A stretch of DNA of 64,000 bases from contig JABURQ010000097.1 in NCBI GenBank assembly GCA_014762625.1, forward strand, positions 56,451-120,450, given 5' to 3'. Source of the DNA: Planctomycetaceae bacterium (lineage in GTDB: Bacteria; Planctomycetota; Planctomycetia; Planctomycetales; Planctomycetaceae). This document shows positions 1 through 64,000 of this stretch, in pieces (positions within the stretch are counted from its first letter, which is position 1; each line of letters begins with the position of its first letter). The notes under the pieces were generated by a model. That model saw nothing but the letters and a program-made list of their open reading frames with translations, had not been told where the DNA came from and did no database searches. The position numbers were made by a program, and so were the translations under genes.

Positions 1-2
1 TT

Positions 3-188
3 TTGCGAACGGACATGTTCCGCAGCCAGATCGGATTTGAAAACGGACAAATCCAGTTCCCGTCACCTTACGTTTATCTGGTGGGAGGCGAACTTCAGGA
101 ATTGTATCGCAAGTGGATCGATCAATTGCTGGCCTCCTACGATGTCAAGTTTCTCCAGGTGCCCGAGGACGAGACCGAAAGTTTTTAG
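3..188 (+). CDS. C-terminal fragment of an unidentified protein, truncated by left window edge
   Basis: ORF open to the window edge; starts at a TTG at position 3, probably not the real start; stop at 188. Confidence 0.45.
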   Translation: MRTDMFRSQIGFENGQIQFPSPYVYLVGGELQELYRKWIDQLLASYDVKFLQVPEDETESF

Positions 189-410
189 AGCCCCGAGCTT
201 TGAGCTTTTGACCTCCTGCGAGCCGGAGGAGTTGTCTGCGTCGGGACTTCGCAGGATCGTCATCAAGGCAACCAATTTCCGCAGACACTGGACAATCTCC
301 AACGTGGTGAGTATTTCTTAACGTACGAAAAGTGTGGCTCCGGATTGCCGGAACCCCCGACTCGTCATAATTGAGATTCCACACCCCTTGAGATAAAGGT
401 CCGACGCGCT

Positions 411-1166
411 ATGTCCGACTCACGGCCAACGCACGACTCCGGTCAAGTCATGATCGAAGCTCAAGATTTGACCAAGCATTACGGTAATTTTGCCGCCGCC
501 GAAAAAGTTTCCTTCCAGATCCCCAAAGGCCAGGTGGCCGGTTTTCTCGGCCCGAACGGAGCCGGTAAGTCAACCACGATGAAAATGCTGACCGGGTATC
601 TCGCCCCGACCGGAGGCTCCGCACGCATCGGAAACCACGATGTGGGGACCGATCGGCTGGAAGCGGCCAAGTTGCTGGGATACCTCCCTGAAAACGGTCC
701 TCTCTACACGGAAATGACCCCCGCTTCGTTTCTGAAAAATCTAGGAGAAGCGCGGGGCATGAAACGCGCACAGATCGAGGGACGTCTGGAATATGTCGCC
801 AACAAATGCGATCTCAAGTCGGTCTGGGGAAAAATGATCGGGAAACTGTCCAAAGGATTTCGTCAACGGGTCGGCATGGCGCAAGCCATTCTGCACGATC
901 CGGAGGTCCTGATCCTGGACGAGCCGACCAGCGGACTCGACCCCAATCAAGTGGTCGGTGTTCGAGAGCTGATTTTGAGCCTGGGCGAAACAAAAACGAT
1001 TTTACTTTCAACTCACATCCTGCAGGAAGTTGCTGCCGTCTGTAGCCGTGTCGTCTTGATCAACAACGGACGCATCGTGTTCGACGGTCCGACTTCTGAA
1101 ATGGGCGAAAACGCCGAATCGATGGAGCATCGGTTCCACGAATTAACCGGCGCTGCGGTCGTCTGA
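411..1166 (+). CDS. ABC transporter ATP-binding protein, GldA-like
   Basis: Walker A GPNGAGKST, signature LSKGFRQRVGMAQA, Walker B VLILDEPTSGLDPNQ; followed by GldFG-like gene. Confidence 0.93.
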   Translation: MSDSRPTHDSGQVMIEAQDLTKHYGNFAAAEKVSFQIPKGQVAGFLGPNGAGKSTTMKMLTGYLAPTGGSARIGNHDVGTDRLEAAKLLGYLPENGPLYTEMTPASFLKNLGEARGMKRAQIEGRLEYVANKCDLKSVWGKMIGKLSKGFRQRVGMAQAILHDPEVLILDEPTSGLDPNQVVGVRELILSLGETKTILLSTHILQEVAAVCSRVVLINNGRIVFDGPTSEMGENAESMEHRFHELTGAAVV

Positions 1167-1271
1167 CGTCGATTGCCCATTGCTGCAGACCCTCACGGCA
1201 GGTCTCGCGTCCTTTACGTTAAGCCAAGTGATCCACCACATCATTCATTTTCATCAGGAGAGCTGCAAACC

Positions 1272-3935
1272 ATGATTCGCTGGCACGTCATTTCGGCGGT
1301 TTTCAAGCGCAACGTGATGAGCTATTTCTCCGGCCTGTTGGGCTACCTGTTCATCATTGTGTTTGTTGTCGCGTCAACATACTTCACATTTCAGCCCGAG
1401 TTCTTCACGGACAACATGCCGACCCTCGATCACCTCACCGCGGTCTTCCCGTGGTTGCTGTTGTTCATCGTTCCGGCGATTACGATGTCTGTCTGGGCGG
1501 AAGAACGACGCTCGGGCACGGACGAATTATTGTTCACACTTCCCGGAACGGACACGGAAATCGTGCTGGGGAAATATTTCTCCGTGCTCGCGATCTATAC
1601 CGTCGCGTTGTTCTTCTCGACGACTCAGCTCATCGTTCTCGCATCACTCAGTTCGAATGTCGATTGGGGGATCATTACCGCCACTTACTTCGGTTACTGG
1701 CTCTCGGGAGCGGCCTTGTTAACCGCCGGTATGTTGGCGTCCGCGCTGACGAAGAGTACTCCCGTCGCGTTTGTACTGGGAGCGGTCTTTTGCGTCATTC
1801 CGGTCGGTCTGGGATCACTCGACACAACTTCGGAACTCCTGAGGTCGTTGACGATCGCAGAGAACTTACGCGACTTCACCGTGGGACTGGTTTCCCTCTC
1901 CAGCGTGCTTTATTTCGTTTCTCTCATCAGTTCCCTGCTCTATTTGAACTTCATTGTCATCAGCTACCGACATTGGAGTTCGTCCGCCCAATCGGGAGCC
2001 GCCGCCAATTATTTCACCCGAGCCGTCTGTCTACTGGTGAGTTTTGTCAGTCTGACTTACACCGCGTCTTACGCCATTCAACCCGCCGATCTCTCTGAAG
2101 AGGGGCTCTACACACTCTCCGACACCACGCGGGAACTCGTGGCAAGTATTGATGAATCCCGGCCCGTGGAAATCCAGGCGTTTATCAGCCCGGAAGTTCC
2201 CCGACAGTACATCGATACGCGTAAAACTCTGATCAGCCTTCTGGATCGACTCGACAGCCTCGGTGGAGACAAAATTACCGTTCGCAGAGTCGCCGTCACG
2301 CCGTTCGACGAAAATTCCGATCAAGCCGAAACACTCGGCATTCGCCCGGTGAGCCTGCAGCGGGAAATTGACGGTCGCATCAAATCGATTGACGTCTTTC
2401 TCGGAGCATTAGTTCGAAGTTCTTACGACGAGGTCGTTATCCCGTTCTTCGGGAAAGGACTTCCGCTGGAATATGAACTGACGCGTGCCATTGGAACTGT
2501 CAGTAAGGAAGAGCGTTTGAAAATCGGCATTCTGGCGACCGACGCTCAAATCGTGCAGAACAATCCGGAAGGTCGGAATCGCGAATGGCAATTAACTCGG
2601 ACTCTGCGCATGCATTACGACGTGATTTACGTCGATCCTGCGAACCCGATCCCCAAAGATGAATTCGATGTTCTGCTAGCAGTCATGCCCTCATCGATGG
2701 TTCAGGAGGAAATGACAAACTTTGTCGAATACGTTCGTGCGGGACGACCCGTACTCATCTTTGACGATCCAGTCCCGTTGTTTATGAGCCGCATGGAAGG
2801 CGGAGGTCGGATCCTGACCGGAGCGCCGCGACTTCCCAAGCCGACGCCCGGCGGCATGATGGCCATGATGGGAGGCGGACGACAACAAGCCCCGCCTAAG
2901 GCCGACAACGGAAAGGCTTCCGCGTTATTGGATATCCTGCAGATTGCCTGGGAGTATGACGAAATCGTCTGGGACCAGTTCAATCCACATCTGGAAATTG
3001 ATATCGGCGGAGAATTCATCTTCGTCACCAATGAAAGCAGCGGCTACAACACCATCAGCGACAAGTCCCCTATCACTTCCGGCATGCAGGAACTCCTGCT
3101 GGCGTATTCGGGAGAAGTTCAGAAGCGGGAGGATATGTCGGAAAAACGAACCTTCACACCACTGCTCACAAGCAGTCTGAAATCAGCCACGCTGAAATGG
3201 GATCAGTTCGCGAGCCAGTCTTTCGACCGGATGACTTTCTCTCCGGCAGCGATGATTCGTCCGGTCTCCAATCCGGAACTCGATAAGTACGCCCATGTGC
3301 TGGCCGCAAAAATCGAAGAAGACGGCATGGTGGACGCGATTTTCGTCGCCGACATCGACATGATTTCCGACTGGTTTTTCCTCGAACGCGAAACTGGTGG
3401 CTTACCGTTTCAGTTCGACAACGTCAGCTTCCTGATGAATTGCATTGACGAACTGGCGGATGACGAGACTTATCTCGAACTGCGAAAACGTCGTCCCGCG
3501 ATGCGGATGCTGACCAAGCTGCAGGAACAGCGCGATCAATTCATCCGCGAAAAAAATGAAGAGGAACGCGAAGCGGAAGAAGAAGCCGAAGATCTGATCG
3601 ATCTCGCCCAAAAGCGTTTTGACGAAGAACGCAAGCGGATCGAAGCCGACCCGACACTCAGCGCGAGAGCCAAAGAAGCCCAACTCGAAAACGTCGCTCG
3701 CGCCGAAGAACGACGCGTCAGTGTCGCTCGGGAAAACATCAATCGGGAGAAAAACGATAAAGTCAAAGCGATCACGCGCAGTATGGACCGCCAGATTCAC
3801 GCCATCGAGGAACAGGCCCGGTATCAGGCGTTAATTCTTTCCCCGCTTCCGGCAGTCGTGCTGGGGCTTGTGATGATGGTGACCATTCTGCTGTCAGAGA
3901 AAAAGAACGTCACTCCGGAACGTGCCGTTCGCTGA
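1272..3935 (+). CDS. Fused ABC permease (GldF-like) and GldG-like auxiliary protein with C-terminal coiled coil and TM
   Basis: Multi-TM ABC-2 type N-terminus (MIRWHVISAVFKRNVMSYFSGLLGYLF), GldG-like extracytoplasmic region, Glu/Arg-rich coiled coil and terminal TM; ORF opens at 1173 but ATG 1272 is the likely start. Confidence 0.85.
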   Translation: MIRWHVISAVFKRNVMSYFSGLLGYLFIIVFVVASTYFTFQPEFFTDNMPTLDHLTAVFPWLLLFIVPAITMSVWAEERRSGTDELLFTLPGTDTEIVLGKYFSVLAIYTVALFFSTTQLIVLASLSSNVDWGIITATYFGYWLSGAALLTAGMLASALTKSTPVAFVLGAVFCVIPVGLGSLDTTSELLRSLTIAENLRDFTVGLVSLSSVLYFVSLISSLLYLNFIVISYRHWSSSAQSGAAANYFTRAVCLLVSFVSLTYTASYAIQPADLSEEGLYTLSDTTRELVASIDESRPVEIQAFISPEVPRQYIDTRKTLISLLDRLDSLGGDKITVRRVAVTPFDENSDQAETLGIRPVSLQREIDGRIKSIDVFLGALVRSSYDEVVIPFFGKGLPLEYELTRAIGTVSKEERLKIGILATDAQIVQNNPEGRNREWQLTRTLRMHYDVIYVDPANPIPKDEFDVLLAVMPSSMVQEEMTNFVEYVRAGRPVLIFDDPVPLFMSRMEGGGRILTGAPRLPKPTPGGMMAMMGGGRQQAPPKADNGKASALLDILQIAWEYDEIVWDQFNPHLEIDIGGEFIFVTNESSGYNTISDKSPITSGMQELLLAYSGEVQKREDMSEKRTFTPLLTSSLKSATLKWDQFASQSFDRMTFSPAAMIRPVSNPELDKYAHVLAAKIEEDGMVDAIFVADIDMISDWFFLERETGGLPFQFDNVSFLMNCIDELADDETYLELRKRRPAMRMLTKLQEQRDQFIREKNEEEREAEEEAEDLIDLAQKRFDEERKRIEADPTLSARAKEAQLENVARAEERRVSVARENINREKNDKVKAITRSMDRQIHAIEEQARYQALILSPLPAVVLGLVMMVTILLSEKKNVTPERAVR

Positions 3936-3990
3936 CTGGAAACCTTAAACCCACACCCTCAACCCGTCATTTAATACGAAATCCACTGTC

Positions 3991-5688
3991 ATGACTGATC
4001 ACAAATCAACGGAATCCAAAGCCCAATCCGTTCGCACGGTCATTTATGCAATCGTTACGATGCTGTGCGTCGGACTCGGCGTCAGCACGTACTATCGAAA
4101 CCAGCCCGTGGAGATGGCCGAATTCGAGAAGGTGGGAGAAGAATTCTATCCCGACTTCAACAATCCCAACGAAGCGACCAGCCTCAAGGTGACGGTGTTC
4201 GATGAGGAACAGGCCACCATCCAATCTTTTGAAGTCGAACAGGTGGACGGACTCTGGCGAATTCCCACACATTATAACTATCCCGCAGATGCCACCGAAC
4301 AACTGGCCAAAACCGCCTCCTCGATTATCGGCATCAAGCGAGAAGCGCTGATCAGTCGTCGAGAATCAGATCACCCGGAATACGGCGTCGCCGACCCCAC
4401 GTCGCGCGACGAAAAAATCCTCAAAGGACGCGGCGATCGCATTACGCTCAAGAAAGGGGACGAGGTTCTGGCCGATTATATCGTCGGGAAAGCCTACCCA
4501 GAAAAGCAGGGCGCCTTCTTCGTACGTGCCCCCGGCGAAAAAGAGACCTATGTCGCGGAGTTTGACGTCGAACTCTCTACCAAGTTTCAGGACTGGATCG
4601 ACGTCGATCTGCTCAAGATCGAACGCGACACCGTCACCGACATTATTGTCAACAAATACACGCTGGCTGAGAAAACCGATCCCGACGGCCGCACATATAT
4701 GGGCACATCCGATGTGGAAGAAATTGACATCACGCGGGAGAAGTTCGGAACCCCCTGGGAAATCAAACAGCTTGAAGCAGATGAAGAGGTCAACAGCGAT
4801 GCCGTTAAAGCGCTTGTCTCCACGCTCGTCGATACCAAAATCATCGGAGTTCGTCCTAAACCGGACGGACTGACGCCGGCACTCGGAGTCACTCCCGAAG
4901 CCGCCCGAAATCCGCTCATGATCGCCAACATTCGAAGCGATCTGGCCACCAAAGGATATTTTCTGGTCCCACAAGGGGAAAACCAACTCGGTATCATCGC
5001 CCAGGAAGGAAGCTTCTACGCCGCCACCAACGAAGGACTGGTCTACGAACTGCACTTTGGAAATGTCTTCACCGGCGATCTGAGAGAAATCGAACTCGGT
5101 CAGGACTCTGAAGCCGACGAGGAAGAAACCACCAACGAAGCGGGCAGTGAACCAGGCAACTCCAAGGCAGAGAACTCTGAAGGAGACAAGGGCGAGTCTG
5201 GGGCGGAACAACAACAGTCCCGTTACCTGTTTGTGAAAGTGAATTTTGAACCGGCTTATCTCGGAGAAGAGCCGACGAAACCGGAACCTCCTCAAGAACC
5301 GCAACCAGAAGCCCCCAATGCTCCGCTCCGGGCGTTAAAACCGGGCGAACAGGAAATCGATCCGCAAACGAACTACGAGATCGCCATGCAGGCCTATGAG
5401 GAAGAGTTGGCGGAGTACGAGAAAGCTTCTGAGGAATACAACCAAAAGCTGGAAGCGGGGACGGAAAAAGCAGATGAACTCAACGAACGGCTCGGAGCCT
5501 GGTACTACGTTGTTCCTGCGGACAACGTCGATGCCCTGCGAGTCACACGTGCATCGCTCGTACAGCCGAAAGGGACCGACGAAGCAGAACAGGGAAATCA
5601 GCCCGGCATTCCGGGATCGGGTGGCTTGCCCGGAATTCCCGGACTCCCACAAACACCTCCCGGTTTGAAACTGCCTCAAGGCAATTGA
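3991..5688 (+). CDS. DUF4340 domain-containing protein
   Basis: N-terminal TM plus repeated DUF4340-like segments; directly downstream of the GldFG-like gene; Pro/Gly-rich C-terminus. Confidence 0.75.
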   Translation: MTDHKSTESKAQSVRTVIYAIVTMLCVGLGVSTYYRNQPVEMAEFEKVGEEFYPDFNNPNEATSLKVTVFDEEQATIQSFEVEQVDGLWRIPTHYNYPADATEQLAKTASSIIGIKREALISRRESDHPEYGVADPTSRDEKILKGRGDRITLKKGDEVLADYIVGKAYPEKQGAFFVRAPGEKETYVAEFDVELSTKFQDWIDVDLLKIERDTVTDIIVNKYTLAEKTDPDGRTYMGTSDVEEIDITREKFGTPWEIKQLEADEEVNSDAVKALVSTLVDTKIIGVRPKPDGLTPALGVTPEAARNPLMIANIRSDLATKGYFLVPQGENQLGIIAQEGSFYAATNEGLVYELHFGNVFTGDLREIELGQDSEADEEETTNEAGSEPGNSKAENSEGDKGESGAEQQQSRYLFVKVNFEPAYLGEEPTKPEPPQEPQPEAPNAPLRALKPGEQEIDPQTNYEIAMQAYEEELAEYEKASEEYNQKLEAGTEKADELNERLGAWYYVVPADNVDALRVTRASLVQPKGTDEAEQGNQPGIPGSGGLPGIPGLPQTPPGLKLPQGN

Positions 5689-5769
5689 GGGAAATTCCAC
5701 ATCGCCTGGCGGCCGCAAAATCCCGAAGCAGGCAGCATTCACGTAAAGCACTGCTATGTCTTGAGTTAA

Positions 5770-5824
5770 TCACACTTTCCTGCGATTCATGACGCACCTA
5801 AGTGATTTTCTGAGGAAAGTGTGA
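5770..5824. repeat. 12-bp perfect inverted repeat (TCACACTTTCCT ... AGGAAAGTGTGA, 31-nt spacer)
   Basis: Arms 5770-5781 and 5813-5824 read directly; intergenic. Confidence 0.8.
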
Positions 5825-5938
5825 GCAATTCCACACATCTGATCTCGTCGAGAGTCCGATAAATCGAGTATTGAGGATGAGTTCTGCGGTCTCGCGGCTC
5901 ACCTCATCGATTCACGGACTCGAATTGAGGTATCACAG

Positions 5939-6394
5939 ATGTATTCCCGAATTGCCTGTTTGACACTCTTGTTTTCATTTTTGACAAGCCTGGCTTGGGC
6001 GACGCCGCCCGAGAATGGAATCGAGTGGGAGACCGATTTGCTGAAGGCCCGGACGAAAGCCCTCAAAGTCGACAAACCGATTCTGATCGTGTTTGGGGCG
6101 GAATGGTGTACGTTCTGCAAGAAGATGGAACAAACCACGTTGGCTGAAAAAGAGATGGTCAAAGCGATCAATGAGCGTTTTGTGCCGGTTCATCTCGACT
6201 TCGACAAATCCAAAGCGATTGCCAAGGCCCTGGAGGTCAAAGGAATTCCCAGCTCGATCGTGATCTCAACGGATGCGGATGTCCTGGCCCGTAAAGACGG
6301 CTTCGCCAAAAGCGAGGAATACCTCAAAATTCTCGCGAAAGGACTCTATAACCACCAGATTCGCACGGCGTCCGGAACTCGGGAAGTCGAGTAA
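5939..6394 (+). CDS. Secreted thioredoxin-family protein
   Basis: Signal peptide-like N-terminus; FGAEWCTFCKKM redox motif; cis-Pro region KGIPSSIV. Confidence 0.85.
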   Translation: MYSRIACLTLLFSFLTSLAWATPPENGIEWETDLLKARTKALKVDKPILIVFGAEWCTFCKKMEQTTLAEKEMVKAINERFVPVHLDFDKSKAIAKALEVKGIPSSIVISTDADVLARKDGFAKSEEYLKILAKGLYNHQIRTASGTREVE

Positions 6395-6414
6395 TTTGCT
6401 GTCACAAAGCGGAC

Positions 6415-6453
6415 AAAAAAAAACGCGGAGAGTTCTAAAGAACCTCTCCGCGT
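6415..6453 (-). terminator. Intrinsic terminator for the DUF1559 gene
   Basis: CGCGGAGAG/CTCTCCGCG hairpin (6425-6453) with A-run on + strand (U-tract on minus transcript). Confidence 0.8.
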
Positions 6454-6482
6454 ACTTGGATTTTATGTACTGAGGACAAGAC

Positions 6483-7604
6483 TCAGAATTGTCCACCGCG
6501 GCCTCCGCCTCCGCCCCCTTGTGGACCACTGCCGGAGATCTGCTCCCCTTTCTTGCTACCGGCCCAAGTGAGCGAGCGTGCATACACAAAGGCATCGATG
6601 TTCTCTGCGACGAAGGAGACACGACCATCGCACCACAGCATGTGGACGCCTCCCGTATGGTGAGAATTTGGCGCTGAGATAAAACCTTCACTCCCCCCCG
6701 CAGGATGAGTCACGGCTTTGTTAATTCCATGGTGTTCAAGATTGGTCGCAATTATTCTGAGTGAAGTAGGGATCGCCTGATCATTTCCTGGTGATGTTTC
6801 TCCTTCCAGTTGAATGCCATCATCACCAATTCCAAATGCGACATCCCCGGCCGAGGGGTCACATCTGGGATAATAGCCACTCGCAGGATCATCATAAAGA
6901 ACCTTTGTTCCCCAGTCTCTCGCGTAGATATTTTCTGAAGCAGCAACCGTGTTGGAAGTTCCATCATTAATCGTAATTGCCGAGAGTTTGACATCTTTAT
7001 CAGGCCAGAAGACTCCGGACTCGTATCCACCATCAGCTTTTTTTGTGTTGTGGCTACCGGTATAAATAAGAGAGATGCTGTATGGACTCGAATAAGCACC
7101 ACTTTTCCCGAAAAATGAAGGTGGGTAAGGGCCACTTCGCCCCGGATAACCAGTGTTCACAACATAGGAAAGTGGTCGAACGTCATTCCCGGTTGTTACA
7201 TCATCAGGGCAAATATAAGTTTCAACGGCGACTTCTGGTGGTGGATCGGTCGGATTTTGTTCCATCTCGCTATAAATCGCCTCCCCCTCAACATAGGGGA
7301 GAATTATGACGGCCCAGGAATATCGTTCCAACGGATGCCCTTGATGTTGGGGGATCCCGATCCGGGGGAGTTTCTCGTCAAATGCAGACGCATGATTGTG
7401 AAAAGCCAGGCCAAGTTGCTTCAGGTTATTCTTGCAAGTTGTTCGGCGTGCCGCCGCGCGTGCATACTGCACAGCGGGAAGAATGATCGCCACCAATAAA
7501 GAAATGATGGCAATAACGACCAGAAGCTCGATTAACGTGAATCCATTTCTATGTCGGGATGAATTCCGATGACTGCGGTAAGTCTCTGAATAGCGTTTGA
7601 GCAT
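6483..7604 (-). CDS. DUF1559 prepilin-like protein
   Basis: GFTLIELLVVIAIISLLVAIILPAVQ type III signal; C-terminal GGVHMLWCDGRVSFV and Gly-rich tail. Confidence 0.93.
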   Translation of the reverse strand: MLKRYSETYRSHRNSSRHRNGFTLIELLVVIAIISLLVAIILPAVQYARAAARRTTCKNNLKQLGLAFHNHASAFDEKLPRIGIPQHQGHPLERYSWAVIILPYVEGEAIYSEMEQNPTDPPPEVAVETYICPDDVTTGNDVRPLSYVVNTGYPGRSGPYPPSFFGKSGAYSSPYSISLIYTGSHNTKKADGGYESGVFWPDKDVKLSAITINDGTSNTVAASENIYARDWGTKVLYDDPASGYYPRCDPSAGDVAFGIGDDGIQLEGETSPGNDQAIPTSLRIIATNLEHHGINKAVTHPAGGSEGFISAPNSHHTGGVHMLWCDGRVSFVAENIDAFVYARSLTWAGSKKGEQISGSGPQGGGGGGRGGQF

Positions 7605-7783
7605 TGGCCCGCTCCTCTCAATGTGTTTCGTCGATAATGATAATAGGGTCTGTAACGCGAATCAGGCGTTTCCGGTAAGGTAATCGTCGGTGATCGTTCG
7701 ATCAACATAATTTCAGAAGTCTGGTGCATTTTTTTCACCAGTAAGAACCTGACCGCCTTGCTTCTCCTAACTCCATAAATGAT

Positions 7784-8899
7784 TCAATCCAATTCGGTGA
7801 GTCCCCAGGTCAACCACTCAATCATTTTACGGCGGGCTGCGAGAGGAATGGCATGCCCCTGTCGATGGTTGAAAAGCCCCAGAGCCCCGCTTTGACCATA
7901 CAGGGCATAGACCTCCTGAGCCGCAGCGAGGCATGGCCAGGAACGATCCCCGTCGGCGGCCCCCCTGCCCTCTTCCCCCGCTAAGACAAGAAACGGTCGC
8001 GGAGCGCACAATGCCAACAACTGGTGATGGTTGAGGGAAAAGTCGTCCTGGTGAATCCCTTGGCCGAGGTACCAGGGAGCATCCCAATTCGTAGATTCAA
8101 AGGCGATGCCTCCCTCGCTAAAGACCGTCGCTTTCACTCGCTCGTCAAACGCCGTCAGATAGAGCACCTCTTTCGCTCCCAACGAATGACCGAACGTCCC
8201 GATCTTATGTGGATTGACTCCGGGGACGCTCGACAGGATATCGACTGCACGCTGGGCGTCCCAGAGCATTTTACTCATGCCGAGAGATCCGGGATGACGT
8301 TTCTGAAAGTTCTCGACGGCTTGATCATAACTCTCTGCGTTTTGCCACAGGAAATTTTCGGGACACAACACGACAAAACCGGCCTCGGCCAGATGAATCG
8401 CACTCTGCTTCTCTTCGGGGCCCGACAATCCCGCAATTGGTTGGATCGTTTCCGCCGTGGTCGGATGAAGCGCCACAATACCCGGCCGTAATGAATTGGG
8501 CTTCCTTTGTCGAGCAAACAGAAGATACGCCGGAACTCGCAAATCTGGCTCCGAAAGATAGGTAATCTTCTGTCGAATCAAATTGCCCACCACTTCTTCC
8601 GAAACAATTTCGTATTCTTCAGAGGGTCGCTGTGAGCGATCCAACGTTCCTAAATATTTCTGCCATTGAGCCCGGAGGGATTTTGCCTGCGGCCTCCAGT
8701 CGTCGAGGGAGTCGATCGAATTCCCGCTTTCGTCAACTAACAACGGTGCCAATGCGCGTTTCGGCTGGGGAAGATTATGCGGTGGTGTGGAAACATCACG
8801 GCGCCAGGCGGGAGCCTCCAGCGCCCATAAGCTGCCACCGCAAAACGCAGCCGCTGTCAGTTGGAATAAGTTTCTTCGAGTCAGCGGTTCGTGTAACAT
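7784..8899 (-). CDS. Alpha/beta hydrolase (acetyl xylan esterase/dienelactone hydrolase-like), secreted
   Basis: Signal-like N-terminus MLHEPLTRRNLFQLTAAAFCGG; GHSLGAKE nucleophile elbow; C-terminal GHAIP; ORF opens at 9085 but 8899 is the likely start. Confidence 0.75.
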   Translation of the reverse strand: MLHEPLTRRNLFQLTAAAFCGGSLWALEAPAWRRDVSTPPHNLPQPKRALAPLLVDESGNSIDSLDDWRPQAKSLRAQWQKYLGTLDRSQRPSEEYEIVSEEVVGNLIRQKITYLSEPDLRVPAYLLFARQRKPNSLRPGIVALHPTTAETIQPIAGLSGPEEKQSAIHLAEAGFVVLCPENFLWQNAESYDQAVENFQKRHPGSLGMSKMLWDAQRAVDILSSVPGVNPHKIGTFGHSLGAKEVLYLTAFDERVKATVFSEGGIAFESTNWDAPWYLGQGIHQDDFSLNHHQLLALCAPRPFLVLAGEEGRGAADGDRSWPCLAAAQEVYALYGQSGALGLFNHRQGHAIPLAARRKMIEWLTWGLTELD

Positions 8900-8978
8900 A
8901 GGTCGGGCCTTCTCTGAATTCTGCGTACGCTCATCGAGCTTGCAGCTATTGTGACCGGTTTGCCAGGAAAGAGACAAG

Positions 8979-9308
8979 ATGAACTCACTCGAAATTGATT
9001 GTTCCGGAGTCAAAGCCAAACTGGATTCTGAAGAGGATTTTCTGTTTCTCGACTGTCGCGAGCAAGACGAGTATGACACCGTCAAGATCGAGGGCGCAAC
9101 CCTGGTTCCGATGAGCCAGATCGAAAATCGCGTCGAGGACCTGAAACCTCACGAACAGAAAGAGATCATCGTCCACTGTCACCACGGCGGTCGCAGCTTG
9201 CAGGTGACGATCTGGCTCAAGCAACAGGGTTTCGCCAACGTCAAAAGCATGGCGGGAGGCATCGATGAATGGGCTCAAACGATTGAACCCGGCATGACGA
9301 GATACTAA
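8979..9308 (+). CDS. Rhodanese-like domain protein
   Basis: FLDCREQDEYDTVKIEGA and active-site loop VHCHHGGRS. Confidence 0.9.
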   Translation: MNSLEIDCSGVKAKLDSEEDFLFLDCREQDEYDTVKIEGATLVPMSQIENRVEDLKPHEQKEIIVHCHHGGRSLQVTIWLKQQGFANVKSMAGGIDEWAQTIEPGMTRY

Positions 9309-9362
9309 GGGACGGGGGGTTCTCTTCTCGATGTCGCTGACGATCCGGTTTTGTCAAAGCGC

Positions 9363-9396
9363 AAAAAACACCCGCTGACTCTCAGTCAACGGGTGT
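9363..9396 (-). terminator. Intrinsic terminator for the ferredoxin gene
   Basis: ACACCCG-c-TGAC/GTCA-a-CGGGTGT hairpin with six A on the + strand 5' side. Confidence 0.7.
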
Positions 9397-9439
9397 GGAA
9401 TTTCGCTTTCGCAACGAGCTTAATCAATGAGCGCAACGA

Positions 9440-9742
9440 TCAGCCATTGGCGGCAGCACAGTTGCCTTCGCTTTCCATCGACTCTTTTTGCTCGGTGATG
9501 ACCGGGCACTGAGAAGCCAACTCAGCGTTCAGAGCCGTGTAATCGGTCCATTCGCTGGGCAAGTTGTCTTCATGGAAAATAGCTTCGACCGGACACTCGG
9601 GCACACAAGCTTCGCAGTCGATGCATTCTTCGGGGTGGATGTACACCATCGATTGTCCCTCGTAGAAACATTCGACGGGACAAACAACAACGCAATCAGT
9701 GTACTTGCAGTTAAAACAAGGTTCTGCAACGACGTGGGTCAT
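9440..9742 (-). CDS. 7Fe/8Fe-type ferredoxin
   Basis: [26 protein letters not shown] and [16 protein letters not shown] cysteine motifs; ORF opens at 9805, likely start 9742. Confidence 0.9.
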
Positions 9743-10111
9743 AATCTCCCTTTCAAACCGGTGCTTAGGGCCGTTCGTATATCCTGAAGTGTCGAGATCA
9801 AACAATTTGTATTGATTTCAGGCTGATCGTAGTAGCGTCTCAGGACGGTGTCAAGACTCGGGATCGGCAGATTCAACCTTCAAACTTCAATTGAAACTGA
9901 GTCTCAGCAAGGGTTTATGACACTTGGCCTTCTCAAAACTGAGAGTTCTTCCACGACGCCAGCCGATCTTGCCGGTTTTGGGCGGCAAAACTCCATCTTG
10001 TCGGCGTTTCCCAACTACACTAACATAAGATCTGATAACTATTTCAGGTTTGGCAGGGTTCCTGCCGCGCGAGACCTGAATTTTCGACCTGTTTTCAGCA
10101 AATGCGGCCCG

Positions 10112-10687
10112 ATGGCTCTGACTGAAATTGATCGCAACCTGATTCAACGTTGCGTTGAACGAGAACCCGGAGCGTGGCGAGATTTCGTCAAACGCTTTAT
10201 GGGGCTCTTTCTGCATGTAATCAATCATACGTTACACGCTCACAGCGTCCGCGCACAACAAGATGAAATTGAAGATCTGTGCGGTGAGATTTTCCTCGAA
10301 ATTCTCTCCGACGACTTTAAAGTGTTGCGTAATTTTCGAGGCAAGAGTTCGCTCGCCTCTTACCTGACGGTCATCTCCCGCCGCACCACGTTGAGAGCGT
10401 TGCTGCGGAAGAATCATTCTCAGGCCATGGGACACGTGGACGTCCATTCTCGCTCGCTGGAACAGGCTTCCGCCGAATCGATCGTCATCAAACAGGAAGA
10501 ATTAGATGAACTGGAGGTGATGATGAAAAAGTTGCCTCCCGAGCACGCCGCGGTTGTCAAAATGTTTTATCTCGACGGCCTGAGTTATCAGAAAATTCAT
10601 GAAAAAACAGGTATCAGCGAAAACACCATCGGATCGATCCTTTCTCGATCGAAAGAGAAGCTGAAACGAGATAACCTGCAGGTCTGA
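10112..10687 (+). CDS. ECF-like RNA polymerase sigma factor
   Basis: Sigma region 2-like segment (LCGEIFLEILSDDFKVLRNFRGKSSLASYL) and region 4 HTH (LDGLSYQKIHEKTGISENTIGSILSRSKEKL); ORF opens at 9848, likely start 10112. Confidence 0.85.
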   Translation: MALTEIDRNLIQRCVEREPGAWRDFVKRFMGLFLHVINHTLHAHSVRAQQDEIEDLCGEIFLEILSDDFKVLRNFRGKSSLASYLTVISRRTTLRALLRKNHSQAMGHVDVHSRSLEQASAESIVIKQEELDELEVMMKKLPPEHAAVVKMFYLDGLSYQKIHEKTGISENTIGSILSRSKEKLKRDNLQV

Positions 10688-10851
10688 TTCTCGCAGCTCC
10701 CCCTCTCTGCCTACGGTTTTCGAAGCCGTGAGACTCTCGCTCACCGTTGACCTCTTGTCGAGTGAGCGTTACGAATGGAGATGAGTCAATTCAGGAGTGC
10801 TACTCTTCGAGAGTCTCGATGATGTAGCGTCCTCACCAGGGAGAGAGCGTT

Positions 10852-13431
10852 ATGAAACGTCTACGAATCAATCAAATCACCCGAGCGATTTTGACAACGA
10901 GCCTAGTCTGGCTCACGATGTGCTGCACGCTCCAAGCCGGTGAATTCGTCTCTCGAAGCTACGAATCCCCCAAGGGGAGTTCCAAATACGCTGTTTACCT
11001 CCCGGATGGTTTTTCCAAACAAGACTCGTGGCCGGTGATGCTCTGGCTTCACGGGGCGGGTGAACGCGGTCGGGATGGTCAACTCCAGACACAAGTCGGC
11101 CTGGGACAAATTCTTCGACTTGATGAATACGACGTTCCTTACGTAGTCGTCTTCCCGCAATCTCAAGACAAGCATGCTCCCATTCTCTCTGGATGGGATG
11201 TTGAAACTGCTGATGGCGGGACCGCATTGAAAATTCTTGATGAAGCCATCGAAGAATTTCAGCTCAACCGACAGCAACAGGTTCTGATGGGCTGGTCGAT
11301 GGGAGGCTTTGGGGCAGTCGAACTCGCTCTGCATGCTCCGCAACGTTGGAAGTCGGTGGTTGTTCTGGCCGGCGGCGACCGACAATCAGACTACTCCAAG
11401 GCCAAAGATATTCCCTTCTGGCTCTTTCACGGCGAGCGGGACAAGATCGTCCCTCCGCAGCAAACCGAAAACCTTGCCGAAAAGTTGCGTGATGCCGGTG
11501 CCGAGGTGCGAGTGACATTGCTGGAGGAGACCGACCATAACCTTTGGCGCGATGTCTGTCGCTGGGAGGGACTGTATGAGTGGATGAAGGCTCCCGAGAC
11601 CGCAGTCCCTTATTCGGCACCGGAACCACTTCCTGAGGATTCCCCTTTGTTAGATGCATCGGCGGAATTTATTTCCGCGCTCGAAATCCCGAGCGTGGGG
11701 TATATCCGTCTTGGAAACACCATGCTGGAAGCCGTTTCGGCCTCGATTCCTGAAAAAATTCCCGATGATGTTCTGGAAGGAACTCTCGCCAACATATGGG
11801 ACCGCACTCAAGCCGCCGGCCGAGCGTTTAATGTTCGCTTCTCGCGGATCAGTTATGAAGGGGACGTTGCCCGCGTCTATGTCGGAGCCTACGGCAAAGA
11901 TCGATTGACGCTGCAATTGGCTCTTTCTAATGTCAACCTGGTGATCGGGCGGACCGACGTGAGCGGTTCGGGGAAATCGGCTGTCGCTGGCCCGATTCGT
12001 ATTGTGATCGGTCATCGAGAACCGGTCTGGCTCAGCGTCGCCGTCGAACCCACGGTCGAAAATCGACGTCTGCGTTTTAAATTGATCTCGACCCGATTTC
12101 AGATCCCGCGAAACAACTGGTACGTCACAACTCCTCGAATCCTGGGAACGCGGGGGCTCGGCATGACCCCCGAACGGGTTCGAGAGGGACTTGTGAGTGG
12201 GCTTTATTCATCGAGACGCCGGATCGAGGATCAGGTTCAAAGCTTGGTGCCGCAACTGATCAAACAGCTCGAATCGAATCTCGACGTGATCCGGTCTACC
12301 GAACAACTTAATTCCGCCTGGCCGTTGCCCGTCTACCAACCCCGCATTCGGATCTGGCCTCAAGAAGTGCTCACCGATCCCGAAGGCGTGACCATCCGGG
12401 TGGGGATGAGCGTGGCCGCGTACTTTCCCAGTCAATATCAGGGAGAGCCACGTACGTCCCGTATCGGTCAACTATCCTCCTCAGAATTCCCCACCATCAC
12501 CGATCTCCAAGTCGGAGTTTCTTCCGATGTTCTGACCCCGCTGACATCGCAGTTGATCGCCGAAGACGTGGCACATATTCATTTGGAAGATGTCCCCAAC
12601 ACTCCGTTCAAGAAACTTTATCAACAACAGGTCATGCGAGAGGTCTTCTCCGATCTGAAAAAACTCGGTCCAGGTTTCAAGGTTCGACATGAATTTCGTC
12701 TGACCCATCCACTGAGTATCGCTCCCCCGCCTCTGAAAGCTCCGCGTCCGGGAGATGATCGCCCCTCTCAAAACGTCGACGGCGTGGAATTGAATCTTTC
12801 CCTTCAGACCGCACGCCTCATCACAACCTTCCAAACCGCCGAAGATCAGCCGTGGCAACCGCTGGCGGAATTTGAATTCTCGGTGACACAAGGGGTCCAG
12901 GTCGATGTCGATGCTTCCAAAAACTCTTCCCGATCAGCGAACATTGGTTGGAGTGACGAGACCATGATCCAGGCACAACTCGTCTCTTCGCATGACCCCG
13001 GCGACGTGAATACAAATTTGTTCGTCGCAGAGTTTCGGAAAGGCTGGCGACGCTGGATCCAAAATCAGAAGAGCCGGAAGATCGATGTCCCCGATCTCGA
13101 TTTCGGCAAGAGCAAATTGAGACTGAGCGCCGCCGGCTGGGGATTCCGCCAAGGATTCGTGCGATTTTCTCCACCGGGTATCCGGATTTCCAATCAGTCG
13201 GACCGACCGTTGCGTTACCAGATTCAGACCGGCATCAGTGATTGGAGCGAGACTTATACACTTCCCCCGAATGAGGAGCACGTGTTCGATGGAGCGCAGA
13301 GTTTCCAATTTCGGGAAATCGATTCGGAAACGGGAACAGCACAACAAACCATGACGCTCCCCGCCGGATCTGTCAGTGCGTACAAATCCACTGACCAATC
13401 AATGGCTCCGAGTCTGAATCTGGTCGAATAA
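10852..13431 (+). CDS. Secreted alpha/beta hydrolase fused to a ~590-aa region of unknown function
   Basis: Signal peptide; GWSMGGFGA nucleophile elbow; FHGERDKIVPP and ETDHNLW acid/His regions; unassigned remainder. Confidence 0.75.
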   Translation: MKRLRINQITRAILTTSLVWLTMCCTLQAGEFVSRSYESPKGSSKYAVYLPDGFSKQDSWPVMLWLHGAGERGRDGQLQTQVGLGQILRLDEYDVPYVVVFPQSQDKHAPILSGWDVETADGGTALKILDEAIEEFQLNRQQQVLMGWSMGGFGAVELALHAPQRWKSVVVLAGGDRQSDYSKAKDIPFWLFHGERDKIVPPQQTENLAEKLRDAGAEVRVTLLEETDHNLWRDVCRWEGLYEWMKAPETAVPYSAPEPLPEDSPLLDASAEFISALEIPSVGYIRLGNTMLEAVSASIPEKIPDDVLEGTLANIWDRTQAAGRAFNVRFSRISYEGDVARVYVGAYGKDRLTLQLALSNVNLVIGRTDVSGSGKSAVAGPIRIVIGHREPVWLSVAVEPTVENRRLRFKLISTRFQIPRNNWYVTTPRILGTRGLGMTPERVREGLVSGLYSSRRRIEDQVQSLVPQLIKQLESNLDVIRSTEQLNSAWPLPVYQPRIRIWPQEVLTDPEGVTIRVGMSVAAYFPSQYQGEPRTSRIGQLSSSEFPTITDLQVGVSSDVLTPLTSQLIAEDVAHIHLEDVPNTPFKKLYQQQVMREVFSDLKKLGPGFKVRHEFRLTHPLSIAPPPLKAPRPGDDRPSQNVDGVELNLSLQTARLITTFQTAEDQPWQPLAEFEFSVTQGVQVDVDASKNSSRSANIGWSDETMIQAQLVSSHDPGDVNTNLFVAEFRKGWRRWIQNQKSRKIDVPDLDFGKSKLRLSAAGWGFRQGFVRFSPPGIRISNQSDRPLRYQIQTGISDWSETYTLPPNEEHVFDGAQSFQFREIDSETGTAQQTMTLPAGSVSAYKSTDQSMAPSLNLVE

Positions 13432-13516
13432 ACCGAACGAACTGCTTCTCGAATCCCTTTTCCGATCCCGGATTTCGGCGCTTGATTCCGCTGGTACGGG
13501 GTGTCAGAATGGTGCT

Positions 13517-13542
13517 CGCTGCTGAATCCGGCAGCGGTTTTT
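13517..13542 (+). terminator. Intrinsic terminator after the hydrolase gene
   Basis: CGCTGC-8 nt-GCAGCG followed by GTTTTT. Confidence 0.65.
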
Positions 13543-13724
13543 GGGCCAAGGATTATGCGAGTCTCCGGATGACGGTTTGTCTCCCGGGTGTTCGTTCCCA
13601 TCCCGACCCATCACATCCCGGTTTCCACGATCATTCATCACAATATCTGTAAGAGATCTTTCTCCGGGATCATCGATAACTTGCGATAGACAATAGTCAT
13701 TCAACGAAAGCTGACAGGACCACT

Positions 13725-15302
13725 ATGGAATTTCTTGAAGGCCGAACAGTCGGTATTGATCTGGGAACCACTTACTCTGCGATCGCCTATCTCAACGATG
13801 AAGGCGAACCCGAAATTCTCGCCAATTCAGACGACCGCACCATTACCCCATCGGTGGTGCTGCTGGCGGACGACGGGAAAGTGCTCGTCGGACCGTCTTT
13901 CGAACGCATCTCGATTGAAGATCCCGAACATATCGTCGAAGCTGTCAAACGCGAAATGGGAAACAAAGAGTTCTACGTCGTCTATCAAGGCAAAAAATTG
14001 ACCCCCGAATTCATCTCGGCGATGATTCTGAAAAAAATGAAGCAGGACGCCGAAAAGCGGATCGGCCCGATTGCCAACGCGGTCATCACCGTACCTTATT
14101 ACTTCAATGATGTTCGCCGCAAAGCCACTCAGGACGCCGGCAAAATTGCCGGCCTCAACGTCATTGACATCATCAACGAGCCGACCGCCGCGACGCTGGC
14201 ATATGCGTGGAAGAAAGGGGAATTCGGTCGGGTCGATAAGGACTTCGGCGAACGGACTCTCCTAGTCTATGACCTGGGAGGAGGAACATTCGACGTGACC
14301 GCCGTCAAATACACGAGCACGAACTTCAAAGTGCTCGCCACCGACGGAGACGTCATGCTGGGCGGTCTCGACTGGTCACAACGCTTGGTACAGCATCTTT
14401 GCGAACAGTTCAAAACCAAGTACGGCGAAGACCCCTCGAACGACCCGGAAGCGATTCTGCAATTCACCCAAGAGTGCGAATCCGCCAAGCGGGCGCTCTC
14501 CAAAAAATCGCAACTGCCGATCTCGGTCTACTACAAGGGCAAAACACTTACCGTATCGCTTACACGTTCAGAGTTCGAACGGATGACGTCCGACCTTCTG
14601 CAACGCACCAAGGACACCACCGAGCTGGTGATGGAACAGGCCGGCATCAAACCGGGAGAATTCGACGATGTGTTGCTGGTGGGTGGATCGACATACATGC
14701 CCGTGGTCGAACAAATGCTGCGAGATGTGACCGGTTCGGAACCGTCACGCGGCCTGAATCCGGAAGAGGCTGTCGCGCAGGGGGCCGCGTTGCACGCCGC
14801 GATTCTGCAAGCCCGGGAGCTGGGAGAAGAAAGCGGCATGGCGAAAACTCTGGTGCAAAGATTACTGCAAATTTCGACGTCGGACGTCAACTCGCATTCC
14901 CTTGGTGTCAAAGTGAGCGATCCACAAGAAAAGTCGCGCAAGATCAACCACATCATGATCCCGCGCAACACGCCCATTCCGTTTGACATCAAACAGAAGT
15001 TTGTCACCAACGTCGACAATCAAACCAACGTCCATGTCGTGATTCTGGAAGGAGAGGCCAAAGATCCGAACGCTTGTTCGGAAATCGGAGACTTCCGTGT
15101 TGTCGATCTTCCTCCGAACCTTCCCGCCGGATCGCCGGTCGAAATCACTTACAGTTACGACGCCAGCGGGCGTATCAGCGCGACCGCGAAAGAGTTGACG
15201 AGCGGTGCGGTTGCTTCGACCGAAATTGTCAGAAGTTCGGGACTGGACGACTCCGGTGTCGATTTGTTTGAAACGTTGGCAACAAGTTATAGCGTCGAAT
15301 AA
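13725..15302 (+). CDS. Hsp70-family protein (short, DnaK-like)
   Basis: GIDLGTTYSAIAY, NEPTAATLAYA, VYDLGGGTFDVT, LLVGGSTYMPVV; beta substrate-binding region present; ends at 525 aa. Confidence 0.92.
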   Translation: MEFLEGRTVGIDLGTTYSAIAYLNDEGEPEILANSDDRTITPSVVLLADDGKVLVGPSFERISIEDPEHIVEAVKREMGNKEFYVVYQGKKLTPEFISAMILKKMKQDAEKRIGPIANAVITVPYYFNDVRRKATQDAGKIAGLNVIDIINEPTAATLAYAWKKGEFGRVDKDFGERTLLVYDLGGGTFDVTAVKYTSTNFKVLATDGDVMLGGLDWSQRLVQHLCEQFKTKYGEDPSNDPEAILQFTQECESAKRALSKKSQLPISVYYKGKTLTVSLTRSEFERMTSDLLQRTKDTTELVMEQAGIKPGEFDDVLLVGGSTYMPVVEQMLRDVTGSEPSRGLNPEEAVAQGAALHAAILQARELGEESGMAKTLVQRLLQISTSDVNSHSLGVKVSDPQEKSRKINHIMIPRNTPIPFDIKQKFVTNVDNQTNVHVVILEGEAKDPNACSEIGDFRVVDLPPNLPAGSPVEITYSYDASGRISATAKELTSGAVASTEIVRSSGLDDSGVDLFETLATSYSVE

Positions 15303-15365
15303 TCCCCTCGCCCGATCGAAGATCGAGCTCAGAAACGCCTATTGCGATTTGGTTAAGGAGTCGCC

Positions 15366-16403
15366 GTGTCGATCAATGTGTATCAGGAATGGTTGGGAAT
15401 TCCCGAGGAACAATGCCCGCCCGATCATTACGCGCTCTTGCGTCTTGTCCAATTTGAAGATGACGAAGAGCGAATCCAGGCCAATTACCGTAAGTTGAAC
15501 GCTCATGTGCGGAAATATGCGACGGGGCAATACAGTAAGGAATCGCAGGATCTCATGAACGAGATCGCGCGGGCGATGCTCTGCCTGACCGATCCGGTTC
15601 GAAAAAAAGAATATGATAAGTCTCTGGGGCGCGAATTCGATGAGTCGTCCGACGGCGGTAAGAAGTCACTCGGCGAGGCCCTCGTCGATGATGGGATCAT
15701 CACGGTCGATCAACTGAAAGAGGCGGAATCGTTTGCGGAAGCTCGGGGGCTGGAATTGCGTGACGCGGTCGTGCAAATGAAGCTCACGGACATGGAAACC
15801 GCCACACAATATTATGCCAACGAACTCGGCGTCCCTTATCTCGATTTGAATGAAACGTTGCCTGACGACTCGGTTCTCGATCAGGTCCCGAGAAATCTCG
15901 TCAAACTCAATACCTTTATCCCGATGTTTGTTGACGACGACACGTTGCTGATTGTCTGTGCCGATGAGCCGACTCCCGATCTGGTCGATGAATTACGTCT
16001 CCGCTTCAGTATGCCGAGTAAATTTGCGTTGGCGACCCCTCGTAGCGTAAATCAGGCCATCGCCAAATACTACGCTCCCGGCATGCGGGAGGATGTAGCC
16101 GACACGATGGATGAGGATTCCCAGAAGTCGAAAGGTGTGACTCGAAAATCTGCCAAAGACAAAGGGGCCAAAAAGAAAAAAGCGAAATCGCAAGCCGCCC
16201 CGCTCACCGCCGAAGAACTTTCACAACGCAAATTAATGGGGATTATGTTCATTTGCTGGGCGTTAATTGGCTCATTTTTTCTGGGAAATTACGTCGTCTC
16301 TCCCTTGTTCGATAAAAATATCTTCGTGACGTATTTGCTCATGGCTTTGATCACCGGCCCGACCGCTGCCTGGGTCTTCCTGATGTATTTGAAAGGCAAA
16401 TAA
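15366..16403 (+). CDS. J-like domain plus GspE_N/MshEN-like domain plus C-terminal TM segments
   Basis: N-terminal ...NEIARAMLCLTDPVRKKEYDKSLG; middle LGEALVDDGIITVDQLKEA...YYANELGVPYLDL; two hydrophobic C-terminal helices. Confidence 0.7.
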   Translation: MSINVYQEWLGIPEEQCPPDHYALLRLVQFEDDEERIQANYRKLNAHVRKYATGQYSKESQDLMNEIARAMLCLTDPVRKKEYDKSLGREFDESSDGGKKSLGEALVDDGIITVDQLKEAESFAEARGLELRDAVVQMKLTDMETATQYYANELGVPYLDLNETLPDDSVLDQVPRNLVKLNTFIPMFVDDDTLLIVCADEPTPDLVDELRLRFSMPSKFALATPRSVNQAIAKYYAPGMREDVADTMDEDSQKSKGVTRKSAKDKGAKKKKAKSQAAPLTAEELSQRKLMGIMFICWALIGSFFLGNYVVSPLFDKNIFVTYLLMALITGPTAAWVFLMYLKGK

Positions 16404-16517
16404 CCGGATAAGTTGTCCATTCCGGCTGTTGTGTCAACTGCATGTCAGGATTTCTCCCCTTGATGCATCCTCCCCTGAGTTCCTACCATTCATGGGTTCG
16501 ATCATGGAGGAGAACCT

Positions 16518-17705
16518 ATGCTGACACGACGAAATTTTCTCGCAAGCGGGATTGCGGCGACGATCTCTCACCGCTGCCTGGCGCAACAACCAACCTCACC
16601 CTCGATTCAAACGAGTTTGCTGATACCGGAACAATTTCGGTCGGGACCGAATTACACGCTCGCCGCTCAAACCGGAGTGGCCGCTCATCATTACCAGTTC
16701 CGAATCATGACCCGGTGGGGAATGCTCCCCGCTTCCGGGATCAATCAGTTGCGAATTCGGCTGTACGAGATGCAATGCCTCGAATTGGCCATGGATGAAC
16801 GCTGGCAATTGCAATCGATCCAGGGAGCGTTCGACAGCCTGGAAAAGACTCCCGAGGGAGCATTGCTAATTCTTCGAGACCCCATCGGAACGCTCCTCCG
16901 TACCCCCCGAGGGTTGCAGAAACTGGTCGGTCAGAGGCTCAATGAAATTGACAAACGCGCCGGTGGATCGACCCGACGAGAACTCGCCGCTCGTCTCGGT
17001 TGCGATCCCGAAACAACCAATCCGTTACTCGCCAGAATGCTCGATGAGATCTCCACCCGTAACAAAGTTGGCAAGATCGCTGCTCGGATTGGTATGTCGG
17101 TCGCCGTCCCCGGTCTCGGACTTCTAGCCCTGAATACCGATATCGAAAAAACCGTCACCACCTACCTTCCCTCCGAGATCAATCGATCCCTCGATCAACA
17201 TCTCGCCCGGGCAGGTGTCCGGAGATCGATTCGGCAACAGTTTCTGACCAACATGGCATTCACGACCACAGAAAAGCTGGTCTTGATGGAGTATTTGAAA
17301 ATTCTGAGCGAGGTTTCCGGTCGTTACTCCTTGATCGAAAACGCGGCGGCCGCCACGAACGAAACTCAGGCACTGGCGGTTCTCGAAGAAACTGCGCGTC
17401 TGGTCACACTCCATCGGAAGGAGCCCTTGAATGAGATCCGGTTTATCGGGTTGACCTGCTGTCGTCGAAAATCCGGTCCACAAGTACTCGTCGCATCCGT
17501 TGACTATCTGTCCGCCACCCCCGATGTCCAAACGATGGCCCAGACAATTCGCAAGCAATTCCCAATGGGCGAGGTTGAATTGCAAATTTTAGGCACCTGT
17601 TCCACCGGTGCACGAGAAATCTTAGAGAAGTCCGAAATCACCGTAAAACATCAGCTTCGAGAGGAGTTTTCAGTTCCCGAATTGGATGACAAGCAAAGCA
17701 AATGA
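16518..17705 (+). CDS. Hypothetical exported protein
   Basis: Tat/Sec-like N-terminus MLTRRNFLASGIAATISHRCLAQQ; no family recognised. Confidence 0.65.
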   Translation: MLTRRNFLASGIAATISHRCLAQQPTSPSIQTSLLIPEQFRSGPNYTLAAQTGVAAHHYQFRIMTRWGMLPASGINQLRIRLYEMQCLELAMDERWQLQSIQGAFDSLEKTPEGALLILRDPIGTLLRTPRGLQKLVGQRLNEIDKRAGGSTRRELAARLGCDPETTNPLLARMLDEISTRNKVGKIAARIGMSVAVPGLGLLALNTDIEKTVTTYLPSEINRSLDQHLARAGVRRSIRQQFLTNMAFTTTEKLVLMEYLKILSEVSGRYSLIENAAAATNETQALAVLEETARLVTLHRKEPLNEIRFIGLTCCRRKSGPQVLVASVDYLSATPDVQTMAQTIRKQFPMGEVELQILGTCSTGAREILEKSEITVKHQLREEFSVPELDDKQSK

Positions 17706-17784
17706 GGCTGACTCCAGGTCTCCTTCGCGGTAAGATGCGACCATTGATTCGATCTCTTGAACCGCCTGACTGGGATATCCATCG

Positions 17785-18750
17785 ATGAGTTTGCCACTTT
17801 CACGCCGCGAAGTAATCGCTCGCTCCGCCACCGCTGCTGGGCTTGCTTTATCAAGTTCGCTCTCCGCAGGACTCTACGCCGCCGAAGCCGCCAATATCAC
17901 ACCGCCTCAAAAACGCCCTTTTGGCTACTGTTTCAACACCAGTTGCGTGCGGGAGCAAAAACCGGATCTCGTCTCGGAAATCGAGATGGCAGCGAAGGCA
18001 GGCTACGACGGGATAGAACCCTGGATTCGCGAACTCGACCAATACGTACAAGACGGCGGTTCGCTGCGCGACCTGCGGAAACGCCTGGCTGACCTGGGAC
18101 TGGGTGTGGAAAGTGCGATCGGATTTGCCAATTGGATCGTCGATGACGATGAGAAAAGAGCGGCAGCACTCGAACAGGCCAAACGCGAAATGAATATGCT
18201 GGCCGAGATTGGAGGAAAACGGATTGCGGCACCTCCCGCCGGTGCTCATCGAGGAGACAAGCTCGATTTGATGGACATCGCCCGACGCTACCATGCGTTG
18301 TTGGAGGTTGGTCGAGAAACCGGCATCCTCCCGCAACTGGAAATCTGGGGACCGGCTACCAACCTCTCCCGTATTGGAGAAGCTGTGTTCGTGGCGACTG
18401 AAAGCGGTCATCCGGATGCCTGCCTGCTGCTCGATGTGTACCACATCTTCCGGGGCGGATCTGACTTCAATGGCCTGCGTCTGATCAACGGTCGAGCCAT
18501 GCACGTCATGCATATCAATGATTATCCTGCCGAACCGGAACGTGAACAAATGAGCGACAAGGATCGCGTCTATCCCGGCGACGGCGTCGCCCCGCTGGAT
18601 AAAATCCTCCAAACACTTCAAGCCACCGGTTTTACAGGCATGTTGTCACTCGAACTCTTCAATCCGGAGTATTTCAAACGTCCGGTCGAAGAAGTCATGC
18701 AAACCGGCATTGCCAAGATCGATCGAGCCGTCATGTCCGCAGTCGGGTAA
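17785..18750 (+). CDS. Sugar phosphate isomerase/epimerase (TIM barrel), Tat-exported
   Basis: Twin-arginine-like leader SRREVIARSATAAGLAL; xylose-isomerase-like segments LLLDVYHIFRGGSD, MHINDYPAEP. Confidence 0.85.
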   Translation: MSLPLSRREVIARSATAAGLALSSSLSAGLYAAEAANITPPQKRPFGYCFNTSCVREQKPDLVSEIEMAAKAGYDGIEPWIRELDQYVQDGGSLRDLRKRLADLGLGVESAIGFANWIVDDDEKRAAALEQAKREMNMLAEIGGKRIAAPPAGAHRGDKLDLMDIARRYHALLEVGRETGILPQLEIWGPATNLSRIGEAVFVATESGHPDACLLLDVYHIFRGGSDFNGLRLINGRAMHVMHINDYPAEPEREQMSDKDRVYPGDGVAPLDKILQTLQATGFTGMLSLELFNPEYFKRPVEEVMQTGIAKIDRAVMSAVG

Positions 18751-18757
18751 GAACACC

Positions 18758-19066
18758 TCAGATCGATTCAAGTCGTACGTGATCGACTTTATTTTGAATG
18801 ACCCATTCCAGAAAGAGTTCCAGCTCTTCGGACAATTCCAGTTCCGCCGTGCTGGAACTGTCGAGCGGCGAAACCAGCTTGATCACGCCCTCGTCGTAAA
18901 TTTCCTCAGTTTCTTTCAGATCGATCCAATATTCGTTAGGGGCGAGTTCGACCGGAATGTCATCACCATTGCGCGTGCCGAAATAGGCGATCTCGTGTCG
19001 AAAACGGTCGGACATTTTCGTGGGTGGGGTTGCATCGTTGGAGACACAAATCACTTTTACGCTCAT
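18758..19066 (-). CDS. Small acidic hypothetical protein
   Basis: Compact ORF in a gap between genes; ORF opens at 19081, likely start 19066. Confidence 0.6.
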   Translation of the reverse strand: MSVKVICVSNDATPPTKMSDRFRHEIAYFGTRNGDDIPVELAPNEYWIDLKETEEIYDEGVIKLVSPLDSSSTAELELSEELELFLEWVIQNKVDHVRLESI

Positions 19067-19134
19067 GATAAAATCGATCACAAAGGCTGGAGACGTTGGA
19101 CTATCGACGGCCGAATTGAAAAGAGCGTACCATG

Positions 19135-21039
19135 CTAGCGGTTTTCCAGATAGGTATAGCGTCCCACTTCCCGGGCGTAGCTCGAAACCAGTCCCTCGGC
19201 TTCTTCCGCGGTTAAAGTTCCGGCGGCGATCTGCTTGTCGGCTAACTCGCGCACGTGTTCCAACGCGATAATCGTATCGTATCCCGCAATTTGCATCATC
19301 TCTCCGACGTTACTCCCCTTTTTCGTCCGAACGATGCGATAACCACCTCCCTCATTGATTTCAAGCAAAGCCTCGTTCGGCTGGCCGAAGAGATTATGAT
19401 AACTCCCCATCACTTCCTGGTACGCGCCGACAAAAAAGATAGCCAAATAATACGGATCGTCATTCAGTTCGTGCAGTGGGAGCACTTCTTTCAGTTCGGA
19501 CGCATCGATGAAATGATCGATGATACCATCCGAATCGCACGTGACATCGACCATCGTGGTAATTTCGGTAGGAGGCTCGTTCAAACGATGGATCGGCATG
19601 ATGGGAAAGAGCTGGTCGATCGCCCAATGATCCGGAGCCGACTTAAACAATGAGAAATTACAGAGATATTTGGACGCCAACTTTTTCTTCGCGTCTTCGA
19701 ATTCCTCCGTCTCATCTTCCGCGAGATGTGCATAGTGGACGGCCTTGTTACAGATATTCCAGAACAGCACCTCACCTTTGCCACGATCTTCAAGGGTGAT
19801 GAGACCGAGATTGAACTGAAAATGCATGCTGTCTTTGTCGTTCAGCGCATCGTGATAATATTCGCGATAATTCTCTGCATCGATTTCATCGTAGGTCTGT
19901 TTCATCTCGCGAATCACATCGGGATCATCGTCATCGACTTCCACCTCCGGACGTTTATCGGCGAAGGTTTCGATCTCGTCCCAAATGGAAGTGATGAAGA
20001 GTGCATGCGCTGCCGTCAATACACGTCCCGATTCCGTGATGATATTGGGGACGGGGATCGACTCGTTTTCGCAAACTTGGCCGATCGTATAAACAACGTC
20101 GTTCGCGAACTCCTGCATGCTGTAGTTCACCGACGACTCGACGTTCGTATTACTCCCGTCGTAGTCCACCCCCATACCGCCGCCGATGTCGAGGTAAGCC
20201 ACCGGAAATTCCATCGCCCGGATTTTCGCATACACGCGTGCAGCTTCCTGCATCGCCCCTTTGATACTGCGAATATCGGTGATCTGCGAGCCGATATGAA
20301 AATGCATCAGCGACAGACACTCTTCCATCCCGGCTTCTTTGAGGACCCGCAGACAATCGAGGATTTCGGAAGTCGTCAAACCGAACTTTGCGGCTTCCCC
20401 TCCCGAGGAAACCCATTTGCCCATCCCTTGTGAGTAAAGCTTAGCTCGCAAGCCAATCAAAGGCTTAACGCCGGTCTCCTGCGCACGTCGAACCACCATC
20501 CGCAATTCGTTCAGTTTCTCAATCACAATGACCACGCGTTTGCCAATCCGCGTTCCAATGATTGCCAGATCCACAAACGCCGAGTCCTTGAAACCATTAC
20601 AGATCAACAGCGACTCCGGAGACTGTTCGAGAGACAGCGCGGCATACAGTTCCGACTTGGAACCGCACTCCACACCACAGTGAAATTGAGCCCCTTCCGT
20701 CAAAAAAGTCTCAATCACTTCCCGACGCGGATTTACCTTCATCGGAATGACGGGAAAATGTTTTCCCTGATAGTCGAATTCGGCGCAAGCCTGTTTGTAA
20801 GCGCTATGGAGGCGGGTCAATTGACTCGTGAGCAATTGAGGAAACCTCAGTAACAAAGGCGTTCCGAGTTTCTTCGACGTGACGAGTTCTTCGACAATTT
20901 CAGAGATATCGGCGACATCGGGAGAATCCTCTTCCGTTCGGATGCAAAGATGCCCCGCCTCGTTGACGGCAAAATAACCGGCTCCCCAGTCTTCAATCCC
21001 GTAGTCTTCACGATCGTTCGCAAAATCGTTGGTCGACAT
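19135..21039 (-). CDS. speA: Biosynthetic arginine decarboxylase
   Basis: 634 aa PLP group IV decarboxylase; FPVIPMKVNPRREVIET, GVECGSKSELYAAL, LDIGGGMGVDYDGS. Confidence 0.93.
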   Translation of the reverse strand: MSTNDFANDREDYGIEDWGAGYFAVNEAGHLCIRTEEDSPDVADISEIVEELVTSKKLGTPLLLRFPQLLTSQLTRLHSAYKQACAEFDYQGKHFPVIPMKVNPRREVIETFLTEGAQFHCGVECGSKSELYAALSLEQSPESLLICNGFKDSAFVDLAIIGTRIGKRVVIVIEKLNELRMVVRRAQETGVKPLIGLRAKLYSQGMGKWVSSGGEAAKFGLTTSEILDCLRVLKEAGMEECLSLMHFHIGSQITDIRSIKGAMQEAARVYAKIRAMEFPVAYLDIGGGMGVDYDGSNTNVESSVNYSMQEFANDVVYTIGQVCENESIPVPNIITESGRVLTAAHALFITSIWDEIETFADKRPEVEVDDDDPDVIREMKQTYDEIDAENYREYYHDALNDKDSMHFQFNLGLITLEDRGKGEVLFWNICNKAVHYAHLAEDETEEFEDAKKKLASKYLCNFSLFKSAPDHWAIDQLFPIMPIHRLNEPPTEITTMVDVTCDSDGIIDHFIDASELKEVLPLHELNDDPYYLAIFFVGAYQEVMGSYHNLFGQPNEALLEINEGGGYRIVRTKKGSNVGEMMQIAGYDTIIALEHVRELADKQIAAGTLTAEEAEGLVSSYAREVGRYTYLENR

Positions 21040-21046
21040 AAGCTGT

Positions 21047-21268
21047 TCAGTCCTGTTGGTGGGTGCTCGAAGACGTCATCGCAGTCCATTCCTCCGTCGA
21101 GAGTTCCTGAGCCTCTTCCGCAAGCAGCAAAGGAATCCCGTCCAAAATAGGAAACGAGAATCGATGCTCCGGGTTTGCACAAATCAGGGCATTCTCCGCT
21201 GGTATCAGAGTTGCCCCGCAACCGGGGCATTTGACTAACGAGGCAATTGCTTCAAACTCAAAGGCCAT
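21047..21268 (-). CDS. Trm112-family zinc-binding protein
   Basis: LVKCPGCGATLIP...LICANPEHRFSFPILDGIPLLL. Confidence 0.85.
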   Translation of the reverse strand: MAFEFEAIASLVKCPGCGATLIPAENALICANPEHRFSFPILDGIPLLLAEEAQELSTEEWTAMTSSSTHQQD

Positions 21269-21289
21269 CTCCCACCTCCGTATCCTGGA

Positions 21290-22306
21290 TCAAAAACCAC
21301 GATCGGCCTGAATGTCGGCAAAGTTTCGCAGTTGGTATCCGATGCCGGCGTAATCGAGACAACTGCACAACGCCCTCACCGCGACGCCCATTCCGTCTGG
21401 ACCACTGAACCCTCCGAACTGCCCTCCCCCTTTGAGATGCGGTTCGGTCTCCAGGAAGAACCCAGGGACGCCCAGTTTTTGCATTTTTTCGGTCATTGCG
21501 GGCAGATGCTCGCGCAGGTCTCGGAAGACCAGTTCGTGACCGGCATCGCCGACATTCGCGGGAACGAAGTTTTTCAAACGTTCCTCATCGACGTGCCCTT
21601 CCCATTCCAGCGACTTGTCGATGCGATAGTCCTTGATGTGGATCCAGCCGATATAGGGTCGCATCGCGACATATTCTTCATAGACCTGGACCGGATTCTT
21701 ATTCTGTGCAGCCACATTGCCGCCGTCAAAAATACAGACCATGTTCGGATGATCCACTTTCTCCGCCAGAGTCGCCAGCATCGGGCCGGTATCCCCGACA
21801 AGATTCGGCTCGATTTCGAGTCCGTAAATCAACCCCTCTTTCGCACAGAGATCGACGATCCTCCCGATCTGATCGACGGCCTGATCGATGTACGGCGTCT
21901 GATCTTCGCCCGCGGGATGATAGAATGAGAAACCGCGAATCAATTTGGTACCCAGCTGCTGAGCAGCGGCGATCGTCTTGCGGACCTCTCCTTCAAGATA
22001 CTCGTCAAACGGTACAAAAACGTTCTTGGACGAATCTTCCTGATCGACGAGCTTCACCTTCCCGACTCGAGAACCGATACTCGTGACGTTCATGCCGTAT
22101 TCATCGTGCCATTCAAGTAATCGTTTGTATTCATCCTGACTAAGATCGACGACGTGTTTCACTTCGCCCGTTCCGTTCACATCGATGAATCGGGGGGAAT
22201 AGTAACGCAAGCCGATCGCGGAAAGCGCCGTCATTTGCTCAAGGGCGGTTTTATGATTGGCGGCTTCGTCGGCAAACGCGGAGATCAGAACTTCGGGATC
22301 ACTCAT
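21290..22306 (-). CDS. Sugar phosphate isomerase/epimerase (TIM barrel)
   Basis: [35 protein letters not shown] motifs. Confidence 0.85.
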
Positions 22307-22561
22307 GATGAAAAACCAGTCTTCGTTGATGTCGCAAGGAAGGGATGAAAACGGAGATTATCCACAGCGAACAGCATTGTTCAGTTTTCCGTGGACCGAT
22401 GCAAGCTTTCCGAGTCCGACGTTGTTTTTCGACACGATCTGATCGTTTTGAAATTTGATTTTGGCCGCCATGTGCAAAAGAGAAGGCATGCCCTGGGAAA
22501 TTCTCACAGGAACAATTTCTCAGCATGGGAGCAATGGAATTCCGACGCGCACGTTCGTACG

Positions 22562-23848
22562 ATGGAGTTCATGAATACGACACAGACACCTACGATTCGT
22601 GCCGGCATGGTCGGCATGGGAATGATTTTTGACGAAACGTATCGCCCGTTTTTTGAGGCCGCCCGAGCGGAAGGTCTTTACGACCGCAAGTTCGGCGATG
22701 TGAGCGTCGAGCTGGCCGCCGTCGCCACGCGAACCGGCAAACGGGCGGAAGCTTACCGCGATCGGGCGGGGGACGCGATCCATCCGTTTGAGAGTTTCGC
22801 GGGTGAAGACTCGGTCGATCAAATGGTCGCCCAGAATCTCGATTTTGCCTGCGTGGCGACGCCCGATAATCGTCACTTCGAAGCCTCGAAAAAAATCCTC
22901 GAGGCAGGAACGAACCTGCTCGTCGAAAAGCCGTCCGTCCTCAAACTTCAGGAACTCGACGAACTCCAACGCCTCGCCGAGGAAAAGGAACTCCTCGCGA
23001 AAGTGGTTTACCACAAATTGCTCGATCCCGACCATAAAAAAATGCGGACCCTGGTCGCCGACAATGTCCTCAAACACGTGAATACCGGCTATTGTTCGCT
23101 CCTGGAACCGAAATCGATCTCCGGGGGACAATTTGCCGAATGGATTCGCGGCCGAAATCCCGGCACGTACGTCGCCGTCCATTACATCAAACTGATCGAC
23201 TTTTCCTTCGGCGGAAAACTGAAAACGATCACCGCCTCGGGACAACGGGGACTCGTCGGTCCCGCCGACGGGAACACCTGGGACAGCAACCAGATGAAAA
23301 TGGTTTACGAATACGATGACGGTCGCGAAGCCGCCTTCGACATTCACACCTCCTGGGTCACTCCCGATAATTTTCCGGGCTACGTCGAACAGGAAGTACA
23401 ATTCCGTTTCGACAACGGGCTCTGGAACGGCCATTCCCGCAAACGCGGAGTCGAAGTAACGGTCGAAGAGCTCACTCCGCTCAAAATGAAAAACTCGATG
23501 AACAATCACTACAACGGGGAATTCCTCGAGCCGTGGGGAGCTCGTTCCCAACGCGGCTACGGAATTGAAGTGATTGAGCGGTATGCCCGAGAAGTCGCTT
23601 ACCTCGAACATGGCGGTTCTGAGGCCGAACGCCCTCAGCGACTGGCTGAGCTCAAATCCCTCACGTACAATGATGTCTCCGCCGACCGTCAGACTGTGGC
23701 GGCGGTCCAAGCTTTGGAAGCCATTCTGGAAAAAGCCGCCAACGGCGAACCCGATTGTACGGTCCGGGTCAATGACAAGAACGGCGGGCTTGTACTCTAT
23801 CGTCCCGGATCGACCGACTACGAAGTCTTATATGAAGGAACTGTCTGA
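22562..23848 (+). CDS. Gfo/Idh/MocA-family oxidoreductase
   Basis: Rossmann start IRAGMVGMGMIFDETYRP; CVATPDNRHFEASKKILEAGTNLLVEKPSVL; start 22562 or 22571. Confidence 0.88.
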   Translation: MEFMNTTQTPTIRAGMVGMGMIFDETYRPFFEAARAEGLYDRKFGDVSVELAAVATRTGKRAEAYRDRAGDAIHPFESFAGEDSVDQMVAQNLDFACVATPDNRHFEASKKILEAGTNLLVEKPSVLKLQELDELQRLAEEKELLAKVVYHKLLDPDHKKMRTLVADNVLKHVNTGYCSLLEPKSISGGQFAEWIRGRNPGTYVAVHYIKLIDFSFGGKLKTITASGQRGLVGPADGNTWDSNQMKMVYEYDDGREAAFDIHTSWVTPDNFPGYVEQEVQFRFDNGLWNGHSRKRGVEVTVEELTPLKMKNSMNNHYNGEFLEPWGARSQRGYGIEVIERYAREVAYLEHGGSEAERPQRLAELKSLTYNDVSADRQTVAAVQALEAILEKAANGEPDCTVRVNDKNGGLVLYRPGSTDYEVLYEGTV

Positions 23849-23923
23849 AAGCCAGCCCACCATTGTGTTCTCCTCAATGAACTCACCCGCGCCACATTCC
23901 TACCACCAGTATGAGAATCACTC

Positions 23924-25324
23924 ATGACCAGCCCCATCCAATTCCACGGTGAAGATCGTTCCAATCAGGTTCGTGCCGATATCGCCGGCGTGGAACCGAT
24001 CTCGCTACGAACCTTTACCCCGTCTCAAGCCGTCTTCGCCAAATCGGCGGGTCCGTTCCACTGGACTCCCGAAGGCCGACGTCTGTACGATTTTTCGTCG
24101 GGCGTGCTCGTCGCGAATCTGGGACATAATCCCAAACGCTGGACCAAACGGTTCACAGAATATCTCGGATGGAGCCCCGATCATCTGACCGGCGATCCTC
24201 AGGAAGGCGAATATTTCGAAGCCGTCACAATGACCGCCTATAACGGCATCACCGAAATTGAAAACGAAGCCTCGCAGCGTTTGCTCAAAAGCGTGCAATC
24301 ATCTCCCGGAGGAGAAAAACTGGACACGGTCATGTGGGCCGCCTCCGGTTCTGAAGCCGTGATCAAATCACTCTGGGCGTCGTTGCATCGCGATCACGAT
24401 CGCGATATCATCCTGGCAACTCGTTTCGGATTTCACGGCAAAAAAGGGCTCGCCGGAGCCGTGACCGGATCGGAATCTGATCCCGAGCGCGATCCACGCG
24501 TGAAATTCATCGGATTCCCTCGCGACGAATACGACGACTGTTCGAAGTATGGACAGGAAATCGATCTCACCCCCTACCGCGAAGAACTGGACCGTCTGTG
24601 GGACGAACACGGCGAAAAAATCACCTGCCTGATCACAGAACCGTACCTCGGAGGAGGCGGTAGCTTTCACCCTCCCGCGGCCTACCTACAGATGGTGCAA
24701 CAGTTCTGTAACGAGCACGATATTCTGTTCATCCTCGATGAAGTCCAGGCGAACTTTGGACGAACCGGTCACATGTATGCCTTTGAGTCATACGGAATCG
24801 CTCCCGATTTCGTCGTCCTCGGCAAAGGTTTGGGTAACGGAGTCCCTGTGGCAGCGGTTGTCGGTCGCGGAGATATCATCGGACATATGGGATACGGAGC
24901 CACCTCAGATACGTGGTCGGCAAATCCTCTCTCCTGTGCCGCGGTATTGGCGACTCTCGACGAATTTGAACAGACCGATGTTCTGGAACATACTCGTTCC
25001 CTCACTCCTCTCTTCCTGGAAAAACTGACCGACCTGAAATCGACCGGAGCCATTGCGAAAGTCCGCGGTGAAGGGATGGTCTTTGGAATTGAGTGCGCTC
25101 CGCTCGGAGACCGGTCTGCTCAGAATGTCGCGAATGCGATTGTGGAAGCCTGTTACCTGGGTGAAGAGGGAGGCGACGGCATCCACTTGCTGGGCGCTCT
25201 TGCCGGCAAGGTGCTCCGCGTCAGCCCTCCTTTGACGATCACGCGCGAGCAAGCGGAAGAATCTCTGGAATTACTGAAGCGACTGGTCGGCAAAGTCGCC
25301 ATGCAAAATGCGGTTGCTTCGTGA
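23924..25324 (+). CDS. Class III aminotransferase
   Basis: AASGSEAVIKSLWAS, ILDEVQANFGRTG, VVLGKGLGNGVPVAAVVG (PLP Lys). Confidence 0.9.
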   Translation: MTSPIQFHGEDRSNQVRADIAGVEPISLRTFTPSQAVFAKSAGPFHWTPEGRRLYDFSSGVLVANLGHNPKRWTKRFTEYLGWSPDHLTGDPQEGEYFEAVTMTAYNGITEIENEASQRLLKSVQSSPGGEKLDTVMWAASGSEAVIKSLWASLHRDHDRDIILATRFGFHGKKGLAGAVTGSESDPERDPRVKFIGFPRDEYDDCSKYGQEIDLTPYREELDRLWDEHGEKITCLITEPYLGGGGSFHPPAAYLQMVQQFCNEHDILFILDEVQANFGRTGHMYAFESYGIAPDFVVLGKGLGNGVPVAAVVGRGDIIGHMGYGATSDTWSANPLSCAAVLATLDEFEQTDVLEHTRSLTPLFLEKLTDLKSTGAIAKVRGEGMVFGIECAPLGDRSAQNVANAIVEACYLGEEGGDGIHLLGALAGKVLRVSPPLTITREQAEESLELLKRLVGKVAMQNAVAS

Positions 25325-25331
25325 CAAGCAC

Positions 25332-25370
25332 AAAAAAAACCGGCATTCATCAAGGGCGATGAATGCCGGT
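25332..25370. terminator. Strong hairpin (13-bp perfect stem) after the aminotransferase; A-run on left arm
   Basis: ACCGGCATTCATC-AAGGGC-GATGAATGCCGGT, preceded by eight A on + strand. Confidence 0.7.
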
Positions 25371-25729
25371 GCTTACTAGATCCGATCTCTTCGCCTCGGG
25401 GTTTGCAAAAACGGTCCGACTCAATCCTTTCCCGCATGAAATCCTGTCTCACAACAGCGGGATAATGAGATCCGGAAAAGGTTCCGCAAATATCGGTTTG
25501 ACCGAGACTCGACCGGAATGACAAATTCCAGGGAAAACATTCAGGAGACTCAGGATCAGAATGATCCTCTTTTCATATCGGTCGGAGCAAATCGGCGGAT
25601 TGACTCCTCTCCGAAAAAACGAATGTCCTGACACTTACGGTTTTTGAACCTGTTGAGAAAACCAGTCCGATTGTAACGACTGGGGCAGGCTCGCCATTCG
25701 CAGCCAAAATCGAATTTGAAGACGAACTC

Positions 25730-26197
25730 TCAAGGCATCTCAAATTTGTGTTCGTCGGGGCGGACAGTGAGTACGGGGCATTCCGCTTTCCGAACCACTT
25801 TTTCCGCCACCGATCCGAGTAACACATGGGCCAATCCCGATCGCCCATGCGTTCCGAGCACGATCATATCGTAGTCTCCCTCTCGCGCGCAGCGAAGAAT
25901 CTCCACAAACGGCGGACCGTTGCGCAGTTCGGTATTGATCGTGATTTCTTCAGGCAGAGATTCACAAAGACGTTCCAAAGACTTTTTCGCGCTTTCCTGC
26001 AATTCCTGGAGATAATTACCCGGAGCCGGAAACGTCACTCCAGGCTCGGGAAAGAGTGCCACCGCATCCTGTAAGACATAGAGTAAGGTAACTTCCGCAT
26101 CAAATTTTTTCGCTAACTCGATCGCATAATTTGCCGCGTTGACGGAAAAGTCACTGAAGTCGGTCGGGACTAAAATCTTGCGGATGCTGAATGTCAT
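25730..26197 (-). CDS. Universal stress protein (UspA family)
   Basis: IRKILVPTDFSDFSVNAANYAIELA; MIVLGTHGRSGLAHVLLGSVAEKVVRKAECPVLTV; ORF opens at 26248. Confidence 0.93.
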   Translation of the reverse strand: MTFSIRKILVPTDFSDFSVNAANYAIELAKKFDAEVTLLYVLQDAVALFPEPGVTFPAPGNYLQELQESAKKSLERLCESLPEEITINTELRNGPPFVEILRCAREGDYDMIVLGTHGRSGLAHVLLGSVAEKVVRKAECPVLTVRPDEHKFEMP

Positions 26198-26304
26198 CGT
26201 AGGTCTCCTCTCTGGGGCGCAATTGCAACTGTTCAGTCGATGCTCCATGATAACATTTTACCCCTTCGAGAGTTGTCTTTTTTGAAAATGGATTTCGTTC
26301 GCTC

Positions 26305-26937
26305 ATGTCACACTGGAAATTTCTCCTGCTGGCCACGCTGTTTCAGGGAGGCCTGCTACTCGCGGGTTTCGGCATCGCTGTTGCTGCAGGAGTGAATCTT
26401 GTATTCGAGGTCAATTCGACGGCCTACTTCCTCGGAGTGTTAGCAACCTTGCCGATGTTCGGGGTGTTCTGGTACGCCATGCAGTCCACTTGGTCTCCGC
26501 TCCAGGAACTCCGCCGAATACTAATCGGTCAACTCGGGCCGCTGATTGCTCCCTGCTCGATTCCGGCACTGATCTACGTTTCACTGCTGGCAGGTTTCAG
26601 CGAAGAAATTCTTTTTCGCGGGGCAATACAAAACGGACTCCTGGATCGCGGGTGGGAGCTTGCACTGGCCGTCATAGCAACGAATGTGCTCTTCGGGCTC
26701 TGTCACGCCGCCACACGCATGTATTTTGGCTATGCCGCCGTAGCGGGACTCTATCTGAGTTGGGTCGCGGGATTCTCAAATCAGAATCTGGCCCCCGCCA
26801 TCGTGGCCCATTCACTCTACGATTTTGTGGCCTTGTGGATCATCCGGCAGCGAGTAAGACGTCATTCTGACGACGTGAATGGGGATTCTCCCGACCCATC
26901 GGTTCCCGATGTGGAGAGTTCACCCTCAAACGCCTAA
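26305..26937 (+). CDS. CPBP-family intramembrane metalloprotease
   Basis: GFSEEILFRGAIQNGL, NVLFGLCHAATRMYFGYA, APAIVAHSLYDFVAL. Confidence 0.88.
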   Translation: MSHWKFLLLATLFQGGLLLAGFGIAVAAGVNLVFEVNSTAYFLGVLATLPMFGVFWYAMQSTWSPLQELRRILIGQLGPLIAPCSIPALIYVSLLAGFSEEILFRGAIQNGLLDRGWELALAVIATNVLFGLCHAATRMYFGYAAVAGLYLSWVAGFSNQNLAPAIVAHSLYDFVALWIIRQRVRRHSDDVNGDSPDPSVPDVESSPSNA

Positions 26938-27167
26938 ACTATGTAAAGAGGGAGGTCTGGAGCGTTTAGCCAACAGTGGTATCGGTCACAAGCCGAACTT
27001 CAGCAGCTTTGCTGGTCAGTTTTTTAAGAATCACCTACCATCGTTATCCTCATCGGGGCGTAAATTGCCGATGAAAATGAATGTAATCACAATCTGTGAT
27101 CGATCAAGGATGATCGCGCAGCCGGTCTCTGTTTCTCCGACGGAGCCCTTCAACACCGGATCGCTGC

Positions 27168-30089
27168 ATGACCACGGATGATAAACAGCAACCAAGCGGA
27201 AACCTGCATAGCGATTTTCTACAATCGCTGACGCGTATGACGGTGCGCAGTCCCAGGATCAGTCTGTCGATCATGATCCTGCTCGCGTGCGTCTCAGTCG
27301 GAATCACACTCGCCTGGATGGGATTCAAGACCGAACGCGCCGATCTGATCGATCCGAGTGCTCCGTTCCAGAAACGCTGGAAGCAATATGCCGAGACATT
27401 CGGAGACACCTCTGAAATCATCGTCGTCGTGGAAGCCGACGATCCCCAAACGATCAAAAATACGCTCGACGATCTCGGCGGTCGAATCGAGAAAGAAACC
27501 GACCACTTCCGCAACGTACTCTACAAAATCGAGCCCGGAGAATTACGGACCAAGGGGTTGCAATACCTTTCTCCCGTGCAACTCGAAAAAGGGCTGGATC
27601 AGGTCGAAAAATATTTACCTATCATTCGCGGACGCTGGGACCGACTCCGACTCGACGAAATGATGCGTCGGCTCTCCAACCAGATTCAAACGACCGTGCG
27701 GAATGACGGAAATCCCGAACAGTTATTCGCACACGCCGAGCAACTCGGTTCATCGCTCTCCCGATTCATTCGCGACGGCAACGACTTCAGCAATCCCTGG
27801 CCCGATATCGTTCCCATCGATCCCCGTATGCGGGAAAGCGCTCAGGAAGTGATCTACCTGATGAACGACTCGGGAAACATGGGGTTTCTCAAACTATACG
27901 TGATTCAGACCGAAAAAGACTTCAGCGGCGCGACCACCGGTATCAATCGCTTGCGAGAGATTCTCGGCAAAGCAAAAGCCGACCATCCCGATGCTTCATT
28001 CGGCATGACGGGCATCCCGATCCTCGAAAACGACGAAATGCGAGAGTCCCAAAGCGATATGTGGCTCGCTTCGGTGATCTCCGTCGTCGGGGTGGGACTG
28101 GTGCTGCTGCTTGGTTTTCGCGGCTATCGACACCCTGCCCTGGCAATGATCATGCTGGCCATCGCGATGGCATGGGCGTTCGGTTACACCACGCTGGCTG
28201 TCGGTCATCTGAATATCCTCTCGGTCTCGTTTGCCGCGATCCTGATTGGACTCGGAATCGACTTCGCCATCCATTATCTCGCCCGTTACCTGCAACTGCG
28301 TCACGAAGACGAAATGCTGCGACCAGCCTTGCTGGAGACCTCGGGCAGCGTGGGTGTCGGGATCGTGACCGCTGCCGTCACCACGGCCCTCGCCTTCTTT
28401 TGTGCCAGCTTCACCCAGTTTCTGGGAGTGGCGGAACTTGGCATCATTGCAGGGGGGGGAATTCTGCTCTGCGCACTGGCGACATTTTTGGTTTTACCAG
28501 CCCTGATTGCCTTAGCCGACCAAAATGTAGAGCCGCAAAAGCTCCCCACTCCCTTCCAGGGAAATGCCCTCAAGGCAATGATATCGCGGGCTCCGAAATC
28601 CGTGTTGGCGACGTCGGCTTTTGTGATTCTGGGAACCGCCGTATTTATGCTCCGATTTGAAGACGGGACTCTCCGACCGGCGATTAAATACGATTCCAAT
28701 CTGCTCAATCTTCAAGCCGAAGGACTCAATTCCGTCGAATTACAAAAACGTATCTTCCAAGGCGCACAACATTCTTTGCTCTACGCCGTCTCGGTCGCCG
28801 AAAGCCCCGAAGAAACACGCGAACTGAAACGAAAATTTGAAGCATTACCAACTGTCCATCACGTCGAAGAGCTTGGAAGTCGAATTCCGAGCTTTGAATC
28901 CGAGCAAACGAAACTACTCGTCCAAGCCTTTCACGCTCAACTGGAAGGTTTGCCCGAACGTCCTCCAGAAATTGCAGCTCCCCAGCCGATGGTCTTCGGC
29001 CAACGAACCGATCAGTTACTCAGCGTTCTCAAAACACAGACCGATCCAGCCGCCGTCGAAGCCTATCGGCAGATGGACGACTTCCTCGATCGTTTTTCCG
29101 AACTGAATGGAGACAGCCAACAACAATTCCTGAGGGCCTACCAATATCGTTTTCAAGCTTCTCTACTCGGCCAGTTTCAGGCGCTGTACGCGGCCTCCAA
29201 TTCCACCCCCGTTCGTCTCGACGACCTCCCCTCAGAACTGACCAGTCGCTTCGTCTCCCCCGAGGGGAAATGGTTGCTTCAGATCTATCCGAGAAATCAG
29301 ATCTGGGATGTCGAGCCTCTGGAGGAATTCGTCGAATCGGTCCGCTCGATTGATCCCAACGCAACTGGAACACCTCTCCAAAATTATGAAGCTTCCCGTC
29401 AGATCAAGGAAAGCTATCAACAAGCCGCCATCTACGCCCTGGCGGTAATCGCGATCGTGTTGTTACTCGATTTCCTCGACAACCGCTTTAAAGTCATCGG
29501 GATCATTCCCCCGGTCGTCGGGGTGGGCATTCTGGCCATCGTCCTCCATCAGAAATCGATCGATATCAGCCCTATCTGGTACGTTCTGACGGCATTGGTC
29601 ATGATCGTCGGTATTGCCGGTTACCTCGATTTCCAAAACAGTCGCGATGCTTTGTTGGCGCTGGTGCCGCCGATTGGAGGTTCGTTCATCATGTTTGGCT
29701 TGATGGGAATCCTGGACATCGATCTGAATCCCGCCAATCTCATCGTTCTGCCGCTGGTTCTCGGCATTGGCGTCGATGACGGCGTACATGTTATCCATGA
29801 CTTCCGGGAACAACGAGGCCATTATCAAACCTCCTCCTCAACGATCAACGCGATCGTCCTGACGTCTCTCACCTCGATGATCGGCTTCGGAAGCATGATG
29901 GTCGCCTCGCATCGAGGTCTCTACAGCGTCGGCATGGTGCTGGTGATCGGGGTGGGAAGTTGCCTGCTGGTTTCCCTGGTAACACTCCCCGCCTTGTTGA
30001 CTGCTCTGGATCGATTCAGTTCAGGTTCGGCCTCCTCCAACGGAAAACGCTCTCGAAAAAGCGACAAAGAAGTTGCCCGAGTCGCGTAA
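27168..30089 (+). CDS. MMPL/RND-superfamily transporter (HpnN-like)
   Basis: 973 aa with two repeated TM blocks; AAILIGLGIDFAIHYLARYL and LPLVLGIGVDDGVHVIHDFREQRG. Confidence 0.9.
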   Translation: MTTDDKQQPSGNLHSDFLQSLTRMTVRSPRISLSIMILLACVSVGITLAWMGFKTERADLIDPSAPFQKRWKQYAETFGDTSEIIVVVEADDPQTIKNTLDDLGGRIEKETDHFRNVLYKIEPGELRTKGLQYLSPVQLEKGLDQVEKYLPIIRGRWDRLRLDEMMRRLSNQIQTTVRNDGNPEQLFAHAEQLGSSLSRFIRDGNDFSNPWPDIVPIDPRMRESAQEVIYLMNDSGNMGFLKLYVIQTEKDFSGATTGINRLREILGKAKADHPDASFGMTGIPILENDEMRESQSDMWLASVISVVGVGLVLLLGFRGYRHPALAMIMLAIAMAWAFGYTTLAVGHLNILSVSFAAILIGLGIDFAIHYLARYLQLRHEDEMLRPALLETSGSVGVGIVTAAVTTALAFFCASFTQFLGVAELGIIAGGGILLCALATFLVLPALIALADQNVEPQKLPTPFQGNALKAMISRAPKSVLATSAFVILGTAVFMLRFEDGTLRPAIKYDSNLLNLQAEGLNSVELQKRIFQGAQHSLLYAVSVAESPEETRELKRKFEALPTVHHVEELGSRIPSFESEQTKLLVQAFHAQLEGLPERPPEIAAPQPMVFGQRTDQLLSVLKTQTDPAAVEAYRQMDDFLDRFSELNGDSQQQFLRAYQYRFQASLLGQFQALYAASNSTPVRLDDLPSELTSRFVSPEGKWLLQIYPRNQIWDVEPLEEFVESVRSIDPNATGTPLQNYEASRQIKESYQQAAIYALAVIAIVLLLDFLDNRFKVIGIIPPVVGVGILAIVLHQKSIDISPIWYVLTALVMIVGIAGYLDFQNSRDALLALVPPIGGSFIMFGLMGILDIDLNPANLIVLPLVLGIGVDDGVHVIHDFREQRGHYQTSSSTINAIVLTSLTSMIGFGSMMVASHRGLYSVGMVLVIGVGSCLLVSLVTLPALLTALDRFSSGSASSNGKRSRKSDKEVARVA

Positions 30090-30090
30090 C

Positions 30091-31200
30091 TCAGCAAATC
30101 CAGCCACCGCCTAGAACGCGATCGCCGTCATACAGAACCACCGCCTGTCCCGGCGCGACACCATGTTGAGGAGCATCGAACATCACTCGAAATCGATCCT
30201 CCGAAAGAACCCGCACTTCGGCCTCCGCCGGGGTCTGACGATATCGAATCTGTGCTCGACATCGAAACTCCGTCGGGACGTCGGGGATCAGCCAGTTGGT
30301 TCGATCAGCTTCCAGCATCTCCCGCCCCAATTCGTCGTGTGTCCCGATCACGACTTGCCGCGACTCAGGACGGACTTCCACCACATACCGAGGAGTACCG
30401 AAAGCGACCCCCAGTCCCTTCCTCTGACCGATGGTAAAACGTTCGTAACCGTCATGTTGGCCGACGACATTGCCGAACGTATCAACAAGCTCTCCCGACG
30501 TTTCGGATGTGCCGCGATAACGTTCCAGAAAGCCTGCGTAATCGTTATCCGGCACAAAACAGATTTCCTGGCTATCGGGCTTATCGGCGGTGCGTAAGCC
30601 GGCGTCTCGTGCCAAATCCCGTATCTCGGTCTTTGGTTTGTCCCCAACAGGGAAACGGATGTGTTGTAATAATTCTCGCTGAATACCAAACAACACGTAA
30701 GACTGATCCTTCGTAGGATCGATTCCTCGCAGGAGTGCCGGTTGGTCTTCGCCTTCGACCGGTTCCAATCTCGCGTAATGTCCCGAGGCAATATAGTCCG
30801 CACCCACCTGCTGTGCGAACTCCCACAACTTGCCGAACTTCAACCAGTTATTACACATGACGCACGGATTCGGCGTCCGTCCGGCGAGATATTCGTCGGC
30901 AAAATAGTCCTTGATCCGTCCAAACGCATCCTTGAAGTTTAAGGCATGAAACGGAATATCGAGCAAATCTGAAACGCGCCGCGCATCGGCCGCATCGGAA
31001 GCCGAACAACATCCCTGTTTATGAGAAGACGACGTCACAATCGGCAGCAGATTTCCGGATTCCGTCGCACATGCTTCCTCTTCAGTCGCCCCTGATCGCA
31101 TAAACAGACCAATCACTTCGCAGCCATGCTGTTGAAGCAACAAAGCGGCTGCGGAGCTATCGACTCCTCCACTCATAGCAAGAACGACGCGTTGCGACAT
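30091..31200 (-). CDS. mnmA: tRNA 2-thiouridine(34) synthase MnmA
   Basis: VVLAMSGGVDSSAAALLL (PP-loop), NPCVMCNNWLKF, SQEICFVPDNDY. Confidence 0.95.
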   Translation of the reverse strand: MSQRVVLAMSGGVDSSAAALLLQQHGCEVIGLFMRSGATEEEACATESGNLLPIVTSSSHKQGCCSASDAADARRVSDLLDIPFHALNFKDAFGRIKDYFADEYLAGRTPNPCVMCNNWLKFGKLWEFAQQVGADYIASGHYARLEPVEGEDQPALLRGIDPTKDQSYVLFGIQRELLQHIRFPVGDKPKTEIRDLARDAGLRTADKPDSQEICFVPDNDYAGFLERYRGTSETSGELVDTFGNVVGQHDGYERFTIGQRKGLGVAFGTPRYVVEVRPESRQVVIGTHDELGREMLEADRTNWLIPDVPTEFRCRAQIRYRQTPAEAEVRVLSEDRFRVMFDAPQHGVAPGQAVVLYDGDRVLGGGWIC

Positions 31201-31323
31201 GAATCCAACTCAACCTGAAAAACGAAGCTCAGACCGTCTCCACGACGATCGTTTTACTTAGTCTAAACCCGACCCGGATGGCCAACAAGCCAGTGAGACA
31301 CGAATCGGTCACAGCACGTTCGG

Positions 31324-33513
31324 TCATTTCTGACTGAGAGTCGTCGATTCCAGCAAGCCCAGGTCGAGCATCGATTGTACCAATTCTCTGGCCAGAGGCC
31401 CGGCAGCACTGCCGCCACCGCCTCCATGCTCAACCACAACCGCGAAAGCATATTTGGGACGATCGGCGGGGACGTAGCCGGCAAACCAGGCATGATCCTG
31501 TTTTCCGCCTCCGACCTCCGCGGTTCCCGTCTTGCCGGCTATCCGCACATTCGGCAGCCTGACTGTTTTATACCCCGTCCCCCGATGCCAGTTCACCACA
31601 CGCTCCATTCCTTCGCGAATGCGTTGCAGTGAGGTTTCGTCGAGTCCCGGAATCGGTTGTAACGAAACGGGCGTCGCAGAAGTTCCCGTTGTGGCGATGT
31701 TCCCCGTCCGTTGCACGAGCCGGGGAGTGAAGCCGTAGCCGTTATTCGCGATGATCGCCATCCAGCGAGCAATCTGGAGCGGCGTCACGGTCAATCGGGA
31801 CTGGCCTATCGCAAGTCCCAATGTTTCTGACTGTTGCCAGCGATCGCTGCTGCCGGGCGCCAGATGTCCGGGACGCGGGAGATTTCCCCCCGCCTCTCCG
31901 GGAAGATCAATCCCCGTCGGACGACCGAACCCAAGCTTATCGGCCCAGTAGATCATTTCGTCAGGACCGATCGTCACACCGGCTTGATAGAAATAAACGT
32001 TGCAGGATTGGGCGATCGCTTCGCGAAGCGCGATCTCGCCGTGACCGAAGCCGTAATGCCGATAGACATAGCAGCGATAACGTTCGGGAGTGTTCAAATA
32101 CCCCTGACAGAAAAACGGTTCATCGGGATCGATCTTCCCGCTTTCCAACAGCGAGACCGACGTAACAGTTTTGAAAACAGAGCCCGGCGCGATCGTCATG
32201 TTCGTGGCTCTCGGGAAAAACGGTCGGCGTGGATCCTGCATCAATTCCCGCCACGCCTCCTCATCGTACACGGAAAAGAGCTGCAAGTTGTGTCTCGGAC
32301 CGTTGGCACAGGCGATGACTTCCCCCGTACGCACATCGATCACAACGATACTCGCCCCCGCTTCCTCCTCCGGAGAGGGATCTGTCGTCAGCTTACGGTC
32401 GATAATCGCTTCGGTTTCCTGCTGAAGCAGTGAATCAATGGTCAACACGACATCCTGACCGGGCCGCGGCTTGCGAATCACCTCGGAACTCAAGATTTCT
32501 CCCTGTCGATCTCGAATGACCTTACGTTCGCCTCGCAACCCTCGGAGCAAGCGATCGTAAGATCGTTCGATCCCTGAGATCCCTCTGCGATCGTCTACGT
32601 GATAGTCAAGCGGATTCGCTTCGCTGTCGGACGCAACTGTCGACTCATCCGGTTCCGACCGGTGCCCGATCACGTGCGAGGCGAGTTCTCCCCGCGGATA
32701 TTTTCGGAGAGTTCCGTAGGAAATGTGGAGTCCCGGATATTTCTCCGGATTCGCTTCTATTTCCGCCACAACGTCGAAAGATAGATTCTCCAGCACCAGG
32801 TGATAATCGAGTTCCTCTCGAATGATCAATGGTTCTTCCCGCCCGCGCGACGGCGGAGTCGTCAACTCTCGTCGGATTCTCCAGGCAAGACGCTTCCACC
32901 AACTCTGACTCACATCAACAGGCATCTGCGTTGACGTTTCCGTTTTCCGAGACGCCCGTTTGTCTTCCACCAGAGACACAATCCTCTCAACGCGTTTTTG
33001 AACCTCGCTTCGTTTCTCCGCCAACTCTTCGGGAGCGATTCCGGTCAATTGAGCGAGCGACGCCCACAGGTTCCTACGTTCGTCCAATACCTCCCTTTCA
33101 GCCTGCTCGATCTTCTCTGCGTCGCGACGCTCCGTACGAGACAACCGTTGATAGGCTTGACCTCGCAACCAATCTGGATCCGCAGGTGATTCCAACCATC
33201 GATAGTGAACTTCGAGATTGAAAAACTCTTCGTCTTGAGCCAGCACCTGACCGTCAGCAGAAAGAATTCGTCCGTCGGGAGCGGGAATCAGTTCTCGAGT
33301 TTCGTAGGTTTCTTCATAACGGGCGATAAACCGGTCGCGCACTTCCGATTGCAGCCAAAAGACTCGCCCCGCGACCACCAGCAGAGGGAACGACATCAGC
33401 GTCAACAAGATCCCCAGTCGTAACGACGGATTCTGATCCGTCAGCCAGGAACCGCTCGACCACGAATCGGGCCGAATCTGCGGTTCGAAAGGATGTTGAG
33501 GTTGATTGAGCAT
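31324..33513 (-). CDS. mrdA: Penicillin-binding protein 2 (class B PBP)
   Basis: SxxK at APGSVFKTVTSV, SCN at AQSCNVYFYQ, KTGT at IAGKTGTAEV; next to mreBCD. Confidence 0.92.
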   Translation of the reverse strand: MLNQPQHPFEPQIRPDSWSSGSWLTDQNPSLRLGILLTLMSFPLLVVAGRVFWLQSEVRDRFIARYEETYETRELIPAPDGRILSADGQVLAQDEEFFNLEVHYRWLESPADPDWLRGQAYQRLSRTERRDAEKIEQAEREVLDERRNLWASLAQLTGIAPEELAEKRSEVQKRVERIVSLVEDKRASRKTETSTQMPVDVSQSWWKRLAWRIRRELTTPPSRGREEPLIIREELDYHLVLENLSFDVVAEIEANPEKYPGLHISYGTLRKYPRGELASHVIGHRSEPDESTVASDSEANPLDYHVDDRRGISGIERSYDRLLRGLRGERKVIRDRQGEILSSEVIRKPRPGQDVVLTIDSLLQQETEAIIDRKLTTDPSPEEEAGASIVVIDVRTGEVIACANGPRHNLQLFSVYDEEAWRELMQDPRRPFFPRATNMTIAPGSVFKTVTSVSLLESGKIDPDEPFFCQGYLNTPERYRCYVYRHYGFGHGEIALREAIAQSCNVYFYQAGVTIGPDEMIYWADKLGFGRPTGIDLPGEAGGNLPRPGHLAPGSSDRWQQSETLGLAIGQSRLTVTPLQIARWMAIIANNGYGFTPRLVQRTGNIATTGTSATPVSLQPIPGLDETSLQRIREGMERVVNWHRGTGYKTVRLPNVRIAGKTGTAEVGGGKQDHAWFAGYVPADRPKYAFAVVVEHGGGGGSAAGPLARELVQSMLDLGLLESTTLSQK

Positions 33514-33519
33514 CGCAAG

Positions 33520-34056
33520 TTATCGAGAAAGAAAAAAGGATGTCGTTTCCAGTTTGTCGGATTGCCGGAACGAACGCGGCATCGTCAGACGCCCCACCGC
33601 AAGAACGGCAAGACCGCTAAGACAACCGAAACTATACGTCGCCAGTGCCGACCAAAATGTGGCCGCAACGAGATCGACGAACATCGGTTCCACTCCGGCG
33701 TAGTAGCAGTCAACAACGTGAGTGGCCCCCCAACCGAGGAAGATGATCGGTAAGGCCCAGAACAACCACAGTCGTCGATCGTATTTTTCCGAACGAAGCA
33801 ACGTCCCGAATAACCACGTGATCACAACAAACGTCAACGCCGATGCCCCCAGGGAAGCCCCCGTCCCCAGATCTCTGAGCAACCCCAGAATCGCTGCCTG
33901 TGGGATAGAACGACGTGTATCCAGACGCATCGCCACCACCGACCACAAGCAGAACAGAACATCTGCCGGTACCCCGCGCCACTGCAACCAGTCTCCAAAG
34001 ATCAGATTCGCAGCCAGCGAAACATACAGGGCCGGGAAAAATATCCACCAGTTCAT
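33520..34056 (-). CDS. mreD: Rod shape-determining protein MreD
   Basis: Small multi-TM protein between mreC and PBP2. Confidence 0.75.
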   Translation of the reverse strand: MNWWIFFPALYVSLAANLIFGDWLQWRGVPADVLFCLWSVVAMRLDTRRSIPQAAILGLLRDLGTGASLGASALTFVVITWLFGTLLRSEKYDRRLWLFWALPIIFLGWGATHVVDCYYAGVEPMFVDLVAATFWSALATYSFGCLSGLAVLAVGRLTMPRSFRQSDKLETTSFFLSR

Positions 34057-34082
34057 AGTTTCTCTCGTTTCCAGTCACTCGA

Positions 34083-35090
34083 TCAGTTCGCGTGCGAACG
34101 AAGCGGCGTCAGTTGTTCGCGTAAAATTTGAACCTGACTCAGCGTGTCGAAGCGGCATCCCGGTTTCACCCAGATCGACCACTCGTGGGCATTCTCCTCC
34201 AATTCCGCCTTTACAATCCGCCCGTAATACATCGGCATCGTCGATGACGTCAGCGGATCGTCAGTAAAGACCTCATCGCCGACGCGAATCGAATTTGAGG
34301 AACTGACGTAACGCAATCGGCACAACTCCTCTCCCAGACCTTCGAACACTCCTTCCGGACCGTAGGCATAACCGTCTTCAAACTGCCGCAGGATTCGCGC
34401 ACGTCCGCGGTAACCGGGATCGGTTATCAGTTGAACCCGGCTGATCCGGCGTCCGACATCAGCCAGTTTTCCGACGACGCATCGTCCCGCCATCACCGGA
34501 AGCGACTCGCGGACTCCGGCATGCGTCCCCCGATCGATGATCAGGTTCTCCGCCGACCGCATCGCGTCTTTGCTGTTCTCTGAAGCCTGCAACACCAATT
34601 GGTCGGGATGAGCGTCGGTTACCTGAGTCACCTCGATCAATAATTGTCGCTCCAGTGATGCGATCTGCCGCGATGACAAGACCTCCGCCGAGACCACATC
34701 CGCCTCGATGAGAGGACGATGTTCGGAAATCAGAAAGGGGGATTCCTCTTCGGATTGCCGTCGTTCGAAACGCTCGCGGGCTTCAGCGAGTAACAGTATC
34801 TGTTGACGCGCTGCCAGTTCCCAGCGTTGTCGTTCCCGTTCGTGTTCTTGAACGAGCTGCTCGATTCGTTGTGTCTCTTCGGATCGGTAGTTCTCTCCAA
34901 ATTTTGCGAGCCACGCTTTCCCTTCCTGAACGGGAGCCACACTATCCAGGATCAAAGACCGAGCCGACTCCTGCCAGGACGACGGAATTCCGGTCAGCAG
35001 ACCACAGACCGCCAGACACAACACCGGAATCAGGTGCTGGCCGGTCTGTTTCGTCTTAGGGGAGGAAGGAGTCATCAATCGCTCCGTCAA
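34083..35090 (-). CDS. mreC: Rod shape-determining protein MreC
   Basis: N-terminal TM, coiled coil, MreC-like core (LIIDRGTHAGVRESLPVMAGRCVVGKLADVGRRISRVQLITDPGYRGRARIL). Confidence 0.88.
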   Translation of the reverse strand: MTERLMTPSSPKTKQTGQHLIPVLCLAVCGLLTGIPSSWQESARSLILDSVAPVQEGKAWLAKFGENYRSEETQRIEQLVQEHERERQRWELAARQQILLLAEARERFERRQSEEESPFLISEHRPLIEADVVSAEVLSSRQIASLERQLLIEVTQVTDAHPDQLVLQASENSKDAMRSAENLIIDRGTHAGVRESLPVMAGRCVVGKLADVGRRISRVQLITDPGYRGRARILRQFEDGYAYGPEGVFEGLGEELCRLRYVSSSNSIRVGDEVFTDDPLTSSTMPMYYGRIVKAELEENAHEWSIWVKPGCRFDTLSQVQILREQLTPLRSHAN

Positions 35091-35104
35091 TCTTGAGGCC
35101 TGCC

Positions 35105-36154
35105 TCAGGCAGCCGCGTATCCGTCATCCAAACTGTCGCGCCACTGGTCGAGATGCTCGACACAAATCATCCCGCCGCGCACCATCGTGGTGAGCGGATC
35201 GGCGGCGACCCGAATGGGGATACCAAGTTGTTCGTTGAATTGCAGATCGATTCCACGCAATAAGGCACCGCCCCCGGAGAGAACAATGCCGGTTTCCGCA
35301 AGATCGGACACCAGTTCGGTAGGGCAGGATTCCATCGCCAGTTTGATTTTATTCAGGATTCGATTGATCGGACCGCGGACGGCTTCGCGGATTTCCTCAC
35401 TGGTCACGATTGTCTTCCGCGGCACACCACTCACAATATCCAGACCGCTCACATCGCGAGAGAGTTGCTGTTCGAGGGGAAATGCAGCCCCGATCTCCTT
35501 CTTGAGTCGTTCGGCGGTCGGTAAGCCGATTCGTAACGCAAATCTTTCTCGCAGATAATCGACAATCGCCTGATCGAATTCGTCCCCCGCAACACGTAAT
35601 GACTGGGACGAGATCGTTTCCGCCATCGAAAAAATCCCGATCTCGGTCGTCCCACCGCCGATATCACAAACCATACTCGCCATCGGTTCGGAGATCGGTA
35701 AGCCGGCACCGATCGCGGCCGCTTTGGCTTTCCCGATCAGAAACACCTTTCCCGCCCCCGCGCGTTCCACGGAATTAAAGACAGCACGCCGTTCGACCAA
35801 CGTGATTCCACCGGTGACGGGAATCAAGACGCGCGGTCGCGAGCGCCAACCGGTCGCCGCTACTTTACGAAAGAAATACCTCAACATCGCTTCGCAGAGT
35901 TCGTAATCGGTAATCACGCCGCGGCTGAGAGGCTGCACTGTGCGAATCGAATCGGGAGCGCGGCCCACCATCTGACGCGCCAACTTCCCGACCGCCGCAC
36001 CGCGTCCCAGAATTTTACGGCTCTCTTTCTGCAGCGCCAGCACTGAGGGCTCGTTCAACACCACACCTTCTCCCCGTAAAGAGATGCGTGTGTTGGACGT
36101 CCCAAGATCGAGGGCGAGCTGAGGCGCCATCCAGTTGCGTAGTCCGTGGAGCAT
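35105..36154 (-). CDS. mreB: Rod shape-determining protein MreB
   Basis: LALDLGTSNTRISL, MVCDIGGGTTEIGIFS, LSGGGALLRGID; ORF opens at 36208, likely start 36154. Confidence 0.93.
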   Translation of the reverse strand: MLHGLRNWMAPQLALDLGTSNTRISLRGEGVVLNEPSVLALQKESRKILGRGAAVGKLARQMVGRAPDSIRTVQPLSRGVITDYELCEAMLRYFFRKVAATGWRSRPRVLIPVTGGITLVERRAVFNSVERAGAGKVFLIGKAKAAAIGAGLPISEPMASMVCDIGGGTTEIGIFSMAETISSQSLRVAGDEFDQAIVDYLRERFALRIGLPTAERLKKEIGAAFPLEQQLSRDVSGLDIVSGVPRKTIVTSEEIREAVRGPINRILNKIKLAMESCPTELVSDLAETGIVLSGGGALLRGIDLQFNEQLGIPIRVAADPLTTMVRGGMICVEHLDQWRDSLDDGYAAA

Positions 36155-36206
36155 CCGTGCTCGTATCCGCTTGAAAGGCTCGAACGACCGGCAGGAAGCA
36201 GGGCGC

Positions 36207-36241
36207 AAAAAAAGCCCCGAACCTGAGTCAGGAACGGGACT
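36207..36241 (-). terminator. Imperfect hairpin terminator upstream of mreB
   Basis: CCCGaaCCTGA-G-TCAGGaaCGGG with A-run 36207-36213 on + strand. Confidence 0.55.
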
Positions 36242-36352
36242 TATATGTCAGTTATCAGATTGTCGCAAGAGGCAGTTGACCTCGGAGAGCGGCTAGATCA
36301 CTCGCGCAGGCTCATCACCCCACAGAGTGTCAAACTGCGTAAAGTCGGCAAT

Positions 36353-36484
36353 TCACGGAGCCAGCTGACCACCGTACTCCTGAATCTCCAGAAACAGGAA
36401 AATAATTCCCATGATCATCGCTCCTACAGAGAGAAGCAACAGACCGTCGTAAATTCCAGGGCTATCAGAGCTGCGTGGTGACAT
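36353..36484 (-). CDS. 43-aa single-TM small protein (not in supplied ORF track)
   Basis: Minus-strand translation MSPRSSDSPGIYDGLLLLSVGAMIMGIIFLFLEIQEYGGQLAP*; overlaps the end of 36465..37337 by 20 nt. Confidence 0.6.
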   Translation of the reverse strand: MSPRSSDSPGIYDGLLLLSVGAMIMGIIFLFLEIQEYGGQLAP

Positions 36485-37337
36485 GATCGTCCTTTGTAAT
36501 AGTTCCGTTTTTCGCTTTTTCCACTACCGTGCCGACCGCCCGGTTGGGGGTGACACTGACCAGTCGGATCGACCCGAGATACATCGGACGACCTTCATTC
36601 AGTTCGGCAGGACGGAAGACAAATAATTCGTGACCTTCGACCAGTCCGTCACGTTCGCCGAGAGAAATCTCCACGAGCCGTTCGGTACCGCGATCGTTCG
36701 CGTCCTGGGCTTGCAAAACATAACCGCTGACGACAGGAGGCGGCTCTTGAGCTCGGGCGAAGACTTTGGGATCTTTGACCCAGTTGTTGGCTTTGGCAAT
36801 CAGTTTCCAGGTCGCAATCTCTTCGAGAGCGGCCATATGCTTCCGCTCCATTTCTTCCATCTCTTTTTTCAGTGAGAAGATTTCATCCTTGGCGTCCCGC
36901 AAAGTACTGACCGTTTTTTCGAAGTCGGCGAGCAACTGGCGATTGACGTCCCGTTGACGGTAGGCTTCTTCACGTCGCGCTTCAGCTTCCTCTTTCGAAA
37001 GTCCCGATTCGGCTACGGTCACTTTTCGCATGCTGTTGAGGGTATTGTATTCTTCCTGCAGGTTCGCCAGTTGATTCTGAGCCGTTTGCAGGTCGGCATT
37101 CGCGGTTTGATAGTTGTTCGTCACTTCGGCGATCTGATTCTGCAATGCGGATCGTTCCGCTTCCCATTGACTCAGTTGTTCCGACAACTCCTGGTTCTTG
37201 CTATTCAACTGCTCCTGAACCGAATCCGCCTTGTCTTTCCAGTTCACTTGAGCCGTGTAAACAGCCCCGGCAAACGCCATGAACACGAAGCTGAACAGAA
37301 CCTGAAAGACGATGAGTAACTTGCCGAAAAAACTCAT
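36465..37337 (-). CDS. Coiled-coil membrane-anchored protein of unknown function
   Basis: N-terminal TM (MSFFGKLLIVFQVLFSFVFMAFAGAVYTAQ), long Gln/Glu/Asn-rich coiled coil, C-terminal beta-rich domain; ORF opens at 37355. Confidence 0.75.
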   Translation of the reverse strand: MSFFGKLLIVFQVLFSFVFMAFAGAVYTAQVNWKDKADSVQEQLNSKNQELSEQLSQWEAERSALQNQIAEVTNNYQTANADLQTAQNQLANLQEEYNTLNSMRKVTVAESGLSKEEAEARREEAYRQRDVNRQLLADFEKTVSTLRDAKDEIFSLKKEMEEMERKHMAALEEIATWKLIAKANNWVKDPKVFARAQEPPPVVSGYVLQAQDANDRGTERLVEISLGERDGLVEGHELFVFRPAELNEGRPMYLGSIRLVSVTPNRAVGTVVEKAKNGTITKDDHVTTQL

Positions 37338-37427
37338 AACTTCATCCCTTCGCAATGGCGAGGAAACTTTAATGGTGGGAGAAGAGCCGCTCTGAGAGCG
37401 ACCCCTCGTCGATATTTTTTACGAATC

Positions 37428-38099
37428 TTATTGTCGGGCCTTCAGTTGTGCGGTCCGACGCTCCATCTGTGTAATGCTGGCATCAAGTAACGCCAGAATA
37501 TTCTCCAATTCACGCTGCTGCTCCGCCAGACGTTTTGCATCCGCTCGAACGAGCGCCAACTGATCCCTCAACCGCAACACATCCTCACGACGCTTTTTGA
37601 GCAACTCTCCTTGAGCGGTCATGGCTTGCAGGTTTTCAGCCACACTATCTTCCGCTTGCGTGGCGGTGTTATTGAGCGTGGTTTTGATTTCGTCATTTAA
37701 ACGATCCAACTCAGCCTGAAACTCCTGTGCGCGAACATCCATGGCCGCGGTGTCTTTTTCCTGGAAATCCTTCAACGCCTGAATGTTCGCCTGTTCGGAA
37801 GCAATACGTTGGTCGAGTTGCTGTTCGCGGGCGGTTAGAACCTGGCTCTCTTTATTGAGCGAGGAAACCACCACTTCCGCCAGCACCTTGGAAGATCCTG
37901 CCTGTTCTCCACTCGGTCGATGCGTCGAGGAGTAGGTCGTTCCGTTGGCGTCGGTGGTTGAAGTAAACGTGAATTCTTCCATCGCCTGAGCGCGTCCCCA
38001 CCAGTTGGGACCACCCAAGGTCACAGCTCCCGAAACAGCCATAAACGTCAAGGAGGCTCCAGTGACGAAGACGATCAGGACTTTGGCCACAGTATTCAT
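37428..38099 (-). CDS. Coiled-coil membrane-anchored protein of unknown function
   Basis: N-terminal TM MNTVAKVLIVFVTGASLTFMAVSGAVTLGG then coiled coil; ORF opens at 38222. Confidence 0.7.
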   Translation of the reverse strand: MNTVAKVLIVFVTGASLTFMAVSGAVTLGGPNWWGRAQAMEEFTFTSTTDANGTTYSSTHRPSGEQAGSSKVLAEVVVSSLNKESQVLTAREQQLDQRIASEQANIQALKDFQEKDTAAMDVRAQEFQAELDRLNDEIKTTLNNTATQAEDSVAENLQAMTAQGELLKKRREDVLRLRDQLALVRADAKRLAEQQRELENILALLDASITQMERRTAQLKARQ

Positions 38100-38625
38100 G
38101 GTCGATTCAATTTGCAGGATAAATAGAAGAGCCCGATACGGGCGGACTGGACGAACGGTCTCCGCGACATTAGCTGGATTTTGTTCTAATCTACTATACG
38201 GGGCACCAAATCGCTCCGTCAATCAGAAAAGAAAGCTCCTCTCGATCTGTACTCGGATTCCTGTCCCCTCAACCTGAGCCGAAATCTCCCTTACGGCATA
38301 ATCGGCATAACCTGACTGGCTCTCCGAAAAAGGCGTTCCTCAGAGGCCGAAATTTCTATAGCTCCCTAACCCCGGACAAATACGTATACAAGTGCAAACA
38401 AAAAACCAGGTCCTCGAACTGTGAAAAAAGCATAAAGCCATACTGAATTGCCGTTTGCGCGACAATAAAAATGCTATTCTACAACCGCTTCAACGACAAC
38501 ACCCCTTACCCTGACAATATTTTCCATCGAACGATCCCACTCCGGTTTTTCCGTGAGGTAAACCCCGAACTTCTATAGGATAGCAGCAAGGCTTTGATGA
38601 TTTTAACCATACGCGGAAGGGCACC

Positions 38626-39312
38626 GTGTCAATGACTGATCCACCCTCAACGGGCAAATCGAACGAGACTCCCGATCTCGCTCTCTACCTCTCCTCAGAA
38701 GAAGAAAACCGGAAACTCGTCTTTATTTTGAAACGCGAACTCGTGAATGCCCAATGGGATCACATTTCTCTAGTAGGAGATCGAATCCTCGAACAAATGG
38801 AGGAACAGAAGAAACCCCAGGTGATGATCGACCTTTCGCAGCTCGAACATATGGGCTCCTCCATGGTGGCGCTACTCGTAAAAATCTGGAAACAGGCGGA
38901 GGCGAAAGAAGGCACCGTGGCGTTCCATTCCACTCACGATGGCATCAATCAAGTCCTCGATCTCGCCGGACTGGCAAAAGTCTGGACGATTTGTGACGAG
39001 CGGCAGGATGCTCTCGACGCACTGGGAGGAACCACCGAACAGACCGGCCGAAATCTCGCCCCTTTTCTCGTCACGGTCTCGCTGATTTGCACCGGAATCG
39101 CCGCTACCATGCTGGCACTAAAACTCACCAACAATCATCCGATCGGGAAAACGACCGAACAACAAATGCAAATCGGGGCCGGCGCCGTGGGAGCGATCCT
39201 GGGACTGTGGGCTTTTTTCACGGCCCACCGAATTAGCAAAAGGCTGGGGATCCTCTCAGCAATCGTGTGCCTCGGTCTGGCTGCATTTGCACTGTTCACC
39301 ATGCTGAACTGA
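38626..39312 (+). CDS. STAS-domain protein with C-terminal TM helices
   Basis: MIDLSQLEHMGSSMVALLVKIWKQAE (STAS Ser site) and hydrophobic segments LVTVSLICTGIAATMLAL, GAVGAILGLWAFF, ILSAIVCLGLAAFALF. Confidence 0.75.
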   Translation: MSMTDPPSTGKSNETPDLALYLSSEEENRKLVFILKRELVNAQWDHISLVGDRILEQMEEQKKPQVMIDLSQLEHMGSSMVALLVKIWKQAEAKEGTVAFHSTHDGINQVLDLAGLAKVWTICDERQDALDALGGTTEQTGRNLAPFLVTVSLICTGIAATMLALKLTNNHPIGKTTEQQMQIGAGAVGAILGLWAFFTAHRISKRLGILSAIVCLGLAAFALFTMLN

Positions 39313-39360
39313 TATCAGTTTCAATTCACTCGTCGCATTTCTGATGGAAGAAGAAAACTC

Positions 39361-40590
39361 ATGAACGAATCGACTCGATACGCTCATAACGCCTTACGCG
39401 AAGAGATTCAGTCACTGTCGGATGTTGTCGCCCCGGCGAAATTGATCGACTTACTTCTGGAACGAGCATTCCAGAATCGCGCGACCGATATTCATTTCGA
39501 CCCTCTCCCGTCCGGACTACGCATCCGACTGCGGGTGGATGGACTGTTGCACGATATCATCAACCTTCCGGAGGCGATGAAAAATCAGGTCATCTCGCGG
39601 CTGAAATTGATGGCCAATATGAACATTACCGAACATCGCTACGCGCAAGACGGTCGTATCTCAGTCACGATCTTGGAAAACAATCGCGACATCCGCGTGG
39701 GAGGCGGACCGACCATTTACGGCGAACGTCTGGTCTTACGATTGATGCCCGATCAGAAATCGTTCAGCAAACTTTCGGAACTCGGATTGAGTGACGACCA
39801 ACTCAATACTGTCCAGAAAGCTCTTGAGTTCCCCTACGGCATGATCTTGAGTGTCGGCCCGGTCGGATCGGGAAAGACGACGACTCTTTACGGTTGTCTC
39901 GAACAATTGAATCTTCCCGAGAAAAGCCTCGCCACGATTGAAGACCCTGTCGAACGAAAAATGATGGGGATCAATCAAATCCAGGCCGAACCAAATATCG
40001 ACTTCGGATTCGTCGAAGCGTTGAAGGGACTTCTGCGGCAAGACCCGAACGTGATAATGATCGGTGAAATCCGTGATTCAGAAACGGCCCAGATCGCGTC
40101 CCGCGCGTCTCTCACCGGTATTCTCGCTCTCAGCACGCTCCACGCCAACGATTCCTCTTCGGTGGTGGGAATCTTTCGCGAGTTTGGGATCAAGCCGCTG
40201 TTTGTCGCCGACAGTATCCGTTGTATCATCGCGCAGCGATTGATCCGAAAAATCTGCGACCACTGTCAGGAAAGTTTTGATCCGGATGAAGTGATGCTTG
40301 CTGAACTTGGTTTGTCTTCCGCCTCGGAACTCGACCGCCCTCTCGTCCGGGGGACAGGATGCGATCAGTGCTTCGGAACCGGATATCTCGGACGCACCGG
40401 AATTTTTGAAGTGATGATGAACACATCCGAGATTCGATCCGCGATTCTGCACGGAAAAAGTCCGGGGGAAATTCGCGAGATCTCCAAACAAGGCGGCATG
40501 TTGACTCTCGAAGATTGCGCGCGTCAAAAAGTGCTGAATGGTGAAACAACGCTAAACGAATTCCACCGGGTACTCGCCACCCAGATGTGA
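39361..40590 (+). CDS. GspE/PulE-type secretion ATPase lacking the N-terminal GspE_N domain
   Basis: Walker A GPVGSGKTTTLYG, VIMIGEIRDSETAQIASRASLTG, zinc motif CDHC...CDQC. Confidence 0.92.
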   Translation: MNESTRYAHNALREEIQSLSDVVAPAKLIDLLLERAFQNRATDIHFDPLPSGLRIRLRVDGLLHDIINLPEAMKNQVISRLKLMANMNITEHRYAQDGRISVTILENNRDIRVGGGPTIYGERLVLRLMPDQKSFSKLSELGLSDDQLNTVQKALEFPYGMILSVGPVGSGKTTTLYGCLEQLNLPEKSLATIEDPVERKMMGINQIQAEPNIDFGFVEALKGLLRQDPNVIMIGEIRDSETAQIASRASLTGILALSTLHANDSSSVVGIFREFGIKPLFVADSIRCIIAQRLIRKICDHCQESFDPDEVMLAELGLSSASELDRPLVRGTGCDQCFGTGYLGRTGIFEVMMNTSEIRSAILHGKSPGEIREISKQGGMLTLEDCARQKVLNGETTLNEFHRVLATQM

Positions 40591-40689
40591 GAAGTCCGTT
40601 TGGAGCCGGAATTTGAAAATCTGACTCACACGAATCAACCGCAATCGCTACAGTAGTAGAAGATCAATGTCTTCGTGAGGCAAAGCGTT

Positions 40690-40887
40690 ATGTGGTGGTG
40701 GATGCTGTTACTGATTCCGATCATCATTCCTGCCGGGATTGTCGGCCTGATGCTGATTGTCTCGATGGTAGACGCGGCCGAATCATCCAGTTTCGCCTCT
40801 ACCGCCAAACTCGAATGCTACCATTGCGGACAGGAAACCAACGCCCAGCATCGGAAATGCCGACATTGCGGCGGCGAATTGCAATAA
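40690..40887 (+). CDS. Small membrane protein with C-terminal zinc ribbon
   Basis: MWWWMLLLIPIIIPAGIVGLMLIVSM; CYHCGQETNAQHRKCRHCGGEL; ORF opens at 40675. Confidence 0.7.
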   Translation: MWWWMLLLIPIIIPAGIVGLMLIVSMVDAAESSSFASTAKLECYHCGQETNAQHRKCRHCGGELQ

Positions 40888-40904
40888 TCACAGAGAAAAG
40901 TTCC

Positions 40905-41261
40905 ATGGAAAAGACCGCCCACTATCACATCGTCGATTTTACGGAAATCCCCGGAGTTCCATGCCCCTGCGGAACCGCCAAACGTGGATTTGCCGACGTT
41001 CCCGCGGCTCCCGGAACGATCCACGTCACGGAAATCACTTCTGACGCCAAAACCCACTACCACAAAAAATTGACCGAAACGTACTATTTCCTCGAATGCG
41101 GTCCCGATGCCAAAATGGAACTCGACGACGATGTCATCGATGTGAAACCGGGAATGTGCGTCATGATCCCCCCGGGAGTTCGCCATCGCGCGGTTGGCCC
41201 GATGAAAATCCTCAACATCGTCTACCCCAAATTCGATCCCGAAGACGAGTGGTTTGAGTGA
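40905..41261 (+). CDS. Cupin-domain protein
   Basis: THYHKKLTETYYFLECGPDAKMELDDDVIDVKPGMCVMIPPGVRHRAVGP; ATG at 40905 within ORF 40692..41261. Confidence 0.88.
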   Translation: MEKTAHYHIVDFTEIPGVPCPCGTAKRGFADVPAAPGTIHVTEITSDAKTHYHKKLTETYYFLECGPDAKMELDDDVIDVKPGMCVMIPPGVRHRAVGPMKILNIVYPKFDPEDEWFE

Positions 41262-41378
41262 AACGAGGTGGGAAGTACGGTTCTCGCCGTCTCCTGAATC
41301 CTCTACTCACAATCGAGCGTAGGTGCTAAGATGACTCTGCTACCCCCGCTTAGAATGGATTCGAAGACGGAGAATAAG

Positions 41379-42764
41379 ATGCCCCGCACGTCACATTTTA
41401 AATTGCTGCTGACCGGGATCCTGCTGCTTCTGACGGCAGGCACGCGAATTGCATCCGCTCAGGACGAACAGCCAGAAGAGTCATCGCGCCCCACCTACGT
41501 TCTCACCGAGAGCAACCTCCCTGGGAAAACTTTCGCCGTCAAGTACGATCTGGATGTCACCGGACAAGTCGAGGAACGAGTCCCCGATAACGAAACCCGA
41601 ACGTTCAAAATCGAGAGCATGGCCACACTCAAGTACTCGGATCGGCACCTTCCATCTGCCGGTCGTAACGAAGCCGCGTTGCGTTCCATTCGGTATTTCG
41701 ACCAACATCAAACCGACGTCACCATCGGTGACCGTAAGACCGAGCTTCGGCTCCCTCAAAAAAACCGGCTGTTTGTTGTGGAAGGTCGAAACTTCGAACT
41801 GCTTTATTATCCTCCTTCCGCCCTGCTCTCGGCCAACGTCCTCGAACAACTCCGCATTCCCTTCGACTCCCTCGCCAGTCTCGGTCTGCTCCCGCGAACC
41901 GCCGTTAAGCAGGGTGACAACTGGAAGCCGGAAACCTGGGCCTTGCAACTGTTGACCGGCGTCGAGGCGATTCTGAAACAGGAATGCCTTTGCACGCTCA
42001 CCAAAGTGGACGGGAATATCGCGTTTGTGAAGTTTGAAGGGAAAGTTTCCGGCGGTCGCTTCGGTGCCGCTACCGCAGTCCGATTCATCGGTCAGTACGA
42101 GTTCGACCTCGATCGCAAATACCTCCGCGATCTCGTCGTCAGCCAAACCGAGAACAGCAGTATCAGCCCCGTCTCACCGGGGCTGGACGTCGCCGCCAAC
42201 ATTCACTTCACCCGGACCCCGCAATCCTCGCATCCACAATTGAGGGACAAACTCGCCGCGTCGATTCCCCTCGATCCCGACCCAGTTCGCTTGCTGCTGG
42301 CGTACACCTCTCCGTGGGAAGCGCGCTTACTGCACACTCGCAACTGGCACGTCATTCCCGGCAAATTTGTCCTGCTGAGACTGATGGATAGCGGAAGTCT
42401 GATCACTCAGGGAACCATGATGGGGCTCCCCAAAATGGAACCTGGCAAACACGTCCCCGAAGAACAGTTCCAGAAAGACATTGTCCGCTCGTTGGGGAAA
42501 AAATTATCGAAGGTTCAATCCGCCGAAGAAATCGAGACCACAGACGGACGATTTCTCTACCGCGTGATTGCGAACGGTAATTCCAACGGTCGCGCCATGA
42601 CTTGGATTTATTATCTGGCCGCGCACCCCGATGGGCGACAGGTCTCGTTCGTTTTCTCGACGGAAAGCGAGTTGATGGAGACGCTCAACGAACGGGACAT
42701 CGATCTCATCCGAACCATCCAATGGCCGAAAGCGGAAACGCCAACGCGCGCGGTTTCGGATTGA
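41379..42764 (+). CDS. Hypothetical secreted protein
   Basis: Signal peptide LLLTGILLLLTAGTRIASAQ; no family recognised. Confidence 0.7.
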   Translation: MPRTSHFKLLLTGILLLLTAGTRIASAQDEQPEESSRPTYVLTESNLPGKTFAVKYDLDVTGQVEERVPDNETRTFKIESMATLKYSDRHLPSAGRNEAALRSIRYFDQHQTDVTIGDRKTELRLPQKNRLFVVEGRNFELLYYPPSALLSANVLEQLRIPFDSLASLGLLPRTAVKQGDNWKPETWALQLLTGVEAILKQECLCTLTKVDGNIAFVKFEGKVSGGRFGAATAVRFIGQYEFDLDRKYLRDLVVSQTENSSISPVSPGLDVAANIHFTRTPQSSHPQLRDKLAASIPLDPDPVRLLLAYTSPWEARLLHTRNWHVIPGKFVLLRLMDSGSLITQGTMMGLPKMEPGKHVPEEQFQKDIVRSLGKKLSKVQSAEEIETTDGRFLYRVIANGNSNGRAMTWIYYLAAHPDGRQVSFVFSTESELMETLNERDIDLIRTIQWPKAETPTRAVSD

Positions 42765-43151
42765 TCAATTCTCTCCGACGAGCGTAACGCCTTCGACTTC
42801 GTCAACAATGAACGGGCCGTGCTCTTTGCCTGTTTCGGATTCGATCAGCACTAACTTTCCTTGCTGGCTTTTTCGGCCTTCCGGGAAACCGGTGACGCTG
42901 CGACCGTCTTTGAGAGAGACCGTCACTTCAGCGGTTTCATTGACGCCGGTCAGACCTTCGTGGGTGAGCACGGGAAAGCGTTCCCACGCCCACGTCCAGA
43001 GCGTCATTTCGGGAGCGACTTTGCCACCGATATCGAGCCATTCCTGTTCGGCTCGTTTGAGATCTTTCAAACTCGCCTGCCGACACCAAGGGCGCAAGAC
43101 CGTTTCGATCCATTCCTTGCGGGATTCGATCATCTCTTCAAACGACGACAT
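42765..43151 (-). CDS. Hypothetical protein
   Basis: Compact ORF (MSSFEEMIESRKEWIETVLRPWCRQ...) filling the gap; converges with the upstream gene. Confidence 0.6.
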   Translation of the reverse strand: MSSFEEMIESRKEWIETVLRPWCRQASLKDLKRAEQEWLDIGGKVAPEMTLWTWAWERFPVLTHEGLTGVNETAEVTVSLKDGRSVTGFPEGRKSQQGKLVLIESETGKEHGPFIVDEVEGVTLVGEN

Positions 43152-43283
43152 AACGTCTTTCAATCAACGGGCAGTTCAGAAGAATAAGCCTCTATTGTTG
43201 TCGATTGAAGCGATTTCGCAAGTAACCGATCGTTGATCTGATCGCCGTGCGTTGATATGAACGCTAACCCACGCCCTGAAAAG

Positions 43284-44324
43284 TCATACCTTCGGAGCGA
43301 CCAGCGGCTCCAATTCCCCCTGCAACTCCCACAGGGCAATCTTGCCGTGACCGACGGTGTAAAGCGTGCGGAAATCCTCACTGAAACTCATCCCGTGCAC
43401 GTGCATGGGAGCTTTTTCGGTTATGATTTCCTTACCGTCTTCCATGTTGTAGATCGAGACGAAGCCGCCATGATCGCCTCCCGCCGCGACGAGCCATTTG
43501 CCGTCGGGGGAGAATTGGAGTTGTTCGACGAGTCCTTTGAATTTGTCGTTCTCGATTTCAAATTTGCGTTCGCCCGCCTGCCAGTCGAAGACTTCGATCC
43601 GATGCGGTCCCCCGAGGTGGTCGATGTTGCCGATCTTTCCGATGCCACCGACCGCCAGCATGCCGCCATCGTCACTGAATGCCAGAGACCGGATTCCCCC
43701 TATCGAGTGCCGTCGAGCGCGCGGATCCCACGTGTACATGACAGGCGCTTCGAGTTGTGAGACCTGTTCGCCGTTCTCCGCATTCCAGATGACGATTTTC
43801 CCCACACGATCGCCGGTCGCGATAAATTGACCGTCGGCAGAAATCGCCACCGCATAGAGCATCGAGGGATAATTGTGGGGTGTCTGGGGATCATGCCCCG
43901 AGAGCGTGCGAATTTTCTGTCCGTCAGCGACCGACCACAAATGAGCCTGCATATCGTCGGCGACACTGATCACGTATTCGCCACTGGGAGCGGCGATCAC
44001 GTTCCGAATCCAGAGTTCGTGAGCCGGTACTTTGCGGACGATCGAATGATCGGCGGTATTCCACCAGATGAGTTGTTTATCGAAGCCTCCCGTCACCAGC
44101 ACATCTCCCGCGAGAGCCGCTCCTGTCACGTAACTATTGTGACCGTCTTCAGCGAGAGGAGTCAGCTCGGGGTTATCGGCGTTCGAATCGAACTGATGCA
44201 CTTTGAAGTCGGAATTTCCAACGAACAATGTCGACGACTCGGGACGTCGAGCCAGGCAGAAGTTGACACCTTTGGTGCCGTAGTCTTTTTTCTGCTTGAG
44301 TGTATTGGGGTCAATATTTGCCAT
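43284..44324 (-). CDS. WD40 repeat protein
   Basis: Repeated WD-like units (VISVADDMQAHLWSVADGQ, FIATGDRVGKIVIWNAENGE, WLVAAGGDHGGFVSIYNMEDGK). Confidence 0.85.
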   Translation of the reverse strand: MANIDPNTLKQKKDYGTKGVNFCLARRPESSTLFVGNSDFKVHQFDSNADNPELTPLAEDGHNSYVTGAALAGDVLVTGGFDKQLIWWNTADHSIVRKVPAHELWIRNVIAAPSGEYVISVADDMQAHLWSVADGQKIRTLSGHDPQTPHNYPSMLYAVAISADGQFIATGDRVGKIVIWNAENGEQVSQLEAPVMYTWDPRARRHSIGGIRSLAFSDDGGMLAVGGIGKIGNIDHLGGPHRIEVFDWQAGERKFEIENDKFKGLVEQLQFSPDGKWLVAAGGDHGGFVSIYNMEDGKEIITEKAPMHVHGMSFSEDFRTLYTVGHGKIALWELQGELEPLVAPKV

Positions 44325-44380
44325 GATATGCACCCTGAAGGTTTCAGAGAGTGATTGTAGATCTGAAATGGAAGACAGTT

Positions 44381-45661
44381 CTAGGCGAGGACCTCTTCGA
44401 TCGGTTCGTGACCGAAGTCGGTAATCGGAATCGGTCGCGAACCCTGGTGATATTCTTTCTGCCAGTCGATGCCGACGGCGGAGAAGATCGTCGCAAATAA
44501 ATCACCGGCTCCCACTTCTCCCTCGGCAACGGTGTTGCCGTCCGGATCGGTCTTCCCGAACACGGTACCGCCCTTGATACCGCACCCGGACAACGAGCAA
44601 CTCCAGGCGGAAGCGAAGTGATCGCGTCCGAGCGAGGGATTGATTCTCGGGGTTCGACCGAATTCCCCCAGCGTGATGACCAGAGTTTTCTCGAGCAGTC
44701 CCCGTTGTTCGAGATCGGAAAGCAACGCCGACATCGCCTGATCCAGATCGGCACACAACTCGCGATGTGTCTCGAAGTTCTGACCGTGACTATCCCACCA
44801 GGCGCGAGCCACTTTCACAAACGGCACGCCCGCTTCAACGAGGCGTCGAGCAATCAGACATTGCTGCTGAAATTGCGTCGGCCCGTAAAAGGCTCGCATC
44901 GCGGAGGATTCTTCTTCAACATCGAACAACCGTTCGCTTGACATGAGACCTCGCACACGCTGGTACGCGGAGGTCTGCGAACTCACGACGAGTGATTGAC
45001 GCTGGGACTGAAAGCGTTCCGCCAAGAGCTGCCGTAACTCGGCACGCTGCTTGTGATCGAGATCGCTCACCTGCTCGAGACGGGAGAGATTGGGAGGCAT
45101 GACGTCCTCGGTGAGGAACATCGGAGCATATCGACCGCCCAGAAAACCGGATGTCCCGTTTCGTCGCCCTTCCGTCGAGGAATAAATCGAGACGTAATCG
45201 GGGACCTTGCTGTCTTTGCGTCCCAGTTCGCGGGCGATGATCGCTCCCAGATCGGGAAACTCGATTCCCGCTTCGGGCCGGCGCCCCGTCCCCATCAGAT
45301 TGAAGCCGCCGCCGTGGTCGGCAATCTTCGTATTCAAGGACCGAATAATGGCGGTCGTTTCCATCTGCTGAGCCATCTTGGGCAATAGCTCAGAAATTTC
45401 GACCCCCGGCTGGTTCGTTTTGATTTTGTCGTAAGGACCACCGGTTTCACGTCCCGGTTTGGGATCCCAGGTTTCAAACTGACTCGCTCCTCCCGCCAGC
45501 CATAGCAGGATGACGCTTTTCTGCTGCCGCTTCAGTTCTTCCGCAAACAGCGGATCCTTGAGCACATTCAACACCGTCATGTCGGCAGCCATCGCCCCGG
45601 TTCCCGCGGCGACTGTGCCGAGAAAACGGCGTCGGTTGAATTGTGACTGATCGATTGTCAT
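44381..45661 (-). CDS. DUF1501 domain-containing protein
   Basis: Leader NRRRFLGTVAAGTGAMAADMT; LLWLAGGASQFETWDPKPG; LGEFGRTPRINPSLGRDHF. Confidence 0.92.
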   Translation of the reverse strand: MTIDQSQFNRRRFLGTVAAGTGAMAADMTVLNVLKDPLFAEELKRQQKSVILLWLAGGASQFETWDPKPGRETGGPYDKIKTNQPGVEISELLPKMAQQMETTAIIRSLNTKIADHGGGFNLMGTGRRPEAGIEFPDLGAIIARELGRKDSKVPDYVSIYSSTEGRRNGTSGFLGGRYAPMFLTEDVMPPNLSRLEQVSDLDHKQRAELRQLLAERFQSQRQSLVVSSQTSAYQRVRGLMSSERLFDVEEESSAMRAFYGPTQFQQQCLIARRLVEAGVPFVKVARAWWDSHGQNFETHRELCADLDQAMSALLSDLEQRGLLEKTLVITLGEFGRTPRINPSLGRDHFASAWSCSLSGCGIKGGTVFGKTDPDGNTVAEGEVGAGDLFATIFSAVGIDWQKEYHQGSRPIPITDFGHEPIEEVLA

Positions 45662-45705
45662 ATCGTATTCCTTTGCCTGATGAGTCGAGGACTCGAAGAC
45701 ATTGG

Positions 45706-47358
45706 TTAAAAATTGAATCGCATCTCGGGACTTGTAATGAGCGCCCAGAGAATCTGTTTCAAACCGTCCACCGGTCGATCTTCCCGTTCCTGGAGATAGT
45801 CAAGAAACTCGACCATCTCGGCGACATCCGGTTCGCGACCGAGGGTCGAGCGGATCGCCGTTCGAATCTGTTCCTCGGGGCTTTCCAGTTTCTTCAGATA
45901 ACCAATCAGTTTGTCGCCCGAATCCCGCAGGTAATCGTTTTCAATCCGCGCGTTATTGCTGAACAGTAACGCCTCATCGACGCTCACCTGAAAATGCTCG
46001 CCGGGTAGTTCCAGTTGATCCGCCATTCCCTCCGCCGTATTTTCATAACGCTGACGGAAGTCGGCCCACTTTTCGTCTTCGACGGAGGTCGGCAAGTTCT
46101 CCGGCGAGGTACAGGAAATCAACAGCGACAGTGAATATTGTCGGGGGGTCAGCGGTCGCACTTCGCTTACTGCAAAAAACCACGGCTGAGGTCGCTCTCC
46201 CTCCCCGCTCCATTCACTCGACCGAGCATACGCTTCGCTCATCACGATGCCGCCGAGCAGGCGTTTCAGATCGTATTTGTGAGCGACCAAATCCCGTTCC
46301 AACCATTTGAGAAGTTGCGGGTGGCTGGGCATGTTGCCGGAATGATTCTGATCGGGAGGATCGATGATGCCGCTCCCGAAGAGCGACTTCCACATCCGAT
46401 TGACGATCGATTGCGCGAAGAACGACTGATTCTCTTCGGCGAGCGCCAGTTTCACGAACTCCTCGCGCGGACTGAATTCCGGTTCCGGAACTGGAGCATC
46501 CTCTTCCTTCTGAGCTGCTTTAATCAGTTCGTTTCGTTTCTTCCGTTCTTCGTCACTGACCTCACTCTTCGGTTCTTCGATGTTCGCCCCCGTGAGGAAC
46601 ATGAACTGAGCGGTTTTCTCGTCTCCCTCCGTCGTGCGAAACTTCATCTCGCCGTCATACTTCTCCGCCAGTCGGCCCGACTTTGTCTGATAGGTTCGAC
46701 TGAAGAACGACGCGAAACCGAAGTAATGATCCTGCTTCCATTCCCACACCAGCGGATGATCGTGACATTGAGCGCAATTGATGCTCACGCCGAAAAACAG
46801 CTTGCTCGTATCATTCGTCATCTTGTTGACATCTTTGATGCGACTCGCCAGAAACTCTTTGGCGGCAGCCGTCTCTTCATTCGATCCATCGGCCAGCATC
46901 ATCTCGCGGAACATCTGATCCCACGGTTTGTCCTGTTGCACGGACGTCAGCAAATACTCCCGCCACTCATTGTTCTTTTTGATCGGAGCCAGCAAAAGTT
47001 CATCGAGTCGATTGCGTTGATGAAACGCAAAATCGGGCGACGCCAGCAAACGATCGACCAACTTCTGTTTCTTGCCGGGATCGTCTGATGACAGATAGGC
47101 ATCCTGCTCGTGTACGGTTGGAACGCGACCTGCCAGATCGAGGGTCACGCGCCTCAAAAAGGCGGCGTCACTAACCGGGGGCGCGGGGGTAATTTCTTCT
47201 TCAGCGAGCGTCGCGTTGATGTAATGATCGATGGCTTGAGGAATCGACGTTTCCGGCGCGAGCAACTCTTCCTCCGCATTGGCGGAGGTCATCGTGCTGA
47301 GAAACAACGCCAGCAGCACGCTCAAGCGTCGAAAATAAATGAACTCAGGCAGCATCAT
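45706..47358 (-). CDS. DUF1549/DUF1553 domain-containing protein
   Basis: FLRRVTLDLAGRVPT; CAQCHDHPLVWEWKQDHYFG; FAQSIVNRMWKSLFG; ORF opens at 47469. Confidence 0.9.
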   Translation of the reverse strand: MMLPEFIYFRRLSVLLALFLSTMTSANAEEELLAPETSIPQAIDHYINATLAEEEITPAPPVSDAAFLRRVTLDLAGRVPTVHEQDAYLSSDDPGKKQKLVDRLLASPDFAFHQRNRLDELLLAPIKKNNEWREYLLTSVQQDKPWDQMFREMMLADGSNEETAAAKEFLASRIKDVNKMTNDTSKLFFGVSINCAQCHDHPLVWEWKQDHYFGFASFFSRTYQTKSGRLAEKYDGEMKFRTTEGDEKTAQFMFLTGANIEEPKSEVSDEERKKRNELIKAAQKEEDAPVPEPEFSPREEFVKLALAEENQSFFAQSIVNRMWKSLFGSGIIDPPDQNHSGNMPSHPQLLKWLERDLVAHKYDLKRLLGGIVMSEAYARSSEWSGEGERPQPWFFAVSEVRPLTPRQYSLSLLISCTSPENLPTSVEDEKWADFRQRYENTAEGMADQLELPGEHFQVSVDEALLFSNNARIENDYLRDSGDKLIGYLKKLESPEEQIRTAIRSTLGREPDVAEMVEFLDYLQEREDRPVDGLKQILWALITSPEMRFNF

Positions 47359-47574
47359 GAGGTGGGCTCCGCTGCGGCAGGACACTGAAACCGTTGGTGA
47401 GAACGGTAGGGGTGTATCAATCAGGTGGGTGGAGAACGACCGCGATCGTCCCAAATCTTCACTCGACATAAATCGTGGTTCCTCAGAACCTTAAATCATG
47501 ATCGAGCGATAGATCCGTAATACTAGATATTAACAGTGCCTGATGTATCGGACAACAACTTTTTACGGCGGGCA

Positions 47575-47847
47575 GAGCTTCCCGAACCCGTAAAGTTTCG
47601 CAGGTTGCAATAGAGTCTTTGATAGTAGGAACTTAGCAGTAATTTGCTCTAACACCGGGAACTGCGGCAAACTTTCCAGAACGGGAGGAAGAACTCACTT
47701 CTCTTGTGTTTTAAGCGGTTAACAAGTACCTTTGAACCCAGAAGACGAGCGTTGACGCGACGCCAGATGGAACTCGAGTCTCGCGTTACTTCGGCCGAAC
47801 TACACCGAGACTCCGCCATGTCCACACACCATGGCGGATTTTTTTAT
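47575..47847 (+). ncRNA. Candidate structured RNA of unassigned class, ending in an intrinsic terminator
   Basis: Nested complementary segments over 47575-47696, a second hairpin 47776-47813 and a terminator at 47812-47847; no plus-strand CDS upstream. Confidence 0.4.
47812..47846 (+). terminator. Plus-strand intrinsic terminator in intergenic region
   Basis: TCCGCCATG-9 nt-CATGGCGGA followed by TTTTTTT. Confidence 0.75.
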
Positions 47848-48077
47848 GCGCGGACTGATTGCAGCAGTTCCTGTTTGACTTCTTCCCAGCTTCGTCCACT
47901 CTGGGGATTCTGGTGGTGATCAGCGATACGACGCTCAAGCTCTTGCTTTTGTGCGTCCGTTAACTCGAAGTGATTCTCTTCGTCGGCGACGCTTTCCCAA
48001 ATCTGTTCAACGAGATCGATGCGTTCATTCAGAGAAAGATTTCGTATCTCGGGAGGCAATGTTTGGTCGGACATCAT
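47844..48077 (-). CDS. Addiction-module (antitoxin-like) protein
   Basis: LSLNERIDLVEQIWESVADEENHFELTDAQKQELERRIADHHQNPQSGRSWEEVKQEL, typical of putative addiction module components. Confidence 0.8.
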   Translation of the reverse strand: MMSDQTLPPEIRNLSLNERIDLVEQIWESVADEENHFELTDAQKQELERRIADHHQNPQSGRSWEEVKQELLQSVRA

Positions 48078-48193
48078 AGGAACCTCTTAATGAATAAGCA
48101 GTACATTAATTACAACTGTTCAAGGAGATAACGAACAAGCCCTATTGAATCTCCACGAACTCTGAGATCTCCGCGGTTTGAAATCTGAGTAAC

Positions 48194-48655
48194 TCAGATG
48201 ACTCCACCATGCTCGCGTAAATTTCTTTCCTTGAACTCAATCTTAATCGTGGAACTGGGTTGAGAGTTCAGCAGTTGATTGTCGAGCCAATTTCTGTCTT
48301 CAGTTCGGAAAACCCCTTCTCTCAGATCACCATCACCATGATTCTGAACAAAGCGATTTTTCAATAAGGCCAGACGAAATTGCTCCCTATCATTTGAGTA
48401 ACCAGTGATCGATTGATCAGAAATAGGCATTGTAGCGAAGTATGGCTTCCACTTGGCATTTTGATAGATCACTGAAAATTGTTCGATGACTGAAGAGTCG
48501 GTAATTGTCACCGTTTTCAACTGATCCTCTTCACTCATCACCACGACCAAGACATCAATTGATTCCAAGGACTTGACCGTAGCCTTGTCAGGTCCAAAAA
48601 ACGGAGCTGCACATCCGAAAATCGATAAGACGCTGAGTAGCAACAACGGACGCAT
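48194..48655 (-). CDS. Putative small lipoprotein
   Basis: MRPLLLLSVLSIFGCAAPF signal with lipobox-like Cys; ORF opens at 48682. Confidence 0.6.
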   Translation of the reverse strand: MRPLLLLSVLSIFGCAAPFFGPDKATVKSLESIDVLVVVMSEEDQLKTVTITDSSVIEQFSVIYQNAKWKPYFATMPISDQSITGYSNDREQFRLALLKNRFVQNHGDGDLREGVFRTEDRNWLDNQLLNSQPSSTIKIEFKERNLREHGGVI

Positions 48656-48737
48656 TGATTCGATCTCCCTGACCCGTAACAAAACAGCAAAGTAGAGTTA
48701 ATATGCAGGCCTGTCGAGAGCAATCCAGATTGCTCAA

Positions 48738-49952
48738 CTACCCCGCGGCATCCTCCGCAACTGCGTCTCGTAACCGCTGAGGGAAGTCCGGGAAGACCGT
48801 GATCACCCGCGACCAGTTCGGGATTGCTTCCCCGCCCGCAGGATCGTTCTGGAACGCATCGCCGGCATCAACAATCCGCTGGGCAAAGCCTTCAACCGCC
48901 TGCTCTTCGGAATGCCGGTCAAAACTCAAACCGTTCATGCGGGCATCAGCGTGATACTGCCTGACGAGATCCTGTGCCGAGCGGAGATAAACGGAACGGA
49001 GCGTATTGAAGTCGCCTGTTTCAAACACAGTGCCCATGCTCGCCATCGTGCGAAACATCGTGGTGAGAATGTCGCGAGCCATTTTCTGAAGCCCCTTCTC
49101 GGGATCATCCAGCGACAACGATTGATGCTTGTGTTCGTACTGCTGACACAATTCCACCTGACAGACCCGCTTGAGCGATGTGTTGCGATACACTTCCGCC
49201 AGCGTACCGACCTCAAGTCCCCAGTCGCACGGGATGCGATTCGAACGGGCTAGATTCGACGTGACGGCAAACTCTCCCGACAATGGATAACGGAAGCTGC
49301 CCATGTAGTCGAGAAACTCCTGATGCCCGAGCAGCATCGTCAAGGCATTCACCAGCGGCGCGACCAGCAAACGCACGACGCGACCGTGCATGCGGTCGGT
49401 GCAGCGGGTGTAGTATGCTTTACAGAATTCAAAATCGAAACTCGGCTCGGCCATCGGCAAACATAACCGCGCCAACATTTCCACTTCATAATTGACGATG
49501 TCGCAATCGTGAAGAACGAACGCCTTCAATCGCGGGTCGGCCAACAGATACCCGAACGATGTCCACGCCGAGCGTCCTTTACCCGGCACCGATAAATTCA
49601 GACCGGCGTCGATTAATTCCTGGTAAAGTCCCTGAATGCGCGGTCCGTCCGTCCACATCACAGACGCCTTGTCCCCCAGCGGGGCCACCTTCTCGCAGGT
49701 TTCGCGGTAGTCGGCTTCCTCGGGAGCGACGCCGAGCGTGATCGAAATCTGATCGATGAAACCAACGCTCTTTAACTCCTCGACAATCTTCTCGAACGCC
49801 GGTGCTCTCATGTCGCCCGCTGTGACGGGCAATATCAAACCGAGAGGATACGTCTTCGTCACTTTTTCCAGTCGTTCGACCAGATAATCAGGATCGGCGG
49901 TTCCGAGATCGTGAAGCGTGGTAATCAGACCGTTTTGCAGGAAGTCGGGCAT
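48738..49952 (-). CDS. GT81-like glycosyltransferase (glucosyl-3-phosphoglycerate synthase-like)
   Basis: HDCDIVNYEVEMLARL; FCKAYYTRCTDRMHGRVVRLLVAPLVNAL; RYPLSGEFAVTSNLARSNRIPCDWGLEVG. Confidence 0.82.
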   Translation of the reverse strand: MPDFLQNGLITTLHDLGTADPDYLVERLEKVTKTYPLGLILPVTAGDMRAPAFEKIVEELKSVGFIDQISITLGVAPEEADYRETCEKVAPLGDKASVMWTDGPRIQGLYQELIDAGLNLSVPGKGRSAWTSFGYLLADPRLKAFVLHDCDIVNYEVEMLARLCLPMAEPSFDFEFCKAYYTRCTDRMHGRVVRLLVAPLVNALTMLLGHQEFLDYMGSFRYPLSGEFAVTSNLARSNRIPCDWGLEVGTLAEVYRNTSLKRVCQVELCQQYEHKHQSLSLDDPEKGLQKMARDILTTMFRTMASMGTVFETGDFNTLRSVYLRSAQDLVRQYHADARMNGLSFDRHSEEQAVEGFAQRIVDAGDAFQNDPAGGEAIPNWSRVITVFPDFPQRLRDAVAEDAAG

Positions 49953-50091
49953 TGGCGTGTCAGTTCTTCATCGTACGTGTTGAGTGTTGTTATCTCTGTA
50001 ACATCCGCTGTGCAGACCGAGTATCAATGTCAATTTCTCAGTTGCTCAAAGTCGCTCATGCCGACACGGAGTGTCGGCTTACAGTGAACGC

Positions 50092-51819
50092 TCAACGTGA
50101 GAGTTCATCCTCCACCAGCCAGAGAGTTTCCCAACCCTCTAATTCAGTCGTCCCATTATGCTCAAATCGACGGCCCGTGAGCAAATCGGAAACCGTTTTC
50201 GGCAGATCCTTCGAGGGAAGCGACTGAGGCACACTGCTGACATTCGTGAAGCACCAGATCGATTGCTCACCCGACTGAGATGTTCGTTGAAACGCAACGA
50301 CTGCTGGATTGTCCTTTGAAAACACCTCCTGTCGCGCATCGGGATGAAACGCGGATTGTTTCGTGCGAACATCCAATAGATGGCAATAGCCCTGGTAAAC
50401 GTGTGCCGAGACAGAATTTTCATTGCCGAGAACTGCTTCCAGTTCCGATCGTTCAAACTTCCGACGGTTAATGGACCGAGCGCGACCGGTTTTCTCCATC
50501 CCGACGACATCGTTGAGCGTTCCCACCAGACTGTGAAAATAAATCCCCGGAATACCCTGCAACGTCAGCATGATCGACTGGCTCGCCAGGAATCGTTTCG
50601 CGTGCTGCTCTGCGGGAAGACCGTCTGGTTCATCGAGCGCGGACAAATAAGTGATATTCAATTCATAAGGACTCTCACTGCCGTCCGGATTGCGTTTCAT
50701 GCTGATCTGCCCGCCGCGAGCTTGCACGTTTTCCAACAGCCGCGCAAATCGTTCTCCTTCCACCAAACCTTCCAGCGGTCGCACACCGATCCCGTCGTGA
50801 GACGCGGTGAAATTGAAATAGGTGGTTCCCGCTTGCGGCGGTTCGAGATTCGACAACCACGCGAGGAGCGGCGTCGCGTCTTCCGAGAGAAACGCATCAA
50901 GCAGCAGTGGAGCCAGCGAAAACTGATACACCATTTGAGCTTCGTCGCCGTCTCCGAAATAGCTGACGTTTTCTTTATGTGGCACATTGGTCTCGGAGAT
51001 CAGAATCGTCCCCGGAGCATAGGCATCCAGAACGTCTCGCATCAGCTTAACGACCTCATGGGTCTGCGGCAGGTGAATGCAACTTGTCCCCAATTCTTTC
51101 CAGAGATAGGCAATCGCATCGAGACGCACCACTTCCGCCCCCTGCTTTGCATACATCAGCAAGACGTCCAACATCTCGATCAGGACGTCGGGATTCTCGT
51201 AATTCAAATCGACCTGATCGGCAGAAAACGTCGTCCAGACATGTTTGAAACCGGACGGCGTCTCAAATGCCGTCAACAACGGCAAACTGCGCGGGCGCGT
51301 GACCAGTGCTAACCGTGCATCTTCCGGATCGGCGGTGATGAAATAATCCTTGCCGGGTGCTTCGTCTTTCAGAAATTCCTGAAAATACTCACTCGACGCC
51401 GAACAGTGATTGAGCACCTGATCGAACATCAGTCGAAAATATTGTCCGATGTCGGTGACGTCATCCCAGTCCCCCAGTTCGGGATCGATACGTCTGTAAT
51501 CGACGACCGAAAAACCATCATCCGAGGTATAGGGAAAGAAAGGGAGAAAGTGGACGCCTCGGATTTTCCGATCGAGTTCCCGATCGCACAGAAATTGCCT
51601 CAGCGTCGAGATAGGAGCTTCGCCTTCGGATCTCACCATATCGCCGTAGGTGATCAGGATACCATCTCGCTCATCCCACCAGGAATCTTCGAGTTCGCGG
51701 GGAGGCGGAACCGGTTCGAGTTTCGCTTCGAGTTTCGCCAGCACCGCTTCCGCCCGCTCTCCGTACAGGAACTCCAGGCGTTTTCTCATCTTCGCACGAA
51801 CAGCGTCATCCAAGCTCAT
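50092..51819 (-). CDS. GH13_18-like glycoside phosphorylase (sucrose/glucosylglycerate phosphorylase-like)
   Basis: GVHFLPFFPYTSDDGFSVVDYR; VVRLDAIAYLWKELGTSCIHLPQTHEVV; TASHDGIGVRPLEG. Confidence 0.85.
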   Translation of the reverse strand: MSLDDAVRAKMRKRLEFLYGERAEAVLAKLEAKLEPVPPPRELEDSWWDERDGILITYGDMVRSEGEAPISTLRQFLCDRELDRKIRGVHFLPFFPYTSDDGFSVVDYRRIDPELGDWDDVTDIGQYFRLMFDQVLNHCSASSEYFQEFLKDEAPGKDYFITADPEDARLALVTRPRSLPLLTAFETPSGFKHVWTTFSADQVDLNYENPDVLIEMLDVLLMYAKQGAEVVRLDAIAYLWKELGTSCIHLPQTHEVVKLMRDVLDAYAPGTILISETNVPHKENVSYFGDGDEAQMVYQFSLAPLLLDAFLSEDATPLLAWLSNLEPPQAGTTYFNFTASHDGIGVRPLEGLVEGERFARLLENVQARGGQISMKRNPDGSESPYELNITYLSALDEPDGLPAEQHAKRFLASQSIMLTLQGIPGIYFHSLVGTLNDVVGMEKTGRARSINRRKFERSELEAVLGNENSVSAHVYQGYCHLLDVRTKQSAFHPDARQEVFSKDNPAVVAFQRTSQSGEQSIWCFTNVSSVPQSLPSKDLPKTVSDLLTGRRFEHNGTTELEGWETLWLVEDELSR

Positions 51820-51844
51820 CCGTTCTTTCCTTATTGTCGTCCCG

Positions 51845-53122
51845 TCAATCCGCTTCGAGATCGTCCGAACCGGTCACGTTGCAGATGAGCGCCCGCAACT
51901 TTCGTCGTAATACCGAATAGCTGAAAAAGAGATTTGAAAGCTCGTAGTTCTTCTCGACCATCGCTTCGCGATACTCGGCATCGTCCATCACTTTGCGAAC
52001 GTGATTGATGACGCGATCGGTCAGAATCCCTTCTGCCGTCACCACTTGAAATCCGCGCGGCTCGATATCGGTGATGAAGATCGAGTAACGATTCACGACG
52101 ACTGGTTTCTTGAAATAAAACGCTTCCAGCAGAGCGTTGCCGAACCCTTCGTAAATGCTGAAATACGTCACCAGATCGGCGTGAGGATACACATCTTCCA
52201 GCGAGTAAATCTTCTCACCGTCCGGTCCTTCTTCCCGATGATCGCCGATTCGTGTGTGCGCGAACCGCAAATCGACGCCCGCCTGTTCGGCCTGATAGAT
52301 CAAAGCGTTCAGATAATCATCCCCTTCGTCGCCCGACTCGTGAGTCACGACCAGTTTGTAGCGAGGATCCTTCAACTGCGCGAGCAGATTAATCGCCTGT
52401 TCGATTCCTTTTCGTGGAACGACCCGCGTCGGTTGCAGCACTAGGATATCGTCCTCGGTGAGACCGATTTCGGTGCGGAAGTCGCTGGCGTATTCGTCCT
52501 GTTCCGGAGGGGGAGTTTCGAAATCAATCACGTTGGGAATCAGAATCGACGGACACCCTTTGCGGTGCGCGAGATCCTGCTGGGCGGGTGTGTTGATTGT
52601 CACGTGCTGGATCGACGGCAACGACGGCGGAAACGACATCTGTAGAAAGTCCGCTACCGAATTGACGGAAAAGCGATCCCGTTCCCAGGAAAAGTCGTGG
52701 TGGTGCGCGATCACCGGAAATTCGGTCTCAGCGATAAAATTGGTCAGTGCGATCCCCAACGGAATATGCATCGGAATCGTGAGCGCATTCTGAGCGATCA
52801 TGATGTCGATATTGAAGCGTTCGACGAAGTCGTACAGCGTCCGCTTCAGCATCGCCGCCATGTCGTTGATGCGACGCGTCAAATCGGGAGACCGCCGCAT
52901 CCGTCCGAACGCTTCTTTATTGATGGCGAGATTTTCAGGATGACCGAAGAACGCTTCGGGAACCGTCATACTGATGTCGGGATGACGGTCGAGCTTGCCG
53001 GCGTACCAGTAACTGACATGCTTGTGATGCCAGAGAATCTCCGCCCATTTTGCGCTTTCCAGAGAAACGCCATCCGTTCCCGCGAAGCGGGTCGAAACAA
53101 AGCCGATATTTTGAGGACGCAT
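51845..53122 (-). CDS. Glycosyltransferase family 4
   Basis: [77 protein letters not shown]. Confidence 0.87.
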
Positions 53123-53217
53123 CGCCTCGTTCTCTCCTGATATTCAAGATATCTAATCTGACTGGCGGTCTCTTAAGCTGCGAGGCTGTCTGTGTGCGTG
53201 TGTAAAGACCCTGTTAA

Positions 53218-54108
53218 TTATCCAACTCCCAGCGCCGTAAGCAACTGCCGAAGATCGGTTACCACCAAATCGGGATGAACTTCCCGAACGCGGTCGTCTC
53301 CCTCGCGACACCGCAAACTGCGCGCATCTCCCGCAAATAAAGCGGTTTTGAAGCCGATCGTTGAGGCCGGCCAGATATCTTTCAACATATCATTCCCGAC
53401 GTAGAGTGTTTGTGCGGGTGAAATCCCCAACGTATCCAAAGTATCGGCTGCCTGTTGATACAGATACTCTCCCGGTTTGGCGCGGAGATAACGGTACGAA
53501 TAAAAACGTAAATCGTCACGAAAGCCGAGGTCATCCAGAGACGCATCACAAAGTACGGGGAACAGCAACGGTGTAAAAAACTGAGCGTTACTGATGAGAC
53601 CCAGTTCCCGACCGGTCTCTGCCATCTTCCGTATCGTTTCCGTTATTCCGGGCATCGGCCAGACCGGATTCACCCGACATTCGTACTCGACAGCCAACTG
53701 TTCGCACAAAATCGGCGTCAGCACCACATCGCTCCATCCCTCTTCACAATAACGATTCAGGACATCCCGCCAGACCGCCAGAATATCGATCTCCGGATAT
53801 TGAATGTCTTCGAGACGATGACGCTCCTGATGAGCGAGAATCGTTTCATGCAAAACAGCGACTCCATGTTCAGGATCGGGCAACACCGGCAGACCAACCG
53901 CCTGCATCGCCGCGATCAACGCCTTCGCCGGAACCGTCTCCGCATGCGCGCCGATATCTCCACTGCCGCTGATCAGCAAAGTCCCGTAGATATCAAACAG
54001 GACCGCCTTGATCTCATCAAGCACGTGAATCCTCGGGCTTGTCGCCGTATCGATCGCTTCCAGGGGATGAGAAAGTTCGGCAATGATCTCGTTAATCGCA
54101 TCCGTCAT
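53218..54108 (-). CDS. HAD-superfamily hydrolase
   Basis: AVLFDIYGTLL (motif I), LISNAQFF (motif II), AKPGEYLY, YVGNDMLKDIWPAS (motif IV). Confidence 0.85.
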   Translation of the reverse strand: MTDAINEIIAELSHPLEAIDTATSPRIHVLDEIKAVLFDIYGTLLISGSGDIGAHAETVPAKALIAAMQAVGLPVLPDPEHGVAVLHETILAHQERHRLEDIQYPEIDILAVWRDVLNRYCEEGWSDVVLTPILCEQLAVEYECRVNPVWPMPGITETIRKMAETGRELGLISNAQFFTPLLFPVLCDASLDDLGFRDDLRFYSYRYLRAKPGEYLYQQAADTLDTLGISPAQTLYVGNDMLKDIWPASTIGFKTALFAGDARSLRCREGDDRVREVHPDLVVTDLRQLLTALGVG

Positions 54109-55658
54109 GGTTCCACTCGCAATGGCTGAAATCGAGTCAGTTTCAGGAACCCGTCACGCACCGCCCCCGGTGATTCGGCAGCGTCTAACGCTCCAGGTTC
54201 AACTTCCAATAAGCTCTGATAAATATTATGCAAAGTTCTACCGGTCGACTCCAAAGAGAACTCGTCCAGAACCGTCTCCGCATTGGTATCAATCGCCATC
54301 TGTTGTGCGATGCGATCGTCTTTGAGAACCGATTGCATCACAGGATTCAGCGCGAGAACACGATCAACTTCGGCGGGAGACGCGACGAGTCGTTCGATGA
54401 GCCTCGCCTGATGCGACCGCGTGAAGACGGCAAAATCGATGGTGTCTCCCGCTATCAGGGCGTCAAATTCGGTTTGTAACTCTCCCTCATCCGGCAACGC
54501 GAGACCGAAGGCCCGCAAGACTCCACAATAGACCTTCAGAAAATCCTCCCGAACACGTTCCAGATCGACTAGATCGATGGGGATCAGGACGTGCGCAGCG
54601 AGTTGCGGGTACCAGAGCCCTACCTGTTTGAAATCGTGAGTGATCTCCGGCAGATCGCGACCACACAACGGCTTTCCCGCCAACCAGGCTTCCAGAAACA
54701 CCATGCCGAACCCTTCCGCGACACTCGTCGTCAGAATGTGATCGGCAGCCGCAAGATTCTCTTCAAACGTTAACGACGGTTCGGCTCCGATCTCCCAGCG
54801 ACAGGGAAGTTTCAAGCGTTCGGAGAGCGACTTCCATTCCTCGTAAGACGATCGTTCGATCGGATTCGCGGGAGGAAGCGTCAACGCCGTCACAAACTCT
54901 CCTCGTCCCACAACCGACCACAACAGCATCTCCCCCACATTCTTTCGGCGGATTCCCCGCACCGGATAAACCAATAGATGCTGGTCTTTTTCGAGATCGA
55001 AAACCTCATTCACTTTCCGGCGTGCGACCTCAGCTTGAGGAAGTGATTTAAACGCAAAAACCGGGTTCGGCAACAGGTGAAGTCGATCCCCTGGCACTCC
55101 CGCCTGCAGAAATATCTCGCGGTCTCGACCGTTCAACACCGCATAATGAATCTGTTTCGCCTGAGGATAAACCTGCCGACCGAACGTCCGTGTCGAATCC
55201 TCCGCCAGAGTCTCCTGCAGATGCCGATAATTGTCGGGACGGAAATCTTCCGCGAAATCGTGAATCTGAAGTAGCCAGCGCCACCCCTGCTCAGTGAGCT
55301 GCTCAATTGCGGAGAGGAACGCTACATTTTTACCGAGTGAGTGATTGTGAGCGTGCAGAATGGTGTCGGACGGATGGAAGCCCAACTGCTGCAATGTCCG
55401 CATCAGCTTCTCGGACAACTGGTCGGCGACAGAGCCACGTTCGGAATCATATTCGAGTTCCGGCAGAGAATGGGCACGAATTGGAAATTCGGCGAGATCC
55501 TTCAATTCCGCCGGCACTCCCGCATCCCGACCTCCATACAGCAGGGCCACCTGCTCGAGCTGTTCGGGACAAAACTGCTGAAGAGCGCGCAAGTGATTGA
55601 GAATCACCGACGTCACTCCGCCCCGATTCAGGTGGAAGTGAATGACGACAAGTTTCAT
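54105..55658 (-). CDS. Glycosyltransferase (GT4-like)
   Basis: HFHLNRGGVTSVILNHLRAL; ILTTSVAEGFGMVFLEAWLAGKPLCGRDLPEI; 4-nt overlap with the HAD gene. Confidence 0.8.
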   Translation of the reverse strand: MKLVVIHFHLNRGGVTSVILNHLRALQQFCPEQLEQVALLYGGRDAGVPAELKDLAEFPIRAHSLPELEYDSERGSVADQLSEKLMRTLQQLGFHPSDTILHAHNHSLGKNVAFLSAIEQLTEQGWRWLLQIHDFAEDFRPDNYRHLQETLAEDSTRTFGRQVYPQAKQIHYAVLNGRDREIFLQAGVPGDRLHLLPNPVFAFKSLPQAEVARRKVNEVFDLEKDQHLLVYPVRGIRRKNVGEMLLWSVVGRGEFVTALTLPPANPIERSSYEEWKSLSERLKLPCRWEIGAEPSLTFEENLAAADHILTTSVAEGFGMVFLEAWLAGKPLCGRDLPEITHDFKQVGLWYPQLAAHVLIPIDLVDLERVREDFLKVYCGVLRAFGLALPDEGELQTEFDALIAGDTIDFAVFTRSHQARLIERLVASPAEVDRVLALNPVMQSVLKDDRIAQQMAIDTNAETVLDEFSLESTGRTLHNIYQSLLEVEPGALDAAESPGAVRDGFLKLTRFQPLRVEP

Positions 55659-55900
55659 AATACTAATAACTTACAGTATTTTCAGTATCTCAGGATCATA
55701 CCCGGTTTCATCCCCCAAGACACGCTTAAAACCGTCCGGGAACGGTCGAGGTCGAGTCACTGAGAATCGGCCCGAAACACATAAAATCCGACCTTTCCGA
55801 ATTTGGGAGTCTGCGATAAACTTCCTTCACCACACTTTTTCCACTGTGTGAAAACGACATGCGCTAAGTCGGAATACGAACTGGCGGGAAGGATTCTGCC

Positions 55901-57223
55901 ATGCGACCTCATTCTGTTCGCCTGCTACTGGCGGGACGATTGCGCCTTGGGGAACCGATACGTACCCCTCTTCCCCTCACCGACGAGTCGCGACACATCG
56001 CGCTCGATTCGACGTTGAACGCCTGGAAGCAGATCCAAACCAGTGCTCTGGACCGCAAAGTCGATACAGTGGTCCTGAATGGGGAGACGGTCGTTGCTGA
56101 CCGGCTCACTCCGGTCGCAGAACACGCCCTCCTCGAAGGGTTGGAATTTCTGGGGGAAGCCGGAATTCCGGTTCTGATCCAGCCGAGTGAAACCGACCCC
56201 CTCTCCTTCTGGAAACGAGTGGTCTCGGAACTTCCCCAACATCGCCACATAACTGTCGTGACTCCTCAGACATCCAGCGAGTTTTGGCTCGTGGAGGAGA
56301 ATTCGCGTCGATTCATCGTGACCGAATATCCCGATTCCCACGAAGAACAAAATCACCAGGCTCAAACAATCGCCCGCTTCGTGTCGATCTCCAGTACGTC
56401 CTCCAATCCGCAGAACGAACGAAACGAGTCGATCGATGACCGTCAACTTCCCGTCATTCACATCGAACCTGATTCCGATGAGTCACTCCAATTGCGAGAC
56501 GGAGTCGATCTGAAACTCACTCCAGACGGCGCGACCTGGAAAAATGACGAATATCAATCGGTACGACAGGATCGTTGCGGAGCGCCGCAACCTCTCTCAA
56601 GGGAGGAAGCAGAACGTTACGACGAAGCAGGCTGTCTGCTGATCGAGATTCCCACGAGGGGAGCGATTCAAACCGAGCGACTGTCTACGGCCGCGGTCCG
56701 GTTTCACACGACCAGACTCGATCTCACGGAATGCGACGACTGGGACGACGCCGCACTCAGTCTGCAAAACCAACTCGAAGACCTCGCCTGGGAACCGTAC
56801 GAACGACTCCGTCTGGTGACCTGGTCGGTGGCGACACACGATCCTCTCTCCACACAATTGCTGAACGGAGATGACAGTCATCTCATTGCCGCCTGGAATA
56901 ACGCTTTCGCATCTCATCATCACGACACGATAGTCATCCACGGATTTCAACCGGCCGGTCAACTCCCGCTCGACCTCGAATCCGCCTGTTCCGGACGAGA
57001 ACTCGCGGAGGCCCTGACTGAAATCGAACAATCCGCCGACCAACCCGAAGTCGATCGACTGGCGGCGGTCTGGGCGACCGACCTATCCTCCGCCTCTCTG
57101 CTCACCGAACTTCGTCCCGTTCTGAATCCCGCTCAGATCGGTGCCTACGCGGAATCGGTGATGACTCAGTGGCTGACCCAAAGTGACCCGGAGAATCTCC
57201 CGCATGAAAATTACTCATCTTGA
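55901..57223 (+). CDS. Mre11/SbcD/YhaO-like protein with degenerate metal-binding motifs
   Basis: Gene order with SbcC-like ATPase; aligns by eye to Mre11 motifs as LLAGRLRLG, DTVVLNGETVV, IPVLIQPSETD; later APQPLSREEAERYDEAGCLLIEI resembles the SPQ...E..GC.LVE region. Confidence 0.65.
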   Translation: MRPHSVRLLLAGRLRLGEPIRTPLPLTDESRHIALDSTLNAWKQIQTSALDRKVDTVVLNGETVVADRLTPVAEHALLEGLEFLGEAGIPVLIQPSETDPLSFWKRVVSELPQHRHITVVTPQTSSEFWLVEENSRRFIVTEYPDSHEEQNHQAQTIARFVSISSTSSNPQNERNESIDDRQLPVIHIEPDSDESLQLRDGVDLKLTPDGATWKNDEYQSVRQDRCGAPQPLSREEAERYDEAGCLLIEIPTRGAIQTERLSTAAVRFHTTRLDLTECDDWDDAALSLQNQLEDLAWEPYERLRLVTWSVATHDPLSTQLLNGDDSHLIAAWNNAFASHHHDTIVIHGFQPAGQLPLDLESACSGRELAEALTEIEQSADQPEVDRLAAVWATDLSSASLLTELRPVLNPAQIGAYAESVMTQWLTQSDPENLPHENYSS

Positions 57224-60200
57224 AATCAATCGATTCGGCGTCTGGCGGAATCTCTCTCTGCCGCTCTGTTCCCCCGAATTGAATGTGATATTCGGTCCGA
57301 ATGAAGCCGGAAAAACGACCCTGATGCGGTTTCTGCGCGGCGTCTTGTTCGGATTCTCCGATCGCGAAGGCCTCAACGCTTCCCACCCTCCCAGCGGTAT
57401 GCTGGAAGTGGAGCACGAAGGTGGAAACTACCTCATCGAGCGTACCGGCGCTACTCTGTCTATCACGGGGGATCGGGAACTCAAAGGGGACGACGCTCAG
57501 ATTTTTTTGCGGAAGATGCTCGGACAGGTCACCAAAGAGGTCTTCGATAACGTCTGCTGTTTCGGTCTCGACGAATTGCAGGAACTTTCCGTCCTCTCGG
57601 GAGAGGAAATCGTCGAGAAACTGTTCGGAGTCTCTCTAGGGCACAAAGGGAAATTCATTCTCGCCGCCCTCAAAGACGCCGAACGTCGCAAACAACAAAT
57701 GACCCTCGGCAGCGAGCACAAAATCTCGATTCGTCGACTCATCACCGAACACGATCGCTTGAGTCGGGAACTGGAGGATGTCGGTGATTCGCGGGAACGA
57801 CTCGGGCGTTTCAAACAGGATCTGCTCAAAATCGAACAGACCATCAGCGACCTGCAACGAAAACAATCGAAGCTTGAAGAAGAACGGGACGGCTATCAAT
57901 TTCTGCAGCGCGTGCACGGTCCCTGGAAACAGGTTCGCGACCTGAACGCCAAGCTCGACAAAATCCCCGAGGTGGAGGAATTTCCGGAAGACGGCATCGC
58001 CCGTCTCGACGAACTCGAAAGCGATCTCGATGTCCTGCTGGAAGAACGTTCCGCCTTGCAGTCGCAAATCAAAGAACTGGAAGAGGAACGACAGCGAGCA
58101 GAAGATTCCCGAGACATTCTCAACGAACTCCCCGCGATTCGCGTCCTCCTCGAACAAGCCGAACAACTCGACACACACAACGATCTCCCCGAGCAAGACC
58201 GCGCGGAAATACAACGCCTCGAAGAAACTCTCCATCAGAAACTCTCCGAGTTGGGAGACGACTGGACATCCGATCGACTCGAACGCCTTCACCTCACCCC
58301 CGAGCAGCAACAGGCACTCTCTCACGTCGCACAGGACTACGAACGCAGCCTCAAACGTCGCGCTCGCCTGCGTCGAAAAATCGAACAGTTGTCGAAAGAA
58401 AACCAGAAAGAGCAACAGGAACTCGAGCGGCAATCCAGTACATGGCAGGGACAATCCGGCGCGCAAATGCTGGAACGGACGGAACGTCTGCTGAATTCGT
58501 CGCGCGATCGAGAACGCCTCAACATGCGCGCCGAACAACTCGACAGTCGTCTCGAACTGCTCGAACAACAACAGCAATCGCTCATCGACAAAGAGCCGCT
58601 ACCGAAAGGCGTCCAGTACCTGCTTACCGGGTTTACGGTTGCCGGAGCGATGCTGGCCGTCGCCGGTGTCTGGAAAGGGGTCAGTACCAGCGGACTGGCC
58701 GGAGCGGTCTATTTCCTGCTGGGCTTAACGTGCGGCGGTCTCGGATTTGCGCTGCAATGGCACTTTCAAACCGAACAGGAAGAAACGCTCGGCAAACTCG
58801 AACACGAAATCAATCAACTCAAACAGCAAAGAGCCGAGATCGCCGCCAAACTGGAAGCTCTCGGTCAGACGGAACAACCGACCGACCTCTCTTCTCTCAC
58901 GGGCAAACTGGCCACCTACCAGAAGTGGATCGACCGGGAAGCGGAGTGGCAAACCAAACGCAAACAGGCGTCTGGCTTGCGTGCCTCCCTCAACGAACTC
59001 CGCCGCGATCTCGCCACTCACCGCGAGCAATGGCTCCGCACGCTCCGCGACATCGGACTGAAAGAAACCGTCAAGGTGAGTGAAGGCTGGGACTCCTGGA
59101 ACGCCGCACTGGAACTGAAATCCCTCCAACATCAGATCGCGACAATCCGCGAGAAACACTCTCATTCGGGGGAATTGCGTCAGGTGTTTGAATCGTCGAT
59201 CCGAAAGGTTCAGGAAAGGATCAGCCACTCTCCCGTCCACATACCAACGAACGAAACCCTCGACACCTGGCGGGATCGGATCTCAGAATGGACGGCACTC
59301 TGGCAACGACAGCACGAAATCAGATCCGAACTCCAATCGCTCCAATCGAGACTCAATCATGTCGATGCGGAGATTCAATCGCTCCGCTCCCGTCACTCGC
59401 AACTTCTCGCCGAAGGAGGAGCCCACGACCGGCGCAACTTCGACCAGCGGGCTCAATGGTATTTCGAACGACGTGAACTGCACGAGCTCATCACCATGGC
59501 CCAGGAGGAACTCGACCGCACCACTCAGGAAGAGCAGAGACTCGCCATCTTCGAAGACGACCTGCTCGAATATCACGAGGAAAACACGCGGGAACGGCTT
59601 CTGAAATTGTCGCAGCAACTCGAAGCTCTCGAAACCGAACTCACCGCCGCCTACGAAAAGCGGGGCAAACTGAGACAACAACGGGACGCCATTCTCCACG
59701 ACCGCCGCGAGTCGAAACTTCGCCAGGAACTCGCCGAAGTCGAAGAGCAAATCAAACAACAATGCGAACATTGGCTCGGAATCGATCGCGCCGAGCAAGC
59801 CATCTCGCACATCAAATACAACCTCGAACGGGAACAGCGCCCTGCCACCCTGCAACGCGCCGAACAATACTTCCGCATGCTGACGGCAGATCGCTATCGC
59901 CGGGTCTGGGCTCCGCTCGGAGAGCACGACCTGCACGTCGAAGATCACGCCGGCCTCGCCCGACAGCTCAACGAACTCTCCGGCGGTACGCGGGAACAAT
60001 TACTGCTGTCGTTACGCCTGGCGCTCGTCGAAGAACAGCGAAACGAAGGCGTCCACCTGCCGTTTATTCTGGACGATATACTCGTCAACTTCGACGAAAC
60101 GCGTGTGAACTCAGCGATGGAAACCTTACAGGAATTCTCGCAACACGGCACGCAGACCATTCTGCTCACCTGTCACTCGCACCTGGCGGACGCCTTCGCC

Positions 60201-60263
60201 GACCGCGACGTTTCGGTCACCAACCTCCCAAGGCGCGAACAGGGTGAACGATTAGCGGGTTGA
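57204..60263 (+). CDS. SbcC/YhaN-like AAA ATPase with central TM hairpin
   Basis: Walker A FGPNEAGKTTLMRFLRG; signature LSGGTREQLLLSLRLALVEE; Walker B LPFILDDILVNFDETR; long coiled coils; hydrophobic pair near 58600-58765; ORF opens at 57183. Confidence 0.88.
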   Translation: MKITHLEINRFGVWRNLSLPLCSPELNVIFGPNEAGKTTLMRFLRGVLFGFSDREGLNASHPPSGMLEVEHEGGNYLIERTGATLSITGDRELKGDDAQIFLRKMLGQVTKEVFDNVCCFGLDELQELSVLSGEEIVEKLFGVSLGHKGKFILAALKDAERRKQQMTLGSEHKISIRRLITEHDRLSRELEDVGDSRERLGRFKQDLLKIEQTISDLQRKQSKLEEERDGYQFLQRVHGPWKQVRDLNAKLDKIPEVEEFPEDGIARLDELESDLDVLLEERSALQSQIKELEEERQRAEDSRDILNELPAIRVLLEQAEQLDTHNDLPEQDRAEIQRLEETLHQKLSELGDDWTSDRLERLHLTPEQQQALSHVAQDYERSLKRRARLRRKIEQLSKENQKEQQELERQSSTWQGQSGAQMLERTERLLNSSRDRERLNMRAEQLDSRLELLEQQQQSLIDKEPLPKGVQYLLTGFTVAGAMLAVAGVWKGVSTSGLAGAVYFLLGLTCGGLGFALQWHFQTEQEETLGKLEHEINQLKQQRAEIAAKLEALGQTEQPTDLSSLTGKLATYQKWIDREAEWQTKRKQASGLRASLNELRRDLATHREQWLRTLRDIGLKETVKVSEGWDSWNAALELKSLQHQIATIREKHSHSGELRQVFESSIRKVQERISHSPVHIPTNETLDTWRDRISEWTALWQRQHEIRSELQSLQSRLNHVDAEIQSLRSRHSQLLAEGGAHDRRNFDQRAQWYFERRELHELITMAQEELDRTTQEEQRLAIFEDDLLEYHEENTRERLLKLSQQLEALETELTAAYEKRGKLRQQRDAILHDRRESKLRQELAEVEEQIKQQCEHWLGIDRAEQAISHIKYNLEREQRPATLQRAEQYFRMLTADRYRRVWAPLGEHDLHVEDHAGLARQLNELSGGTREQLLLSLRLALVEEQRNEGVHLPFILDDILVNFDETRVNSAMETLQEFSQHGTQTILLTCHSHLADAFADRDVSVTNLPRREQGERLAG

Positions 60264-60280
60264 CTTGCCTGCCCCCCTTA

Positions 60281-61486
60281 CTATTTCCGCGCGTCGCGGA
60301 GCTTCTGCAACAGATCTTTCACCTCGTCCTGAACCTCACGGGTATGCTTCACGATAATCAAGCCATTGAGCGAAGAGATCGCCCCCGTTCCGCCGTTGTC
60401 TGACCATGAGTCAGGTTCGATGGTCGTCGTGATGACCTCGACGAGTTGACCTTCAGGAGTTGCCGGCGGCATCTTCGGCATTCCGAGCATCATACCAGAT
60501 CCCATGCCACCTCCCATGCGGCCCACGCTTCCATATCCCTCACCGCCACCGGATACTCCACTGCCGAATCCGGCACCACCTGCTTCTGCCCCATAACCCC
60601 CGCCACCTCCAGAGGCTTCGAAACCGAAATCGCCGCTCGTTTTTGAGGTTCTGGACCGAGAGTCAGCAGGCCGCAGCAAGTCGCTGCAATTGTAGATGAC
60701 GGTCTCGTAAGTCTCGAATTTCTCGGTGATCACGATCATGTTATCGCGGATCGTATAACCCAGTTGGTCTCCATTGACGATAGACTTGATCGCGTATTTG
60801 ATCAATGTTTTGGCGGAAACTGTCCCTTCGGGAAACTCCAGCGTAATCAATTCTCCAGAATCAACGATCCTGTCGCGCTTGAGTTCGATCTTGGTGATGA
60901 CGGGATCCAGAAAGATCGTCACTCCGAGTTCGTCGCCCAGCTCGGCCAGCAGCGCATTAAACGGAAGTTCGACAATATTTTGCTCCGGCAACGGCTGGGA
61001 TAGTTTACGCTCGATCTCTTCCTTACTCCCCTGAAACGGGTGATCGACCAGTTCCTGACCGACTTGTGCATCAACCTGTCCCGCCGGATTCAAAGAATTG
61101 CTGTCCGCAGCCTGGGGGACTTTGAGGTCGCTTTGAGCAACCCCCTGCGATGTCATCGGCGGTTCCGATCCCGGCCAGAAAGTGGCCAGTACGAGAATCG
61201 AACAGGTCATGGCGGCGATAGTTCCATAAGTGTAGCGCATGAGACGTCTCCTTCGATGGTGATGGGCAATGTTTGTGAAGTGATGGGCCAGAGCGGCCGT
61301 GTCTCCGAAATCTTCGAGAGCGGCGGCGATCGCCTCTTCTCGTGAGGATCCCGATTCGAGGAGATCCTCCATTCGTTCTTCGAGATGCGAACGCAACTCG
61401 TCAGAAATATTGTCGCGCTGTTCGGGACTCAGTTGGAGCAACCCCGTCAGCAACGATAACCAGTTTTCAAATTCTTGTTCGGACAT
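60281..61486 (-). CDS. HAAS/permease-prefix-like N-terminal domain, TM, STN-like domain, Gly-rich linker, secretin-N-like C-terminus
   Basis: MSEQEFENWLSLLTGLLQLSPEQRDNISDELRSHLEERMEDLLESGSSREEAI...; TM CSILVLATFW; ELPFNALLAELGDELGVTIFLDP; VEVITTTIEPDSWSDNGGTGAISSLNGLIIVKHT. Confidence 0.7.
   Translation of the reverse strand: MSEQEFENWLSLLTGLLQLSPEQRDNISDELRSHLEERMEDLLESGSSREEAIAAALEDFGDTAALAHHFTNIAHHHRRRRLMRYTYGTIAAMTCSILVLATFWPGSEPPMTSQGVAQSDLKVPQAADSNSLNPAGQVDAQVGQELVDHPFQGSKEEIERKLSQPLPEQNIVELPFNALLAELGDELGVTIFLDPVITKIELKRDRIVDSGELITLEFPEGTVSAKTLIKYAIKSIVNGDQLGYTIRDNMIVITEKFETYETVIYNCSDLLRPADSRSRTSKTSGDFGFEASGGGGGYGAEAGGAGFGSGVSGGGEGYGSVGRMGGGMGSGMMLGMPKMPPATPEGQLVEVITTTIEPDSWSDNGGTGAISSLNGLIIVKHTREVQDEVKDLLQKLRDARK
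61173..61486 (-). repeat. ~314-bp near-identical direct repeat, copy 1
   Basis: Nearly identical to 62330-62643 at an offset of 1157 bp, compared by eye. Confidence 0.85.
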
Positions 61487-61590
61487 CGCATTTTCGATTC
61501 TGGATTTGCGATTTGGGATTCAACGGTTGGAACATGAACTTGAAGAAGAGCGACCGCTGTACCTGAGACGTTATCGTCAGTATGTGTTTC

Positions 61591-62643
61591 TTACTGATCC
61601 ATCTTCTCCCGCAATTTTTCGAGAAGTTCTTCTACCCGCTCGTGGATTCCGGGCAACGTCTGCACGACGAGGTAGCCTTTGAATGCCGTTATACTTCCCG
61701 TATTAGGATCAACTGCCGTCCCATCATCCCAGGGGCAATCAGCATCCCTGATTGCTGCCTGAATCACACCAATGAGCCGCGTCTCGTCCTGCGTGGAAGG
61801 CATTGAGGATCTCTCCATAGTAAGCGATGAGGAGCCACCATATTCCCCACCTCCCAACTGCTGATCAATCACCTCTTGAGAATTGGTCTTGGATTTCTCT
61901 CTCTCTATCAGATCGCGGCAGTCATAGACAACAATCTCTCCACCTCTTTCCAGATATTGATCGTACGTCGTCACCATCAAAAAGTTATCTTGGATGATAT
62001 ACACCAGATCCCGCGGCCCAAGAATAAAGTCCTCCAGCATTGTTTTAAGAGACATGCTGTCCGGCCCTGTCGCCAAAACGAGTGGCTCCTCTAAATCGAT
62101 TTCGTCCGCAACTTTCGGATCGATTTCAATAGCGACTCCCTTATTGACAGCAATATCCTTAAGAACTTCCCCAAACGGCACTGTAAACCATTCTCCGGGA
62201 TACGGCTGGGCTAAGATCTCTTCAATCCGTTCGCGGCTCCCATCGAAAGGATCGGAAGATTGCACATCGGCGATCTCTTTCTCATCTGACTGTGCCACAA
62301 CAGTCTGAATCGCTGGACCGTCGGCATGGGGCCAGAACGTGGCCAGGACAAGAATCGAACAGGTCATCGCGGCGATGGTTCCGTAAGTGTAGCGCATGAG
62401 ACGTCTCCTTCGATGATGATGGGCAATGTGTGTGAAGTGATGGGCCAGAGCGGCCGTGTCTCCGAAATCTTCGAGAGCGGCGGCGATCGCCTCTTCTCGT
62501 GAGGATCCCGATTCGAGGAGATCCTCCATTCGTTCTTCGAGATGCGAACGCAACTCGTCAGAAATATTGTCGCGCTGCTCGGGACTCAGTTTGAGCAACC
62601 CCGAGAGCAGCGATAACCAGTTTTCAAATTCCTGTTCAGACAT
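61591..62643 (-). CDS. HAAS/permease-prefix-like N-terminal domain, TM, STN-like C-terminus (paralog of 60281..61486)
   Basis: First ~105 aa differ from the neighbour at three positions by eye; TVPFGEVLKDIAVNKGVAIEIDP STN-like segment. Confidence 0.7.
   Translation of the reverse strand: MSEQEFENWLSLLSGLLKLSPEQRDNISDELRSHLEERMEDLLESGSSREEAIAAALEDFGDTAALAHHFTHIAHHHRRRRLMRYTYGTIAAMTCSILVLATFWPHADGPAIQTVVAQSDEKEIADVQSSDPFDGSRERIEEILAQPYPGEWFTVPFGEVLKDIAVNKGVAIEIDPKVADEIDLEEPLVLATGPDSMSLKTMLEDFILGPRDLVYIIQDNFLMVTTYDQYLERGGEIVVYDCRDLIEREKSKTNSQEVIDQQLGGGEYGGSSSLTMERSSMPSTQDETRLIGVIQAAIRDADCPWDDGTAVDPNTGSITAFKGYLVVQTLPGIHERVEELLEKLREKMDQ
62330..62643 (-). repeat. ~314-bp near-identical direct repeat, copy 2
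   Basis: See copy 1. Confidence 0.85.
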
Positions 62644-62673
62644 GTGTTAGCAACCAGAAATCAGGAGTTAGTT

Positions 62674-63030
62674 TTATGCCGGCTTGGGTGAGATCTGCAC
62701 CACCGGTTTCAATAATTTTTCGAGGCACGCCGTCAACTCGAACCATTCCTCCGCCTGCACCTGCAATTTCTTCTTCCCCTTGGCGGTGAGGCTGTACCAC
62801 TTCCGGCGACGACCGGTTTCGCTTTCCCAACGACTGCGAATCAATTTTTCATTTTCGAGCCGCTGCAACAGCGGATAGAGCGTCCCTGCTTTCGGATCGG
62901 CCCGTCCGTGGCTGCTGTCGCGGAGCGACTGCTGGATCAGATAGCCATACTTCTCTCCTTCAGCCAGGACCGAGAGAATCATCAGGTCGAGACTGCCGCG
63001 CATCAGTTCCGTGCGAAAGGTTTCTGTCAT
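62674..63030 (-). CDS. PadR-family transcriptional regulator
   Basis: TELMRGSLDLMILSVLAEGEKYGYLIQQSL...KAGTLYPLLQRLENEKLIRSRWESETGRRRKWYSLTAKGKKKL; ORF opens at 63078. Confidence 0.93.
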   Translation of the reverse strand: MTETFRTELMRGSLDLMILSVLAEGEKYGYLIQQSLRDSSHGRADPKAGTLYPLLQRLENEKLIRSRWESETGRRRKWYSLTAKGKKKLQVQAEEWFELTACLEKLLKPVVQISPKPA

Positions 63031-63180
63031 GATCATTTCCTTATGTATCGAGATCCTATATATAGACTTCCGATACATCAGGCGTCAAGACAATTTCAGA
63101 ATACGAATGAAGAGAACGTCGTAAACCGAAACGACAGAAGGCCTTCGGAGATTAAAAAAACAAAACGATCGCCAGAACAA

Positions 63181-64000
63181 TCAGGGCTGAATGCCCTTCA
63201 TCACGCGAAATTGCTTATCGGCGACGACTTCGACCCGCCGGAACATCTTCGGCATCTCCTTGAGATACCAATCCGCTTTCTTGGCGACGACATACAGACG
63301 ACCGCCCGGCTTGAGACAGCGGTGGGCTCCTTCCAGAAACAGTTCCGCGATTTTGTAGTTCGAGTAGTAAGGGGGGTTGGCGAGGACCACATCGAATGCG
63401 CGTTGTTCCGGTTGACTCACTTCGTCATCCAGCAGCACTGTCACGTTCGTCAGTTCGTTCAACTCCGCACCAATCTGAGTACACTGCACCGCGCGGGTGT
63501 GGGAATCGAGAGCGACCACCTCCCCTTTATCGGCTCGAAACGCGGCCGCGAAAGTAACGCAACCACTCCCGCAGCCGAGATCGAGAACGCGATCCTTGTG
63601 CTTGATCTGCATCGCGTCGATCAGCATCCGAGCGCCGAGATCGAGTTGCCGATGATTGAACACTCCCGGACGACTGACCGCTTTGATCAGTCTGTCACGA
63701 TCGCGAAATGCAAACTCACAGGAAAAGTCCTTCTCCTTCTTGAGCTCCCCTTTGCGTTGACCGCTCAGAATCGTGCAGGCCTCCATTTCGATCTGCGTGA
63801 CCTTCGGAAAGAGCTTCTGCATTTCGTCATGCAGCCACATGTTCTTCGGCTTTTCGTTGCCGACCACCAAACTCCCCTGCTCCACGAGATGCAGGAATGC
63901 GTCCTGCATCTGATCCCGGATCAGTTCCCGCTCCCCCCGAATGGGTAGCGGCAGAAAAATCTGGTCGTACTCCTCTTCAGGAAAATCGGTATCGCAAACC
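63181..64000 (-). CDS. Class I SAM-dependent methyltransferase (RsmC/RlmG-like), N-terminus beyond right window edge
   Basis: VLDLGCGSGCVTFAAA and VVLANPPYYSN (NPPY); frame stays open from the ATG at 63909 to the edge (..DTDFPEEEYDQIFLPLPIRGERELIRDQMQD). Confidence 0.85.
   Translation of the reverse strand, partial: VCDTDFPEEEYDQIFLPLPIRGERELIRDQMQDAFLHLVEQGSLVVGNEKPKNMWLHDEMQKLFPKVTQIEMEACTILSGQRKGELKKEKDFSCEFAFRDRDRLIKAVSRPGVFNHRQLDLGARMLIDAMQIKHKDRVLDLGCGSGCVTFAAAFRADKGEVVALDSHTRAVQCTQIGAELNELTNVTVLLDDEVSQPEQRAFDVVLANPPYYSNYKIAELFLEGAHRCLKPGGRLYVVAKKADWYLKEMPKMFRRVEVVADKQFRVMKGIQP

Follow-up and report, generated by a model that had tools for sequence, protein, structure and literature searches.

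In Mre11-Rad50 complexes, DNA is clamped by the ATP-bound heads and the cut made by Mre11 follows hydrolysis. The coiled coil of Rad50 ends in an apex where the zinc hook, a CxxC motif, sits. How much of the work of these complexes is carried by the nuclease, and how much by tethering and sensing, is a question of long standing. In Bacillus, SbcE (YhaN) is credited with a role in break repair and competence (PMC3896406, PMC4205851). The calcineurin-like phosphodiesterase fold can also outlast catalysis in a DNA machine, since the B-subunits of eukaryotic DNA polymerases keep it, in an inactive form, as a regulatory subunit (PMC4996933).

The locus described here belongs to a Planctomycetaceae bacterium, and "the window" denotes the whole stretch of 64,000 nucleotides that was analysed. 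In it, an ATG-started open reading frame on the forward strand (55901-57223, 440 aa) is followed by the frame of a Rad50-like ATPase, which starts from the ATG at 57204 and overlaps the first by 20 nt. An earlier, sequence-only reading had placed a gene in the Mre11/SbcD position upstream of the ATPase gene and had quoted four stretches of its product; the gene order was borne out, and all four stretches are found exactly as quoted in the 440-aa product, within LLAGRLRLG, NGETVV, PSETDP and APQPLSREEAERYDEAGCLLIEI. Antisense open reading frames that cluster at the pair were rejected, as they mirror the frames of these two genes. The features of the locus are the following.

55901..57223 (+): predicted Mre11/SbcD-fold pseudonuclease, 440 aa, with 8/8 metal or catalytic positions substituted (R13, R15, E62, E97, T98, V161, D209, A211)
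55922..55957 (+): degenerate motif I, residues 8-19 (D13 to R, H15 to R)
56075..56095 (+): degenerate motif II, LNGETVV, residues 59-65 (D62 to E)
56183..56200 (+): degenerate motif III, PSETDP, residues 95-100 (N97 to E, H98 to T; the next residue, D99, is retained)
56210..56212 (+): codon 104, encoding Trp in 63/63 homologues of the ligand-poor set and 3/46 of the ligand-bearing set
56381..56383 (+): codon 161, Val, against an invariant His in ligand-bearing relatives
56525..56533 (+): codons 209-211, Asp..Ala, at the positions of the two GHxH histidines of ligand-bearing relatives
56822..56824 (+): codon 308, encoding Trp in 60/63 homologues of the ligand-poor set and V, I, L, A or M in the ligand-bearing set
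57204..60263 (+): Rad50/YhaN-like ATPase, 1019 aa, Pfam AAA_27, with GPNEAGKT, LSGGTRE, ILDDILVNFD and the H-loop intact
58617..58751 (+): apex of the ATPase coiled coil, residues 472-516, with a hydrophobic hairpin at the site of the Rad50 zinc hook

Further along the window lie two tandem genes, 60281-61486 (-) and 61591-62643 (-), whose first 300 nt are 90-100% identical per 60-nt block and encode a HAAS domain plus one hydrophobic segment; beyond them, identity is random. They look as if an N-terminal module had recently been copied, or spread by gene conversion, onto differing C-terminal domains, and a gene for a PadR regulator (62674-63078) adjoins them.

Homology and predicted fold of the first product

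Taken alone, the 440-aa protein matches nothing above chance in Pfam and NCBIfam, an unusual outcome for a gene occupying the SbcD position. It falls below the curated NCBIfam cut-off for SbcD, and a match to SAVED (E 0.11) was dismissed. The plasmid search returned no match, and a single-protein scan of the genome contigs returned no relative. When the family alignment was the query of the contigs, 22 named planctomycete loci were retrieved, the named relatives being Planctomycetaceae such as Planctomicrobium, Gimesia and Planctomyces. Orthologues are present in 32/59 relatives by single-sequence search; by profile search, 57/61 genomes of the same family have one homologue or more, counting the ligand-bearing ones.

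A profile of 26 orthologues matches the structures of Thermotoga maritima SbcD, Escherichia coli SbcD and archaeal Mre11, with E-values from 2.3e-7; single orthologues match SbcD/Mre11 weakly, up to 19/26 of them per model. In the profile alignment with T. maritima SbcD (2q8u), motif I falls on DWHLG, motif II on GDLL and motif III on GNHD, and the lost fourth and fifth motifs fall on FMGHFT and ALGHIH. The later stretch of the family, PQ..E..GC.LVEV, aligns with PGSLIRID..E..KGAVFVEL of the same protein, in agreement with the earlier claim that this region persists.

The AlphaFold model of the protein has a mean pLDDT of 78. Its N-terminal phosphoesterase core is mostly above 90, and the 10-residue means for residues 11-110 range from 87 to 98. 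In a Foldseek search against the PDB, all 50 matches listed are Mre11/SbcD, the best with E 1.7e-12 and a probability of 1.00. Normalised by query length, the TM-scores of the whole chain are modest (0.36-0.44), and this is attributed to the different placement of the capping and C-terminal parts. The profile and the predicted structure both identify the 440-aa protein as a homologue of Mre11/SbcD, with a calcineurin-like phosphoesterase fold of Mre11 type.

Loss of the metal site and history of the clade

Metal ligands and catalytic residues were counted at eight positions over 109 non-redundant homologues. As the sixth site, the count takes the His at window position 161, present in 100% of ligand-bearing homologues, and not the His of 'HxxYAP', present in 83%. 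In window numbering, D13, H15, D62, N97, H98, H161, H209 and H211 each occur in 97-100% of the ligand-bearing homologues, and the window protein reads R-R-E-E-T-V-D-A against their D-H-D-N-H-H-H-H. The substitution of motifs I, II and III and the absence of GHxH had already been noticed from the sequence, and both stand; the sixth site, His161, had been missed.

The loss extends to the family, a larger effect than the sequence-only reading had proposed. The number of homologues keeping 0, 1, 2, 3, 4, 7 and 8 ligands is 22, 28, 10, 2, 1, 2 and 44, respectively, that is, 0-4 ligands in 63/109, 7-8 in 46/109 and 5-6 in 0/109. Because this distribution is bimodal, chance or misalignment is a very unlikely explanation. 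Relocation of the ligands finds no support either, as no conserved ligands appear at shifted positions and the relatives with intact ligands align cleanly in the same columns. The commonest replacements in the ligand-poor set are D13 to N (26/63), H15 to R (27/63) and D62 to N (35/63). The surround of the active site (H10, A11, L16, D17, G61, G96, D99 and R267) is retained in most ligand-poor proteins; the window protein has changed more than most, with H10 and D17 also gone. The loss of ligands in this family is well supported by the alignments, and the 440-aa protein is very probably nuclease-dead, although some metal might still be bound by non-canonical residues.

As to the history of this loss, a nuclease tree built with the ligand columns removed has a branch (82/81) that sets all 33 ligand-poor rows apart from the others. 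The support for a single loss is moderate, and several rows of that tree are long. In a tree of the ATPase heads, with the nuclease left out, the ligand-bearing pairs lie on one branch (100/99), with the exception of the distant L112. Both tryptophans, W104 and W308, agree with a single origin of the ligand-poor clade. Graded members also exist: D, H and D are retained in L109 and L106, and D and H in L093 and L094, which suggests a stepwise loss beginning on the side of GNHD and GHxH. The frame of the pseudonuclease is full-length and open throughout the family and also in related families, and the protein is best read as an Mre11 pseudonuclease that is ancient and has been conserved in Planctomycetaceae and related families.

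Some homologues deserve a separate mention. The ligand-bearing homologue L131 (G159) carries GNED in place of GNHD, with the catalytic His alone replaced, and may show nuclease loss at an early stage in a different lineage. In addition, L098, L101, L105 and L114 (G332, G308, G005 and G192) form a second ligand-poor Mre11-like set within the same family. This set is more diverged than the main one, and its partner ATPases have a GxNGxGK Walker A and no apex hairpin.

The partner ATPase, gene pairing and alternative explanations

The catalytic motifs of the ATPase are all kept. The columns of the Walker A, signature, Walker B (DD) and H-loop motifs are invariant in 20/20 aligned orthologues, the nearest PDB sequences are those of Rad50, and the model shows a long coiled coil with half a head at either terminus. 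No CxxC zinc hook is found anywhere in its 1019 residues; the apex is occupied by the hydrophobic hairpin, with 19-residue Kyte-Doolittle means of 1.64 and 1.72 in the window protein and often 2.0-2.8 in orthologues. Among the fetched regions, 28 ATPase partners of ligand-poor nucleases have a hydrophobic apex segment or hairpin, and the four of the second ligand-poor set lack it. The hairpin was ruled out as a mark of the dead clade, as several ligand-bearing pairs also have it. Because ligand-bearing pairs include both kinds, with and without it, the hairpin is probably ancestral and older than the loss of ligands, so that the machine would already have had a hydrophobic tip when its cutting site disappeared. 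The sequence-only reading was right about an SbcC-like ATPase being retained but had missed this hairpin; its proposal of a nuclease-dead protein that keeps its ATPase partner is supported by the fold, the family-wide loss of ligands and the kept ATPase.

Wherever the contig is long enough in the fetched regions, the ATPase gene lies directly downstream of the nuclease-fold gene on the same strand. The other AAA_23/27 matches in the window's own genome are a JetC-like protein (contig C13), an SMC-like protein (C96) and an unrelated ATPase (C41), none of them with an Mre11 gene beside it. The same contig C13 holds a four-gene Wadjet-like cluster with JetA/B/C/D-like genes (L151).

The occurrence of other copies bears on the possibility that the 440-aa protein is a regulator, acting as a decoy, of an intact YhaO/YhaN or SbcCD in the same cell. 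TIGR00619 matches are found in 33/61 family genomes, so that about half have a second, ligand-bearing homologue, and one genome (G332) holds two dead pairs together with an intact one. However, each copy there has a separate ATPase, and the dead copies in general come with an ATPase gene of their own. Furthermore, TIGR00619 and profile searches detect no ligand-bearing SbcD/YhaO-type copy in the window's genome and two congeners (in the former, no SbcD scores above the curated cut-off, and the profile finds only the copy at 55901-57223), yet the dead pair is still under purifying selection in these genomes. A decoy role is therefore unlikely.

An altered metal site, still hydrolysing phosphodiesters or some other substrate, is quite improbable. 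Some ligand-poor homologues do keep D13 (12/63), H15 (8/63) or D62 (16/63), and L106 and L109 retain the three together. Nevertheless, 22/63 match the window protein in keeping none of the eight, no alternative set of D, H or N is conserved at the ligand columns across the family, and the replacements at N97, H98, H161, H209 and H211 are a mixture of E, P, Q, L, A and G.

A Lamassu- or Wadjet-type defence system, in which an SMC-like ATPase acts with an unusual partner, is highly improbable. LmuB models give the ATPase a weak score (E 1.1e-11), as they tend to do with coiled-coil ABC ATPases. No LmuA, LmuC or Jet partner adjoins the pair, no third gene is conserved in the fetched neighbourhoods, and the pseudonuclease has no PADLOC match. 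Moreover, the presence of homologues in nearly all genomes of the family (57/61) differs from the patchy distribution of defence islands.

In three congeneric genomes, dN/dS is estimated at 0.17-0.32 in the pseudonuclease gene and at 0.06-0.09 in the ATPase gene, values that are rough because dS is near saturation, and both genes are under purifying selection. That the first gene is decaying and retained solely through translational coupling to the ATPase is scarcely credible: it does evolve faster (dN 0.22-0.41 against 0.11-0.19) and its frame overlaps the ATPase frame by the 20 nt mentioned above, but nonsynonymous change lies far under synonymous change, the open frame is full-length across the whole family and related families, tryptophans are newly conserved, and the fold is well predicted.

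Proposed mechanism and comparison with known systems

The preferred explanation is that the dead Mre11/SbcD-fold subunit still works with the Rad50/YhaN-like ATPase encoded downstream, in a non-cutting DNA clamp that is probably tethered to the membrane; this explanation is judged likely. Since the gene order and the homology are those of a nuclease-ATPase pair, the two products would associate physically. The ATPase would dimerise and close on DNA in an ATP-dependent manner, like Mre11-Rad50, and the dead Mre11 would act as a scaffold that bridges the heads and grips the DNA, as well as a governor of the ATPase state, without cutting. Upon hydrolysis, the retained parts would reopen from the DNA, and the apex hairpin would hold the complex, and hence the DNA, at the cytoplasmic membrane. 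A tether or clamp is proposed because the cutting site is gone and the retained parts could still close, open and hold. By analogy with SbcE (YhaN) of Bacillus, its job would probably be in the handling of double-strand breaks or in chromosome positioning, and, in view of the role credited to SbcE, DNA repair and uptake would be the first processes to consider.

More tentatively, a whole bacterial lineage may carry a nuclease-free, membrane-anchored machine of the Mre11-Rad50 type, in which the dead Mre11 has been adapted, through W104 and W308, to a different binding function and which would be the only such complex in the window's genus. No description of such a system was found in the literature searched, in which most subscription papers were absent. 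With regard to the division of work between nuclease and tethering, evolution itself has separated the two here, by erasing the cutting site and retaining the ATPase and the pairing, and this would provide a natural nuclease-free complex in which to study DNA tethering, head engagement and membrane attachment.

Compared with Mre11/SbcD of the SbcCD complex, the window protein has the same fold, the same position before a Rad50-like ATPase and the same PQ..E..GC.LVEV stretch, but lacks all metal ligands and the catalytic His. In contrast to Rad50, its ATPase has a hydrophobic apex hairpin instead of a CxxC hook. The earlier statement that this is not an ordinary SbcCD is thus supported, with the amendment that the closest intact relatives look like YhaO/YhaN (SbcE) rather than classical SbcCD. 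YhaO-YhaN is, like the window pair, a two-gene module with an AAA_27-type ATPase, the Bacillus proteins being likened here by description only. The polymerase B-subunits have another partner and belong to another lineage, and are a precedent for the type of evolution, not for a shared function. The ligand-bearing planctomycete homologues of the YhaO-YhaN type (such as L118-L120, L099 and L102) are similar along the whole nuclease and in several cases have the apex hairpin; they keep 7-8 of the 8 ligands, whereas the window clade keeps 0-4 and has W104 and W308. These sister pairs, some of them within the same genomes, could serve as controls for the nuclease-free complex.

Follow-up and report, generated by a model that had tools for sequence, protein, structure and literature searches.

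What does a Rad50-like ATPase do when its nuclease partner has lost its active site? The question is raised by two overlapping genes in the window, by which we mean the whole 64,000-nucleotide stretch of Planctomycetaceae DNA analysed here (Table 1). The first-pass annotation had described the downstream gene as encoding an SMC-like ATPase close to the YhaN/YhaO type with head motifs at both ends; its coordinates, its frame and the 20-nt overlap with the upstream gene all proved correct, and the head motifs could be located. The 1019-aa product matches the Pfam family AAA_27 (PF13514), the head of YhaN-type ATPases, scoring 59 bits where the cut-off is 22. The head motifs are mostly invariant or nearly so in two alignments, of 21 and of 47 relatives: G31, N33, G36 and K37 of the Walker A motif and S926 of the ABC signature are invariant in both alignments, and G928 together with D957, D958, N962 and D964 of the Walker B/D-loop is invariant in the 21-relative alignment. 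Walker B reads DD where DE is usual. The AlphaFold2 model (mean pLDDT 82; 47 sequences in the alignment) retrieves Smc5/6, condensin, MukB and Rad50 in Foldseek, Rad50 heads being among the SMC-like matches, and the curated Rad50 model PRK03918 scores far below its cut-off (30 bits versus 700). The identity of the 57204-60263 product as a YhaN-type protein with a hairpin and an Mre11-fold partner is secure.

Table 1 Features of the YhaN-type ATPase gene and its upstream partner, in window coordinates.
Feature	Position	Strand	Residues	Basis or remark
YhaO/Mre11-like pseudo-nuclease gene (pseudo-YhaO)	55901..57223	+	440 aa	ORF; 0/8 catalytic residues; AlphaFold2; Foldseek
Shine-Dalgarno-like GGGAAGGA before pseudo-YhaO start	55886..55893	+		sequence read
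Phosphoesterase motif I remnant, DxH to RxR	55937..55945	+	R13, R15	alignments
Motif II remnant, metal-bridging D to E	56084..56086	+	E62	alignments
Overlap of pseudo-YhaO and YhaN genes	57204..57223	+		20 nt; upstream stop ends at 57223
YhaN-type ATPase gene	57204..60263	+	1019 aa	ATG 57204 and stop 60263 by sequence reading; AAA_27 E 5.6e-16; full-length relatives; AlphaFold2 model; Foldseek
Walker A, GPNEAGKTT	57294..57320	+	31-39	sequence and alignments
Ascending helical/coiled-coil arm	57642..58589	+	147-462	AlphaFold2 secondary structure
Hydrophobic helix 1 of hairpin, YLLTGFTVAGAMLAVAGVW	58617..58673	+	472-490	KD 1.64; 2.4% charged across 102 relatives
Hydrophobic helix 2 of hairpin	58695..58757	+	498-518	KD 1.72; 1.8% charged across 102 relatives
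Descending helical/coiled-coil arm	58758..59834	+	519-877	AlphaFold2 secondary structure
ABC signature, LSGGTREQ	59976..59999	+	925-932	sequence and alignments
Walker B/D-loop, FILDDILVNFD	60063..60095	+	954-964	sequence and alignment
H-loop, TCH	60168..60176	+	989-991	sequence; conserved in 21- and 47-relative alignments

Midway between the two coiled-coil arms lies an uncharged hairpin (residues ~470-518). The adjacent hydrophobic stretches noticed earlier near the middle of the protein are its two most hydrophobic 19-mers (472-490, KD 1.64, and 498-516, KD 1.72; the third best reaches 0.90), and both are free of charged residues. Whereas a single 19-mer reaching KD 1.6 occurred in 419 of 2000 shuffles, so that alone it is not rare, two hydrophobic 19-mers at hairpin spacing were found in 9 of 5000 shuffled copies. 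We accept the hairpin as real because it is conserved across 102 relatives, which we consider decisive over the shuffle test: a 19-mer with a KD of at least 1.6 is found at the hairpin site in all 102 full-length relatives of the hairpin branch and a second one of at least 1.2 in 101 of them, and charged residues account for about 2% of the hairpin columns versus 34-37% in the flanking coiled coil. The hydrophobicity is modest in the window's own protein (KD 1.6-1.7) and rises to 2.95 among relatives. AlphaFold2 models a helix (468-490), a 5-residue turn and a second helix (496-553) midway between the long helical arms, with a pLDDT of 60-79 near the hairpin. No CxxC zinc hook is present anywhere in the window's YhaN protein, as had been noted before, and the few CxxC motifs seen in relatives are close to the C terminus in L012 and L028 and at another place away from the apex in L004; one more, in L088, falls within a hydrophobic helix. 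The middle region also has profile matches to the pore-forming toxins MakA and Nhe, read here as a chance likeness between proteins in which long helices border a hydrophobic stretch.

The apical membrane hairpin had been put forward for this locus in place of a zinc hook. Its membrane character is probable and its conservation clear, but a trait unique to the window's gene is ruled out, as the hairpin occurs in all 102 branch relatives; it is the shared mark of one YhaN branch and not an invention of the locus. Besides Planctomycetes, carriers include Chloroflexi, Deltaproteobacteria, Acidobacteria, a Methanoculleus MAG, Fluviicola, Paenibacillus, Sporosarcina and Fervidibacillus, and the YhaN of Listeria has a hairpin with KD values of 2.57 and 2.11 beside an intact YhaO. 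The YhaN/YhaO pairs of Bacilli resemble the window pair in gene order, adjacent or overlapping genes, AAA_27 head and mid-protein hairpin, and differ from it in the active site of YhaO (8/8 intact versus 0/8 in the window's partner). A second group of YhaN-like proteins, here called type B (annotated as YhaN family protein in Pseudosulfitobacter), shares the AAA_27-type head and the Mre11-like partner directly upstream, but these proteins have no hairpin, measure about 1150-1220 aa, are accompanied by a YhaO with intact motifs wherever one was seen, and form a separate branch in the head tree. With Rad50/SbcC and Mre11/SbcD the window pair has in common the head architecture, the coiled coils and the phosphoesterase-fold partner, whereas it carries neither the CxxC hook nor the catalytic residues and its apex is a membrane-type hairpin. 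The folded-rod architecture detected by Foldseek is common to SMC proteins such as Smc5/6, condensin and MukB, from which the window's YhaN differs in having a hydrophobic hairpin at the apex instead of a globular hinge, and an Mre11 fold as partner. In the open-access literature searched we found no description of a conserved hairpin in the YhaN branch, and nothing useful on YhaN/YhaO, SbcE/SbcF or planctomycete Mre11.

Judged by its composition, the hairpin is probably a membrane anchor of two transmembrane helices and a short loop, a topology from which it would follow that both arms lie on one side of the membrane. As it occupies the position of the hook in Rad50 and of the hinge in SMC proteins, it might instead be a protein hinge that stays out of the membrane and joins the tips of two YhaN rods into a dimer in place of the zinc hook; helices rich in Gly and Ala can pack together, each charge-free stretch spans only some 20 residues and the turn is short. 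We regard this as unlikely, however, since the two charge-free helices of ~20 residues recur in 102 relatives, among which KD reaches 2.95, and suit a membrane hairpin better, and the soluble type-B relatives have no such stretch. Hinge and membrane roles could also co-exist.

The upstream gene starts behind a good Shine-Dalgarno sequence, and relatives have a GKD/GKE-encoding stretch upstream of the start in the same place as GGGAAGGA. Searches with its product against Pfam, NCBIfam and PADLOC gave nothing significant, and a weak match to SAVED (E 0.11) was dropped since the fold search gives Mre11. The AlphaFold2 model of this protein has a mean pLDDT of 76 and is best in residues 10-120; throughout the 50 Foldseek matches listed the hits are Mre11/SbcD (best E 1.5e-10, prob 1.00), with moderate TM-scores of 0.4-0.5, and a profile built from aligned partner relatives also finds Mre11 and SbcD chains. 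Structure prediction supports an Mre11/SbcD fold for the upstream product. To score the active site we used eight positions that we take to be those of Mre11, D8, H10, D49, N84, H85, H173, H206 and H208 (Pyrococcus numbering), and the alignment survey found none of the eight metal/catalytic residues in the window's partner. The DxH, GD, GNH, H and GHxH motifs of Mre11/SbcD were likewise not found in it in the alignments: motif I has become AGRLRL, and PSETDP stands at motif III. The sole invariant residue of the partner alignment is G61, just before E62. The protein is acidic (pI 4.6), as are intact YhaOs (median 5.1).

The degeneration of the partner extends over a whole clade. Outside the planctomycetes nearly all partners scored keep 8/8 residues, the exceptions being L044 (7/8) and the partly N-masked L118, whereas the partner is degenerate in every member of the planctomycete clade that was scored. 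Most Pirellulales relatives retain 3-5/8, the usual losses being N84/H85 and H206, and in the window's own family, the Planctomycetaceae, 0-2/8 remain. In a tree built by a 'quick' method and rooted on type-B sequences, the 83 planctomycete rows form one clade (SH-aLRT 99) with the window's family nested inside it (SH-aLRT 100). Given these nested clades and the graded loss of residues, the loss looks progressive along the planctomycete lineage. A clade-wide loss of the nuclease site is well supported by the alignments, and it is this death of the nuclease subunit, not the hairpin, that is the real oddity of the locus.

The two genes nevertheless stay together and are maintained. Of 80 loci, 62 have a YhaO-like gene clustered with YhaN, and those without one include loci truncated by contig ends; at nearly every locus with enough contig the partner ORF is intact and directly upstream. 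This neighbourhood survey, together with the predicted fold and the motif count, bears out the degenerate Mre11-like partner of the first-pass annotation and, with the AAA_27 head and the hairpin shared with Listeria YhaN, its assignment to the YhaN/YhaO type. Besides the partner there are no conserved neighbours, no other gene being common to more than 6 of the 80 loci; downstream of YhaN the window encodes HAAS and PadR proteins. Among members of the genus, YhaN has a dN/dS of 0.06-0.09 and pseudo-YhaO one of 0.17-0.32, rough values with dS near saturation; both genes are intact and evolve under purifying selection. Of 36 further genomes of the family that were searched, 35 have a match to the window's YhaN. 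A viral or plasmid origin was rejected: the one viral-contig relative (L151) is distant and of the soluble type, and plasmid matches are remote, each covering less than 80% of the query, with the two that were checked by annotation being of the soluble type.

A search of the window's genome returned no SbcD match and no second YhaN, and the other AAA_27/AAA_23 matches inspected there are an SMC, a Wadjet-type JetC-like protein and an unrelated ATPase. The genome, which encodes 11 metallophosphatases, likely has no active Mre11-type nuclease. Only 3 of 61 family genomes pass the SbcD cut-off. Another 30 or so contain a strong partial match, mostly in a frame of ~380-490 aa, and five of these that were inspected are intact type-B YhaO; the remaining ~28, including all three of the window's genus, have neither an SbcD nor a partial match by the search used.

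On balance, we favour the reading that the pair forms a YhaN/YhaO-type complex, Mre11-Rad50-like and anchored in the membrane, in which a catalytically dead nuclease subunit serves as a structural partner. The family-wide loss of the nuclease site with retention of ATPase and anchor would also suit a pair recruited away from DNA, for instance to serve envelope or polysaccharide work as an ATPase scaffold linked to the membrane, with the dead Mre11 fold as adaptor, and glycosyltransferase and amylase-family genes do lie upstream in the window. These neighbours are not conserved in relatives, however, and the head is closest to the DNA-acting Rad50 and SMC proteins, which makes such a recruitment rather improbable. 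It is very improbable that the pair is an ordinary working YhaN/YhaO nuclease whose partner looks degenerate through divergence or misalignment and still cuts. The predicted fold is kept, the operon is conserved, and D8, H10, D49, H173 and H208 are retained in some Pirellulales relatives, but the window's own partner has 0/8 at the aligned positions, with AGRLRL and PSETDP in place of motifs I and III, and the substitutions vary from genome to genome, as expected once constraint is gone. The defence or DNA uptake role that had been suggested found no support among the neighbours; an anti-phage system, Lamassu-like or of another SMC/ABC ATPase type, can scarcely apply, as the weak PADLOC match to LmuB (E about 1e-11) runs across both coiled coil and head, as it would for any SMC, the partner has no PADLOC match, neither LmuA nor LmuC lies beside the window's YhaN, conserved defence neighbours are absent, and the gene's occurrence in nearly every family genome is not patchy.

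For the membrane-anchored, nuclease-dead pair, the best reading is an ATP-driven DNA clamp or sensor on an Mre11-Rad50 scaffold, a mechanism that we consider plausible. YhaN would fold back on itself so that its terminal halves make the ATP-binding head and a coiled-coil rod leads away from it; the tip of the rod would be the two-helix hairpin, inserted in the membrane with both arms cytoplasmic and fixing the far end of the rod there. By analogy with SbcCD, pseudo-YhaO would form a complex with YhaN by sitting on the ATPase head, where it may help to bind DNA or to control the ATPase while doing no cutting. Since no catalytic residues are left, the complex should hold or sense DNA and not cut it. 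ATP-driven closure of the heads may then clamp or sense DNA near the membrane, most likely ends or loops; end sensing, as proposed earlier, is what we infer from this arrangement, and a tethering role would fit it as well.

In a widespread YhaN branch that includes the Bacilli, a conserved hydrophobic hairpin takes the place of the zinc hook of Rad50. Whether the main job of Mre11-Rad50 is to cut or to tether DNA is a long-standing question, and a lineage in which cutting was apparently lost, by steps from intact to half-lost and then fully lost nuclease sites, with ATPase, pairing and anchor kept, makes it testable by comparison. More tentatively, the whole family Planctomycetaceae may have converted an Mre11-Rad50-type machine to a DNA clamp or sensor that is tethered to the membrane and free of nuclease activity, and in many genomes, including those of the window's genus, this may be the sole such complex left. 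If this is true, its role in these genomes would be to hold DNA at the membrane, not to cut it.

In the first set of genomes searched with P0001, the YhaN-type ATPase, a single member of the family, G010, gave no match, despite a completeness of ~96%. YhaN-like genes devoid of the hairpin were also observed. One (L157) encodes an ATPase of 1206 aa and is preceded by a DnaK-like gene in place of the Mre11-like gene; in L152, from a relative, a second YhaN-like gene lacking the hairpin is adjoined by another degenerate YhaO-like gene, with the sequence GSALRILQAGELCLNEPL...

The two adjacent HAAS-domain genes of the window, which lie beside a PadR regulator, share 96% identity over 300 nt (61173-61472 vs 62330-62629) and differ outside this stretch; the pair is a recent partial duplication. 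The 517-aa protein of the amylase-family cluster has no Pfam match. Elsewhere in the window's genome, L067 encodes a 1166-aa MukB/JetC-like protein with a JetA-like gene nearby, and this region is probably a Wadjet defence system.

Locations of the features described
Feature	Location	Strand
Amylase-family, glycosyltransferase and HAD-hydrolase gene cluster	window 50092-55658	-
Two HAAS-domain genes	window 60281-62643	-
L152	G005:C1:174500-181000	
L157	G016:C19	
L067	G000:C13:48000-56000
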